Source of the DNA: Candidatus Gastranaerophilales bacterium
Lineage (GTDB): Bacteria; Cyanobacteriota; Vampirovibrionia; Gastranaerophilales; Gastranaerophilaceae
DNA: 47,960 nt
Assembly (NCBI GenBank): GCA_944323195.1
Contig: CALURR010000011.1
Span: forward strand, 1-47,960
Reading direction: 5' to 3'
Made by a program: the position numbers and the translations under genes. This document shows, piece after piece, positions 1 through 47,960 of the stretch. How positions within the stretch are numbered: the first letter of the stretch is position 1; each line of letters begins with the position of its first letter. The notes under the pieces are model-generated. The model was not told where the DNA came from, did not search any database, and saw only the letters and a program-made list of their open reading frames with translations.

Positions 1-1221
1 ATCAGTTGGAACATCAGTTGGAACATCTGTTGGCAAATCGGTTGGCGCCGGAGTTGGTGCCGGTGTCGGAGCCGGAGTTGGAGCCGGAGTTGGTGCCGGC
101 GTTGGTGCCGGTGTTGGTGCCGGTGTCGGTGCCGGAGTTGGAGCCGGCGTTGGATCCGGTTTTGGATCTGGTTTTTTTGAAGTAGCAGGGCAATCATCCT
201 GTTTTTCTAAAAATTCTCTAAAACCGTCATCAGGCACGTACCATTGTCTTTCTGTATCATTATCACAAGGCTTATATTGCTCAAGAGGAACTATATTATC
301 AGGTGTTTTAGTAAACACATTATAATCCATTTCTTCACCATATACAGCCTCAGCTAAATTATTAACGTTTGTTCTATCTCTTCCTGTAGTATCAGCAAAA
401 GCAACTTTATCATAATCTTGTGGTTGTACTGCATATATCAATGTTCTATCTGAACTATTACCTGCAATTACAAGAATTGTTCCGTCTTTTTCTGTTTTAC
501 AAACAATACCCATATGATGAGAATTCAAGAAGCAAATGTCTCCAACCATGGCTTTATCACCTGTTATCATTGCATTATTTGCTTCTGCTGCTTCCCTTAC
601 ATATTTAACAGTCCAAGAATCTTTAACGCCATCACGGTTAACATCTTGACACACATTATCATACCAATCAGACAATTCTACGCCTGAATTTTCAAAAATG
701 CTTGAAACATAAGCGCCACACCAAGCAACGCCACCTTTTTCATCATTAGCACCAAGTGAACTTTCAGCAACAAAATGATCAGCGTCGCCCGCTCTTTCAC
801 TTCTTACAGTACCGTCGATTATATTTTCAGGTTTAGCTATTTCATCATAAAGAGGATTAATAAAAGCTTCACGCTCAGGATCAAGATAGATTACGGTTTC
901 ATCATTGTTATCTTCTTTTGTTTCAAGACTATCATCATTATATTCTTCTACAATAGAACTTGAAGCAGCTTCCTCTGGTTGAGAATTAGCTTTTTGAGGA
1001 GCGCATCCTGCTAAATTGAATACATTTGAAAGCGTAATTAGAGCAACCGCAAATCTTGCAGCTATACGTTGCTTTAACCCCGGCTTTTTTTTCTTTCCTG
1101 CAAAAGCAATAGAATCCAAACCATAATCATTTTTATATAAAGGATTTTGTATATTTTGTTTTTTAAGTTTTTGTTTTTCTGCCTTGTTTAATTGAAATGA
1201 AGATATTCCATTGATTTTCAT
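1..1221 (-). CDS. CHAP-domain lipoprotein with Thr/Pro repeat tail (3' end outside window)
   Basis: The frame is open from an ATG at 1221 to the left edge (407 codons seen, no stop), so the C-terminus is missing. A good site (AGGAG, 9 nt before the ATG) supports the start. Residues 1-45 are a polar, Lys-rich extension. A basic stretch ([10 protein letters not shown]) and a hydrophobic segment then lead to lipobox L70-A-G-C73, so C73 is the likely lipidated residue. An acidic linker follows. Next comes a CHAP-like cysteine amidase/peptidase fold with the nucleophile in AWCGAY (C168) and the histidine in SHHMG (H235/H236). From about residue 350 the chain becomes Lys-Pro-Asp-Pro and then about nine Pro-Ala-Pro-Thr units and Pro-Thr-Asp units up to the edge. 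Inference: an envelope-anchored peptidoglycan hydrolase with a wall-spanning linker. The substrate is unknown and a related NlpC/P60-type fold is possible. Confidence 0.75.
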
Positions 1222-1260
1222 ACACAATGACTCCTAAAAATTCATGCTGTAACTAAAAGT

Positions 1261-1289
1261 TTTATAAATCATAATTTTTGCTCTAACAA
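1261..1289 (-). promoter_or_regulatory. Candidate sigma70-type promoter of the CHAP lipoprotein gene
   Basis: On the minus strand TTGTTA (1289-1284) is followed by a 17-nt spacer and TATAAA (1266-1261). This lies about 40 nt upstream of the ATG at 1221 and upstream of its AGGAG site. Confidence 0.5.
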
Positions 1290-1536
1290 GAACACTCTAA
1301 CACAAAATTTTACATTTCTTTACGAAAAGTTTTATTTTGTTAATTATGCTTGAAATTTATCTTATGATGGGCAAATTCTCTATGTTTACAAGACTCATGT
1401 AATTAATAAAATAAGACCGCTGTATATTGCTACTTTTCTTATTAATTAGTGTAGATAAGTTATATATTAAAACAAAATATTTTTCAAGCAATTAGAAAAT
1501 ATATAGTTTATTAGGACGATTTTTAAACCAAAAAAT

Positions 1537-1566
1537 AAAAGACATCTCTTACGCAAGATGTCTTTT
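1537..1566 (-). terminator. Rho-independent terminator after tRNA-Gly
   Basis: On the minus strand an 11-bp stem (AAAAGACATCT / AGATGTCTTTT, 8-nt loop) starts 2 nt after the tRNA CCA end and is followed by a T-rich run (ATTTTTT). It ends the tRNA transcript, and the dapL transcript too if they are joined. Confidence 0.85.
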
Positions 1567-1567
1567 A

Positions 1568-1643
1568 TGGAGCGGAAGACGGGGCTCGAACCCGCAGCAG
1601 CCTGCTTGGAAGGCAGGTACTCTACCAATTGAGTTACTTCCGC
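1568..1643 (-). tRNA. tRNA-Gly(UCC)
   Basis: The cloverleaf reads directly on the minus strand. The 7-bp acceptor stem GCGGAAG pairs with CTTCCGC. The anticodon stem CCTGC pairs with GCAGG around the loop CTTCCAA, giving anticodon UCC. The T arm contains GGTTCGAGCC. A discriminator U and an encoded CCA follow, for 76 nt in all. It lies 31 nt after the dapL stop with no clear promoter between, so it may be cotranscribed with dapL. glyS, whose product charges this tRNA, is about 3 kb away on the other strand. Confidence 0.97.
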
Positions 1644-1674
1644 AACTACAAAATTATTTTGCTATAAACATAAT

Positions 1675-2868
1675 TTATTTGCAAGAGTCAGTTAATATTT
1701 TATCTAATCGCTCCATTGCTTCTTTAGTTAATTCATTAGTACCAAAAGAAGTTAAGCGGAAAAATCCTTCACCGTTTTTTCCAAAACCAGCCCCTGGGGT
1801 ACCTACAACTTGGGCATTTTCTAAAAGAAAATCAAAAAATTCCCAACTTGTCATATTATTAGGACATTTTAACCAAATATAAGGCGAATGAATACCGCCT
1901 GTATACCAAATATTATGTTTATCAAGAGTATCAGCGATTATTTTAGCGTTCTTTTTGTAATAATCAATATTTTCTTTGATTTCTTTTTGTCCTTGTTCGC
2001 TAAACACAGCCTCTGCGCCCCTTTGAACGATATATGGAACACCGTTAAATTTAGTTGTTTGTCTTCTTAGCCACATTTTATTTAAGCTCATATCACCAAA
2101 ATTTAATTCAAAAGGAACAATAGTATAACCGCAGCGAGTACCTGTAAAACCTGCTGTTTTAGATAACGAACAAAATTCTATAGCACAAGTTTTAGCACCC
2201 TCTATTTCAAAAATGCTTCTTGGCAAATTATTATCGCTGATAAAGCATTCATAAGCGGCATCATATAAAATTACCGCATTATTTTTGTTTGCCCAATCTA
2301 CCCATTTTTTTAGCTGTTCTTTACTATAAACCGCACCGGTCGGGTTATTCGGAGAACAAATATATGCAATATCAGCTTTTTGATTATCATCTGGCAAAGG
2401 AAGGAAATTATTTTCCTGATTTGCTTGTGCAAAAATTATCTTTCGCCCTTGCATAATATTAGTATCAACATAAACAGGATATACAGGATCCGGAATTAAA
2501 ACAGTATTTTCTTTTGAAAATATATCTAAAATATTTCCCAAATCAGATTTTGCACCATCTGAAATAAATATTTCATCGAGCTTTAAAGAAACATTTTTTT
2601 CTTTATAATAACCTTGAATTTTTTCTTTTAAAAAATCATAACCTTGTTCAGGGCCATACCCATGGAAACCCTCAAAAGTACCCATTTCATCAACTGCTTT
2701 TTTCATTGCTTCAACAACACTTTTACACAATGGTCTTGTAACATCACCTATACCAAGACGAATAACTTTTTTATCAGGATTTTTTTCAGCAAAATCCTTA
2801 ACCTTTTTTGCAATTGTTGAAAAAAGGTAGCTTGCTTCAAGGTTTTTATAATTTTGATTAATTTCCAT
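1675..2868 (-). CDS. dapL: LL-diaminopimelate aminotransferase
   Basis: This PLP-dependent class I/II aminotransferase converts tetrahydrodipicolinate directly to LL-2,6-diaminopimelate, the DapL shortcut of lysine and peptidoglycan synthesis used by cyanobacteria, plants and Chlamydia. The 397 residues match the usual family length of about 400. Visible signatures are IRLGIGD (36-42), SPNNPTG (172-178, cofactor-contacting Asn), YDAAYE (D203, Y206) and the PLP lysine K237 in SLSKTAGFTGTR. The ATG at 2868 follows GAGGCAAAT, a fair ribosome binding site. It starts 25 nt after the stop of the upstream anti-sigma/TonB_C-like gene, so the two are probably one operon that may read on into tRNA-Gly. 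The family assignment is firm; DapL rather than another aminotransferase rests on the N-terminal GDVTRPL and the overall motif order. Confidence 0.93.
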   Translation of the reverse strand: MEINQNYKNLEASYLFSTIAKKVKDFAEKNPDKKVIRLGIGDVTRPLCKSVVEAMKKAVDEMGTFEGFHGYGPEQGYDFLKEKIQGYYKEKNVSLKLDEIFISDGAKSDLGNILDIFSKENTVLIPDPVYPVYVDTNIMQGRKIIFAQANQENNFLPLPDDNQKADIAYICSPNNPTGAVYSKEQLKKWVDWANKNNAVILYDAAYECFISDNNLPRSIFEIEGAKTCAIEFCSLSKTAGFTGTRCGYTIVPFELNFGDMSLNKMWLRRQTTKFNGVPYIVQRGAEAVFSEQGQKEIKENIDYYKKNAKIIADTLDKHNIWYTGGIHSPYIWLKCPNNMTSWEFFDFLLENAQVVGTPGAGFGKNGEGFFRLTSFGTNELTKEAMERLDKILTDSCK

Positions 2869-2893
2869 ATTTGCCTCAACTAATTTTATATGT

Positions 2894-4528
2894 CTATTTT
2901 AATTCAACCACCAAGGTAACATCGGCAGTTTTAGAAATAAGCCCGCTGCTTGGCGGTTTCATATATGTCAAAGTATCATTTATGACTTTCTTGATTGCGT
3001 CATCAATAGAAACCGTACCAGATGATGCTGACAATTTAATATCATCAATATCACCATTAGGTGAAATTTTTATATCTAATTTTACAGTTTTATTAATAGG
3101 AATATCATTGACTAAAAGTAAATCGTTTTGCAGATTTAATTTAATATTTTTTCCTACCAGCTGTAAAAATTTAATATAGCTGTCTTTCTTCACTATGCTT
3201 TCAGGAGCTTCCCAAGAAACCTTCGTCACAGTCGGCGTATAAGTTGGTTTTGTTGAAACAGGCTGATTTATAACAAAATCATTTATATTTGTTTCTTTAG
3301 GAATAAGCTGTGCTTGATGAGCGCCAGAAGGCAATGAATAATCATAAGAATTGTCGTAATTTTCGCTAACCTCTTCAAAATCTGCCATTGGTTGATTTTC
3401 TTCGAGATTTTCACTGCTTCCTTTTATTGAAATAAAAGCAAAACTTCCTAACACAATAAAGATTAAGGCTATAATCAATAATGTTCTTCTATGCTTTGCA
3501 CTAACTACAGTTTTTATTTGAGGTAATTCCATTTTTGGAATTTCACTAAAAATGGAATCAATTAAATTTTTACTTATTTGTTTTTTTGTCTCATCAGAAG
3601 CCAAATCGAACATTTGAACAGTTTTTGGTTTTTCTTTATCGGAAAAATCTTCTCTTTTTTCCTGTTCGTCCTGCTCAATATCTATAAAAGGCTCGTCCAA
3701 TGCTTCGTCTTTTTCATCTATAACAGCATTTTCAAGGCTTTCTTCTAATGTCATTGCCCTAGGTGGAGCTTTTAGCTCTAACGAAACATTTTCTGTCTTA
3801 ACCTTTGAATCAATTTTTCTTATTATATCAGGATAATATTTTATATTGTTAGCCAATTTTTCAAACTCAACAGCGTCAATAAAACGAGCCCTGCAAGAAT
3901 CACAATTCATTAAATGTTGAATCATCTGTCTTTTATACAATGAAGACAGGTCATTATCTATGAACTTCAAAAACAATCCCATACAATCAGTATGTTTGCC
4001 TAACAATGTTTTTGTCGGAATTGAATGACGAGTTAAATTTATAAATTTATTTATATCAAATATCATATCCAAAGTCGGATAATAAAATTTTGAATCAGAT
4101 GAACAATTGGTGATATTTTTTGAATCAATAAAACCAATCATTTTAGCTTCTTTTATTTTTGCACCAATTTGCACAACAAAATAAAAATGAGGCATTATAT
4201 CCATTTCAGAATGAATTTTTGGAATTTTTATTGTTTTTTCTCGATATAAAGTTATGACATCAATTCTATAGTTGCTATGATATATGTCAGTTATTTTAAA
4301 CTCTTCAAACAAAAGCGGAATTTTATAAACACTTCTTTTAGTGTCTATTCTAACTTTCTTAGCGTTAAGATAACTTATAGCACATGAAATACCGAGCATG
4401 TCTATCATGGCCCTTTTTCTTGCTTTACTTTCAGACAAAGAACTTGCTAAAAGTTTAGCATTGTAAGCCTGCTCGTCAGTTATTTCAACTATTTCCACTT
4501 CCTGAATTAACAAAATATATAAACCCAA
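2894..4528 (-). CDS. Single-pass protein with anti-sigma-type zinc motif and TonB_C-like periplasmic domain
   Basis: 544 residues in four parts. (1) 1-160 has no domain I recognise. (2) A zinc anti-sigma (ZAS) type signature, C172-x22-H195-x3-C199-x2-C202. (3) An acidic, charged linker (240-330) and one membrane segment (about 340-358) preceded by KHRR, which places the N-terminal part in the cytoplasm. (4) A periplasmic Pro/Thr-rich stalk and a C-terminal domain (about 440-544) with the TonB_C pattern: conserved ISPNGDI, SASSG and a KPP near the end. The ATG at 4528 follows AAAGAGATT. No sigma factor gene is adjacent. It precedes dapL by 25 nt. Inference: a transmembrane signalling or envelope-linking protein that may hold a sigma factor or other partner at the membrane. 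The zinc motif could also be purely structural. Confidence 0.65.
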   Translation of the reverse strand: MGLYILLIQEVEIVEITDEQAYNAKLLASSLSESKARKRAMIDMLGISCAISYLNAKKVRIDTKRSVYKIPLLFEEFKITDIYHSNYRIDVITLYREKTIKIPKIHSEMDIMPHFYFVVQIGAKIKEAKMIGFIDSKNITNCSSDSKFYYPTLDMIFDINKFINLTRHSIPTKTLLGKHTDCMGLFLKFIDNDLSSLYKRQMIQHLMNCDSCRARFIDAVEFEKLANNIKYYPDIIRKIDSKVKTENVSLELKAPPRAMTLEESLENAVIDEKDEALDEPFIDIEQDEQEKREDFSDKEKPKTVQMFDLASDETKKQISKNLIDSIFSEIPKMELPQIKTVVSAKHRRTLLIIALIFIVLGSFAFISIKGSSENLEENQPMADFEEVSENYDNSYDYSLPSGAHQAQLIPKETNINDFVINQPVSTKPTYTPTVTKVSWEAPESIVKKDSYIKFLQLVGKNIKLNLQNDLLLVNDIPINKTVKLDIKISPNGDIDDIKLSASSGTVSIDDAIKKVINDTLTYMKPPSSGLISKTADVTLVVELK

Positions 4529-4671
4529 TAATCTCTTTATTTATAATTTGACACATAATGGATTTTTTTTCAAAAGAATTTTTATTATTGTAACGTTTTT
4601 GTTGCATTTTCTTAATATATTTTTTTAAGTCTGTGTTTTGTTTTAATTTTTTATAATATAATTTACTTACT

Positions 4672-6729
4672 ATGAGAAAAGATTTTTTACTGGAAATATT
4701 GGTTCAAGAGCTTCCATATAAATTCATTCCAAGCGCAATTATGCAGCTAAAAAGCTCATTTGAAAAATTATTTAACGAAAATGCCCTTATTTATGGCGAC
4801 ATCAAAGTTTATGCTACTCCAAGAAGATTAGCAGTAATTGTTTCAGATTTGGCCGATAAACAAGAAAACATTGAAAAAGATGTCAAAGGTCCTATTCTAT
4901 CTGTTGCAAAAAATCAAGATGGTACATTCAGCCCTGCAGCTATTGGTTTTGCTAAGAAAAACAACATTGAAACCTCAATGTTATACGAAAAAGATAACTA
5001 TATCTGGGCAAAAATTGAAATAAAAGGCAAAACTACAGCCGAAATATTAAAAGACAATATTGAGTCTTTAATTTTAAAAATGCAAGGTTCGCATTTTATG
5101 CGCTGGGCAGATAATACAGAAAAATTCTCTCGTCCTATTGAAAATGTTGTTGCTATTTTAGGAAACGATGTAATTGAATTAAATATCCTTGATAAAAAAG
5201 CAACAAACAAAACACAAGGTCACAGATACTCTAAAAACAGATATATAACCATAGATGAACCTAAAAATTACCTTGAAATCTTGAAAAAAGGTAATGTCAT
5301 AGCTAATCAAGATGAAAGAAAAGAACTCATTGTAAATCTTGCAAAAAAATGCGCTCAAGATAACAATCTTGAAATAAAATTTGAAAATTTAGAAGATTTA
5401 TTAGAAGAAATAACCTTTATCACAGAATGGCCTGTGCCTGTTTTGTGTGAATTCAATGAAAAATATCTTCAAATCCCTTCAATAGTTACTACAACAGTTA
5501 TGACTCAACACCAAAGATACTTCCCTTTATGGAATAGCGAAGGCAAGTTATCTAATAAATTTATAACTATGGCAAACTATGTCGGCGATGATTTTTCAAA
5601 CATTAAAGCCGGCAACCAAAGAGTTATTACTGCAAGGCTTGAAGACGGAGCATTTTTCTATAATGAAGACACAAAAACAAAACTTATAGATAAACTAGAC
5701 AATCTTAAAGGTATGACTTTCCAAAAAGGTCTTGGCTCACTTTTTGATAAAACTCAAAGAATGATTAATTTATCTCAATTCATGTGTGATAAATTATCAA
5801 TTAAAGATAATTCCGACATTTTAAGATGTGCTTTATTATCAAAATGCGACTTATCTACAAAACTTGTTTTTGAATTCACAGAGCTTCAAGGTTTCATTGG
5901 TCAAAATTACGCTCAAAAAGACAATGAAAATAATTCCGTTTCAAAAGGAATTTGCGAACATTACTTCCCTCTTGGAGCAAATTCAGACCTTCCAAGCGAA
6001 ATAACAGGTCAAATTGTTTCTATAGCAGATAAAATAGACACAATTTGTGCTTTATTTATTTCAACCCAAGGTGATAAAAAGAAAAAACGCCCTACGGGCT
6101 CTAACGACCCTCTTGGCGCAAGACGTGCTGCAATTGGCGTTTTAAGAACAGTTATTGAAAAAAACCTAAATCTTGATTTAGAAAATATTATTAAATATTC
6201 TCTTGAATTATTATCAAAAGAATTTAACATTGAACTAGAAGAAACAATTCTGGATGAATTAAAAGAATTTTTCATACAAAGATTGTTGTTTATGTATGAA
6301 AAAGATTTCCAAGTTCAAGTTGTCAATTCAATTTCAAGCTTTAACCCATTGAAAGATTTAGTTAATTTTATTGAAAGGGCAAAAATTCTAACAAAATATC
6401 AAACAAACCCTGATTTTGAATTAATTAAAGAAAATGCAACAAGAGTTAAAAGAATTTTGAAAAACAATTCTTTTGAAAATATTTCAAGCACTTTATTTGT
6501 TTTAGATGAAGAAAAAGCTCTATTCGAAGCAATTGAAAACCATAATGCAAATATAGAAAATCTTGATTTATATATCCAATCTCTAAAAACTTTAATAAAT
6601 CCAATTGTTCAATTCTTTGATAAAGTTTTAGTTATGGATAAAGATGAAAAAATCAAAAACAACAGACTGGCTTTATTATCAAAATTAAACAAAAAATTTA
6701 GCGTAGTTTGTGACTTTGAAAAATTATAA
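4672..6729 (+). CDS. glyS: Glycine-tRNA ligase, beta subunit
   Basis: Large beta chain of the alpha2beta2 bacterial glycyl-tRNA synthetase, which together with GlyQ charges tRNA-Gly. The 685-residue length is typical. Family landmarks are an N-terminal LLEILVQELPYKFIP, YATPRRLAV near residue 45, the conserved TTVMTQHQRYFPLW (about 280), DPLGARRAAIGVLR (about 480; HD-like core) and a C-terminal helical anticodon-binding (DALR-type) tail ending FSVVCDFEKL. The alpha subunit gene glyQ is not in this window, so the two subunits are unlinked here or it lies outside. Upstream is TATAAT-like sequence only 9-15 nt from the ATG and no clear Shine-Dalgarno, so the leader is short. The stop overlaps the next start as TAATG. 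Confidence 0.95.
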   Translation: MRKDFLLEILVQELPYKFIPSAIMQLKSSFEKLFNENALIYGDIKVYATPRRLAVIVSDLADKQENIEKDVKGPILSVAKNQDGTFSPAAIGFAKKNNIETSMLYEKDNYIWAKIEIKGKTTAEILKDNIESLILKMQGSHFMRWADNTEKFSRPIENVVAILGNDVIELNILDKKATNKTQGHRYSKNRYITIDEPKNYLEILKKGNVIANQDERKELIVNLAKKCAQDNNLEIKFENLEDLLEEITFITEWPVPVLCEFNEKYLQIPSIVTTTVMTQHQRYFPLWNSEGKLSNKFITMANYVGDDFSNIKAGNQRVITARLEDGAFFYNEDTKTKLIDKLDNLKGMTFQKGLGSLFDKTQRMINLSQFMCDKLSIKDNSDILRCALLSKCDLSTKLVFEFTELQGFIGQNYAQKDNENNSVSKGICEHYFPLGANSDLPSEITGQIVSIADKIDTICALFISTQGDKKKKRPTGSNDPLGARRAAIGVLRTVIEKNLNLDLENIIKYSLELLSKEFNIELEETILDELKEFFIQRLLFMYEKDFQVQVVNSISSFNPLKDLVNFIERAKILTKYQTNPDFELIKENATRVKRILKNNSFENISSTLFVLDEEKALFEAIENHNANIENLDLYIQSLKTLINPIVQFFDKVLVMDKDEKIKNNRLALLSKLNKKFSVVCDFEKL

Positions 6730-7802
6730 TGAAAATACTATTAATTAGCGATTTATATCCTCTAAAATCTGATAGTACACTTCCATCGGTTTTAGAGGAT
6801 TTTTCGCTTGCACTCAAGGAAAAAAATATTTTAGTTGAAATTGTTCGTCCTAATTTTTTATTTAACACCTTTATAAGAGGACATAAAATTTTTAAATCAG
6901 GAGTATATTTGCAAAAAGGAATAAAAATCTATAATAAAAATTTTTTAATACCATTTTTATTCAACAATTTAAATTTAGAAAATGATTTTGATATAATTAT
7001 CTCTCATATGCCCCTAGGACACATTTACGCTGACTTAATCAACAAAAAATTAAATCTTCCAAGAATTTCAGTTCTTCATTACAGCGATTTTAGAGTTTTA
7101 AAAGAATTTAAATACAGCATTTATTTTAAAAATAAACTAAAAAAAGCCCTCAAAAATTCAACCCTAATAGGCGCAAGAAGCGAATTTTTAAAAAGAGAAC
7201 TAAAAGCAGATTTTATTCTTCCATCTTTTATTGAAAAAGAAAATATAAAAGAAAAAAAATCATTCAATAGCAAAAAATTAAAAATAATCACTCTATCAAA
7301 ATTAATCAAAAGAAAAAATCTTAACCTTGTAATCAAAGCTCTGGCAGATGTTGATTTTGATTTTGAATATGAAATTTATGGAAAAGGAACTGAAGAAAAA
7401 AACTTAAATAAACTAATTAAAAAATTAAATCTTCAAAATAAAATAAAAATTATGCCCCATATAAACCACAATTTAATTTATGAAAAATTAGACGAAAACG
7501 ATGTTTTTATTCTTCCATCCATTAAAGAAACCTTTGGTTTATCTTATCTTGAAGCAATGTCCAGAGGCTTAATTACCATAGGAATTAAAAACGAAGGTAT
7601 AGATGGCATAATCAAAAACAATGAAAATGGTTTTTTAATTAATCCAAACATTAAAGAAATAAAAGAAATTTTATCTAAAATCAACAACTTTTCCCTTGAA
7701 AAAAAAGAAAAAATTTCACAAAACACACTTAAATCAATAAAAAACTACGAAAAAGAAAAAATTATAACAAAATATGTTGAAACAATTAAAAAAATTCTAT
7801 GA
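6729..7802 (+). CDS. Family 4-type glycosyltransferase
   Basis: A GT-B fold glycosyltransferase of 357 residues that would transfer a sugar from a nucleotide-sugar donor. The N-terminal half opens with MKILLISDLYPL, the usual first beta strand of the acceptor domain. The C-terminal donor domain has ITLSKLIKRKNL (about 185-196), YEIYGKGTEE and the EX7E signature E267-TFGLSYL-E275. It is translationally coupled to glyS through TAATG, although no functional link to glycyl-tRNA synthetase is evident. There are no membrane segments. The acceptor could be a lipid or surface polysaccharide; the sequence does not say which. Confidence 0.85.
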   Translation: MKILLISDLYPLKSDSTLPSVLEDFSLALKEKNILVEIVRPNFLFNTFIRGHKIFKSGVYLQKGIKIYNKNFLIPFLFNNLNLENDFDIIISHMPLGHIYADLINKKLNLPRISVLHYSDFRVLKEFKYSIYFKNKLKKALKNSTLIGARSEFLKRELKADFILPSFIEKENIKEKKSFNSKKLKIITLSKLIKRKNLNLVIKALADVDFDFEYEIYGKGTEEKNLNKLIKKLNLQNKIKIMPHINHNLIYEKLDENDVFILPSIKETFGLSYLEAMSRGLITIGIKNEGIDGIIKNNENGFLINPNIKEIKEILSKINNFSLEKKEKISQNTLKSIKNYEKEKIITKYVETIKKIL

Positions 7803-7820
7803 AAATAGATGTGTTTTCAA

Positions 7821-7826
7821 TATAAT
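7821..7826 (+). promoter_or_regulatory. Candidate -10 element for nusB-ftsY-comEC
   Basis: A perfect TATAAT lies 32 nt before the nusB ATG in the 55-nt gap after the glycosyltransferase gene. A good -35 is not evident, as at several other promoters here. Confidence 0.4.
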
Positions 7827-7857
7827 GAAAAATATAAATAAAAAAGGAATTTAAACT

Positions 7858-8511
7858 ATGCAAGCAAGAAGAGCAAGCAGAGAATTAGCACTTATATTAT
7901 TCTCCCAATTAGACAAAAATTTAGAAAAATATAAAAATGAAGATTTTTCATCTATCATTTTAAAATCTGTTAGAACATTAATCTCATCATCAAGTGATGA
8001 AATTTCAATGTGTATTTCAAAATTAAACGAAATTAAAAATCAAATTATAGTTTTTGAAAACAACCATCCTGACAATCTTTCTCGTCCTATTGATTGTCAA
8101 AACATCCCTGTGGCGCTTCCGCTAACATCAGATTTAGAAGCAAAAATTGATGTTATGATAAATGCAAGCGAAAAAACAATGAGCGCACTTGATATTGCTG
8201 AATTATGCACCCTATCATCTCAAGAAGATGTTAAAAGCTATATTTTGAAAATTTGCAGCGATTATCAAAAAAACAAAGCAGAAATTGATAAAATTATAAG
8301 CGAATTTGCTTTTGGTTGGGATATAGACAGATTATTCAAAATTGACAAAGATATTTTAAGAATTGCTATAACAGAACTTGTATTCATCAAAGATGCACCG
8401 CACAAAGTTGTTATAGATGAAGCTCTAGAGCTTGCTAAAAAATATTCAACAGATGATTCACCATCATTTATAAACGGTATTTTAGCCAGAGTAGTTGAAA
8501 AATATGTTTAA
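7858..8511 (+). CDS. nusB: Transcription antitermination factor NusB
   Basis: NusB binds boxA RNA with NusE (ribosomal S10) and promotes processive transcription of rRNA operons. The N-terminus MQARRASRELALILFSQL is the RNA-binding helix pattern. The C-terminal half (FGWDIDRLFKIDKDILRIAITEL, then the DEALELAKKYSTDDSPSFINGILARV region) is diagnostic. At 217 residues it is longer than the roughly 140-residue Escherichia coli protein because of an insert of about 70 residues near 35-105; as I recall, cyanobacterial NusB proteins are similarly long. The ATG follows AAAAAGGAATTTAAACT. It overlaps ftsY by 8 nt. Confidence 0.93.
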   Translation: MQARRASRELALILFSQLDKNLEKYKNEDFSSIILKSVRTLISSSSDEISMCISKLNEIKNQIIVFENNHPDNLSRPIDCQNIPVALPLTSDLEAKIDVMINASEKTMSALDIAELCTLSSQEDVKSYILKICSDYQKNKAEIDKIISEFAFGWDIDRLFKIDKDILRIAITELVFIKDAPHKVVIDEALELAKKYSTDDSPSFINGILARVVEKYV

Positions 8512-9430
8512 TTTTTTTAAAAAAAATAAAAACGAAGAAAAAAAAGAAAACACTCTTAAAAGCGCATTATCAAAAACTATAGGTTCATTAATCAATAATG
8601 TAGTATCAATTGCAAATGATGAAATAATTAATGAATATGAGTTTGATGATATAGAATCTATGCTCATTAAGGCAGATTTGGGAGTGGATTTATCGGTTGA
8701 ACTTGTTGAAAAATTAAAAAATAAAAAAATTAAATCTTCCGAACTAAAGCCTTTTTTAAAAGAAGAATTTATTAATATTTTAAATAATGCACCTGATGAA
8801 AAACTAAAATTTGATAAAAACAAAATCAATATTTATTTTGTAGTGGGTGTAAATGGAGCAGGAAAAACAACTCTAATCGGTAAGCTTGCCCATAAATTTA
8901 AAAACCAAGGACAAAAAGTTCTTCTTGTTGCAGGAGATACTTTTAGAGCAGCCGCCGAAGAACAGCTTGATGTTTGGTCTAAAAGAGCCGAAGTTGATAT
9001 TTTAAGAGAAGACAAAGCAGATAGCGCTTCACTAGCCTTTAGGGCAATAGATATGGCAAGAAAAGATAATTATAACGTTGTAATTATTGATAGCGCAGGA
9101 AGACTACAAAACAAATTCAATCTTATTGAAGAATTGAAAAAAATAAAAAATGTTATAGCTAAAAAACTTGAAAATGATAATCTTGAAACAATTCTTGTAC
9201 TAGACGGCACTCAAGGACAAAATGGCTTAAATCAAGCAATGGTATTTAATGAAGCCGTTGATATTTCAGCAATAGCTATAACAAAACTCGACGGCACACC
9301 AAAAGGCGGAATTATTTTTTCAATAGCCAAAAATCTTAAACTGCCAACAAAATTAATTGGGGTTGGCGAAGGCATAGATGATGTTAAAGAATTTGATAAA
9401 AACGAATTCATAAGCGCATTATTTGATTAA
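8504..9430 (+). CDS. ftsY: Signal recognition particle receptor FtsY
   Basis: The SRP-receptor GTPase docks ribosome-SRP complexes at the membrane for co-translational insertion. The NG domain is complete: P-loop GVNGAGKT (115-122), GDTFRAAAEEQL, DSAGR (G3, where most FtsY have DTAGR), TKLDGTPKGG (G4) and the closing GVGEGIDDVKEFD. The acidic A domain is reduced to a short basic/acidic lead (MFNFFKKNKNEEKKENT), a short FtsY of 308 residues. I chose the ATG at 8504 over an in-frame TTG at 8495 because MFNFFKKNK is the usual FtsY opening; neither has a strong ribosome binding site, consistent with coupling to nusB. The stop is 1 nt before the comEC ATG. Confidence 0.95.
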   Translation: MFNFFKKNKNEEKKENTLKSALSKTIGSLINNVVSIANDEIINEYEFDDIESMLIKADLGVDLSVELVEKLKNKKIKSSELKPFLKEEFINILNNAPDEKLKFDKNKINIYFVVGVNGAGKTTLIGKLAHKFKNQGQKVLLVAGDTFRAAAEEQLDVWSKRAEVDILREDKADSASLAFRAIDMARKDNYNVVIIDSAGRLQNKFNLIEELKKIKNVIAKKLENDNLETILVLDGTQGQNGLNQAMVFNEAVDISAIAITKLDGTPKGGIIFSIAKNLKLPTKLIGVGEGIDDVKEFDKNEFISALFD

Positions 9431-9431
9431 A

Positions 9432-11996
9432 ATGAATACAAGCACAAAAACTTTTTTCCACCAAAAACATTTCACTATATTATTTTCGCTATTCTATATT
9501 TTTGGCGCATTAGGCTGTTTTCATAACAATGCAATAATATTTGCCCTTATAGCTTTCGTTATTTTAGCTATTTTAATTTTTATTTTTGATTATGATAAAA
9601 AGAAAATATTAATTTTATATTTAATATTTTTTGCCGGCTTTATTAGAGTCAACTTAGATAAAAACGAAGATATTTTAAAGGACATAAATTGCTCAAAAGC
9701 TGAAATAGAAGGTAAAATTATAAGCTCAAAAGATATTTCATATAAAAATCACAAAATAGAATTTTATCTTGATACAACAAAAGCTAAAATTTTCAATAAA
9801 ACATTTTCAGACATTCATTCTAAAATTCTTGTCAGCATCAATTATGACAAAGATATTGAAAACATAATAAAAATTGGAAATGAAGTTAGAATTAAAGGAA
9901 AACTAAGAACACCAAAAGAAGCAACAAATCCTTATCAATTTGACTATAAAAAATATCTTTCAAATAATGATTGCTATAGTGTATTTTATTCCAATGACAA
10001 TGAACTTGAACTTATAAAAACATCAAGCTTTAACCATAATTTAAAAAACAATTGGTATCATATTTTAGCTAACTTTGAAAAAACAAGAGAGAAAATCATT
10101 AAACAACACTCCAAAAATATAAAATCACCAAATTTAGAAATATTGGGCGGAATTGTTTTTGGAGATGAAACAATAAACCCTGATGAAAGCATAAAAGAAA
10201 ATTTTAAAAACTCAGGATTATTACATCTTTTAGCTGCAAGCGGTTTAAATGTTGCCCTAATTTATGGAATTTGGTGGTGGATTGCAAGTTTAATAAAATT
10301 ACCGTATAAGCTCTCAATTCTAACAGGCGGCGTTTTTGTTATTTTATATACATTTATGACAGGTTTTCCACCCTCCATTTTAAGAGCTTCTTTAATGCTT
10401 TTGTTTGTATTATTTGGCAAATTAATAGATAGAGACACAGACTCAATTGCTCTTATTTCATTTGTCGGATTTTTAATTCTCCTTTTTAACCCAAAAATGA
10501 TTTTTGATATTGGTTTTCAACTATCTTTTATAGTGACATTGGGTTTAATTATTTGCTGCCCTGTTATTATAGAAAAATTCAAAAAACAAGATGAAAAATA
10601 TAAAGAAAAAAACAAAAACAAAACTCGTTTTGAAAAATATATTTTATTCCTATTTTCCCCTGTTAATCTTGCCTCCTTAATTTGCGTACCCTTTATTGCA
10701 CAATTATGGGTAATACCTTTGCAAATGCATTATTTTAACAATCTTGCACCTTTGAGCATATTTGCCAATATCGCCGTTGTGCCATTTATTGGTATATTAA
10801 GTTTTATAGGATTTTTGAGCTCGATTTTAGCCCTTGTTCCCAAAATTTCCGATTTTTGTGTTCTAATTTTTGACACAATTGCAAACCCTCTGATTAGTTT
10901 GTTGGTCAAAATAAGCGAATTTTTCTCATCTTTTAAATATTCTCTTATTGCAACAATGGGCTTTAATAGTTTTCAGATATTTAGTTTTTGGATTTTAATT
11001 TTATTATTTATTTTAAATTTAAAAAATAATTTTAAAAAAACAAAACATATAATCATCTTTATTTCTTGTATTTTAATTTTTCTTATAAGCTTTATTAAAC
11101 CCGCTCATTTTCAAAATAATCTTGAAATAATAATGTTTGACGTTGAAAATGCTGACTGCTTTTTGATTAAAACCCCAAAAAATAAATATATTATGATTGA
11201 TAGCGGCAAAATAATTTATCAATCAACCAATAGCGCACAAAATGTTATTTTACCTTATTTAAGAAACGAAAGAATAAATTCACTTGAAATCCTTGAAATA
11301 ACACACTTTGATTCTGACCATTGCGGAGGTGCGCTTGATTTATTAAAAAATATCAAAATAAAAGAAATTGTAATTCAAAAAGAAGAAACAAAATCAGAAA
11401 TTTCAGACTCAATTATGAAATACATAAAAGATAAAAAGATGAATTATTTCATTGCAAAAAATAACGAGCTGATATACGAAGAAAAAGACCTCAAAATCAA
11501 AACCTTTAAAGCAAATTTCAACAAAAATAATGATAAATCAGATAACGAAGAATCAATAATTACCCTTTTAACCTATAAAAACAAAAACTACCTATTTATG
11601 GCAGATTGCGGAATTGAAGGCTTTAATAAAATCAAAAAAGATATTCAAGGCGAAATTGAAATATTAAAAGTAGGACACCATGGCGCTAAAAATGTTATAA
11701 ATCAACCTATGATAAATCAACTAAAGCCAAAATATGCCCTAATTTCCACAGGGCTAAACAAATTTAATCATCCTCATTATTCAACAATTATTCTATTATC
11801 TGATAATAAAATAAATACAATCTCAAGCAAAAATTATGGTTTTTGCAAAATAATTATAAATAAAAGTCTTAAAACCGATTTTAAACATTACAACAAAGAA
11901 ACTAGCTCAATTAAAGATGTTTTATTTGATAAAAAAGATTCACTTCCCTTTCATAAAAGTGAATTTATGCAAAAATTAATAAAAGAAAACTCTTAA
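9432..11996 (+). CDS. comEC: ComEC/Rec2-type DNA uptake channel with metallo-beta-lactamase domain
   Basis: Inner-membrane channel that imports single-stranded DNA during natural transformation. The 854 residues show the full architecture: N-terminal membrane helices and a DUF4131/OB-like soluble part (about 1-200), the Competence domain with the hallmark GLLHLLAASGLNVALIYG (about 265) and many hydrophobic helices to about 540, then a metallo-beta-lactamase domain with THFDSDH (H625, D627, D629, H630) and GHHGAKN. An intact HxDxDH suggests a working nuclease-type site. The ATG at 9432 is preferred over the TTG at 9423; it follows the ftsY stop by 1 nt. Together with the prepilins at 20.4-23 kb it suggests transformation capacity, although comEA, comF and pilus motor genes are not in the window. 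Confidence 0.92.
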   Translation: MNTSTKTFFHQKHFTILFSLFYIFGALGCFHNNAIIFALIAFVILAILIFIFDYDKKKILILYLIFFAGFIRVNLDKNEDILKDINCSKAEIEGKIISSKDISYKNHKIEFYLDTTKAKIFNKTFSDIHSKILVSINYDKDIENIIKIGNEVRIKGKLRTPKEATNPYQFDYKKYLSNNDCYSVFYSNDNELELIKTSSFNHNLKNNWYHILANFEKTREKIIKQHSKNIKSPNLEILGGIVFGDETINPDESIKENFKNSGLLHLLAASGLNVALIYGIWWWIASLIKLPYKLSILTGGVFVILYTFMTGFPPSILRASLMLLFVLFGKLIDRDTDSIALISFVGFLILLFNPKMIFDIGFQLSFIVTLGLIICCPVIIEKFKKQDEKYKEKNKNKTRFEKYILFLFSPVNLASLICVPFIAQLWVIPLQMHYFNNLAPLSIFANIAVVPFIGILSFIGFLSSILALVPKISDFCVLIFDTIANPLISLLVKISEFFSSFKYSLIATMGFNSFQIFSFWILILLFILNLKNNFKKTKHIIIFISCILIFLISFIKPAHFQNNLEIIMFDVENADCFLIKTPKNKYIMIDSGKIIYQSTNSAQNVILPYLRNERINSLEILEITHFDSDHCGGALDLLKNIKIKEIVIQKEETKSEISDSIMKYIKDKKMNYFIAKNNELIYEEKDLKIKTFKANFNKNNDKSDNEESIITLLTYKNKNYLFMADCGIEGFNKIKKDIQGEIEILKVGHHGAKNVINQPMINQLKPKYALISTGLNKFNHPHYSTIILLSDNKINTISSKNYGFCKIIINKSLKTDFKHYNKETSSIKDVLFDKKDSLPFHKSEFMQKLIKENS

Positions 11997-11997
11997 T

Positions 11998-12027
11998 TTG
12001 AAAAAACAATTTCCCCGTTATATAATG
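11998..12027 (+). promoter_or_regulatory. Candidate promoter of map
   Basis: TTGAAA (11998-12003), an 18-nt spacer and TATAAT (12022-12027), 32 nt before the map ATG. It begins just after the comEC stop. Confidence 0.6.
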
Positions 12028-12059
12028 TAGTCGCCTAAAAGAAAATAAGGAATTTTACC

Positions 12060-12809
12060 ATGATACATAAAAAATCAAGAGAAGAAATAAAATTAATGCG
12101 ACATGCCGGAAATATCGTAGCTCTTGTTCATCAGGAAATGAAAAAAGTAATCGAACCGGGAATTTCCACTCTTGAACTTGATAAAATTGCTTATGATATT
12201 ATCAAAAAAAATAAAGCTATTCCAACTTTTTTAGGCTATGCAGGCTTTCCTAATTCAATCTGCGCTTCAATTAACGAACAAGTTGTCCATGGGATACCTT
12301 CTAAAGACGCTATTTTAAAAGAAGGGGATGTTATTTCAATTGATGTTGGCGCAACCTTTAGAGGAATGGTGGGAGATGGCGCTTGGACATATCCTGTGGG
12401 AAAAATTAGCCCTGAAGTTGAAAATCTTTTAAAAGTAACCGAAAAGGCTCTATTTAAAGGAATTGAACAAATGATTCCAAATAACCCTTTAGAAAATGTT
12501 TCAGCTGCTATTGAAGATGTTGCACTTGAGGCAAAAGTAGGAATTGTAAGACAATATGGCGGTCATGGCGTTGGAAGAGAAATGCACGAAGACCCATTTT
12601 TATTTAATTATCGAACAAATTCCGACATAATTATCAAAAATAATTGCGCAATAGCAATTGAACCAATGTTTAATCTCGGTTGTGACGATGTCCATACTCT
12701 GGCCGATGAATGGACAGTTGTAACAGATGATAAAAAACCATCTGCACACTTCGAACACACTGTAGTCGCAACACAAGACGGTCCAATTATAACAACTGTT
12801 TTATTATAA
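12060..12809 (+). CDS. map: Methionine aminopeptidase, type I
   Basis: Removes the initiator methionine from nascent proteins and is a cytosolic dinuclear metalloenzyme. All five metal ligands can be placed: D95 (IDVGATF), D106 (VGDGAW), H169 (GGHGVGREMHE), E201 (AIEPMF) and E232 (HFEHTVV). The 249-residue length and absence of an N-terminal zinc extension fit type Ia. The ATG follows AATAAGGAATTTTACC, a clear ribosome binding site. It stands as a single-gene unit with its own promoter. Confidence 0.97.
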   Translation: MIHKKSREEIKLMRHAGNIVALVHQEMKKVIEPGISTLELDKIAYDIIKKNKAIPTFLGYAGFPNSICASINEQVVHGIPSKDAILKEGDVISIDVGATFRGMVGDGAWTYPVGKISPEVENLLKVTEKALFKGIEQMIPNNPLENVSAAIEDVALEAKVGIVRQYGGHGVGREMHEDPFLFNYRTNSDIIIKNNCAIAIEPMFNLGCDDVHTLADEWTVVTDDKKPSAHFEHTVVATQDGPIITTVLL

Positions 12810-12911
12810 TAAATTAAATTTACATTTCTTCACATTTAGATTACAATGATATTAAAGTTTTTTTACTTTGTGTCGATAGAATAAGTAATAAAAATCTAAG
12901 AGGAAGAACAC

Positions 12912-14015
12912 ATGTTAAATGTGAAAAACGACTTGTTTTTGAATAGTGTCGGAGATTTAATTAGCGCTGCAAGTATTCATAATGAACACACAATTTTAAT
13001 TGTAGACGATGAAATAAACAATTTACAGCTTTTAAAAAGAACTTTTAGAAATAAATATAAAATTTTGACAGCCTCAAACGGACTTGAAGGCTTAGAAACG
13101 CTAAAAAACAACATAAATGATATATCTTTGATTGTTTCTGACCACAAAATGCCTATAATGGAAGGAACAAAGTTTCTCGAAGAAGCTAATATTATTGCCC
13201 CTGATGTAATCAAAATACTTTTAACAGGTTTTTCAGATATTGAAATTATCACTGACGCAGTTAATAAATGTAATTTATTTCAATACATTTTAAAACCCTT
13301 TAACCCTGAAGAACTTTTAGAGGTTGTTAAAAACGGATTAGATAAATTCGATTTAGCTTCTTCTAAATCTGCTATTTTGAAAGATTTAAAAGAATTATTC
13401 TATAAAACCATTAAATCAATAGCTTCAGCACTTGACGCCAAAGACCCATATACCCATGGGCATTCTATGAGAGTTACTTTATATTCCATTATTTTAGCCA
13501 AGGAATTAAACGTGCCGTCTAATCAATTAGAAGCTATTGAAACAGCAGGATTACTACATGATATAGGCAAAATTGCAATTCCGGAATCAATTTTATGTAA
13601 ACCCGGCAAGTTAACAGATGATGAATTTGTAATTATGAAATCTCATCCTGCAAATTCTGAAAAACTTATATCAAGTATCAAAAAACTCCATGAAATCTCT
13701 CCCGGTGTAAAACATCATCACGAAAGATGGGACGGAAGAGGGTATCCCGATAAATTAAAAGGAGAAGAAATACCCTTTGCAGCAAGAATTATAGCTATAG
13801 CAGATACTTATGATGCTATGACTTCTACTCGCTCATATAGAGTTGCACTAAGCCACCAAACAGCCATAGCTGAAATTGAAAAATGCGCAGGTACACAATT
13901 TGACCCCACTTTAGCTAAAAAATTCATAGAAATTCAAAATATAATTGAAGCAGCAAAAGAGCACCCTGAAGAATATTATCTAAAATATTCAACATTATAT
14001 GAACAAATCCACTAA
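12912..14015 (+). CDS. Response regulator with HD-GYP phosphodiesterase output
   Basis: A receiver domain (about 27-145) has acidic pocket D32-D33, phospho-acceptor D77 (SDHKMP), T105 (LLTGF) and K128 (LKPF). It is followed by a complete HD-GYP domain: H184, HDIGK (H216, D217, K220), H245, HHH 268-270, the name-giving GYP 277-279 and IADTYDAMT. HD-GYP enzymes linearise cyclic di-GMP, and the intact motifs predict activity. The cognate histidine kinase is not adjacent. The ATG follows AAGAGGAAGAACAC. Its stop is interlocked with the convergent PHP gene (CTAA overlap). It is the probable counterweight to the diguanylate cyclase at 16.2-17.6 kb. Confidence 0.93.
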   Translation: MLNVKNDLFLNSVGDLISAASIHNEHTILIVDDEINNLQLLKRTFRNKYKILTASNGLEGLETLKNNINDISLIVSDHKMPIMEGTKFLEEANIIAPDVIKILLTGFSDIEIITDAVNKCNLFQYILKPFNPEELLEVVKNGLDKFDLASSKSAILKDLKELFYKTIKSIASALDAKDPYTHGHSMRVTLYSIILAKELNVPSNQLEAIETAGLLHDIGKIAIPESILCKPGKLTDDEFVIMKSHPANSEKLISSIKKLHEISPGVKHHHERWDGRGYPDKLKGEEIPFAARIIAIADTYDAMTSTRSYRVALSHQTAIAEIEKCAGTQFDPTLAKKFIEIQNIIEAAKEHPEEYYLKYSTLYEQIH

Positions 14016-14647
14016 TTTTTATCTAGCGAAGAATGTTCATCGCTTCCACCTGTTTTAATAAGATTAAATTCATCTGCAATTTTAAAAGGATAGGTTCTTG
14101 ATGAGAATTTTATTATCCCCCTAAATCTATCATAAGGATAATAAACCTCAATTCCATCCAGTCCGTAATTTTTTAATCTTTTTACAAAATCTTTCAAAAA
14201 GAAAACATTACAACAGCAAGGATGTGCCAAAACGGCAATTCCTCCTGCGCTATGTATTGCTTCAATTACTTTTTTGGGATGGCGAGATTTTATAAGACGA
14301 ATTATATCATTTTTTTGTTCAAGATTATTTCTTGCACAAAGTTTATTTAACTCAGGGTTTTCAACATCAATTCCATAACCCAAAATATGTAATAAAGACA
14401 TCTTGTAAAAACAATCAAATTCAACGCCTTTAATTAAAATAGGATCATTCTTGTATTTCGATGTTTTATATCCTTTAATGCAGTTATGATCAGTTATTGA
14501 AATATATTTCATATTAAGTTTTTTTGCTTGCAAAATTAACTCATCAAAACCATACTCTCCGTCAGAAAAATTTGAATGAATATGCAAATTGACTTTATTA
14601 TAAAAATCTTCTTTTTTAAAAGTTAAAAATAATTCTTTTATATCCAT
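14012..14647 (-). CDS. PHP-domain phosphoesterase
   Basis: 211 residues with the polymerase-and-histidinol-phosphatase metal-site motifs in order: HIHSNFSDG (about 22), ITDHN (about 51), GVEFDC (about 74), VLAHP (about 139) and GGSDEH near the end. It resembles stand-alone PHP proteins such as the YciV/RNase AM and nucleoside-bisphosphate phosphatase group but is shorter than the usual 270-290 residues. It ends soon after GGSDEH, so the tail is trimmed. The substrate cannot be read from the sequence. The start follows AAAGGCAATTAATTT. It is convergent with the HD-GYP gene and shares 4 nt with it. Confidence 0.8.
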   Translation of the reverse strand: MDIKELFLTFKKEDFYNKVNLHIHSNFSDGEYGFDELILQAKKLNMKYISITDHNCIKGYKTSKYKNDPILIKGVEFDCFYKMSLLHILGYGIDVENPELNKLCARNNLEQKNDIIRLIKSRHPKKVIEAIHSAGGIAVLAHPCCCNVFFLKDFVKRLKNYGLDGIEVYYPYDRFRGIIKFSSRTYPFKIADEFNLIKTGGSDEHSSLDKN

Positions 14648-14705
14648 AAATTAATTGCCTTTAAGTGTACCCTAATAGTATAATTCAACTAAAGAGGATA
14701 GCAAG

Positions 14706-15500
14706 ATGGAAATTATGAAAAATTATTTTAAATATTTATTTGATACTATCTTAGGGGGCTTAATATTCACCAAAAAAGAAATAAAAACCCAAGGAATAAT
14801 ATGGATTTTAATTATTGCGCAAGTAATAGGCTATTTGATGATAGTAATACCTATGAAATTATATGGCACAATAGATATTGCAATAATTGCCGCAATTTCA
14901 ATTTTAGGTGCTATAATCTATATTCCTTGCTTATTTTATATGTTCAAAAAAGTATTCAATCTGGCTTCTTGCTATCTTGAAAAAGACAAATTAAACAACA
15001 TTCAAATAATTAAGTCATTATTAATTTTAGGTTTATTTAATATAATCCCTATGATTATTTTTCTTTCAATCGTTCCCCTTGCAAAATTCAATAATTCAAT
15101 AGTTTTATATTTGCAAATTATTGCCAATATTTTTACTGTTTTATATTATTTATCATTGTTTTTATCAATAAGCACTTTGGTATATCACCAAAAAGAAAAT
15201 TTATTTTATTCAATATTTAAATCAATGAAAATTACAATTCAAAACTTCTTAAAAACAGCGCCATTATACTTTTTTATATATATACTTGGACAAATTTCAG
15301 TAATTTTAATCTGCACAATAAGCTTTTATCTTATTGCAAAATTTATCCCCCTAACTCAATTTTTCGTTGAATCATTCCATGCAATAGTAAATAATTTAGC
15401 ACTATATATAATAGCGCCATTATACATTGCCATTCAATCAATTCTAATTAAAGACCTAAGCAAAGGAAAAAATAATGAGCAAAATCAACAAATATCTTAA
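14706..15500 (+). CDS. Polytopic membrane protein of unknown function
   Basis: 264 residues with about six hydrophobic segments (near 27-48, 57-80, 104-125, 131-157, 187-212 and 228-250) and a short charged tail. I do not recognise a family. The start is supported by AGAGGATAGCAAG before the ATG. It overlaps the next membrane-protein gene by 26 nt in another frame. The two proteins have similar size and layout, so they may be partners or distant paralogues. No catalytic or transport signature is visible. Confidence 0.7.
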   Translation: MEIMKNYFKYLFDTILGGLIFTKKEIKTQGIIWILIIAQVIGYLMIVIPMKLYGTIDIAIIAAISILGAIIYIPCLFYMFKKVFNLASCYLEKDKLNNIQIIKSLLILGLFNIIPMIIFLSIVPLAKFNNSIVLYLQIIANIFTVLYYLSLFLSISTLVYHQKENLFYSIFKSMKITIQNFLKTAPLYFFIYILGQISVILICTISFYLIAKFIPLTQFFVESFHAIVNNLALYIIAPLYIAIQSILIKDLSKGKNNEQNQQIS

Positions 15501-16215
15501 ATTAAGCAAAAAATTTTCAAAAAAATACATAAAAGAATATCTTACCTTAATGCTAAAACCTATCATAATCGGGCTTGTTGGTTTTACATTTGTTCAAATT
15601 GCTCTTAAAAATCCCTTTTTTATAATTTTTGTATTTTTAATAACCTTCCCTTGTATATTCTGGGCTTTTTGGAGAGGTTACGTTATAACATATGCACTGA
15701 ATTATGCCGCTTATGATTTTTACGATGATGAAAACGACTACACTCTTTTAGATTTCATTGAACAAAATAAAGACAAAGAAAAAAATCTTGCGCTATATCT
15801 TTCCTTTTGCGCCATTGTAAGCATTATTCTATTTTTACCTACAATATTATCTTCAATATCAATCCTAGGGGCATTATTTACCAATCCTGCAGGAATTATG
15901 ACAATGCTAAACAAATTTGTCAGTACATTTGTAATATTTTTAATTAATTCAATAATACTTATTCCATTTGTAAACTATATGACACAAGCATACTTCTTCA
16001 AAAAAGATTATGAAAAATTTTCTGATGTATTTATAAATTGCTATAAATATTTAAATAAAGATGGAATTATAATTGCATTTGCAATAACTCTGACAGCAAG
16101 TTTACCAGGGCTTTTAAATCCTCTATTACAAGGAATTATAATGCTTTTATTGAATATTTATTTTTATTCAATAAATACTTTTTGGTTTTATGACAGAATT
16201 AATAAAAAAAGATAA
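15475..16215 (+). CDS. Polytopic membrane protein of unknown function
   Basis: 246 residues. A short basic N-terminus (KYLKLSKKFSKKYIKEYL) precedes about six hydrophobic segments (near 28-47, 49-66, 107-130, 145-172, 195-215 and 218-235), with a charged loop FYDDENDYTLLDFIEQNKDKEK between the second and third. The ATG follows AAAGGAAAAAATA, which lies inside the end of the preceding gene, so translation is probably coupled. The function is not recognisable. Its stop is 1 nt from the stop of the convergent diguanylate cyclase gene. Confidence 0.7.
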   Translation: MSKINKYLKLSKKFSKKYIKEYLTLMLKPIIIGLVGFTFVQIALKNPFFIIFVFLITFPCIFWAFWRGYVITYALNYAAYDFYDDENDYTLLDFIEQNKDKEKNLALYLSFCAIVSIILFLPTILSSISILGALFTNPAGIMTMLNKFVSTFVIFLINSIILIPFVNYMTQAYFFKKDYEKFSDVFINCYKYLNKDGIIIAFAITLTASLPGLLNPLLQGIIMLLLNIYFYSINTFWFYDRINKKR

Positions 16216-16216
16216 A

Positions 16217-17605
16217 TTAACGCTCTTTATAAATAACAACTCTGTTTCTACCGGCTTCTTTTGCTTCATATAATGCGCTATCTGCCTTTTTATATAACAT
16301 TTGAGGGTCCTTATCGGTTTTATCATATTGGGAAACACCAATAGAAATAGTAACAGATATTTCTCTAACATCTTTTATATTATATTCTTCAATGTTAATT
16401 TTTTTATTTTCAACAGCTTTTCTTAACCTTTGAGCAACGATTTTTGCTTCATCAAGATTTGTATGAGGCAAAAGAAAAATAAACTCCTCGCCGCCATATC
16501 TAGATGGAATATCAGACTCACGAAGCTCTTTTTTAATTGTTTTAGCAACCGATTTTAAAACGCAATCCCCAACAGCATGCCCGTATGTATCATTAACTTT
16601 TTTAAAATAATCAATATCAGACATAATACAACACAATGGCTGATTTTGTCTTTTTGCCGCTGCGGTTGTTTCTTTTAACCTTTTTTCAAATTGATGACGG
16701 TTATTATATCCGGTTAAAGCGTCAAGAGTTGCGTATTCCAATACTTCAATATATGATTTTGCACGTTCTAGAGTAGTTTGAGCTTGCGATTTAATTTCTT
16801 CAAGATATTCAATTTCTTTTTTAGTTATTTTGTCAAAATGATTATAAGCAACAATTGCTCCATAAGGTTTTGAATCAATAATCAAAGGAAAAATTCCCAT
16901 TTTTCCATCTTGTTTAATGATAGTCTGAGATTTTGAATTTATTTCTTCTAAATAACCATATATTCTATCATCTGAACAATTTTTAGGCCAAATTAGTTTA
17001 TATTCTTTTTTTGATTTATTTTTTATAAAAATATAAATTAAATGTTCCTGAATAAAACCATCTATCATCTCACCCATAATCGGCAAAATATAATCTAGCT
17101 CATATTGTGTTTCGGTAATTTTAGCTATATTTCTAACCGTTTGATGAAATTTAGAACTAATTTTAATTTGTTCCTCGCTTTTTAATGCCCCGCACAAAAG
17201 CGACACTTGGGCAGCAGCCAAAGGCAATATTTTAAAAAAATCATTTTCTTGATTAAAATTTTCCCTTGATTTAACTTCTACAAGCCCGAGGGTTTTATTT
17301 TTCTGCACAATAGGGAAATATAATGTGTTTCTATTTATTTCATAATTTGCTTTTTGAATTAAAAAATTATCAAATTTATTTTTAATATTTTCACTTTCTT
17401 CAATATTTGATAAATTTTCCCACGGCTTTACAAAATCTTTTAATTGATAGGAATATTCATCCATCATAAAAATTCTTAAACTAATTACAGGAAAATAAAG
17501 AGATAGTGCCTTTGAAAAACCTTCACACAACGAAACTCTATCTTGCGCATCTTGGGCAGATTTAATTAAAGAATATATAAAATCATAAAACAACCCCTCT
17601 GTCAT
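16217..17605 (-). CDS. Diguanylate cyclase (GGDEF) with GAF-like sensory region
   Basis: Makes cyclic di-GMP from two GTP. The C-terminal GGDEF domain (about 290-462) has DALTGYNNR, the metal-binding MSDIDYFKKVNDTYGH, active-site GGEEF (371-375) and an inhibitory I-site R362-E-S-D365 exactly five residues before it, so activity and product inhibition are both predicted. Residues 1-280 look like one or two GAF-type sensor folds separated by helices, with no membrane segment. The start overlaps the upstream TPR gene stop as TAATG, so it is the last gene of a TPR-TPR-GGDEF operon. Confidence 0.92.
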   Translation of the reverse strand: MTEGLFYDFIYSLIKSAQDAQDRVSLCEGFSKALSLYFPVISLRIFMMDEYSYQLKDFVKPWENLSNIEESENIKNKFDNFLIQKANYEINRNTLYFPIVQKNKTLGLVEVKSRENFNQENDFFKILPLAAAQVSLLCGALKSEEQIKISSKFHQTVRNIAKITETQYELDYILPIMGEMIDGFIQEHLIYIFIKNKSKKEYKLIWPKNCSDDRIYGYLEEINSKSQTIIKQDGKMGIFPLIIDSKPYGAIVAYNHFDKITKKEIEYLEEIKSQAQTTLERAKSYIEVLEYATLDALTGYNNRHQFEKRLKETTAAAKRQNQPLCCIMSDIDYFKKVNDTYGHAVGDCVLKSVAKTIKKELRESDIPSRYGGEEFIFLLPHTNLDEAKIVAQRLRKAVENKKINIEEYNIKDVREISVTISIGVSQYDKTDKDPQMLYKKADSALYEAKEAGRNRVVIYKER

Positions 17606-18672
17606 TATTCATAAACCCCCATAAAAAGCTCTTTTCCTTCGCAATTTTTAAAACTTTTTATAAACTCATCATTCTTATCTTTTTTTTCTAAATCTATTAC
17701 CAATTTTCCTGCTTTATATTTTGAAGAAAGATTTTTTTCTTCTTGTTCTTTTATTTTTTTGAAATATTCTTCATCATTTGTAATTGCTATTTTTTGATTT
17801 ACATCAGATAAAACATCATACAAATATTTTGTTTTAACATTGTCTGATATAGAATCCAAAATCAGTCCGGCTTTTTTAAATTCTTCAGCCGCTTGGGGAT
17901 ATTTTTCCATATCTTTTAACAACACTGCAAGATTAAAATGCGCTTCATATTCCATTGGCTCAATTTCCATGGCTTTACAATAATAATAACCTGCTTGTTG
18001 AGTATTTTTCAACAATTGATTAATTAATCCAAGATTATAATTTGAATTATATGTTTTTAAAATATCCACTGCTTCTTCGTAGGATTCTGAAGCCTTATTT
18101 AAATATTCTCTGCTTGTTTTCTTATTCAAACCTGCCAATAGTGATTTTGTTCTGTAGGCAATACCCATATTATAATAAGCAACACCCCTATTATGGTTAT
18201 ATGATTTCTTGTTATCCACAATAAAAGGTATTTTATAAAATTTTGGTTTATTATTAATTACTTTCTCATACTGTTCAATAGCTTCATCGGTTCTATATGT
18301 TTCAGACAAAATTATTGCATAATCAATTCTGGCAACTTCATAATCAGGACGAACCAAAAGAGCTTTTTCATAATTTTTCAAAGCTGAATAATAATCTTCA
18401 TAAGCCACATAAATATTTGCAAGATTATACATAGCCTTATAATGTTTAGGATGAAGTTTTATACCTCTTTCATAACAATTAACAGCTTTTTGCAAATCTC
18501 TTTTTTTATATGCCAAATCGCCTTGATAAATCCAATAATAACCTTTTACTTTATTAATTTGAACTTTATAAAAATCATAGAAAAAAAACCCGCTCAACAC
18601 AAAAGAAACAATGAGCACAAGGCTCATAACACGAACTAGAGTTGATTCAAATATTTCTTTTATTTTGTACAT
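17605..18672 (-). CDS. Membrane-anchored TPR protein
   Basis: 355 residues. One N-terminal membrane segment (about 13-32, VRVMSLVLIVSFVLSGFFFY) is followed by tandem tetratricopeptide repeats, for example GDLAYKKRDLQKAVNCYERGIKLHP, then YKAMYNLANIYVAYEDYYSALKNYEKAL and later copies to about residue 280, and a charged tail. TPRs are protein-docking scaffolds; the partner is unknown. It sits between a soluble TPR gene (21-nt gap) and a diguanylate cyclase (TAATG overlap), so it may recruit the cyclase or a surface machine to the membrane. Confidence 0.82.
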   Translation of the reverse strand: MYKIKEIFESTLVRVMSLVLIVSFVLSGFFFYDFYKVQINKVKGYYWIYQGDLAYKKRDLQKAVNCYERGIKLHPKHYKAMYNLANIYVAYEDYYSALKNYEKALLVRPDYEVARIDYAIILSETYRTDEAIEQYEKVINNKPKFYKIPFIVDNKKSYNHNRGVAYYNMGIAYRTKSLLAGLNKKTSREYLNKASESYEEAVDILKTYNSNYNLGLINQLLKNTQQAGYYYCKAMEIEPMEYEAHFNLAVLLKDMEKYPQAAEEFKKAGLILDSISDNVKTKYLYDVLSDVNQKIAITNDEEYFKKIKEQEEKNLSSKYKAGKLVIDLEKKDKNDEFIKSFKNCEGKELFMGVYE

Positions 18673-18693
18673 TTTGGTGATGGCTTATATTTT

Positions 18694-20361
18694 CTATGCT
18701 TCAAATAATTTATAGAGTCTATCTTCTATTATTTTTTGTTCCATTTCATTTTTTTCTTTATTTAAATTCAACGCTTTTTGATATTGCTTAGCTGCTTGAA
18801 TTTTTTCATCCAAAACTTCGTGGCTTCTTGCTAAATTAAAATGCGCAAGAACATACATAGGATTAATAGAAACGGCAGTTTTAAAATATTCCATAGCTCT
18901 TTGAGCATCACCCAAACCATCTAAAAATACAACGCCAAGATTATTGTATGCTATATCGTAGCTTGAATCGAGCTCAATCGCTTTTGAATAATAAATAATA
19001 GCTTTTTCTATACAGTCTTTTTCCCAATATGCCATAGCAAGACGAGAATATATTTTAGGATTTTCACTATCTTCCTTTAAGGCTAATTGATAATACTCAA
19101 CTGCATTATCCAAATTTTCATTATCATAGTATATATCTGCAATCGCTTCATGGATTTGCGATTTATTTTTTGTTAATAAAAGGCTGCTTTGCAACATAGA
19201 AATTGCAGCATCTGAATTACCCTTAATTTGGTGGTATATAGCAGCAAGAGCCTGCGCAACAACAGCCGACCATTCATCGTTAGGATTTGTTTCAAGAGCT
19301 TTTTTATATAGCTCTATAGCACTATCATATTGCTCCAATTGAACATAAGCATATGCAAGCGAATTTTGATAATATGGATTATTTTCATCATACTTTAGAG
19401 CCAATTTAAAAGCTGACAATGCATTTATTTTTTCATCTTTCTTTAAATATAAATGTCCCAATTCATAATAACATTTAGAAAATTCAGGATATTTATTAGC
19501 TAAAATTGTATAATAATCAATTAATTCATCTGTTTTGTCTTTTTGATATTCTTCAACAAATTCAATGGCATTAACCACTTTCATAGGATCGTTGTCAGAC
19601 AAAATAACAACATTATTCAAGCAATCAAAAGCTATGTCATAACGATTTTTCTTAATTGCTATTTTTGCCATGCGTTCATATAAAGAAATTGATCTTTTTG
19701 AATTATCAACGGCACTTAAATAAATATTATATGCTTTCTTTTGGGAATTAATTTTTTCATAAAACTCACCTTGGGTTTTATATTTTATGAAATTAATATC
19801 ATCTTTAATGTTTTGACAAAGCATTTTTATGCTTGCTTTATCAAATATGCTCATAAGAGTTCCGGTAAGACCATAATAAATTGCGCCGGTTAAGTCTTTT
19901 ATTGCATTTTTATCGTGAGTATTTCTTATTTTTTCTAAACAAGTTAAAGCCATTACAATTCTGGTTCTTGAAGCAATTGGCTTTAAATTAATTGCTTTTT
20001 TAAATTCATCTTTTGCTTTATCAAAATCGGAATTTAACGAAAGAAAATAACCTAAATACATATGCGCATTAGCATCATTTGGGCTTATTGCAACAGCTTT
20101 TTGGCATTGTTCTATAGCGCTTTCAATGCCAATTTGTCCATTTTTATGCAAAAGTGTTGCAAGTCTGTAATATGCACTTGTTTGTTTTGGATTTTCCGAT
20201 ATTGTTTCAATATAGCCGTTAATTGCAGCACTTAAATCTTCATTGGTTTCTTTTAAAAGATACCTTTGATGTGCAGCTACAGCCTTTTCCAATGTATTTT
20301 GCGCCTGTGTCATAGATATATCGTCTTCTTTTATGGGGAAACTCTCTTGATGTTTTAACAT
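18694..20361 (-). CDS. Large soluble TPR-repeat protein
   Basis: 555 residues composed almost entirely of 34-residue tetratricopeptide repeats (e.g. PNDANAHMYLGYFLSLNSDF, NPYYQNSLAYAYVQLEQYDS, YDIAYNNLGVVFLDGLGDAQ), with no signal peptide or membrane segment. The ATG at 20361 follows AAGGATTAAA. It is the first gene of a three-gene operon with the anchored TPR protein and the diguanylate cyclase, and lies about 100 nt downstream of the prepilin operon on the same strand. It could be a pilus- or secretion-related scaffold; nothing in the sequence fixes this. Confidence 0.82.
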   Translation of the reverse strand: MLKHQESFPIKEDDISMTQAQNTLEKAVAAHQRYLLKETNEDLSAAINGYIETISENPKQTSAYYRLATLLHKNGQIGIESAIEQCQKAVAISPNDANAHMYLGYFLSLNSDFDKAKDEFKKAINLKPIASRTRIVMALTCLEKIRNTHDKNAIKDLTGAIYYGLTGTLMSIFDKASIKMLCQNIKDDINFIKYKTQGEFYEKINSQKKAYNIYLSAVDNSKRSISLYERMAKIAIKKNRYDIAFDCLNNVVILSDNDPMKVVNAIEFVEEYQKDKTDELIDYYTILANKYPEFSKCYYELGHLYLKKDEKINALSAFKLALKYDENNPYYQNSLAYAYVQLEQYDSAIELYKKALETNPNDEWSAVVAQALAAIYHQIKGNSDAAISMLQSSLLLTKNKSQIHEAIADIYYDNENLDNAVEYYQLALKEDSENPKIYSRLAMAYWEKDCIEKAIIYYSKAIELDSSYDIAYNNLGVVFLDGLGDAQRAMEYFKTAVSINPMYVLAHFNLARSHEVLDEKIQAAKQYQKALNLNKEKNEMEQKIIEDRLYKLFEA

Positions 20362-20445
20362 TTTAATCCTTGCTTTGACAAAAAAACTCGTACTGTCTTA
20401 GCTATCGATTTTACAAAATTATGCTTTAATATAATCGAGATTAAA

Positions 20446-20461
20446 TCATCTAATTAGATGA
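20446..20461. promoter_or_regulatory. 16-bp perfect palindrome between prepilin and TPR operons
   Basis: TCATCTAATTAGATGA is perfectly self-complementary. It lies 2 nt beyond the stop of the last prepilin gene and about 85 nt upstream of the TPR operon start. A possible minus -10 (TATATT at 20433-20428) follows it. It could be an operator or a short hairpin; it has no G+C-rich stem or U-run expected of a terminator. Confidence 0.35.
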
Positions 20462-20463
20462 AA

Positions 20464-21003
20464 TTATTTAAGTCCCAATTTTCCAATGGCAATTATGTAT
20501 TTATCTACACCTAAAATATTTGGAGAATTGCTGCCGTTTACATCAAAATGTATTAAGCCGCAACTTTTTTGAGCTCTTGAGGTATTTGGGAGCATTGGGT
20601 TATATAACCCTGTGGACTCTATTGAACAATCTCCATATAATTCAATTTCAAAAGTTGCGCCGCTCCTAAGAGTAATTGCACCTTCGCTTATATTTTTATC
20701 ACTTCTTTTTACAATTAAATATTTTTTATACAACTCCAAAAAATATTTTGCGTCGTCTTCTTTTTCAATAGAAAAACTTGTGCCATCAGACAGAACAACA
20801 CTATCAAGAGAATATGTTGGAGAATTTTTTAGCGTTATTTGTTTTGTTGCAAAATCAATATGGCGATATAATTCCAAGCCGGCCTTTTTATATGCATCCT
20901 GTTTAACATCATTTGGTCTTACAACAATCAATATGATACTAAGCAACGTGCCTATTACAACCATTGCAATCAAAGCTTCGAACAATGTAAAGCCGCTTCT
21001 CAC
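20464..21003 (-). CDS. Type IV prepilin-like protein
   Basis: 179 residues from a GTG at 21003, chosen because GGAG lies 8 nt upstream and because this gives the expected short leader MRSG before FTLFEALIAMVVIGTLLSIIL. Prepilin peptidase would cut between G4 and F5, leaving the conserved Glu at +5 and a hydrophobic assembly helix. The globular part ends with GLIHFDVNGSNSPNILGVDKY, a motif shared with its neighbours. It is the third gene of a prepilin operon (16 nt after the second). It is likely a minor pilin or pseudopilin rather than the main fibre subunit. Confidence 0.85.
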   Translation of the reverse strand: MRSGFTLFEALIAMVVIGTLLSIILIVVRPNDVKQDAYKKAGLELYRHIDFATKQITLKNSPTYSLDSVVLSDGTSFSIEKEDDAKYFLELYKKYLIVKRSDKNISEGAITLRSGATFEIELYGDCSIESTGLYNPMLPNTSRAQKSCGLIHFDVNGSNSPNILGVDKYIIAIGKLGLK

Positions 21004-21019
21004 TACTTGAACTCCAAAA

Positions 21020-21574
21020 TCAATACTCAATACCCACAGCACCAATCGGAAGCAAAAACTGATCTTTTCCGGCAGCGTTGGGCTCTTCAATTCCATTTAT
21101 ATCAAATTTTATTGTACCATATTCCGCCACAACCTCGGTTGTTGTATCTTCTCCGGGAAAAATTGTAGGAGCAGCATCAACCTTTCCCATTTTAACACCC
21201 AGACAAGCGCCATCCTTTAGTGCAAAAGAAAAAGTTGTATCAGTAGCACAATAAGTCCCTGTTATATCTTTTCTGGTTGCCGTTAAGTATTTTTTAAATA
21301 AATTTTTTAAATTATCTGATTTATCACTTTCAGCAAAGCTAAATGAAACATTGCCATCTATCAAATTAGTCAACTTTCCATATTTAGAATCATTGACCAA
21401 AATTTGCGTTATTGTTGTATCAATTTCAGATAAAACTTTGTTTGCCATTATAGAAAAACCCTTATCCTTGTATTGAGCAGGTTTCAAAGAAGTTATCATA
21501 ATCGTTGCAATTATACCCAAGATTGTCATAACTAAAATTGCTTCTGCCATTGTAAAGGCTCTTCTATAGCACAT
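21020..21574 (-). CDS. Type IV prepilin-like protein
   Basis: 184 residues from the ATG at 21574, supported by the strong AAAGGAGATAAA site, which also contains the preceding gene's stop. The leader is only MCYRRA, followed by FTMAEAILVMTILGIIATIMI. The processing site is Ala-Phe rather than the usual Gly-Phe, and Glu+5 is present. The globular domain ends with GTIKFDINGIEEPNAAGKDQF. It is the middle gene of the operon. The A|F site is tolerated by some prepilin peptidases; cleavage here is inferred. Confidence 0.85.
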   Translation of the reverse strand: MCYRRAFTMAEAILVMTILGIIATIMITSLKPAQYKDKGFSIMANKVLSEIDTTITQILVNDSKYGKLTNLIDGNVSFSFAESDKSDNLKNLFKKYLTATRKDITGTYCATDTTFSFALKDGACLGVKMGKVDAAPTIFPGEDTTTEVVAEYGTIKFDINGIEEPNAAGKDQFLLPIGAVGIEY

Positions 21575-21584
21575 TTTATCTCCT

Positions 21585-22223
21585 TTAATCTTCATCATAT
21601 TTAATTCCACGTTCGTATATAGCTATAATATGCTGGTCTTGGCCAAGTTTATTTGGCTTTTTGTAAGAATTTACATCATAGAATATAGAGCCGCATATGT
21701 TGTTTATTTCATAAACCTCATCACTATCTGACGGAAATGCCCATTTTTCAGTTGCATTGCAGGTATTATAAAATCTAAAACCCAGTAAAACCCCATCTTG
21801 AATAAAGAAAAAATTATTATAAATATCTTTTAAAGGAACACTGGAAAGATTTCCTTTAGAAGTTTTTAGTTTATCCAAAAAATATTCATTTGACAAATCT
21901 ATATTAATATCAACATTTTGAAGATACTTTTTATATAAATCAACCATTCTTTTATCTATATTATTATCTTCAATTGAAAAATCACCTATTGAATCATACA
22001 AACTCTTATAATCATCATAACTGCAATTATTTATCAAAATACCTGTGCTTGCCTGTTCTATTGCAATTTCTGTTTTTCTTGAAAGAGTTAACCATCCGTC
22101 CTTAGAAGGATTAATAAAGGTATAAGCCACCACACACAAGGCAAAAATAATCGAAATAATTACAAAAGTAATTATCATTTCAGAAAGTGTAAACGCTCTA
22201 TTTTTTAAATTACAAATATCCAC
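21585..22223 (-). CDS. Type IV prepilin-like protein (leaderless-type GTG start)
   Basis: 212 residues starting at a GTG (22223). The leader is MDICNLKNRA, then FTLSEMIITFVIISIIFALCV, with an Ala-Phe junction and Glu+5. A conserved C-terminal motif SIFYDVNSYKKPNKLGQDQH follows. No Shine-Dalgarno is present. Instead TATAAT ends 6 nt before the GTG, so transcription probably begins at the start codon itself. It is the first gene of the three-prepilin operon and divergent from a fourth prepilin gene on the plus strand. Confidence 0.8.
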   Translation of the reverse strand: MDICNLKNRAFTLSEMIITFVIISIIFALCVVAYTFINPSKDGWLTLSRKTEIAIEQASTGILINNCSYDDYKSLYDSIGDFSIEDNNIDKRMVDLYKKYLQNVDINIDLSNEYFLDKLKTSKGNLSSVPLKDIYNNFFFIQDGVLLGFRFYNTCNATEKWAFPSDSDEVYEINNICGSIFYDVNSYKKPNKLGQDQHIIAIYERGIKYDED

Positions 22224-22229
22224 AAAAAC

Positions 22230-22257
22230 ATTATATCAACTAGCTTTCAATATTCAA
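22230..22257 (-). promoter_or_regulatory. Promoter of the prepilin operon (leaderless type)
   Basis: On the minus strand TTGAAT (22257-22252), a 16-nt spacer and TATAAT (22235-22230). Six nucleotides then separate it from the GTG start at 22223. Confidence 0.55.
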
Positions 22258-22331
22258 TTGCAAGTCGTCTATTTATATGAACAGTGAAATCAAATTTTGT
22301 GCAAAAATATAGATGATTAATTAGGTATAAA

Positions 22332-23012
22332 ATGTTTAATTTTAAAAGAAAAAAGGCTTTTACACTTGCTGAATCCTTAATGGTTTTAACCGTTATAGGT
22401 CTTGTTTCAATATTTACCATAGCAACAAGTGTTAACGTTGAAAACCTAAAAAGAAAACAAACCATTGCGGTAAGTCAGGATTTTTATTCAACAACTATAA
22501 CAACACTGCAAAACACACTAATTCATAACAGTAAAAATTATGATTTAAGAAATTTATATGATGAAAATGGTGACACACTGGTTGATGCTGTAGATTTGAG
22601 AAATTACTTTGTTAAATATTTAGACGGAGAAGCTATAAATTGCTCTGAAATTCTAATTACTTCATCAACCATAAAAGACTATATTGAATCATCCAAAGAT
22701 CCTCAATGCGCATTTTTTACACCTAAAATCAAGGCTGCATTCGTATATGACAGTAATTGCTCTTTGACCGTTTTAACAAAAGAATATCTTTCAAAAGATG
22801 ATTTAAAAAGCAAAAAACAAAAAAATGAGAATGAGGAAAATGGAGAAAGTGGTGAAAACGAGGAAAATAATGAAAACAAATTTTTACCTTCCTCAAGCAC
22901 AAGAACAGTAAATAACGCCTGTGGTTATATATTATATTCATACATAAATAGCGAAGGTATTTTTGAAAAAGATGTATTTATAATTCCTTTAGGGATTTCA
23001 AGAGTTAAATAA
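22332..23012 (+). CDS. Type IV prepilin-like protein, divergent copy
   Basis: 226 residues. The leader MFNFKRKKA precedes FTLAESLMVLTVIGLVSIFTI (Ala-Phe junction, Glu+5). The globular part contains a Glu/Asn/Gly-rich low-complexity insert (about 160-182, e.g. NENEENGESGENEENNENK) not seen in the three minus-strand paralogues. Its C-terminal motif is degenerate (GYILYSYINSEGIFEKDVF, without PN-x2-G). The ATG follows TTAGGTATAAA. It is transcribed divergently from the prepilin operon and overlaps the convergent membrane-protein gene by 8 nt at the stop. Confidence 0.82.
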   Translation: MFNFKRKKAFTLAESLMVLTVIGLVSIFTIATSVNVENLKRKQTIAVSQDFYSTTITTLQNTLIHNSKNYDLRNLYDENGDTLVDAVDLRNYFVKYLDGEAINCSEILITSSTIKDYIESSKDPQCAFFTPKIKAAFVYDSNCSLTVLTKEYLSKDDLKSKKQKNENEENGESGENEENNENKFLPSSSTRTVNNACGYILYSYINSEGIFEKDVFIIPLGISRVK

Positions 23013-23880
23013 CATTTTTAATGTAATATAAATTTACTTCCAATTTTTCATCTTTGGAATTTATATTAGATATTTTTACATTATCCATAGGTTTGAAATC
23101 AAAGATTTTATCTTTTAAATCCCAATATCTTAAAAAAATATCATGATTTACAACAATTTTATTTAAATTTTTAAACTCATTTATTTTATATAATATTTTA
23201 ATATTTTCCTTCACGTTTGTTTTATCCAAAGACGCATAAAAAGACATTAAATAGTCTGTTTTGATTGATTTTTGATTGTCTATATTACATATCACTTTAT
23301 ACAATCTCAAAATATCAACTACAATTGAATTTAACAAAGAAAAATCATTACACACAAAAAATACTTTATCTGTCACAACAAATTTCAAATTAGAAGAATA
23401 TTTTTCATTTAACTTTCTTTTTATTATTTCACAATATTCTTTCTTTAATTTTTTAATATCATAATAAGATTTATCAAAATCACTTATTTGTTGTAACTTA
23501 AATTCAAATAAAGCGCAAAAGAAATTAATTTTTTCTTGGTTTTTATGCTTTTTTATGGGCAGGTCTTTATTTGTATTCTGTTCTTCTTTTACTTTTGCTT
23601 TTTTGTTAGTCTTTAATAAAACAGCCAAAATAACAGCTTCAACTAAAGCCATCAATAAAGCAGAATAAATATAGCCCATTGTCACAATTCTATCGTTGAT
23701 ATATGCAATTACCGGAACCAAATTATCAAAAAAATCAGGCAATAAATAAAAAATATTATCTAATTTTTCAAATAAACCAACTGCATATATCTGAGCAATC
23801 CATATAAAAAAATAAGCAAGTGCCATAAAAAGCATTACGAATTTTAATGTTTTTAAAATTATCAGCACTATATTTTTCAT
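23005..23880 (-). CDS. Two-helix membrane protein of unknown function
   Basis: 291 residues from the ATG at 23880, which overlaps the panC stop as TAATG; an upstream GTG (23889) is less likely. There are two hydrophobic segments (about 5-30 and 67-90) with a loop of about 35 residues. A Lys-rich region and a soluble C-terminal domain of about 180 residues follow (YYDIKKLKKEYCEIIKRKLNEKY onwards). I do not recognise a family and see no catalytic motif. It is the last gene of the pxpA-yvcK-panB-panC operon. Confidence 0.65.
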   Translation of the reverse strand: MKNIVLIILKTLKFVMLFMALAYFFIWIAQIYAVGLFEKLDNIFYLLPDFFDNLVPVIAYINDRIVTMGYIYSALLMALVEAVILAVLLKTNKKAKVKEEQNTNKDLPIKKHKNQEKINFFCALFEFKLQQISDFDKSYYDIKKLKKEYCEIIKRKLNEKYSSNLKFVVTDKVFFVCNDFSLLNSIVVDILRLYKVICNIDNQKSIKTDYLMSFYASLDKTNVKENIKILYKINEFKNLNKIVVNHDIFLRYWDLKDKIFDFKPMDNVKISNINSKDEKLEVNLYYIKNVI

Positions 23881-24722
23881 TATTCCCACAATAAAATATT
23901 ATCAATTAATCTCGTGTTTGTTTCAGGAGTTCTTGCTGCAATTAACACAAGAGTATCATTGTTTATTTCATCTTGTTCAACAAAAGTATTTTTATCAACA
24001 AATTCAATATATTCAACGTCTAAATCACACATTAATTTTAATGAATTGTCTATTATTGCCCTTTTTGTTAGTGCACCATCCTTATATAATCTTTTTGCCT
24101 CAAATAATGATTTTGAAATATTAAGAGCAATTTTTCTTTCATTTTCTGTCAAATATTTATTTCTGCTTGATAACGCCAAATTATCATTTTCTCTTACAAT
24201 TGGGCAAGGGATAATTTCAATATCAAAATTTAAATCTCTAACCATTTTTTGAATAATAAACAATTGTTGTGCGTCTTTTTGGCCAAAATATGCTCTATTT
24301 GCTTTTGTCAGATTAAAAAGTTTAGCAACAACGCTGCAAACTCCGTCAAAATGGCCAACTCTGGATTTTCCGCATAATTTATCTACAACTGAATATGGGG
24401 GGCAAATTAAAGTCAGATTATTTTTATCACCTTGATACATCTCAGAAACCTTTGGTGCAAAAACAATTTTAACTCCCGATTTTTCACAAAGTTCAGCATC
24501 TTTTTGAAGTTGTCTTGGATATTTATCTAAATCTTCACCTGCGCAAAATTGGATGGGATTAACAAATATTGAAACAACAACATTTTCATTTTCTTTTACT
24601 GCTCTATCTATTAAAGACTTATGCCCGTTATGCAATGCTCCCATGGTAGGCACAAGACCAATTGAACCTTGTAAATTTTTTATTTCTTCTTTTAATTCCT
24701 TAATATTATCTATAATTTTCAA
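23880..24722 (-). CDS. panC: Pantothenate synthetase
   Basis: Joins pantoate and beta-alanine using ATP, the last step of pantothenate (vitamin B5) synthesis. Landmarks are VPTMGALHNGH (HxGH 31-34), SIFVNPIQF, YPRQLQKDAELCEKSGVKIVF, YFGQKDAQQL and LSSRNKYL (KMSKS-like). The 280-residue length is typical. The start is a TTG at 24722, 10 nt after AAGGAG and inside the end of panB; the resulting MKIIDNIKELKEEI aligns well with the usual PanC opening. It is co-operonic with panB. coaD for the same CoA pathway is at 36.8 kb. Confidence 0.95.
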   Translation of the reverse strand: MKIIDNIKELKEEIKNLQGSIGLVPTMGALHNGHKSLIDRAVKENENVVVSIFVNPIQFCAGEDLDKYPRQLQKDAELCEKSGVKIVFAPKVSEMYQGDKNNLTLICPPYSVVDKLCGKSRVGHFDGVCSVVAKLFNLTKANRAYFGQKDAQQLFIIQKMVRDLNFDIEIIPCPIVRENDNLALSSRNKYLTENERKIALNISKSLFEAKRLYKDGALTKRAIIDNSLKLMCDLDVEYIEFVDKNTFVEQDEINNDTLVLIAARTPETNTRLIDNILLWE

Positions 24723-25542
24723 GTTTTTCTATCTCCTTAATATCTAGTGAAAACGACTCTTGAACGCTGGGGAAAACCCCATTTTCAACATCTTGGCAAT
24801 AAGCTTTTGCTACATTTAATATTATATCCTTTAAACTTGAATATTGGCGAGCAAATTTTGGTTTAAATCTGTCATATTTTCCCAACAAATCATCAGAAAC
24901 TAAAACTTGTCCATCACAGAATTTACCGCCGCCAATACCAATTGTAGGTATTCTTAACCTTTGAGAAATAAATTGGCTTGATTGCAAAGGCATCAATTCC
25001 AATACAATTGCAAAACATCCCGCATTTTGTAATTTTAGTGCGTCTTTTAAAATTTCTATAGTTCTATCAGCATCCTTCCCTTGAATTTTATGTCCCCCAA
25101 GTGAATTAATGCTCATAGGAGTAAAACCCAAATGTCCCATAACAGGTATTCCATTTTGAGTTAAATGCCTTATAGTTTCCAATAAATAATCAGACACACC
25201 CTCCATTTTAACTGCATTTGCACCTGCTTTAATCAACTTGCAAGCATTTCTCATAGTTTCATTCTTATCAACCTGAAAGCTCATAAATGGCATATCTGCT
25301 ATTAACAGCGCGTTTTCAACACCCCTTGAAACGGCCTTAGTAAAAACAAGCATTTCATCCATACCAATATCGGTTGTATTTTCGTAACCAAGGGCAACTT
25401 GAGCTAATGAATCGCCTACAAGAATCATATCTACTCCCGCTTGGTCTAAATATTTTGCGGTAGAGTAATCATATGCAGTTAAAACTGTTATTTTTTTACC
25501 CTCTTTTTTGAAATTTTGTATTTTTTGAATACTTTTTCTCAT
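24706..25542 (-). CDS. panB: 3-methyl-2-oxobutanoate hydroxymethyltransferase
   Basis: Makes ketopantoate from alpha-ketoisovalerate and methylenetetrahydrofolate, the first committed step to pantothenate. Signatures are VLTAYDYSTAKYLDQAGVD, metal-binding VGDS (42-45), GYENTTDIGMDEM, MPFMSFQ, KMEG, MGHLGFTP and VLELMP. I start it at the ATG at 25542 (MRKSIQKIQNFKKEGKKIT), which matches the family N-terminus. A TTG at 25566 would add eight residues and follows AGGATAG at a less usual distance. It overlaps panC by 17 nt. panE/ilvC-type ketopantoate reductase is not in the window. Confidence 0.94.
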   Translation of the reverse strand: MRKSIQKIQNFKKEGKKITVLTAYDYSTAKYLDQAGVDMILVGDSLAQVALGYENTTDIGMDEMLVFTKAVSRGVENALLIADMPFMSFQVDKNETMRNACKLIKAGANAVKMEGVSDYLLETIRHLTQNGIPVMGHLGFTPMSINSLGGHKIQGKDADRTIEILKDALKLQNAGCFAIVLELMPLQSSQFISQRLRIPTIGIGGGKFCDGQVLVSDDLLGKYDRFKPKFARQYSSLKDIILNVAKAYCQDVENGVFPSVQESFSLDIKEIEKLENYR

Positions 25543-25580
25543 ACCATCAAAAATATCGCTCTTCAAAAGAGCATTCTATC

Positions 25581-26921
25581 CTATTTTTTCTTAGTTGATT
25601 GTTTATACCAGAAATAAATTGCACGAGCAACTTTAGAACAATTGTGGCGAACTAAGCCCTCTTTGTTTTCCTCTAACAAACTTCTTTGAACAACTTCCAC
25701 ACCCAATTTTCTTAACTCTGATATATCAATTTCAACAGGCAGAGAACCTGCTTGTTCATATTTTTCAGCTAAATTTCTCGGCATTGTATTGTTAACTAAA
25801 ACAGCATCGAAGAAATTCTTGTTTGAATCATCAACATCATCAAGTCTAACATGATCAAATATTGTTTTAACATGGTCAGAAACAGAATAATTATCAGTTT
25901 CACCAACTTGCGTCATAGCATTGCATACATATATTTTCTTAGCTTTAGCATGCCAGATAGCTCTTGTAATATCTTTAACAAGGAAATTTGAAATAACTGA
26001 CGTATATAAGCTCCCTGGACCCATGATAATTAAATCAGCGTTATTAATTGCTTCAATTACCTCAGGAATTGGCTTACAATCAGCAGGTTCAGAACACAAT
26101 TGCATGATTTTTTTACCGGCTTCAGGAATATTGCTTTCACCTCTAACAATTGAATCATCTTCCATTTTGGCATATAGCTTCATATCATCACAAGTTGCAG
26201 GCAATACCCTGCCTCTAATCAAAAGAACCTTGGATGATTCTTTAATAGCTGAAACCATATCACCGCATATTGCAGTCATTGCAGTAATAAAAAGATTGCC
26301 GAAACTATGACCTTCAAGTCCTTGTCCGGTTTTAAAACGATATTGAAATAACTTTGTTACAATAGCATCATCATCAGCTAGAGCAGCGATACAGTTTCTT
26401 ATATCGCCTGGAGGCAACACTCCCATTTGTTCTCTTAATCTTCCGGATGAACCCCCGTCATCACCAACTGTAACAACAGCTGTGATATTATTTGTAATTT
26501 TTTTAATACCGCGAAGCAACATAGATAAACCTGTTCCTCCGCCTATAGCAACAATTTTAGGTCCATGGTCAAGCTTCATTCTTCTATATAAAACTTCTCC
26601 CATAGAATCTTTTTTTCTCAATTGATTGACATCATCTACATCCATCATAGAAAGATTTGTCTTTTTCCATGCCAAAAGAAATAAAACAGCACCGACAAAT
26701 ACAAATAAAATGCCTATAGGTTCAGGCGGAACAACATGAAATAATTCTTTTGCAGTTTTAACTATATAATATAAGGGCTCTAATTTAAAAATAAATGTAG
26801 CCCCTATTGCAGCCAAAACAGAACCTGTAACAGATAAAGCAAACCAACGCTTTACTCTTAGCCCCGGAACTAACCATATTGCATCTTTTGGAATTTTAAC
26901 TTTCTTATCAAAAATTTTCAT
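25581..26921 (-). CDS. yvcK: YvcK/CofD-like protein (UPF0052) with N-terminal membrane helices
   Basis: Two N-terminal membrane segments (about 27-46 and 70-86) precede a 2-phospho-L-lactate transferase-like Rossmann domain. This has GGGTGLSML (127-135), TVGDDGGSSGRLREQ, PPGDIRNCIAAL, GHSFGNLFI, MGPGSLYTS and VCNAMTQ. YvcK/GlmR proteins bind UDP-sugars and link central carbon flow to peptidoglycan synthesis and cell shape. At 446 residues it resembles the longer, membrane-tethered version rather than the roughly 320-residue Bacillus protein. The ATG follows AAGGCGATGTA. It lies between pxpA-like (11 nt) and panB. Confidence 0.9.
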   Translation of the reverse strand: MKIFDKKVKIPKDAIWLVPGLRVKRWFALSVTGSVLAAIGATFIFKLEPLYYIVKTAKELFHVVPPEPIGILFVFVGAVLFLLAWKKTNLSMMDVDDVNQLRKKDSMGEVLYRRMKLDHGPKIVAIGGGTGLSMLLRGIKKITNNITAVVTVGDDGGSSGRLREQMGVLPPGDIRNCIAALADDDAIVTKLFQYRFKTGQGLEGHSFGNLFITAMTAICGDMVSAIKESSKVLLIRGRVLPATCDDMKLYAKMEDDSIVRGESNIPEAGKKIMQLCSEPADCKPIPEVIEAINNADLIIMGPGSLYTSVISNFLVKDITRAIWHAKAKKIYVCNAMTQVGETDNYSVSDHVKTIFDHVRLDDVDDSNKNFFDAVLVNNTMPRNLAEKYEQAGSLPVEIDISELRKLGVEVVQRSLLEENKEGLVRHNCSKVARAIYFWYKQSTKKK

Positions 26922-26932
26922 TACATCGCCTT

Positions 26933-27565
26933 TTATATTTGCTCTTGAACTCTATTATAATTAATTGGAGAAGGTTTTATATTTTCACTTGCTCTTTTAA
27001 TATCCTCAAGAGTTCGAAAATGTATTGTGTCAACATTATTATAAGCATCCGCATTTAGTAAAATATCTTCGCTAAAATCAACTTCATATGCTGCTTTTAA
27101 GCCCAAACTTTGCGCAAGCTCTTTTGTCTTTTCGCTCTGCACAATCAAATTTAACCAAGGGCTGATTTTTTTGATTGCCTCAATTATGACTTTGGCTTCA
27201 TCTTCACTATTATTAAGAGTGTCTTTTAAAGCCCCATGGCATCTTACTTGCTCAATTTCAAGGTCATATGTTTTTGCATAAGCAACAATAGCGCCAACCT
27301 GATAAATAACAACGGCTTCCAATTCTTCTTTTGATAAATCCATTTTTCTTTTACCAAAACCTTGAATATCAGGATAACCAATATGTGCTCCAAGAGCTAT
27401 ATTATTTTCCTGACAAAACAATAATGCGCTTCTTATTTTCATAGGGTCGCCGGAATGAAAACCTGCCGCAATATTAATCGAACTTGCATATTTTGCAATT
27501 TCAAGCTCTAAATCATTTTCATATATTCCATACGATTGCGCTACATCACAATTAAAATCAAACAA
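26933..27565 (-). CDS. Divergent LamB/YcsF (5-oxoprolinase subunit A-like) protein
   Basis: 210 residues from a TTG (27565) that sits 5 nt after GGAGAG, the best ribosome binding site in the region; the longer frame to 27604 would use another TTG with no site. Homology to PxpA is clear but the signatures are altered: NCDVAQSYG where the family has NCDLGES-G, AAGFHSGDP for ACGFHAGDP, GAHIGYPD for GAHPGYPD, and RCHGALKD for KPHGALYN. The C-terminal end lacks the usual VHGD segment, and the protein is about 40 residues shorter than PxpA. pxpB and pxpC are absent. Activity as a 5-oxoprolinase subunit is therefore doubtful; it may act on another lactam or have become a binding protein. Confidence 0.78.
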   Translation of the reverse strand: MFDFNCDVAQSYGIYENDLELEIAKYASSINIAAGFHSGDPMKIRSALLFCQENNIALGAHIGYPDIQGFGKRKMDLSKEELEAVVIYQVGAIVAYAKTYDLEIEQVRCHGALKDTLNNSEDEAKVIIEAIKKISPWLNLIVQSEKTKELAQSLGLKAAYEVDFSEDILLNADAYNNVDTIHFRTLEDIKRASENIKPSPINYNRVQEQI

Positions 27566-27595
27566 TTTATCTCTCCATAATTTAATTTTTAAAGC

Positions 27596-27601
27596 ATTAT
27601 A
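27596..27601 (-). promoter_or_regulatory. -10 element of the pxpA-yvcK-pan operon
   Basis: TATAAT on the minus strand, 30 nt before the TTG start and about 20 nt before the GGAGAG site. The -35 region is weak. Confidence 0.45.
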
Positions 27602-27828
27602 CAATGCACATTATAGCTAAATTATACAATGAATAACAATAAAAGAAGAAAATATTCAACAAAAATTTATATTTGTTTACCTTTTAAAAATTAAAAACAC
27701 AAGCAAAAATAAGCATTGAAAAATACCGACTATTCCCATAAATTACACCACCATCTATACCCAATAAGGGAATTACTTTTCTTAATAACCTTTGCTAATT
27801 TATATCTGTAGATTTGAAAGGTTTAAAA

Positions 27829-28407
27829 ATGAAGAAATTTTTATTTTACTGCTTGGCTTTTGCTCTTCTAGGTTCTGTCAGTTATGCAAATAGCTGCTCT
27901 GATTGTAAAAAAATGCCTGATACAACCCCTCAACAAAACTCTTGCGCAAAAGAAACAATGAAGAGCTGCGACAAATGCACTCTTGATGAAGACGACGAAT
28001 ATTGCGTGTATAACCAATGCTTTTTTGATAAACAATTCAAAAAAATGAAAGCCGCACTATGCTTAACAAAGCAACAAGAATGTAATATTGATGAACTATA
28101 TAAAGAATTTAAGGCAGATATGGAAATATATCATGCTAAATATACAGAAGCAAAAAATTGCTTATTAAATAAAATCGAATGTGCTAATGACTGCACAAAT
28201 TATAAAGATGAACTAGAAACCCTAAAAGGCATAAAACAAGACGTAAAAGAAAGATGTAAATGTTTTGATAAAGATGTAAAGGCACAACTTTGCAAAAATC
28301 AAATGAAAGATTATCGAAAATTTAAAAGAACAGAAAAAAGAAAAATGAAAAAAATCTTCAAATATGGAAAAATTTACAAATTACCATGTACAAATTGTTC
28401 TAATTAA
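27829..28407 (+). CDS. Secreted cysteine-rich protein, possibly LTxxQ/CpxP-like
   Basis: 192 residues from the ATG at 27829, which follows GAAAGGTTTAAAA; an upstream in-frame TTG at 27814 lies before that site. Signal peptide MKKFLFYCLAFALLGSVSYA is followed by a mature chain with about 17 cysteines, many in CxxC or isolated pairs (SCSDC, KSCDKC, RCKC, PCTNC). The middle is helical and charged, with LTKQQ at the start, which recalls the LTxxQ motif of CpxP/Spy periplasmic chaperones. Spy-like proteins lack this cysteine content, so that relation is tentative. A bidirectional terminator follows directly. Confidence 0.72.
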   Translation: MKKFLFYCLAFALLGSVSYANSCSDCKKMPDTTPQQNSCAKETMKSCDKCTLDEDDEYCVYNQCFFDKQFKKMKAALCLTKQQECNIDELYKEFKADMEIYHAKYTEAKNCLLNKIECANDCTNYKDELETLKGIKQDVKERCKCFDKDVKAQLCKNQMKDYRKFKRTEKRKMKKIFKYGKIYKLPCTNCSN

Positions 28408-28410
28408 CAA

Positions 28411-28434
28411 AAAAGCCCTGAAAACAGGGCTTTT
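28411..28434. terminator. Bidirectional rho-independent terminator
   Basis: Stem AAAAGCCCTG / CAGGGCTTTT (10 bp, 4-nt loop) lies between two convergent genes, with T-rich sequence on both sides (TTTTAGTTTATTTT on plus, TTTTTTG on minus). Confidence 0.92.
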
Positions 28435-28442
28435 AGTTTATT

Positions 28443-29309
28443 TTAATTTTTAGGTATCAAAAACGTTCCATCAATTTTAATTTTTGAATTTGCAATTTTA
28501 ACACTATCTATATCCATTTCGCCTTTTATTGATTTATCTATGTCCATTGCAAAAGACAAGGGATCTAACATATTAATAACAGGAATTAAATTATTATATT
28601 TTGCTTTAACATTGTTAAAATCTAAATCACATAGCTCAATATTACCATCTTCAACTTTTAAATTGGCCCCGATTGTAATTTTGATTGGTTTTATACGATT
28701 TTTAAAAATATTAATAGTCTCAAGTCCTGCCAAAGGCAAAATATTATATGTGATTTCCAGTTTATCATCTTTTATTTTAATATTTGAATTTTTAATCTGA
28801 ATTAAAGATGAAATTGTATTATCAGCATTCATTTTATCAATTACTTTTTGATAAGAGCTTTCTTTTAATAATCTGTCTAAGTCATCTTGAGTAATCGAAG
28901 CAGAATATTTTAGAGCTAAATTTTCATCAAAAATCAAAGTTTTATCTTTATAGCTCACTTTATTATAAGGACATATTGTCTCAATAATAACATCAGACAT
29001 ATATACGCCACTATAAAAAATATTATCTGCAGTAGCTTTTAGAGATTTAAACTCGCCATTTTTTACATTTGTGCCAAAAAAACTATCAATTTTTACGTCA
29101 AACTTTGAATTAGTTTCTTTTTTTAATGCCTTAGCAATTTGAGCTTCAACAATATTTCTGGATATTAAATTATAGCCCGAGATACTTGCAATATTACCTA
29201 AAAATGTTTTATTGGCAGAATTTGTTGAACAAAATTCACTGCAATCTTTGGCAAAAGATGAACTCATACCAAAAATCAAAGCCATAGATAAAAATAAAAC
29301 TTTTTTCAT
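28443..29309 (-). CDS. Secreted DUF2993/LmeA-like lipid-binding protein
   Basis: 288 residues. A signal peptide (MKKVLFLSMALIFGMSSSFA) is followed by an N-terminal Cys-containing stretch and then a beta-rich domain. Its pattern fits DUF2993 (LmeA, tubular lipid-binding relatives common in cyanobacteria and actinobacteria): ISRNIVEAQIAKALKKET, an alternating FDVKIDSFFG, LKATADNIFYSGVYMSDV and closing VKIANSKIKIDG. The start follows AGAGGGAAGT. Inference: a periplasmic lipid carrier or membrane-maintenance protein. It is separated from its convergent neighbour by the strong bidirectional terminator. Confidence 0.7.
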   Translation of the reverse strand: MKKVLFLSMALIFGMSSSFAKDCSEFCSTNSANKTFLGNIASISGYNLISRNIVEAQIAKALKKETNSKFDVKIDSFFGTNVKNGEFKSLKATADNIFYSGVYMSDVIIETICPYNKVSYKDKTLIFDENLALKYSASITQDDLDRLLKESSYQKVIDKMNADNTISSLIQIKNSNIKIKDDKLEITYNILPLAGLETINIFKNRIKPIKITIGANLKVEDGNIELCDLDFNNVKAKYNNLIPVINMLDPLSFAMDIDKSIKGEMDIDSVKIANSKIKIDGTFLIPKN

Positions 29310-29461
29310 ACTTCCCTCTTTTTTCCTTTAATTATATGACCAAGAAGATTTAAGAATATAAATATGTAAAGTTTTTTTAACAAAACAATAAAAATCATAA
29401 AGTTTTTATTCGTTTCTTCCGTCAATATACATGTAAGGACGACATATTTTAGCGAGGTTAT

Positions 29462-29620
29462 ATGATGTTGGAATTATTAAGTCTTGTATTTTTCGGAATG
29501 ATTGTTTATACATTTTTAGTAATTATTCCCACAACTGTTGAAATGCTTGCAACAGATGAGTTTAAATGTGCATATTTTTCACATTTAGCTTCAAAAAGCG
29601 TAAACTCCTATGGCAAATAG
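29462..29620 (+). CDS. Small single-helix membrane protein (52 aa)
   Basis: A short open frame that begins ATGATGTTGGAA after GCGAGGTTAT, a good ribosome binding site for either of two adjacent ATGs. The product starts MMLELLSLVFFGMIVYTFLV, a hydrophobic segment to about residue 25, followed by a short polar tail (TTVEMLATDEFKCAYFSH and onward) ending YGK. It fills an otherwise empty gap, and its stop lies inside a hairpin shared with the convergent gene. There is no recognisable family; coding status rests on the site, the helix-plus-tail design and the fit to the gap. Confidence 0.55.
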   Translation: MMLELLSLVFFGMIVYTFLVIIPTTVEMLATDEFKCAYFSHLASKSVNSYGK

Positions 29621-29630
29621 CCTATAGGAG
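29603..29630. terminator. Hairpin spanning both convergent stop codons
   Basis: AACTCCTAT-GGC pairs with GCC-TATAGGAGTT (12 bp with one bulged base, 5-nt loop). It covers the stop of the small membrane ORF and the stop of the HExxH protein. There is no clean U-run on either side, so this is a likely but weak bidirectional terminator. Confidence 0.45.
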
Positions 29631-30257
29631 TTCTTCAAAACCATAAGAACGTTCTGGCAAATTTTGGTATCCTTTATTTGTTACAACAAATTTATAGATA
29701 TATTTGCTTGAATAATCTCCTCTAACAAACAGCTTTTTAATAACATTCTCACGCTCAACTAAAGGGTGTGAGATTTTTTCTAATTCGGGGTTATCCTCTG
29801 TAAGCTGTGTCCACACTGCTGCTTCCAATGTCCAAGCATAAGTTTCTTCATTTATTGAATTATGTTCATCCTGATGGATTGCTTCATGAGCCAATATTGC
29901 ACTTAGGGCTTCAATTGGAGCATCTTTATGTTTTTCATTAATATAAATAAAAAGATTTTTTTTCTTTTTCCACCCTAAAGCATCAAAATTCATATACATA
30001 GGATTAATCGTAGCTAAATTTAAAAATTCAATTTGAATAGGACGTTCTGTTAGATTTTTTCCTAAAATTGCTTCTTTTGAATATTTTCCTGTGGTTCTGT
30101 CTAAAAGCTCAATAGCCTTTATTACATTTTCATCTTGTGATACTTTTTTATATTTTTTTAGAGTTTCTTCGTCAAGAGGTTTGTTTAAATCAATTGCATA
30201 GCAATTTCCCAAACCAAACAACAATAGCGCAAATATAGATAATAATTTCTTCTTCAT
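29622..30257 (-). CDS. Secreted zincin-like (HExxH) protein
   Basis: 211 residues with a signal peptide (MKKKLLSIFALLLFGLGNCYA). The central motif ILAHEAIHQDEHNSINEE contains HExxH (H124, E125, H128) followed by Glu candidates for a third zinc ligand (E137/E138), a gluzincin-like arrangement. The rest (RPIQIEFLNLATINPMY, WKKKKNLFIYINEKHKDAP) does not match a family I can name. It is short for a protease, so it may be a cell-surface peptidase with a minimal fold. The ATG follows GAGGATTT; a TATAAT lies about 40 nt upstream. Confidence 0.68.
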   Translation of the reverse strand: MKKKLLSIFALLLFGLGNCYAIDLNKPLDEETLKKYKKVSQDENVIKAIELLDRTTGKYSKEAILGKNLTERPIQIEFLNLATINPMYMNFDALGWKKKKNLFIYINEKHKDAPIEALSAILAHEAIHQDEHNSINEETYAWTLEAAVWTQLTEDNPELEKISHPLVERENVIKKLFVRGDYSSKYIYKFVVTNKGYQNLPERSYGFEELL

Positions 30258-30374
30258 AAATCCTCAACCGATAATCTAGTCTATCAACATTATATACATA
30301 TATTTTTTATAAGGACAAATTAAAATAATTCAAAAAGATGTAGATAAGGTAAAATTATATGATAAAAAATATTT

Positions 30375-31343
30375 ATGACAGATAAAAACCAAAAAGCTTG
30401 CAGATTTTGCAACAATACATATAACAAAAAACACAAATCTTGCCCTCATTGCGGTTTTAGAGAACCAATGCAAATAGGATTTTGCTTTATTTTTGTATTA
30501 ATCATTCTAACCTCTCTAATTTTATATTTTTCAAGCGGAGGAAAATATCTTCAATTTAAACAAGAAATTTTATCCAAAAACCATTCAAAAATTGAAAACA
30601 ATTTAAAAGAAATTAGTCTAAGACCTCTGTGCAATCTATCATATTTATCAAAAGATGAAATTTTTTCAAAAAGAATTGATTATGTTAAAAATTCGGTTGT
30701 TTTCAATGATAAAACCTATAAACCAAATCAAAATGTTTATCAAATTGAAGATAAATTACCTTGGATTGCTGCAGACAAAATTTCAAAATACGGATTAAAG
30801 AATAATCCTAATATTGCTAATGGGCTTTCAAGACATTCTATTTCAGTTAATAATCCTGAAATATTAATAAGCTTCATTGTACCTGATTATTCCACGAAAA
30901 AAAATAAAAAATACAATGAAGACGACTATTTGCTTCCCAAAAAAGCCCTTTGGGATTTTAAGAACAAAACAATAAAAACTTACTTTAATTTTAGCGCTTT
31001 TTCAAATATTAACCCCGATTTTTCAACTGCTCCAATGTATATAGACGAAACAAACGCTAGAGATTTAGGATTTAATTGGATTTTAGCAGATGAAACCCAA
31101 GGCATAATGTTTGAAAATATGACAAACAATATTTCAATAAGACCCTACAAAATTAAAGGTTGTTATAAAAAAGGTGATGGCTGCGGACTAAAAGAAGGCT
31201 GTAATAATTATTCACCGTACCAAGAAGAAATGGTTTTTAGAATTTTAGAAAAAAATTCATACATTAAGATAAAAATGTGGAAAAACAAACCAAAAAGATT
31301 AAATAAAAAACCTGATATTATCTATGAAATGTATTTTGAATAA
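30375..31343 (+). CDS. Zinc-ribbon membrane protein of unknown function
   Basis: 322 residues. An N-terminal zinc ribbon (CRFCNNTYNKKHKSCPHCGF: two CxxC pairs 14 residues apart) is followed directly by one membrane segment (about 33-54) and a large extracytoplasmic domain. That domain has aromatic-rich stretches (NARDLGFNWILADETQGIMF) and a Cys cluster (GCYKKGDGCGLKEGCNNY). The ribbon would lie in the cytoplasm. Upstream is only a weak TATGAT 11 nt before the ATG and no Shine-Dalgarno. No family is recognised for the outer domain. Confidence 0.68.
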   Translation: MTDKNQKACRFCNNTYNKKHKSCPHCGFREPMQIGFCFIFVLIILTSLILYFSSGGKYLQFKQEILSKNHSKIENNLKEISLRPLCNLSYLSKDEIFSKRIDYVKNSVVFNDKTYKPNQNVYQIEDKLPWIAADKISKYGLKNNPNIANGLSRHSISVNNPEILISFIVPDYSTKKNKKYNEDDYLLPKKALWDFKNKTIKTYFNFSAFSNINPDFSTAPMYIDETNARDLGFNWILADETQGIMFENMTNNISIRPYKIKGCYKKGDGCGLKEGCNNYSPYQEEMVFRILEKNSYIKIKMWKNKPKRLNKKPDIIYEMYFE

Positions 31344-31366
31344 TTTTTTTGTTATAAAATAAGGCT

Positions 31367-31705
31367 ATGATTAAATATATTAGCCCGATAATTTTATTGA
31401 TAATATCTAATGTTTTTATGACTTTTGCTTGGTATGGTCATCTAAAATTCAAAAGCACGGCTCTTTGGACAGTTATAATTGTTTCATGGCTCATTGCTTT
31501 TTTAGAATATTGTTTTCAAGTACCTGCCAATAGATTAGGCAGCGAAGTATATAACGTTGTGCAGCTAAAAACTATTCAAGAAGTAATAACTCTTAGTGTT
31601 TTTAGTATTTTTAGCGTTCTATATTTAAAAGAACATTTCAGATGGAATTATCTGGTTGGATTTATATTTATAGTTCTAGCTGTATTTTTCATATTTAAAA
31701 AATAG
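31367..31705 (+). CDS. DUF486 small membrane protein
   Basis: 112 residues with four hydrophobic helices. The family signature runs FMTFAWYGHLKFKSTALW, then SWLIAFLEYCFQVPANRLG, and LKTIQEVITLSVFSIFS. DUF486 belongs to the drug/metabolite transporter (small multidrug resistance-like) fold group; the substrate is unknown. AAGG lies close to the ATG and TATAAA just upstream, so the leader is very short. It is followed 9 nt later by an MFS transporter gene, likely one transcript. Confidence 0.88.
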   Translation: MIKYISPIILLIISNVFMTFAWYGHLKFKSTALWTVIIVSWLIAFLEYCFQVPANRLGSEVYNVVQLKTIQEVITLSVFSIFSVLYLKEHFRWNYLVGFIFIVLAVFFIFKK

Positions 31706-31714
31706 GAAAACATT

Positions 31715-32959
31715 ATGTCACTTCATCAAAAACATGGTCTAAGATTTATTTTAATTGTTATTTCGACATTGTTTTATTTTTTAGCCAATGTTCAGCGTGC
31801 TGCAATCCCAGGGGCAATATTTGATTTATTGCAAAATGACTTTATGATAAACGCTTCAAAAGTTACTCTTTTGGGAGCAATATTTTGCTACATATATGCA
31901 CTAACTCAGCTTATTGTCGGTTTAATGGTAGATAAACTTGGCGGTTTTAGAGTGGCTGCTATAGGAAGTATTGTTTTTACAATTGGCGCTTTAATTTTTC
32001 CACATTCACAAAGCCTTTTAGGGCTATATTTATCAAGAGCCTTAGTTGGTTTTGGTGCAGCAACATTTTATTTAAGCACAATAAGAGAAGTCAAAAAATA
32101 TGCTAAAGATTCAAATTTTTCTTTAGCTGTTTCTTATATTCTTTTTATAGGCTATAGCGGCGGAATTATAGCAAATGCACCTTTTGTTTTATGTGTAAAT
32201 GAAATAGGATGGAGAAATTCATTGTATCTCATTGGATTTTTTACCTTATTTTTAACAATTTTATATTTAATAATTTTATTAATTTTTAAGCCCGTCCATA
32301 TCGAAAAAGAAACAAAATTCTCCCTATCGCCTTTTAGGGAAATTCTAAGCAAAAAAGAAAATATCAACCTTTTTATTTTCGGCTCTGTAAATTATGGTTT
32401 ATATTACGTGCTACAAAGCGTTATAGGGAAAAAATTCTTAGAAGATTTTTGCTATTTTGATGTAAATACTGCCGCATTAATTTTATCAATAATGGCAATA
32501 GTTTCCTCTTTTGCAGGAACAATAACCGCTTTTATTTCAAAAACAATACACAATAAAAGAGCAATAATATTTAAAATTTATTCAATTTTATCTTTATTAT
32601 CTATTTTAAGCATATGTCTATTCTTGGCTTTTGACATCCATTCAAAAATAATTGCACTAATATTTTGCATACCGTCTTTTATAGGAAGCATTTCACCATT
32701 GTTAATTTTAACTCTGCATTTAATAAACCGTTATGAAGTTTCGGCAACCGCTGTTTCAATCCAAAATTTCGGTTTTTTCATGATGGTTGGACTTTTGGGC
32801 ATGATTGCAGGTATGCTAATGAATGTTTTTGAGCCGATTAAACACAACAATATTATGGTATATTCTAACGAATCATACTTATTGGTATTTGGATTATTCT
32901 TCATTTTAAGCATACTGGAAGTTATATGTGCTTTTAGAACAAAAGACAATTACCGCTAA
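31715..32959 (+). CDS. MFS transporter
   Basis: 414 residues with about twelve hydrophobic helices in two six-helix halves. The loop between helices 2 and 3 carries the MFS motif-A pattern (GLMVDKLGGFRV). Helix 4 contains LSRALVGFGAATFYLSTIREV, close to sugar-phosphate/nitrate-type MFS members. The ATG follows AGGAAAACATT. The substrate cannot be read from the sequence. Its TAA is interlocked with the TAG of the convergent U32 gene through CTAA. Confidence 0.88.
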   Translation: MSLHQKHGLRFILIVISTLFYFLANVQRAAIPGAIFDLLQNDFMINASKVTLLGAIFCYIYALTQLIVGLMVDKLGGFRVAAIGSIVFTIGALIFPHSQSLLGLYLSRALVGFGAATFYLSTIREVKKYAKDSNFSLAVSYILFIGYSGGIIANAPFVLCVNEIGWRNSLYLIGFFTLFLTILYLIILLIFKPVHIEKETKFSLSPFREILSKKENINLFIFGSVNYGLYYVLQSVIGKKFLEDFCYFDVNTAALILSIMAIVSSFAGTITAFISKTIHNKRAIIFKIYSILSLLSILSICLFLAFDIHSKIIALIFCIPSFIGSISPLLILTLHLINRYEVSATAVSIQNFGFFMMVGLLGMIAGMLMNVFEPIKHNNIMVYSNESYLLVFGLFFILSILEVICAFRTKDNYR

Positions 32960-34737
32960 GGAGCCAAAATAACCATTTCGCAATTTTTGCAATCAAATTT
33001 CAGAGGATATTTAACATTTTTTTCGTCCAGCAAAAACAATTCCTCTGAACTCTTGCAACCCAAAGTTGCTCTTTTAAGACAGTGTTTTGTTCTCATGAGT
33101 TCTTTATTTTTGTGATTTTCAATGCTTTCAAAACTTCTTTCTAATACCTTACAACCACAAAGCTCATAAAATTCGCAAGCCGAATTATTATGAACATTTA
33201 AACGATAATCGCCTTCCTCAATTGGAAATTGAGCTATATCAACAGGCTTTTGTTTTTTTGTTTTATAGTTAGAAAGAATTTTTTGACTCAACTTATCTAA
33301 AATTTCTCGCCTTAATTCATTCAATATTGAAACAGGCAAAAAGCCTAATTTATCTGTTTTAAAAATTATTTTTTCAACAAAATAAGGGCTATCTTGAGTT
33401 TTTGATAAAGCTTTAATATAATTTTCTTTCATTTTTTCTTGGTTATTTGCAAATTCTTTAAAAAAATAATTCAACTCAACTTTGGTTGAATTTTCATCTT
33501 TTAAAACAAATTTATTTTCTTCTATTGTAAAAATAACTTTTAATTTTCTTCTTGTTTTAGAATTTTCAAGAGTTTTATTGAATTTTGTATCTATATTTCT
33601 ATAAACTTCATCACCCTTTTTTAGATTTATTTTTTTATTCGGAAAAATTTTAACGCCATCTTTTGTTTTTTCAATTTTATTTACAAGACAGCCCTGCAAT
33701 TCATCTTGCACAACAAAACACAGACCATCTTGCGGATTTAGTTCTTCTTTTGTTTTGATTGTAAAATTTTTATCGTTTATCGACACGATACTGCCAACAT
33801 ATTCACCCATTGATTTTGGAGTTATGAAATTAAAAATCTTATCCTTTCTATTAAACAAATAATCATCACAATACCCTCTATTAAAAGTTTTATTAGGGTT
33901 TGGAGTGAAATCTTCCATAACTTCTCCAAAAGAAACTCGAGGATATTTTTTTAAAAGATTATGATAATAAAGAACAATGTTTTTTACATAATTTTCATCT
34001 TTTAATCTGCCTTCGATTTTAAAGCTAATAATCCCTGCTTTTATTAATTTATCTAAATGTTTGGATAAATTATTATCCTTCAAAGACAATAAATATTTAT
34101 TTTTTAAAATATAATTCCCTTTTTTATCAACAAGAGAATATTTCTTTCTGCACGCTTGGGCGCATTCTCCTTTATTTGCACTTCTTTTGCCAATATATTG
34201 CGACATATAACATTGACCGGAATAACAAACACACAATGCACCATGTACAAAATGTTCAAGCTCAATATTTGTGTTTTTGTGAATTTTTTCAATTTCTTCT
34301 ATGGGCAATTCTCTTGCTAAAATTGCTCTTTTAAAATTCACATCTTGCAAAAATTCAACCTTTCCAAGACTCCTATTATCACATTGAGTGCTTGCATGAA
34401 GAACTATCGGAGGAAGTTTATTTTCAAAAGCAAGTTTTAAAATACCAAAATCTTGAATAATTAAAGCATCCACTTTAATTTCATAAAGTTCATTAATCAA
34501 TTTTTCACATTCAATTAACTCGTCATCATTTAAAATAGTGTTAAGGGTAACATACACTTTAACATTAAATAAATGAGCATAATCAACAATTTTTTTTATA
34601 TCTGCAATTGAATTTGAGGCATTTTTTCTCGCTCCAAAACTAACTGCGCCGATATAAACAGCATCAGCGCCACAATTAATGGCAGCTATAGCACAATCAT
34701 AATTTTGAGCAGGAGCTAAAAGTTCTAATTTTTCCAT
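32956..34737 (-). CDS. U32-family peptidase / RlhA-like protein
   Basis: 593 residues from the ATG at 34737 (MEKLELLAPAQNYDCAIAAI), preferred over a start six residues earlier because it matches the U32 opening and lies 6 nt after TATAAT. The N-terminal barrel is typical: NCGADAVYIGA, FGARKNASN, HASTQCDNR. The Cys signature (HGALCVCYSGQC, then ANKGECAQACRKKY) likely binds an iron-sulfur cluster, as in E. coli RlhA, which hydroxylates 23S rRNA. A further Cys-rich tail (ACEFYELCGCK, KHCLKRATLGCK, CKNCEM) is present. Whether it is a peptidase, an RNA-modifying enzyme or both is open; RlhA-like function is favoured. Confidence 0.88.
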   Translation of the reverse strand: MEKLELLAPAQNYDCAIAAINCGADAVYIGAVSFGARKNASNSIADIKKIVDYAHLFNVKVYVTLNTILNDDELIECEKLINELYEIKVDALIIQDFGILKLAFENKLPPIVLHASTQCDNRSLGKVEFLQDVNFKRAILARELPIEEIEKIHKNTNIELEHFVHGALCVCYSGQCYMSQYIGKRSANKGECAQACRKKYSLVDKKGNYILKNKYLLSLKDNNLSKHLDKLIKAGIISFKIEGRLKDENYVKNIVLYYHNLLKKYPRVSFGEVMEDFTPNPNKTFNRGYCDDYLFNRKDKIFNFITPKSMGEYVGSIVSINDKNFTIKTKEELNPQDGLCFVVQDELQGCLVNKIEKTKDGVKIFPNKKINLKKGDEVYRNIDTKFNKTLENSKTRRKLKVIFTIEENKFVLKDENSTKVELNYFFKEFANNQEKMKENYIKALSKTQDSPYFVEKIIFKTDKLGFLPVSILNELRREILDKLSQKILSNYKTKKQKPVDIAQFPIEEGDYRLNVHNNSACEFYELCGCKVLERSFESIENHKNKELMRTKHCLKRATLGCKSSEELFLLDEKNVKYPLKFDCKNCEMVILAP

Positions 34738-34743
34738 ACAAAC

Positions 34744-34749
34744 ATTATA
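34744..34749 (-). promoter_or_regulatory. -10 element of the U32 gene (leaderless type)
   Basis: TATAAT on the minus strand, then GTTTGT (6 nt), then the ATG at 34737; no Shine-Dalgarno. The -35 region is weak. Confidence 0.5.
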
Positions 34750-34852
34750 TAGCAAAAACTAACACTTAATTAATATATCCACTTGCAATATGATAGACAA
34801 AGAACTCATCTAATAGTATCATTCAATTAGGAAAGTATATTTTAAGATTAAG

Positions 34853-35833
34853 ATGGAAAATCAGGATTTTAATAAAGACGAGGATAATATAATTGATGAA
34901 ACATCAGATATAAATCTTGATGAAGCATTCTCTAATGAATTTAAAAGAGCTTGCAAACTCTACAATTTCAGACGTCCGGATAAATTTTCAAAAGAACACT
35001 TGAAAGCCCTGCAAGATATTCATAGGGATTTTGTAAGACATCTTGCAACAATTTTAACCGGATATTTAAGAATGGAAGTTGAAATTGATGTAATTTCAGT
35101 CGATCAATTAACCTATGAAGAATATGTTTGTTCTATGCCGTCTCATGTCCAAAACATGATTTTTAAATTAAATCCCTTGTCAGGTGAGATTTCAATGGGC
35201 ATGAGCCCTGAAATATTGGCTGTAGTGCTGGATAGAATGCTTGGTGGTGCAGGTGTTGTTTATGACACCGGCAAAGAACTAACTCAAATTGAAGAACTTT
35301 TAACTATTAAATTTGTTGAAAAAATAATAAAAATTCTAGAAGAAGCTTGGGGCACAATTTTACCTGTTAAATCAGAATTTGTTGCCCTTGCAAACGGATA
35401 CCATTCTGTTCCTATTACAACATCTGGCGAAATTGTTACTTTGATTTCTTTTGAAGTTCGTCTTGGCCAAAAAAACTTTGGTTTAATGAACATATGCTTC
35501 CCATACCCCGTATTAGAAACCGTCTTGCCAAAATTAACACCTCAATACATATATCAACACACAACAGTTAGCGCAAATGAAATAGGCAAAAACGAAACCC
35601 TTGAAAAGATAAAATCTGTTGAACTTGAAATGCAAGTTATCTTGGGTATGGCACAAATTGAAATTAACGATGTTTTGGATTTAAAGCCCGATGACGTCAT
35701 AAAATTAGACCAACGACTGGACAAAGAATTAATAGCTTGCGTTAATAAAAAAGAAAAATTTTATGTAGTCCCGGGTGTACATAAAAACAAAATATGCGTA
35801 AAAATAATGGGACAAAAACCTGTTAAGGAGTAG
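34853..35833 (+). CDS. fliM: Flagellar motor switch protein FliM-like
   Basis: 326 residues with the FliM layout. The RRPDKFSKEHLKALQDIHRDFVRHLATIL helix comes at about 40-70, a middle CheC-like domain has MSPEILAVVLDRMLGGAG (about 123-140), and a C-terminal SpoA domain is at about 250-325 (LEMQVILGMAQIEINDVLDLKPDDVIKLD). In flagellated bacteria FliM sits in the C-ring and binds CheY-P through an N-terminal LSQxEIDxLL peptide. Here residues 1-35 are acidic and that peptide is not recognisable. fliN follows after 3 nt, then a receiver-domain gene. No other flagellar genes are in the window. Confidence 0.88.
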   Translation: MENQDFNKDEDNIIDETSDINLDEAFSNEFKRACKLYNFRRPDKFSKEHLKALQDIHRDFVRHLATILTGYLRMEVEIDVISVDQLTYEEYVCSMPSHVQNMIFKLNPLSGEISMGMSPEILAVVLDRMLGGAGVVYDTGKELTQIEELLTIKFVEKIIKILEEAWGTILPVKSEFVALANGYHSVPITTSGEIVTLISFEVRLGQKNFGLMNICFPYPVLETVLPKLTPQYIYQHTTVSANEIGKNETLEKIKSVELEMQVILGMAQIEINDVLDLKPDDVIKLDQRLDKELIACVNKKEKFYVVPGVHKNKICVKIMGQKPVKE

Positions 35834-35836
35834 AAA

Positions 35837-36157
35837 TTGGATAAAGAAGCAAAAAAACTCGACATAAGCAAACTTGAAAATGTTGAACGCCCAAGCGCAC
35901 CAATAAAATCCAAAACATATAATCTACTATTAGACGTAGAACTTGAATTATCTGCAATTTTAGGTGAAACAGATATAAGTTTAAAAAAAGTTCTTGATTT
36001 AACAAAAGGTTCAATTATAGAATTAGACAACAAAACAGCAGATCCAATAAAACTATTAGCTAACGGCAGCGAAGTAGCAAGAGGAGAGGTTGTAATCATA
36101 GAAGATAATTTCGGTTTGCGTATCACAAATACTACCGTTAAAAACGAAGATATTTAA
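35837..36157 (+). CDS. fliN: Flagellar motor switch protein FliN-like
   Basis: 106 residues from a TTG start supported by AAGGAG 6 nt upstream. After a basic N-terminal segment comes a complete SpoA fold: LLLDVELELSAILGETDISLKKVLDL, GSIIELDN, ANGSEVARGEVVIIEDNFGLRIT. FliN forms the lower C-ring with FliM and helps the export ATPase dock. The linkage to fliM (3-nt gap) indicates stoichiometric expression. The SpoA fold also serves in type III secretion (SctQ), but the FliM partner points to a flagellar-type switch. Confidence 0.9.
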   Translation: MDKEAKKLDISKLENVERPSAPIKSKTYNLLLDVELELSAILGETDISLKKVLDLTKGSIIELDNKTADPIKLLANGSEVARGEVVIIEDNFGLRITNTTVKNEDI

Positions 36158-36173
36158 GCGCTAGAGGTGCATA

Positions 36174-36731
36174 ATGACAAAAACAGTTGAAATTAGTGTA
36201 GATTTACTAAAAGAGCTATTTAGAACTCTTAATGTGGAAGTTCCGCAAAATATAAGCGAAGAAAGCTTATTGGAGCTTGTTTTTAAATTAAAAAACAAAG
36301 ATATTAATGCTTTAGAAAACATGGAAACTAATTTTGTTTCAAGCACAAATAATATTTTGGTAATCGACGATATTGGCGTTGTTACTTACCAACTAAAAAT
36401 TCTTTTAAGAAATTTAGGATACAACGTAAGTGTTGCAAAAGACATATTTAGCGGATTAAATACTTTTGTTAAATCAAATTATTCTTTTATTGTAATGGAT
36501 TTATTTGTTTCAACGGAACAAGAAGGCTACACCCTTCTAAATGAAACCAAAAAAATAATCACCAAAAACAATCTTGACACAAAAATCATAGTAATTACGG
36601 CTTCATCTAAATCTGAAAATAAAGTAAAATGTCTAAATATGGGAGCTGATTACTTTATCAAAAAAGATGCAGGCTGGCAAGATAAACTGGTCGAACTAAT
36701 TGAAAGTTTTCAACCAAGCGCACTGGGCTAA
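36174..36731 (+). CDS. Response regulator receiver protein linked to fliMN
   Basis: 185 residues. An N-terminal extension of about 60 residues (ISVDLLKELFRTLNVEVPQN, helical, acidic) precedes a CheY-like receiver: VIDD (acidic pair), phospho-acceptor Asp in VMDLFVS, Thr/Ser in VITAS and Lys in IKKD. There is no DNA-binding or enzymatic output domain, so it should act by protein contact. The ATG follows AGAGGTGCATA, 16 nt after fliN. Its place suggests it signals to the FliM/FliN pair, with the extension perhaps replacing the missing CheY-docking peptide of FliM (inference). Confidence 0.85.
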   Translation: MTKTVEISVDLLKELFRTLNVEVPQNISEESLLELVFKLKNKDINALENMETNFVSSTNNILVIDDIGVVTYQLKILLRNLGYNVSVAKDIFSGLNTFVKSNYSFIVMDLFVSTEQEGYTLLNETKKIITKNNLDTKIIVITASSKSENKVKCLNMGADYFIKKDAGWQDKLVELIESFQPSALG

Positions 36732-36776
36732 TTTGTAAAGAAATTTATACAAAAATTCAAAATTCATAATTGTTCA

Positions 36777-36806
36777 TTGTGTATAAAAATTTTTTGATAC
36801 TATAAT
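36777..36806 (+). promoter_or_regulatory. Promoter of coaD (leaderless type)
   Basis: TTGTGT (36777-36782), an 18-nt spacer and TATAAT (36801-36806). Six nucleotides (TGTTAT) then lead straight into the coaD ATG, with no ribosome binding site. Confidence 0.5.
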
Positions 36807-36812
36807 TGTTAT

Positions 36813-37310
36813 ATGATAGAAAATAGTGCAAATAATAAAAAAATAGCATTATATCCGGGCAGTTTTGACCCAATCACAAATGGTCATCTTGACGTTTTAG
36901 AACGTGCAAGCAGAATTTTTGATGAGGTCGTAATCGCCGTTTTAAATCACCCTGTTAAAAAAGCTTTTTTAAGCACAGACGAAAGAGTCTTGCTTATTAA
37001 AGAAGCCGTTAAAAATTTAAAGAATGTTTCAGTAGAAAGTTTTAAAGGTTTAACGGTTGAGTGTGCTAAAAAAGTTGGCGCGGATTTTTTAATTCGAGGA
37101 TTAAGAACAATAACTGATTTTGAATATGAAGTTCAATTGTGCCAAACAAATCAGGTAATAGCGCCCGAGATTGAAACTGTATTTTTATCTACAAGACCGG
37201 AACATAACTATATTTCATCAAGTATAGTTCGAGAATTATCAAACCATAAAACAGATATTTCTAAATTTGTTCCTAAAAATGTGGTAGAATATTTAAAGAG
37301 AAAGGTTTAA
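36813..37310 (+). CDS. coaD: Phosphopantetheine adenylyltransferase
   Basis: Transfers AMP from ATP to 4'-phosphopantetheine, the penultimate step of coenzyme A synthesis. The 165 residues carry the nucleotidyltransferase motif GSFDPITNGH (16-25), GLTVECAKKVGADFLIRGLRT, and the C-terminal YISSSIVREL ATP-contact motif. Transcription probably begins at or next to the ATG (TATAAT ends 6 nt before it). The following coiled-coil gene starts 7 nt after the stop. panB and panC of the same pathway are 12 kb away. Confidence 0.96.
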   Translation: MIENSANNKKIALYPGSFDPITNGHLDVLERASRIFDEVVIAVLNHPVKKAFLSTDERVLLIKEAVKNLKNVSVESFKGLTVECAKKVGADFLIRGLRTITDFEYEVQLCQTNQVIAPEIETVFLSTRPEHNYISSSIVRELSNHKTDISKFVPKNVVEYLKRKV

Positions 37311-37317
37311 AAACAAA

Positions 37318-37878
37318 ATGGCAGAATCAGTAAATAAAATGTTCGATTTAATTGATGATTTATCTACATTGTGCGATGATGGTATTCCAATTTTTCCCGG
37401 TCGTATGATTGTAAATACAAAAGAATTATATAAAATTGTCAATGCATTTCCAAATGCTATATCTGATGAAATCAATGACGCAAGAATAATCCTTAAAAAG
37501 AAAGATGAAATTCTTCAAGAAGCAAAATTAAGAGCAGAACGCATTATTCAAGATGCAGAAAATGAAAGATACAAACTTTTAAATGAATCAAGCTTGAATA
37601 AAGCCATGGAAGAACATGCTGAAAAGTTCAGACAAACTGTGTTTGAAGAATGCCAACAAATCAAAATGGCTGCATTCAACGAAGCTCAAGAATTAAGATT
37701 AAATGCAAAAAATGATTCAATCAGAATGAAAGAAGAATCTCAACAATATGCTCAACAACTTCTTAATAATCTTGAACAAGACTTGAACAGATTATATCAA
37801 GTTGTTATGAACGGTCAACAAAGACTTCAAGAAATGAAATCAAACGATTCTATGCAACAAATGACAGAACAGCAATAG
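37318..37878 (+). CDS. Coiled-coil protein linked to coaD
   Basis: 186 residues. A conserved head (MFDLIDDLSTLCDDGIPIFPGRMIVNTKELYKIV, about 8-42) is followed by a long Ala/Glu/Lys/Gln-rich amphipathic helix (about 50-175) resembling ATP-synthase b or V-ATPase E stalks but without a membrane anchor. From memory, proteins with this head and stalk are found beside coaD in many Firmicutes and cyanobacteria-related genomes; their function is not established. The ATG follows AAAGG at a standard distance. Possible roles are scaffold or DivIVA/b-subunit-like filament; no catalytic residues are seen. Confidence 0.78.
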   Translation: MAESVNKMFDLIDDLSTLCDDGIPIFPGRMIVNTKELYKIVNAFPNAISDEINDARIILKKKDEILQEAKLRAERIIQDAENERYKLLNESSLNKAMEEHAEKFRQTVFEECQQIKMAAFNEAQELRLNAKNDSIRMKEESQQYAQQLLNNLEQDLNRLYQVVMNGQQRLQEMKSNDSMQQMTEQQ

Positions 37879-37883
37879 TGTCA

Positions 37884-38042
37884 TTATTTCATAATTTCAG
37901 GATGATTTGAATTGGAAAGAATAATTTCCTGATATTCGTTTTTATCAAAATTTATTCCCCAATTTTTAGTATTGAGGGATTTGTATTTTGGTTTTTTCTT
38001 TTTCTTTTTTGGAATAATATTTTGTTCTTTTTCTTCTGACAT
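37884..38042 (-). CDS. Small lysine-rich protein (52 aa)
   Basis: A short frame starting at an ATG 1 nt after the stop of the AMIN-like gene. The product begins MSEEKEQNIIPKKKKKKPKY, then has an aromatic/acidic half (NWGINFDKNEYQEIIL) and ends HPEIMK. The tight spacing implies translational coupling with the upstream membrane protein. It has a basic cluster, no signal peptide and no helix long enough to span a membrane. Coding status is inferred from position, continuous codon use and absence of another gene in the gap. Confidence 0.55.
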   Translation of the reverse strand: MSEEKEQNIIPKKKKKKPKYKSLNTKNWGINFDKNEYQEIILSNSNHPEIMK

Positions 38043-38043
38043 A

Positions 38044-39786
38044 CTACATAACAACTTCTAAATTCATTGATGTTTTAGTAACTTTTACCAGCATTTTAGT
38101 ATTTTCAACTTTTACAATAAAATTTGCACCTTTATCATCTCTTTCAGTTAAGCGAAATTTTATATCATAATTTGCAAGTTTAGGCTGCTTAAAATTATAT
38201 AGAGCAAAAACATCATCAAAAATATACCCAACTAGATTTATATTATCATTATATGAAACACACATAAAACCACGTTCAGGAGCAATTTCAATACTTGATA
38301 ATACAACAGGCTCAGGTATTTCTTTTTTAATTGGAGCTGTTTTTTGAATTGGATTTTTAGCGTTTTTATTTACTTGATTATTCTTCTCAACCGGTTTTTG
38401 TGATATTTTTTGAGGCATCATAGTATAAACTTTAGGCCCTTGAAATTCATCAGGAGTAAATTCAATTATACTATCTTCTTTTAAAATTTTTTGAATTATC
38501 TCATACTCATTTTTAGAATCATCTTTATGTAATTCTTCATTTTGTCCATATTTTTCAATACTTGGCTTATGATAAGATTCAGATAAATCAGGATTATAGC
38601 TTGAAAGCTCATAATTTTTTCTTTTGCCTGAAGCAGGATTATATAATCCTGTTTGTTTGATATTATTGTCAAAGATAAAATATTGACCATTATTTTCTTT
38701 TTTTGGTTTATTTACATTAGATTTTTTGTAACTGTCAGAATCAATTAAATCAACTTTGCTTTTTAATTTTGGACTATTTTGTTTTCGATTTAAAATTAAT
38801 AACATTACAAAGAAACTTAAAATAGCAGCACTTAACATTAACAATACATCTTTAAAATTAAGCCCGTATTGATTTAATTTATTCTGTAATTTAATTTTGT
38901 ATTGATATAAAATTGTTTTTATATTTTCTTTTGAAAATTGCTCTTCATTTAAATCATCAACAATTTCTTCAGATTGCTCAAAAACTTCTTCGTTTGATTG
39001 AGCCAAAGAATCATTTTCTTCTTGCTGCTGAGCAATTTCTTGCTGAATTATTTCTTCTATTTTTGGTTTAGATTGTTCTTGAACAATCGGAGTTTTTTCT
39101 TGCTTTTCAATCTTAACAGCATTTTGTTTTGACTTAACTTGGCTTAAAACCTCATTTTTTGCCTTTTTTATTGAAGAGGCCACAGCTTGTTTTTGCTGAG
39201 GTATAGTTTTTTTATCTAACAGCTTTTTTTCTGTTTGTTTTTCAGGATTCTGTTGTTTTTTTGTTTCTTGTGCTTTAGGGGCTAATTTTACCTTCTGCGA
39301 ATTTGAAGAAACCAAATTTTTTTTTTGAACTTCAGTGTTTTCTTTAGGTGGATTTGAAGCAATTGTTTGTTTTTGAGATGTAGCTGTAGTCTGATTTGTT
39401 TTTGTATTAATCGTGAAATCAATAGGTTTTACTGTATTTATATTGATTTTTGTATATCCGTTATTGGTTGACTCTACACCTGCATATGAATAAAGATTTG
39501 TTGATACGTTTCTTATATCTTTATTATTTGATGTAATTTGAACAGCTGAATTTTTTGTTTCAGGCAAAAGAATATAATAATTTAAATCACTTTTTTTGAT
39601 TATTTTTACAGGTTCTAAATATTTTTTTTGAGTATACAAATTAACACTATAAGAGCTTTCTCCTGTTTTTGTTAATTCAACTTTCACAAGAGCATTTTTA
39701 AATTCATTTTCAACAGCTAATGAAAAAGAACTCAATAAACAGATTGATAACACACTAAATAATGTCTTTTTAAAAACTCCGTTCAC
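38044..39786 (-). CDS. AMIN-like domain protein with Lys/Gln-rich linker and one membrane segment
   Basis: 580 residues from a GTG start (GGGGAT 9 nt upstream). A signal peptide (about 1-24) is followed by an AMIN-like beta domain of about 115 residues (YYILLPETKNSAVQITS, YTKININTVKPIDFTI). A long Gln/Lys/Glu linker (about 130-280), one membrane segment (about 312-331, KDVLLMLSAAILSFFVMLLIL) and a polar region come next. The chain ends in a small beta domain (about 490-580, MCVSYNDNINLVGYIFDDVF). AMIN domains localise proteins to peptidoglycan or to type IV pilus secretins. It may link the wall or pili to a cytoplasmic partner (inference). Confidence 0.62.
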   Translation of the reverse strand: MNGVFKKTLFSVLSICLLSSFSLAVENEFKNALVKVELTKTGESSYSVNLYTQKKYLEPVKIIKKSDLNYYILLPETKNSAVQITSNNKDIRNVSTNLYSYAGVESTNNGYTKININTVKPIDFTINTKTNQTTATSQKQTIASNPPKENTEVQKKNLVSSNSQKVKLAPKAQETKKQQNPEKQTEKKLLDKKTIPQQKQAVASSIKKAKNEVLSQVKSKQNAVKIEKQEKTPIVQEQSKPKIEEIIQQEIAQQQEENDSLAQSNEEVFEQSEEIVDDLNEEQFSKENIKTILYQYKIKLQNKLNQYGLNFKDVLLMLSAAILSFFVMLLILNRKQNSPKLKSKVDLIDSDSYKKSNVNKPKKENNGQYFIFDNNIKQTGLYNPASGKRKNYELSSYNPDLSESYHKPSIEKYGQNEELHKDDSKNEYEIIQKILKEDSIIEFTPDEFQGPKVYTMMPQKISQKPVEKNNQVNKNAKNPIQKTAPIKKEIPEPVVLSSIEIAPERGFMCVSYNDNINLVGYIFDDVFALYNFKQPKLANYDIKFRLTERDDKGANFIVKVENTKMLVKVTKTSMNLEVVM

Positions 39787-39879
39787 TTTTTAACTATCCC
39801 CTGTAATTTAGTTTATATTTCACTTATAATAAATATTATAATATAAATATGCTCTTATATACAAATTGTGGTAAAAACT

Positions 39880-40803
39880 ATGGAAAAAGTTAACAATAAT
39901 AATGAAAATAATACCCTAAAATCAGGTGTTGTAGCTCTCGTTGCTCGCCCTAATGTCGGCAAATCAACACTTTTAAACAAAATTTTAGGTCAAAAAATTG
40001 CAATAGCGACCCCCCTAAAACAAACTACAAGAAAAAATCTAAAAGGTATCTATACTGATTCTAACTCACAAATAATTTTAATTGATACCCCCGGAGTCCA
40101 TAAACCAATTAACGAATTGGGCAAATATCTTTCTGCTCAGTCAAAAGATGCTCTTTCTGACGCTGATTTAATTTTATTTTTAGTTGATTCAACAGAGCCT
40201 TGCGGTTTAGGAGATAAATGGATTTGGGAAAATTACTTAAAAGATTTAAAAACTCCGATATTACTTGTTTTAAATAAAGTTGATTTAATTAAAGACCTTG
40301 AAAAAAGAGAGTTAAATCTTTTCACATACAAAAAAATGATTGAAAAAAACATAGATTCAATCAAAATAAGCGCAAAAACAGGAAGAAACATTGATGATTT
40401 AATAAAAAAAATAAAAGAATACCTTCCCTATGGCGAAAAATTTTATGATGACGAAACCATAACTGATGTCAATATGAGAGAAATAACTTCTGAAATAATA
40501 AGAGAAAAAATAATCCTAAACACAAAAGATGAAGTTCCTCATAGCGTTGCAGTCATCATAGACAGCTATAAAGAAGAACAAAATGTTGATAAAATCAGTG
40601 CAAAAATTATTGTAAACAATGAAAGCCAAAAAGGCATTTTAATAGGCAAAAAAGGCGCTATGCTTAAAAAAATAGGCACTGAAGCAAGATTAGAACTCGA
40701 AAAAATGCTCGAAAAAAAGGTTTTCTTAGAATTATTTGTTAAAGTTCAAAAAAATTGGCTCAAAAATAAAGAAATGATTAAAACCCTTGGCTATAAAGAC
40801 TAA
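39880..40803 (+). CDS. era: GTPase Era
   Basis: Ribosome-assembly GTPase that binds the 3' end of 16S rRNA. The GTPase domain has RPNVGKST (23-30), TTRK (switch I), DTPGVHKP (switch II), LNKVD and SAKTG. The C-terminal KH domain has the GILIGKKGAMLKKIGTEAR turn. I prefer the ATG at 39880; an in-frame GTG at 39868 would add four residues. Neither has a strong Shine-Dalgarno. Two tandem TATAAT hexamers (39825-39830 and 39837-39842) lie upstream. The stop interlocks with that of the convergent ABC permease gene through CTAA. Confidence 0.95.
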   Translation: MEKVNNNNENNTLKSGVVALVARPNVGKSTLLNKILGQKIAIATPLKQTTRKNLKGIYTDSNSQIILIDTPGVHKPINELGKYLSAQSKDALSDADLILFLVDSTEPCGLGDKWIWENYLKDLKTPILLVLNKVDLIKDLEKRELNLFTYKKMIEKNIDSIKISAKTGRNIDDLIKKIKEYLPYGEKFYDDETITDVNMREITSEIIREKIILNTKDEVPHSVAVIIDSYKEEQNVDKISAKIIVNNESQKGILIGKKGAMLKKIGTEARLELEKMLEKKVFLELFVKVQKNWLKNKEMIKTLGYKD

Positions 40804-41645
40804 CCCTTTACAGCGCCTTCGTTTGTGCCTGAAATAAAATATTTTTGAAGCGCTAAAAAGAAAATAATTATTGGAATAATTGAAACAATAGACCCTGCCG
40901 CAACAAGCCTATAATCAGCTGAAAACGCACTTGATAGGTTATTTATTCCAACAGGCAGAGTATAAAGATTTTCATTTGTTAAAATAATGCTCGGCCACAA
41001 AAATTCACCCCAAGAACCTATAAAAGTAAATATTGCTAATAGTGCTAAAGATGGCTTTATCATGGGTAAAAGCAATTTATAAAATATTTGAAAAGAATTA
41101 CAGCCGTCTATAACAGCGCTTTCTTCTATTTCTTTTGGAATAGTTAAAAATGCTTGTCTTAATAAAAATATTCCAAAAGCATTAACTGCAAAAGGCATAA
41201 TTAAGCCCAAATAACCCATTAAATCAGAATAATTATCACATAAATGAAGTTTTAGAGTAATTATATAAACAGGCAACATTATAGTTTGAAAAGGAACCAT
41301 AATCGTTGCTAAAATTGCAAAGAAAGCTATTTTTTTACCTTTAAAGTTCATTCTTGCTAAAGGATACGCCGCTAATGCCGATAAAATAACATTTAAAAAA
41401 ACAGTTGAAATAGCTACTATAAAGCTATTTATAACATATTTTACAATGGGAACAAGTCTTAATACCTCTCTAAAGTTATCCAAAGTAAAATCTCTCGGAA
41501 TAAATATGGGAGGATATGCAAAAATATTTTCGCTTCTACCCTTTAAGGCAGTTGATAATAGCCATAATAAAGGAACTAAAGATAAAATACACACACTTAT
41601 TAAAATTATATGAATAACAATATTTTTAATATTTATTTTTTTCAT
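40800..41645 (-). CDS. Carbohydrate ABC transporter permease, MalG/UgpE type
   Basis: 281 residues with six hydrophobic helices. The cytoplasmic EAA loop (EEIEESAVIDGCNSFQIFYK, then LPMIKPSLALL) is the contact site for the ATPase. It overlaps its partner permease by 4 nt (ATGA), so the two form the heterodimeric channel of a CUT1-family sugar importer. Neither the solute-binding protein nor the MalK-type ATPase is in the window. A shared ATPase encoded elsewhere is common in this family; the sugar is unknown. Confidence 0.9.
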   Translation of the reverse strand: MKKINIKNIVIHIILISVCILSLVPLLWLLSTALKGRSENIFAYPPIFIPRDFTLDNFREVLRLVPIVKYVINSFIVAISTVFLNVILSALAAYPLARMNFKGKKIAFFAILATIMVPFQTIMLPVYIITLKLHLCDNYSDLMGYLGLIMPFAVNAFGIFLLRQAFLTIPKEIEESAVIDGCNSFQIFYKLLLPMIKPSLALLAIFTFIGSWGEFLWPSIILTNENLYTLPVGINNLSSAFSADYRLVAAGSIVSIIPIIIFFLALQKYFISGTNEGAVKG

Positions 41646-42511
41646 AGCGTATATTTATCCTTTTCAAAAACAAAAATATTTATCATTGAAAAAATCATAA
41701 CAATGAAAAGCAATATTACAGCACCGGCTGAAGCTATTCCTAAATCAAGATTTTCAAATGCTTTTTCATAAATATAATAAACTATTGTTTTTGTTGAATT
41801 CAAAGGACCCCCTTTTGTCATAACATATATTTCAACAAAAACTTTTAGGGCTGAAATTGAACTTATTGTACTAACTAGAGCTATCATCGGCATAATATGA
41901 GGAATAGTAACAAGCATATGCTTTTTAAACCCTACTGCTCCATCAACTTCGGCTGCTTCATAAAGTTCATTAGGTACACTCATCAATGCGCTTAAATAAA
42001 TCATCATGTAATAGCCGACACCTTTAAAAATTGTAACCAATGCAACTGAAATCATTGCAACCTTGGGGTCTGAAAGCCAGCCAACCGCTTCAAAACCCAT
42101 TTTCTGAACAAAAAAATTCAACAACCCTTCCGGTGCATAAAGCCACTTAAAAGCAATTGCAACAACTACAATTGAAATAACTACAGGGATATAAATTAAA
42201 ATTTTATAGATATTTTTACACTTTATTTTTTGATTAATCAAAATCGCCAAAAACAAAGGAAATATAACCAAAAAAGGTACACACAATATTAAGAAATAAA
42301 ATGTATTTAATATTGTTTTTAAAAACAAAGGCGATTTTATAAGCTCAAAATAATTATTCAAAAAAACAAATTCAGGTTTATAAACATCATTTGAATAACT
42401 AAAAAAACTTAAATAAATCGTTTGAAAAAAAGGAATGAAGAAAAAAACCAAAAGGATAATTCCTGCCGGTAATAAAAAAAGATATGCTCCAATACTTTTT
42501 TTCAAATCCAT
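41642..42511 (-). CDS. Carbohydrate ABC transporter permease, MalF/UgpA type
   Basis: 289 residues. The N-terminal helix AYLFLLPAGIILLVFFFIPF is typical of the MalF/UgpA group and there are about six helices. The EAA loop reads ELYEAAEVDGAVGFKKHMLVTIPHIMP, and TKGGPLNSTKTIVYYIYEKAF is a family landmark. It is the first gene of the permease pair. The ATG at 42511 lies 8 nt after a TATAGT, so the leader is very short and no Shine-Dalgarno is seen. The binding protein and ATPase are not nearby. Confidence 0.9.
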   Translation of the reverse strand: MDLKKSIGAYLFLLPAGIILLVFFFIPFFQTIYLSFFSYSNDVYKPEFVFLNNYFELIKSPLFLKTILNTFYFLILCVPFLVIFPLFLAILINQKIKCKNIYKILIYIPVVISIVVVAIAFKWLYAPEGLLNFFVQKMGFEAVGWLSDPKVAMISVALVTIFKGVGYYMMIYLSALMSVPNELYEAAEVDGAVGFKKHMLVTIPHIMPMIALVSTISSISALKVFVEIYVMTKGGPLNSTKTIVYYIYEKAFENLDLGIASAGAVILLFIVMIFSMINIFVFEKDKYTL

Positions 42512-42606
42512 AAATAAATACTATATTAATTTACAGCAAAATTCAATAATTTGGTTTAGTTATTCTACAAAAGTTTAATGCTAAAATTATAAAAAGAGGA
42601 AAACAA

Positions 42607-44577
42607 TTGTTTTTATTAAGATTAACAGTAATTATATTTTTTATAATTATTTCTTTTGCGCAAACTGCATTTTGCGCAAACTCTTTTCGTGTTAAAGATT
42701 TAATAATAGATAATTCAGATAGAATAATTTTTATAAGCGGCGAAGGCAATTTCCAGCGTCCAAAAGAGGCTGTCTATGTGCCTATTCCATCCACTACCCA
42801 AAACACTAATTCAATTAATTTAATAACCAATATAACAACTTTTACAATAACAAGCCCATATAGATATGTTATTGACATTCCCAATGCAATCTTAGACGGC
42901 GCATCTCGAACATATGAACTAAAAAATTCCTCCATTATTAAAAATATTCAAGTAGCGCAATTTTCCTCTAATCCTGATATTGTAAGAATTGTTTTCACTG
43001 TCAACAAATCTTCTGATTTAACAAAATTCAAAACCTATACAAACGGCAAAAATATTTTAGTTAAATATAATTCCTCTGTTATTGATAATTCAATTAAATA
43101 TAAATTCTACACCCCATCAGGCGATATGGATAAATCAATTAAAGCACAAAACACAGGCGCCACGATAACCTATAACAATAACAACAATACTCTTGATATA
43201 ATCCCAAGAATGCAGACAAAATATTATCTGAGCAAAGTCAGCCAAAATTCAGACGGATTAATTTTAAGAGGCTTGGGTTCAATATCTTTCCAAAAAGCAA
43301 CTTATAGCTCGGACAACAGGCAAGCAACTTTGATTTTAGATAATTCAACTCTGGCTTCAAAACTTCAAAATAAAACCTACAATATTCCAAGCAGCCAAAA
43401 AGGTGAAAAAGCATATTTAACAATAAACGCATATACAGATAAAAAAATTAAATTAACACTAAACGGAGATAATTTAAGAGATTATCGCTTTGTTGTTTCT
43501 CCTGACGGACAAAGTCTTTTTATCTCACACAGAAGCTATATAATCAACACAATATTTTCCTCTGATGCTGCAATAGTTAATTCTTACAAAATGGAAAAAA
43601 CTTCAAGCGGATATTCAATTTTCGACATTGCTTTTAATAAATCTGTCACTTATGACGTATTTGAATTGAACGACAATTTTTATATTGATATTAATAACCT
43701 TGGTGATTACAACGAACTTTTATTTAAACAAATGCTCAAAACTAGCGATATAAAAGTTCAAGCACTCAAAATATCAACAGATAAAACCCGCTTTATAATC
43801 CCAATGAAAAATTTAAATTTTGCTTATGCAAATATTGAATCAAACGCAAAATCAATCCAGTTGTGCTTTAAAGACAAACCTATAACCCCGACCAAACAAG
43901 AAAATGAAGTTTTGGTTTCATCAAACAATTCTAATGGCTCAAACATTAATGTAACTTATGTTCCAAAAGAAGATAATTCGAAAATAATGTATACCCAAAA
44001 ACCAAAGAAAACAAGCCCAACCATAAGCTCAATGAAAAAAGTTGTTCTAGACCCCGGTCATGGCGGCTCAGACAGTGGTGCTATAGGTGGCGGATTATAC
44101 GAAAAAACGCTCAATCTCGAAGTTGCAAAATTAGTAGCTGAAAAACTAACCAAGAAAAACATCTACGTTTATATGACAAGGTCAAAAGACACAACTGTAA
44201 GTCTTGAAGATAGAACAAATTATTCTAACGAAATTAACCCAGATATTTATGTCAGCATTCATACTAATTCAACTGTTCAAGAGGATTCCTATGGCGTTGA
44301 AACACACTATTACAAAGATGATAGCTATTCTTTGGCTCAATTAATCCACTCTAAATTTGCAAGCAGTAAAAACTTGAAAAAATGGGATACAAAAGACAGA
44401 GGCGTGATAAAATCTCGTTTTTATGTTATAAATCATACAGAAGCTCCCAGTATTTTAATTGAAATGGGCTTTATTTCAAATACTAAAGAAAGAGAAAAAC
44501 TTTTCACTAAAGAAAGACAAGAACAAATTGCAGATTCAATTGCAGATGGTATATTGGAGTATTTAAAAGTAAAATGA
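42607..44577 (+). CDS. N-acetylmuramoyl-L-alanine amidase with AMIN-type N-terminal region
   Basis: Cleaves the amide bond between MurNAc and the stem peptide, usually during daughter-cell separation. 656 residues. The TTG start is supported by AGAGGAAAACAA, and a signal peptide (about 1-24) follows. One clear AMIN-like repeat (about 30-145), probably with related beta domains to about 430, is followed by a linker. The Amidase_3 domain (476-656) has zinc ligands H485 (DPGHGG), E499 (LYEK) and H552 (SIHTN), and catalytic E619 (IEMGF). All active-site residues are present, so it should be active. It overlaps murI by 4 nt (ATGA). Confidence 0.93.
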   Translation: MFLLRLTVIIFFIIISFAQTAFCANSFRVKDLIIDNSDRIIFISGEGNFQRPKEAVYVPIPSTTQNTNSINLITNITTFTITSPYRYVIDIPNAILDGASRTYELKNSSIIKNIQVAQFSSNPDIVRIVFTVNKSSDLTKFKTYTNGKNILVKYNSSVIDNSIKYKFYTPSGDMDKSIKAQNTGATITYNNNNNTLDIIPRMQTKYYLSKVSQNSDGLILRGLGSISFQKATYSSDNRQATLILDNSTLASKLQNKTYNIPSSQKGEKAYLTINAYTDKKIKLTLNGDNLRDYRFVVSPDGQSLFISHRSYIINTIFSSDAAIVNSYKMEKTSSGYSIFDIAFNKSVTYDVFELNDNFYIDINNLGDYNELLFKQMLKTSDIKVQALKISTDKTRFIIPMKNLNFAYANIESNAKSIQLCFKDKPITPTKQENEVLVSSNNSNGSNINVTYVPKEDNSKIMYTQKPKKTSPTISSMKKVVLDPGHGGSDSGAIGGGLYEKTLNLEVAKLVAEKLTKKNIYVYMTRSKDTTVSLEDRTNYSNEINPDIYVSIHTNSTVQEDSYGVETHYYKDDSYSLAQLIHSKFASSKNLKKWDTKDRGVIKSRFYVINHTEAPSILIEMGFISNTKEREKLFTKERQEQIADSIADGILEYLKVK

Positions 44578-45350
44578 TAAATGAATATATTGGTGTCCTA
44601 GATAGCGGAGTCGGGGGTTTGAGCATATTATCAGAATTATATAAAATAATGCCTGATAAAAATTATATTTATGTTGGAGATACAAAAAATATACCCTACG
44701 GAACAAAAACACCTTCAGAAATTTATTCATACACAAAAGATATTTTAAATTATTTTCTTAAAAACAATGTTAAAAATGTTGTCATTGCTTGTAATACAAC
44801 TTCTGCTGTTGCTTATGATAAATTAAAAATCGAATTTGAAAACAAATTAAAAATTTTTCCTTTAATTCAAAGTGTTGCTTCAAATGCCATTGAAGGCTTA
44901 AAAAACGACGACACAATCGCTCTTTTAGCCACAAGAGCTACCGTCAACTCTAAAAAATACGAACAAGAAATTCACAAAATTAATCCTAAAATAAAAGTAA
45001 TATCAATTGATTGCACCGGTTTCGTTGAAATAGTTGAAAATAGACTATACAAAGAAGATAAATCAATTGAATTAATAAAATCAAAATTAGATATAGTTAA
45101 AAATAACAACGCAAAAAGAATTATCTTAGGTTGCACACATTATCCTTATTTAGTTGATATTTTTAGAAAAATTTTAGATATTGAATATTTTAACCCTGCC
45201 ATTTCGTTAGCTAAAAAAATTAAAAATGAAATTAATTTCAAAGGTAGCGGAGAAATCAAATTCTACTCTACGATAAACCCTGAAGAATTTAAAAAAAGCG
45301 CAAAAATGTTTTTTGACATTAAAGATGATGTTCAATTAATCAACTTTTAA
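44574..45350 (+). CDS. murI: Glutamate racemase
   Basis: Supplies D-glutamate for peptidoglycan. The 258 residues carry D10 and S11 in VLDSGVGG, the first catalytic cysteine C73 in ACNTTSA, and the second C187 in GCTHYPYL. The cofactor-free two-base site is complete. It is coupled to the amidase gene through ATGA, placing wall synthesis and wall cleavage on one transcript that ends at the terminator at 45427-45457. Confidence 0.96.
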   Translation: MINEYIGVLDSGVGGLSILSELYKIMPDKNYIYVGDTKNIPYGTKTPSEIYSYTKDILNYFLKNNVKNVVIACNTTSAVAYDKLKIEFENKLKIFPLIQSVASNAIEGLKNDDTIALLATRATVNSKKYEQEIHKINPKIKVISIDCTGFVEIVENRLYKEDKSIELIKSKLDIVKNNNAKRIILGCTHYPYLVDIFRKILDIEYFNPAISLAKKIKNEINFKGSGEIKFYSTINPEEFKKSAKMFFDIKDDVQLINF

Positions 45351-45373
45351 TTTTTTAAATAAAAAATACTGAA

Positions 45374-45404
45374 ACTTTTTTAGATTTTTTACGTCTAAAA
45401 AAGT
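45374..45404. other. AT-rich perfect hairpin upstream of the murI terminator
   Basis: ACTTTTTTAGA pairs perfectly with TCTAAAAAAGT (11 bp, 9-nt loop). It lies 23 nt after the murI stop and 22 nt before the G+C-rich terminator stem. It may be an mRNA 3' structure; no coding frame is present. Confidence 0.5.
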
Positions 45405-45426
45405 ATAAATGCCGTATTTGCTACTG

Positions 45427-45457
45427 GGCTCTTGTGGAGAGGCAAGAGCCTTTTTTT
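45427..45457 (+). terminator. Rho-independent terminator of the amidase-murI operon
   Basis: GGCTCTTG pairs with CAAGAGCC (8 bp, 8-nt loop), followed by seven T. It abuts the 3' end of the convergent gene but lacks a U-run in that direction. Confidence 0.9.
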
Positions 45458-46013
45458 AATCATAAATTATAGTCACACCTGTTTTAGCGCCTGTGTTTCT
45501 TGATTTATACCAATATTCACCCAAATTATTTGTATATGCGCCTTTAGATGGTGAAGAATATAAATCGGTATTAGATGTATTTGGAGCGATTTTTTTAGGA
45601 TTATCAAGCCCTAATTTCTTAAATACATCTTCATTAACAGGAACCGAATAACCTGTCATTGTTCCGTTGGCATTAACAGCGGTATTGTAAGGATAAGTAT
45701 TCAAATAAGCATTTTGATTTTTAGCCAACTGGCTTAAATAATTGTTGTATAACTTATTTCGAAGATTGTATCTGAGCCTGTTTAGAGCGTTTGATCTTCT
45801 TAAAATCCTATTATAATTTGCCTGATTTCTCCTCTGCCAAAGATACGAATTATAATTATTATTATAATTATATGTGCTGTAAGGGTTATAAACAGGACGA
45901 TATGTATTATTATAATTATAATAAGAAGGATAAGTATTTATTGCAGCTTGTGCTTCAAAGCAAGCTCCAAAAAGACATAATGCAATTGTAAAAACTGTTA
46001 AATATTTTTTCAT
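45456..46013 (-). CDS. Secreted Tyr/Asn-rich protein
   Basis: 185 residues. Signal peptide MKKYLTVFTIALCLFGACFEAQA is followed by a tract (about 24-60) made almost wholly of Tyr and Asn with Pro/Thr/Ser (e.g. YPSYYNYNNTYRPVYN). An Arg/Leu/Asn helix-like stretch (RRSNALNRLRYNLRNKLYN) and a C-terminal part with VNEDVFKKLGLDNPKKI and GEYWYKSRNTG come next. Low-complexity Tyr/Asn tracts suggest a surface or aggregating protein. No family or Shine-Dalgarno is recognised. Its stop overlaps the T-run of the murI terminator. Confidence 0.65.
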   Translation of the reverse strand: MKKYLTVFTIALCLFGACFEAQAAINTYPSYYNYNNTYRPVYNPYSTYNYNNNYNSYLWQRRNQANYNRILRRSNALNRLRYNLRNKLYNNYLSQLAKNQNAYLNTYPYNTAVNANGTMTGYSVPVNEDVFKKLGLDNPKKIAPNTSNTDLYSSPSKGAYTNNLGEYWYKSRNTGAKTGVTIIYD

Positions 46014-46193
46014 ATTAAAAGAATATTTTATTTTTTTATAAGCGACATCAGCTAAGGTGTCATTAGCTATCAGTATAAGTTTTATTATGAAGAAATATTA
46101 CAAAAAATAATGAAAAATCCCATTAAAATTAAAGTTTAAAGCTGATTTTGCCGAATAAATAAATATAAGGACAATAAAGCTAAGGAGAATAAT

Positions 46194-46925
46194 ATGGGGC
46201 TTTCTGCAAGTCAGGCAAGGTTTCTGCAATTAACAGCAAGAAGAAGCAATATTGAATATCAAGCTCAACAAATTAATTTTGAGCGTCTTCAATGGTCTGA
46301 TAAATTAGAAGCAGCCTCAACAAAATATAATGACGCCACTTCAAACAGAATTTTAACCTTTGCTTTTAATAATGGTTCAGAAATTCAAAATGTTGATGTT
46401 ACATATAACAATTACAAAAACTACATGAACCAACAAATGGATGGATTGTCAAGCGCCCAACAAAAATTATATCTTGTATCTTCCACAGGGAATAAAATGG
46501 TAGTTGGAAATGAAGAAGATATGGAAACAATGATAAGCCAATCAAATGGAAAATTCACTGCTGACGATTTTATGATAGCACCGGATTTGGATAATGTTGA
46601 AGTATTTCAAGAAGCTATAAAAAACGGCACATATTATTTCGCAACGCTTGAAGAAAGCGCCGAAACAGGCGAAGATGTATTTAACACACAAAGTTGGGAA
46701 ACAATTGGCGGTGCTGCAATTTCTGAAGTATTAAACACAGCAGATGACGCACAAGCAGAGGCGGAGTATGAACAAATACAAACCAAAATCCAAAATATTG
46801 ATAAAAAACTTGAAATGCAACTAAATCAACTCGAAACAGAAAGAAGCGCAATTCAAACTGAAATTGATAGTATTTCAAAAGTTATCGATGATAATATTGA
46901 TAAAAGTTTTAAAATATTTAGCTAA
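46194..46925 (+). CDS. Coiled-coil protein with flagellar/export-like N-terminus
   Basis: 243 residues after a strong AAGGAGAATAAT site. The opening MGLSASQARFLQLTARRSNI and the following Gln-rich stretch belong to a group of small proteins, frequent in gut bacteria as I recall, whose N-termini resemble those of flagellar axial or secreted filament proteins. No signal peptide is present. The middle (about 85-165) is acidic and mixed. The C-terminus (about 190-243) is a coiled coil (YEQIQTKIQNIDKKLEMQLN). Possible export by a type III-like route is inference only. It ends at a strong terminator. Confidence 0.65.
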   Translation: MGLSASQARFLQLTARRSNIEYQAQQINFERLQWSDKLEAASTKYNDATSNRILTFAFNNGSEIQNVDVTYNNYKNYMNQQMDGLSSAQQKLYLVSSTGNKMVVGNEEDMETMISQSNGKFTADDFMIAPDLDNVEVFQEAIKNGTYYFATLEESAETGEDVFNTQSWETIGGAAISEVLNTADDAQAEAEYEQIQTKIQNIDKKLEMQLNQLETERSAIQTEIDSISKVIDDNIDKSFKIFS

Positions 46926-46943
46926 ATAACATTTATAAACACG

Positions 46944-46980
46944 AAAAAATGAGCCCTAATTAAATTGAGGCTCATTTTTT
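46944..46980. terminator. Bidirectional rho-independent terminator
   Basis: AAAAAATGAGCC pairs with GGCTCATTTTTT (12 bp, 13-nt loop) between convergent genes, giving a T-run in both directions. Confidence 0.92.
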
Positions 46981-46995
46981 ATATAAATCTTTAAA

Positions 46996-47352
46996 CTATG
47001 CAAAATATGGTTCCCAAGCACAACCATCAATTGAATCAGCTCTATTTGAAACATCTGCTATAAGTTCACCTGTGCCATTATTTTGAGGAACACTAAAACC
47101 ATCAAAAGCTGCACCGTTAACATTTTGTGATGATTTTGGAGCTTGAGCTTGACCAACTTTTGAAGCAAATAAATTTCCATCGATATATTGTTGTGCTCTT
47201 TCAAAATCTTCAACACTTGGTTTATAGCTTGGATTTACTTGTGCAGTAGTAGAAGGCATTTGATAATAATTTTGTTGATTACTGCGTTGCACATTGTATT
47301 TGTTATAGTTTGGAGATGTTGCTTGTAAAAATTGTAAACCTTCGATTGCCAT
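46996..47352 (-). CDS. Small Gln/Asn-rich protein of unknown function
   Basis: 118 residues, MAIEGLQFLQATSPNYNKYN at the start, no signal peptide or membrane segment, rich in Gln, Asn, Ser and Tyr, ending CAWEPYFA. A TATAGT lies 5 nt before the ATG with no Shine-Dalgarno, another short-leader arrangement. It is convergent with the coiled-coil gene across a shared terminator; their similar low-complexity, leader-free character suggests related secreted or surface roles, without proof. Confidence 0.55.
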   Translation of the reverse strand: MAIEGLQFLQATSPNYNKYNVQRSNQQNYYQMPSTTAQVNPSYKPSVEDFERAQQYIDGNLFASKVGQAQAPKSSQNVNGAAFDGFSVPQNNGTGELIADVSNRADSIDGCAWEPYFA

Positions 47353-47451
47353 AATAAACTATACCTATACTAATTTCTATATATTTAAAAAGTATTTTTT
47401 TAATTAAAAATTGCGTATATTTTAAAAAATTTACATTTGTTAATATCCCTA

Positions 47452-47484
47452 AACGAGCGAACTTTAGTTCACTGGGTGAACTTA
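47452..47484. repeat. 33-nt direct repeat, copy 1
   Basis: Begins AACGAGCGAACTTTAGTTCA and ends GGGTGAACTTA. It is identical to copy 2 at 47720-47752 except for one base (T here, A there) in the small loop of the internal inverted repeat. Confidence 0.9.
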
Positions 47485-47719
47485 GTGAGCGAAGTTTGGG
47501 GCGTTGGTGTATGAAGAACCTTTTGAAGTTTGAGCTTAGTCCGACTGGACTTGGCGAAAACAAAAAAGGCATAAGGTGTGTGCCGAGAACGCCGAAGCGT
47601 TGAGCTTTGGCGTTTGAGAAACCTTACCCAATTGACGTGGAAATTTTTAATTTCCACAGGAACACTCGTGACGGCGGACCGTTGAGGTCCGGCGGACAGA
47701 ACGGATACCGTACCACATT

Positions 47720-47752
47720 AACGAGCGAACTTTAGTTCACAGGGTGAACTTA
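47720..47752. repeat. 33-nt direct repeat, copy 2
   Basis: Matches copy 1 at 32 of 33 positions, 268 nt downstream. The single difference lies in the loop of the AGTTCAC/GTGAACT hairpin, so the stem is preserved. Confidence 0.9.
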
Positions 47753-47960
47753 AAAGCGTGAGCCGGAGTGAAGCCGTTAAAAAAATGACAATGCGTGGAG
47801 CATTGGCATTTTTAGGCTGTAACTATCGATAGGCGATGCCCACAATCCCTTAGCGAACTTGTGAGCTTTAGGGATTGGAAACACCCTTGGGGTGCGTAGG
47901 ATAATCGAGGCTGTGAGGCGACTTTAGCCGAACAGAGCCGAGATACCCACAGGAGCAAAA

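What the first reader, a model, noticed from the sequence alone, without database searches (positions are those of the whole stretch)
47440..47960. Hairpin-dense, G+C-richer tract with a 33-nt repeat: possible undescribed structured RNA or mobile palindromic element
In a strongly AT-rich genome this stretch switches composition and holds at least seven inverted repeats in about 500 nt plus a 33-nt direct repeat whose only difference falls in a hairpin loop (a stem-preserving change). It does not show the signatures I know for tmRNA, RNase P RNA, SRP RNA or rRNA. It runs off the edge, so the full element is unseen.
Basis: partly seen in the sequence, partly recalled or inferred. Interest (0 to 1): 0.6.

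Follow-up and report, generated by a model that had tools for sequence, protein, structure and literature searches.

The report
Mobile hairpin RNA-like elements, nested arrays
The tract is the edge of a repeat array built from a previously undescribed family of tiny (about 65-200 bp) mobile elements, found across an order of gut bacteria (Gastranaerophilales) and their Mu-like phages, that fold as a conserved hairpin RNA, nest inside one another, and often carry a stop codon at one end and a ribosome-binding site at the other so that they can sit between or inside genes.

Summary
The tract (48% G+C in a 29% window) is a mosaic of hairpin modules cut off by the contig end. It is not one RNA but nested copies of a short mobile element. 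Consensus: GCG-TRA-GCC | P2 | variable P3 hairpin (can be absent) | YGAT-RGGCGACGT | P4 hairpin | CACAGGAGC. Stems covary strongly while junctions are conserved (score 0.339 vs 0.127 shuffled, 0/500). A covariance model finds two copies in the tract and copies in all 28 genomes of the genus; a motif scan of about 85,000 prokaryote species returns almost only Gastranaerophilales/Melainabacteria. Mobility is shown directly: the window array equals an array elsewhere in the same genome except for a clean 148-bp insertion (47517-47664), and three phage sites are filled in one contig and empty in relatives (two in frame inside Mu-like genes, one between two tail genes). No target duplication is evident there. 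In phages most copies sit at gene junctions, supplying or abutting the upstream stop codon and providing AGGAG before the next start. No Rfam family matches. RAYT, TnpB, IS110, Cas1 and reverse transcriptase are absent or patchy, so the mover is unknown.

The parts
47450..47499 (+). first module: hairpin containing GAGCGAACTTTAGTTCACTGGGTGAACTTAGTGAGCGAAGTTTGG; holds copy 1 of the 33-nt repeat (47452-47484)
   Evidence: fold and repeat search; recurs next to other genes in the genome and relatives
47506..47516 (+). 5' end (GGTGTATGAAG) of an outer alpha-type hairpin split by the nested insertion
   Evidence: alignment with the uninterrupted copy in contig C25 of the same genome (L010 reverse)
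47517..47664 (+). nested inserted unit, 148 nt, AACCTTTTGAAG...CACAGGAACA; absent from the otherwise nearly identical array in contig C25
   Evidence: filled/empty comparison inside one genome, no target duplication; its 3' part matches the covariance model at 47569-47663, E=0.014
47517..47569 (+). leading hairpin of the nested unit (CCTTTT...TTAGTCC-GACT-GGACT...AAAAGG)
   Evidence: fold; same hairpin type with changed stems in other loci
47573..47628 (+). alpha hairpin of the nested unit, apical loop C-GTTGA-G
   Evidence: fold, model match
47634..47663 (+). beta (P4) hairpin of the nested unit: GACGT-GGAAATTTTTAATTTCC-ACAGGAAC
   Evidence: fold; motif shared across the order
47665..47714 (+). 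remainder of the interrupted outer alpha hairpin: CTCGTGACGGCGGACC-GTTGA-GGTCCGG...GATACCGTACC
   Evidence: alignment with C25 copy
47720..47752 (+). copy 2 of the 33-nt repeat
47756..47956 (+). second full unit, GCG-TGA-GCC ... CACAGGAGC
   Evidence: covariance model match, model positions 1-105, E=8.9e-5
47837..47894 (+). optional extra domain (TGCCCACAATCCC...CACCCTTGGGGTG) between GGCGA and CGT of the second unit
   Evidence: the C25 paralogue has GGCGA-CGT with another P4 at this point; domain recurs in many arrays
47895..47956 (+). beta (P4) hairpin and conserved 3' end CACAGGAGC of the second unit

Best explanation
The tract is the left part of an array of copies of an undescribed family of small non-autonomous mobile elements of Gastranaerophilales and their Mu-like phages. 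SHOWN: each unit has a conserved frame (GCG-TRA-GCC ... YGAT-RGGCGACGT ... CACAGGAGC) around stems P1-P4 whose sequence changes while pairing is kept; P3 and P4 are freely exchangeable and P3 can be missing. SHOWN: units insert as discrete cassettes, with no evident target duplication, into other units (47517-47664 here), between phage genes and, in frame, inside phage genes. SHOWN: occupied and empty alleles exist at tRNA and protein-gene loci of sister species. SHOWN by reading sequences: in phage gene junctions the TRA of GCG-TRA often is, or directly follows, the upstream gene's stop codon, and AGGAG near the 3' end lies a ribosome-binding distance before the next start. INFERRED: the fold is selected as RNA, and a built-in stop plus ribosome-binding site makes insertions in operons tolerable, which is why these elements persist. 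INFERRED: arrays grow by repeated insertion at the same place, nested insertion and tandem duplication, with breakpoints often near hairpin loops. The enzyme that moves them is unknown; it is probably supplied in trans by phages or the host.
For: Fold: covariation score 0.307 vs 0.134 shuffled (0/500) and 0.06-0.12 for slid controls on 25 sequences; 0.339 vs 0.127 and 0.04-0.11 on 59 model-aligned sequences (alignment leans to the model). Example: one P4 pair is GC, AU, UA or CG in 59/59. Unbiased check: of 49 distinct interiors fetched by flank motif only, 48 fold below -4 kcal/mol vs 33% of shuffles. Mean z -3.4 over 62 units; + strand more stable in 62/62. Mobility: window vs C25, 148-bp insertion; Mu-like transposase gene of L263/L287 carries the element in frame, relatives L288-L290 lack it (72 nt net difference; phrog_310); Mu-like head gene of L230, empty in L350-L353 and consistently shorter in the other relatives; tail-gene junction of L314, empty in L315-L319; tRNA-Arg locus occupied in G008, G014, G002, G020 and empty in G001, G003, G004, G006; window locus empty in G001, G005, G024. 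Junction features. Upstream gene co-directional 53 vs 20. Distribution: 28/28 genus genomes, 2-34 model hits each; GTDB scan almost only this lineage. Rfam negative.
Against: No expression data, so RNA function is inferred; conserved hairpins could act as single-stranded DNA. No mobilising enzyme was found: Y1_Tnp in 1/28 genus genomes, TnpB-type domain over the cut-off in 0/58, IS110 in 0/28 genus genomes, Cas1 and reverse transcriptase patchy. Tandem copies in bacterial arrays are flanked by long direct duplications (e.g. 35 bp at the tRNA locus of G020), unlike the clean phage insertions, so more than one process is at work. Many cellular copies are not in an operon junction, so the stop/ribosome-site role cannot explain them all. 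The direction bias to the right-hand gene is weak (35 vs 30). The model match of the nested unit is weak (E=0.014).
Confidence: 0.82

Rival explanations
1. REPIN/BIME-like elements: single-stranded-DNA hairpins moved by a REP-associated Y1 transposase (RAYT) acting in trans, with the fold selected as DNA.
For: Dispersed, palindromic, nested clusters of hairpin repeats, hairpin-preserving changes and no clear target duplication at phage and window sites resemble REPINs (PMC3116915).
Against: Y1_Tnp found in only 1 of 28 genus genomes although all 28 carry the elements. Units are multi-stem with a fixed frame, not a doublet of one short inverted REP. Left flanks at the three phage sites show no shared tetranucleotide.
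Confidence: 0.15
2. A host regulatory RNA (3'-end, attenuator or processing element) duplicated for its function, with little self-driven mobility.
For: Conserved covarying fold; bias to lie behind a co-directional gene (53 vs 20) with a cluster of elements starting at the stop codon; AGGAG spaced before starts in phages.
Against: Presence/absence at the same locus among sister species and different arrays at one locus, insertion inside phage coding genes and nesting are signs of mobility rather than conserved regulation.
Confidence: 0.15
3. RNA-mediated spread: the folded RNA is reverse-transcribed and integrated, giving template-switch mosaics and long duplications at tRNA and transcript ends.
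For: Sense orientation, location at transcript ends, mosaic exchange of stems, truncated last copies often ending near hairpin loops, long duplications at tRNA genes.
Against: RVT_1 is missing from array-rich genomes such as G019, G021, G027; phage insertions lack the long duplications expected.
Confidence: 0.15
4. Translational bypass elements (T4 gene 60 or mitochondrial byp type): the ribosome skips the element, using GGA and the AGGAG near its end as landing site.
For: Some phage copies are flanked by GGA, have a stop codon near the start and a Shine-Dalgarno-like sequence by a GGA at the end, like gene 60 (PMC5009743).
Against: Both copies inside coding genes are in frame without stops, so skipping is not needed; most copies lie between genes.
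Confidence: 0.04

Closest known systems
Rickettsia palindromic elements (RPEs)
   Same: about 100-150 bp, palindromic, many copies, sits in noncoding DNA and in frame inside genes (review PMC10969869)
   Different: here the units share a multi-stem covarying frame with stop codon and AGGAG boundaries, nest in arrays, occur in phages, and come from another phylum; sequence relation to RPEs was not tested
REPINs / BIMEs (RAYT-associated repeats)
   Same: mosaic clusters of extragenic hairpins, compensatory changes, insertion into one another (PMC3116915)
   Different: no RAYT in 27 of 28 genus genomes; multi-stem unit rather than inverted REP doublet; found in coding genes and phages
Small dispersed repeats of Nostoc (SDR; named in PMC3116915, further detail from own knowledge)
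   Same: very small mobile repeats in a related branch (Cyanobacteria) that insert in other repeats
   Different: Nostoc repeats are much shorter and lack this conserved frame (own knowledge, not tested by sequence)
Mitochondrial GC clusters / double-hairpin elements / byp elements (own knowledge and PMC5009743)
   Same: tiny mobile hairpins, nested, tolerated in genes
   Different: organellar; no conserved stop/ribosome-binding-site frame; bypass not needed here

Membership tests
REPIN / RAYT system | Y1 (RAYT) transposase in genomes that carry the repeats | tested here: not met
   PF01797 in 1 of 28 genus genomes, elements in 28 of 28
REPIN / RAYT system | two inverted short REP sequences as the unit | tested here: not met
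   consensus unit has P1-P4 with unlike ends GCGTRAGCC and CACAGGAGC
Rickettsia palindromic elements | insertion in frame inside protein genes | tested here: met
   Mu-like transposase and head genes
Rickettsia palindromic elements | sequence relation to RPE families | not tested
   no RPE sequences at hand; the RPE label is used by analogy only
Classical MITE | terminal inverted repeats and short target duplication | tested here: inconclusive
   unit ends are not simple inverted repeats; no clear duplication at three phage sites or the window site, long duplications at a tRNA locus
Known Rfam RNA family | score at or above gathering threshold | tested here: not met
   none in the tract, in 20 array loci (only tRNAs and RNase P RNA beside the arrays) or in 8 further loci
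IS110 bridge RNA or IS605/TnpB omega RNA | cognate recombinase or TnpB present | tested here: not met
   PF02371 absent from the genus; PF07282 over cut-off in 0 of 58 genomes
CRISPR / casposon-like integration | Cas1 present where arrays are present | tested here: not met
   PF01867 over cut-off in only 3 of 28 genus genomes
Retroelement (group II intron, retron) | reverse transcriptase present where arrays are present | tested here: not met
   RVT_1 missing in array-rich G019, G021, G027; assemblies are incomplete

The most novel reading that the evidence does not exclude
A mobile element class whose transposing or selected form is a folded RNA that works as a portable gene junction: it brings its own stop codon, a protective multi-stem fold with exchangeable stems, and its own ribosome-binding site, moves between phage and host, and grows into combinatorial arrays by inserting into itself.
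Probability: 0.3. Interest if true: 0.85.

Novelty: new variant of a known kind. Interest (0 to 1): 0.7.

Why it matters
It adds a lineage-wide family of mobile structured elements to a poorly studied order of gut bacteria. Repeated array modules sit at many contig ends of the MAG studied here, so they probably contribute to assembly breaks. The filled/empty pairs make transposition of a tiny structured element testable, and the stop/AGGAG boundaries suggest how an insertion can avoid harming an operon. The covariance model gives a tool to find copies and look for the missing enzyme.

Tried and rejected
Rfam at gathering and at E up to 5: nothing. Candidate movers: Y1_Tnp, RVT_1, Cas1, TnpB-type, IS110 absent or patchy; GIY-YIG is present in nearly all genomes of the order regardless of arrays, partly because UvrC has the domain. 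GIY-YIG loci with flanking CTGAA...TTCAG hairpins: seen in L125 and L162 only. Phage DNA search in INPHARED: no match. First idea of simple target-site duplication for all arrays: rejected because the duplicated flank usually contains conserved element sequence (GGATGTG, GCGTAAGCC), so it is mostly a truncated second unit. Strand test by G.T versus A.C mismatches was uninformative (3 vs 4); G.A mismatches dominate. Literature search found no description in this order in the open-access library.

Full report
WHAT WAS CHECKED. The tract 47440-47960 is G+C richer (0.480 vs 0.291; no other 521-nt window reaches it), folds far more strongly than other stretches, and holds the 33-nt repeat at 47452-47484 and 47720-47752 with one loop mismatch. 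It ends at the contig end. Rfam gives nothing.

COPIES. In the own genome (1.71 Mb, 131 contigs) pieces of the tract match 44 other places, in shuffled order and mostly at contig ends. By DNA similarity the tract is found in all 28 genomes of the genus and in one of seven sampled genomes from other genera of the family. A motif scan with only the flanks of one hairpin fixed (GACGT N16-46 ACAGGAGC) gave matches across the order in which the internal stem differs but pairs (the motif also has chance matches). A stricter motif over the GTDB species collection returned 79 stretches, nearly all titled Gastranaerophilales, Melainabacteria or Cyanobacteria MAGs; the rest are mostly unnamed 'uncultured bacterium' bins, plus one labelled Clostridia. 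The organism is therefore a Candidatus Gastranaerophilales bacterium (class Vampirovibrionia, the latter from own knowledge).

UNIT AND FOLD. Sixty-two non-redundant units share the frame GCG-TRA-GCC, P2, P3, YGAT-RGGCGACGT, P4, CACAGGAGC. P1 pairs GCGT/ACGT and GCC/GGC. P2 covaries (U-A/C-G, U-A/A-U/G-C). P3 is a hairpin of free length, often capped by C-GNNGA-G, absent in the phage copy L263 and replaced by a GAAA loop in L262 1838-1898. P4 takes many sequences. Covariation on the MAFFT alignment: 0.307 vs 0.134 +/- 0.013 shuffled, 0 of 500, slid controls 0.06-0.12. On 59 model-aligned copies: 0.339 vs 0.127 +/- 0.008, 0 of 500 (that alignment leans to the model). Independent of any alignment, 48 of 49 distinct interiors between the fixed flanks fold below -4 kcal/mol, shuffles 33%. 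A covariance model finds 47756-47956 (E = 8.9e-5) and 47569-47663 (E = 0.014) in the window and nothing else there at E up to 1. It finds 2-34 copies per genome in 28 of 28 genus genomes and few in the 30 others sampled.

THE WINDOW ARRAY IS ITSELF A FILLED SITE. Contig C25 of the same genome carries, beside another gene, an array nearly identical to the window's from the AT-rich leader to GGCGA, except that the window has exactly 148 extra bases between TATGAAG and CTCGTGACGG (47517-47664). Those bases are one complete unit (leading hairpin, alpha hairpin, P4 hairpin ending ACAGGAACA). There is no target duplication. After GGCGA the two arrays carry different P4 modules, and the window has an extra domain 47837-47894. 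In relatives the window locus is empty in G001, G005 and G024 and filled with different arrays in G017, G019, G021 and G025; in the empty relative G001 the neighbour is tsaD.

PHAGE SITES. IMG/VR contigs carry copies: L262 three, L264 two, L263 one, L286 two, and one more in L265 with weak further matches. Bacterial record L230 has one in a Mu-like head gene, and a near-identical stretch with one copy is shared by genomes of two families, G045 and G110 (L169, L170). Three sites have empty relatives. The Mu-like transposase gene of L263 (phrog_310) has a 72-nt net in-frame insert missing from L288-L290. The head gene of L230 has an in-frame insert of about 150 nt missing from L350-L353. The junction after a tail gene in L314 has an insert missing from L315-L319, in which the neighbouring genes run on without a gap. 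At junctions the upstream gene ends in or directly before GCG-TRA and the element ends AGGAG(C/G) followed by a short A-rich spacer and a start codon. Both coding insertions are in frame and free of stops, so the reading frame survives. All phage copies examined in context point along the genes.

CELLULAR SITES. By simple ORF calling the left neighbour is co-directional in 53 and opposite in 20 cases; the right neighbour shows no bias (35 vs 30). Many elements start at or just after the stop codon. Others follow intrinsic terminators or tRNA genes. At a tRNA-Arg gene, G001, G003, G004 and G006 are empty; G008 has one copy, G014 two in tandem, and G002 and G020 have others, with partial copies of the tRNA 5' end (35-bp duplication in one G020 locus) that stop in the D-loop. 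Tandem arrays often end in a truncated unit that stops near a hairpin loop (by eye). These duplications differ from the clean phage insertions, so array growth probably involves a second process.

MECHANISM. Shown: insertion as a discrete cassette, nesting, exchange of stems, a conserved frame, stop and AGGAG boundaries at phage junctions. Inferred: selection on the RNA fold (GAAA and GNNGA loops, G.A-rich internal loops, sense bias) and tolerance through the built-in stop and ribosome site. Unknown: the enzyme. Five candidate families were tested and none tracks the elements.

COMPARISON. It works like Rickettsia palindromic elements (tolerated in genes) and like REPIN/BIME mosaics (nested hairpin clusters), but it fails the RAYT test and the REP-doublet test and has no Rfam family. 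I therefore file it as a new family of small mobile palindromic elements with unusual RNA-like anatomy, not as a member of either.

LIMITS. MAG assemblies are fragmented and arrays break contigs; the right end of the window array is unseen. Filled/empty pairs in phages come from different metagenomes. No expression data were available. Literature coverage is open access only.

Noticed in passing
L125 (G019:C1:100000-104500), downstream of the window-syntenic array: A GIY-YIG nuclease gene with an internal stop (reported at G019:C1:102028-102249) lies among a second hairpin repeat family, (C/T)GTCACCCTGAACTCGTTTCAGGGTCTTA, which is also found inside several arrays.
   Followed up: partly
L031 about 144-452 and L056 about 1495-1810: Arrays directly abut the 5' end of the RNase P RNA gene in two species of the genus.
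   Followed up: no
L010 about 11924-12420, L057, L060, L064, L069: Behind a tRNA-Arg gene the tRNA 3' end plus terminator is copied several times between units, and a reverse-complement piece of the tRNA end (GCGCTTGG) follows many of the terminators.
   Followed up: partly
window 47345-47420: AT-rich upstream stretch (TATACCTATACTAATTTCTATATATTTAAAAAGTATTTTTTTAATTAAAAATTGC) recurs at other places in this genome and across the genus (query 1193-1291 hits); possibly a shared promoter of small-protein genes.
   Followed up: no
L097, L095, L141 and L136 at the tRNA-Arg D-arm: A different small insert (CCGTCAAGA...TTGCGATATCCAGCTGACAC) sits at the same D-loop position as the elements, and L136 has yet another, so this tRNA position is an insertion hotspot.
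   Followed up: no
L169 and L170: Almost identical stretches with the same element occur in genomes of two different families (G045, G110), suggesting phage-borne transfer.
   Followed up: no
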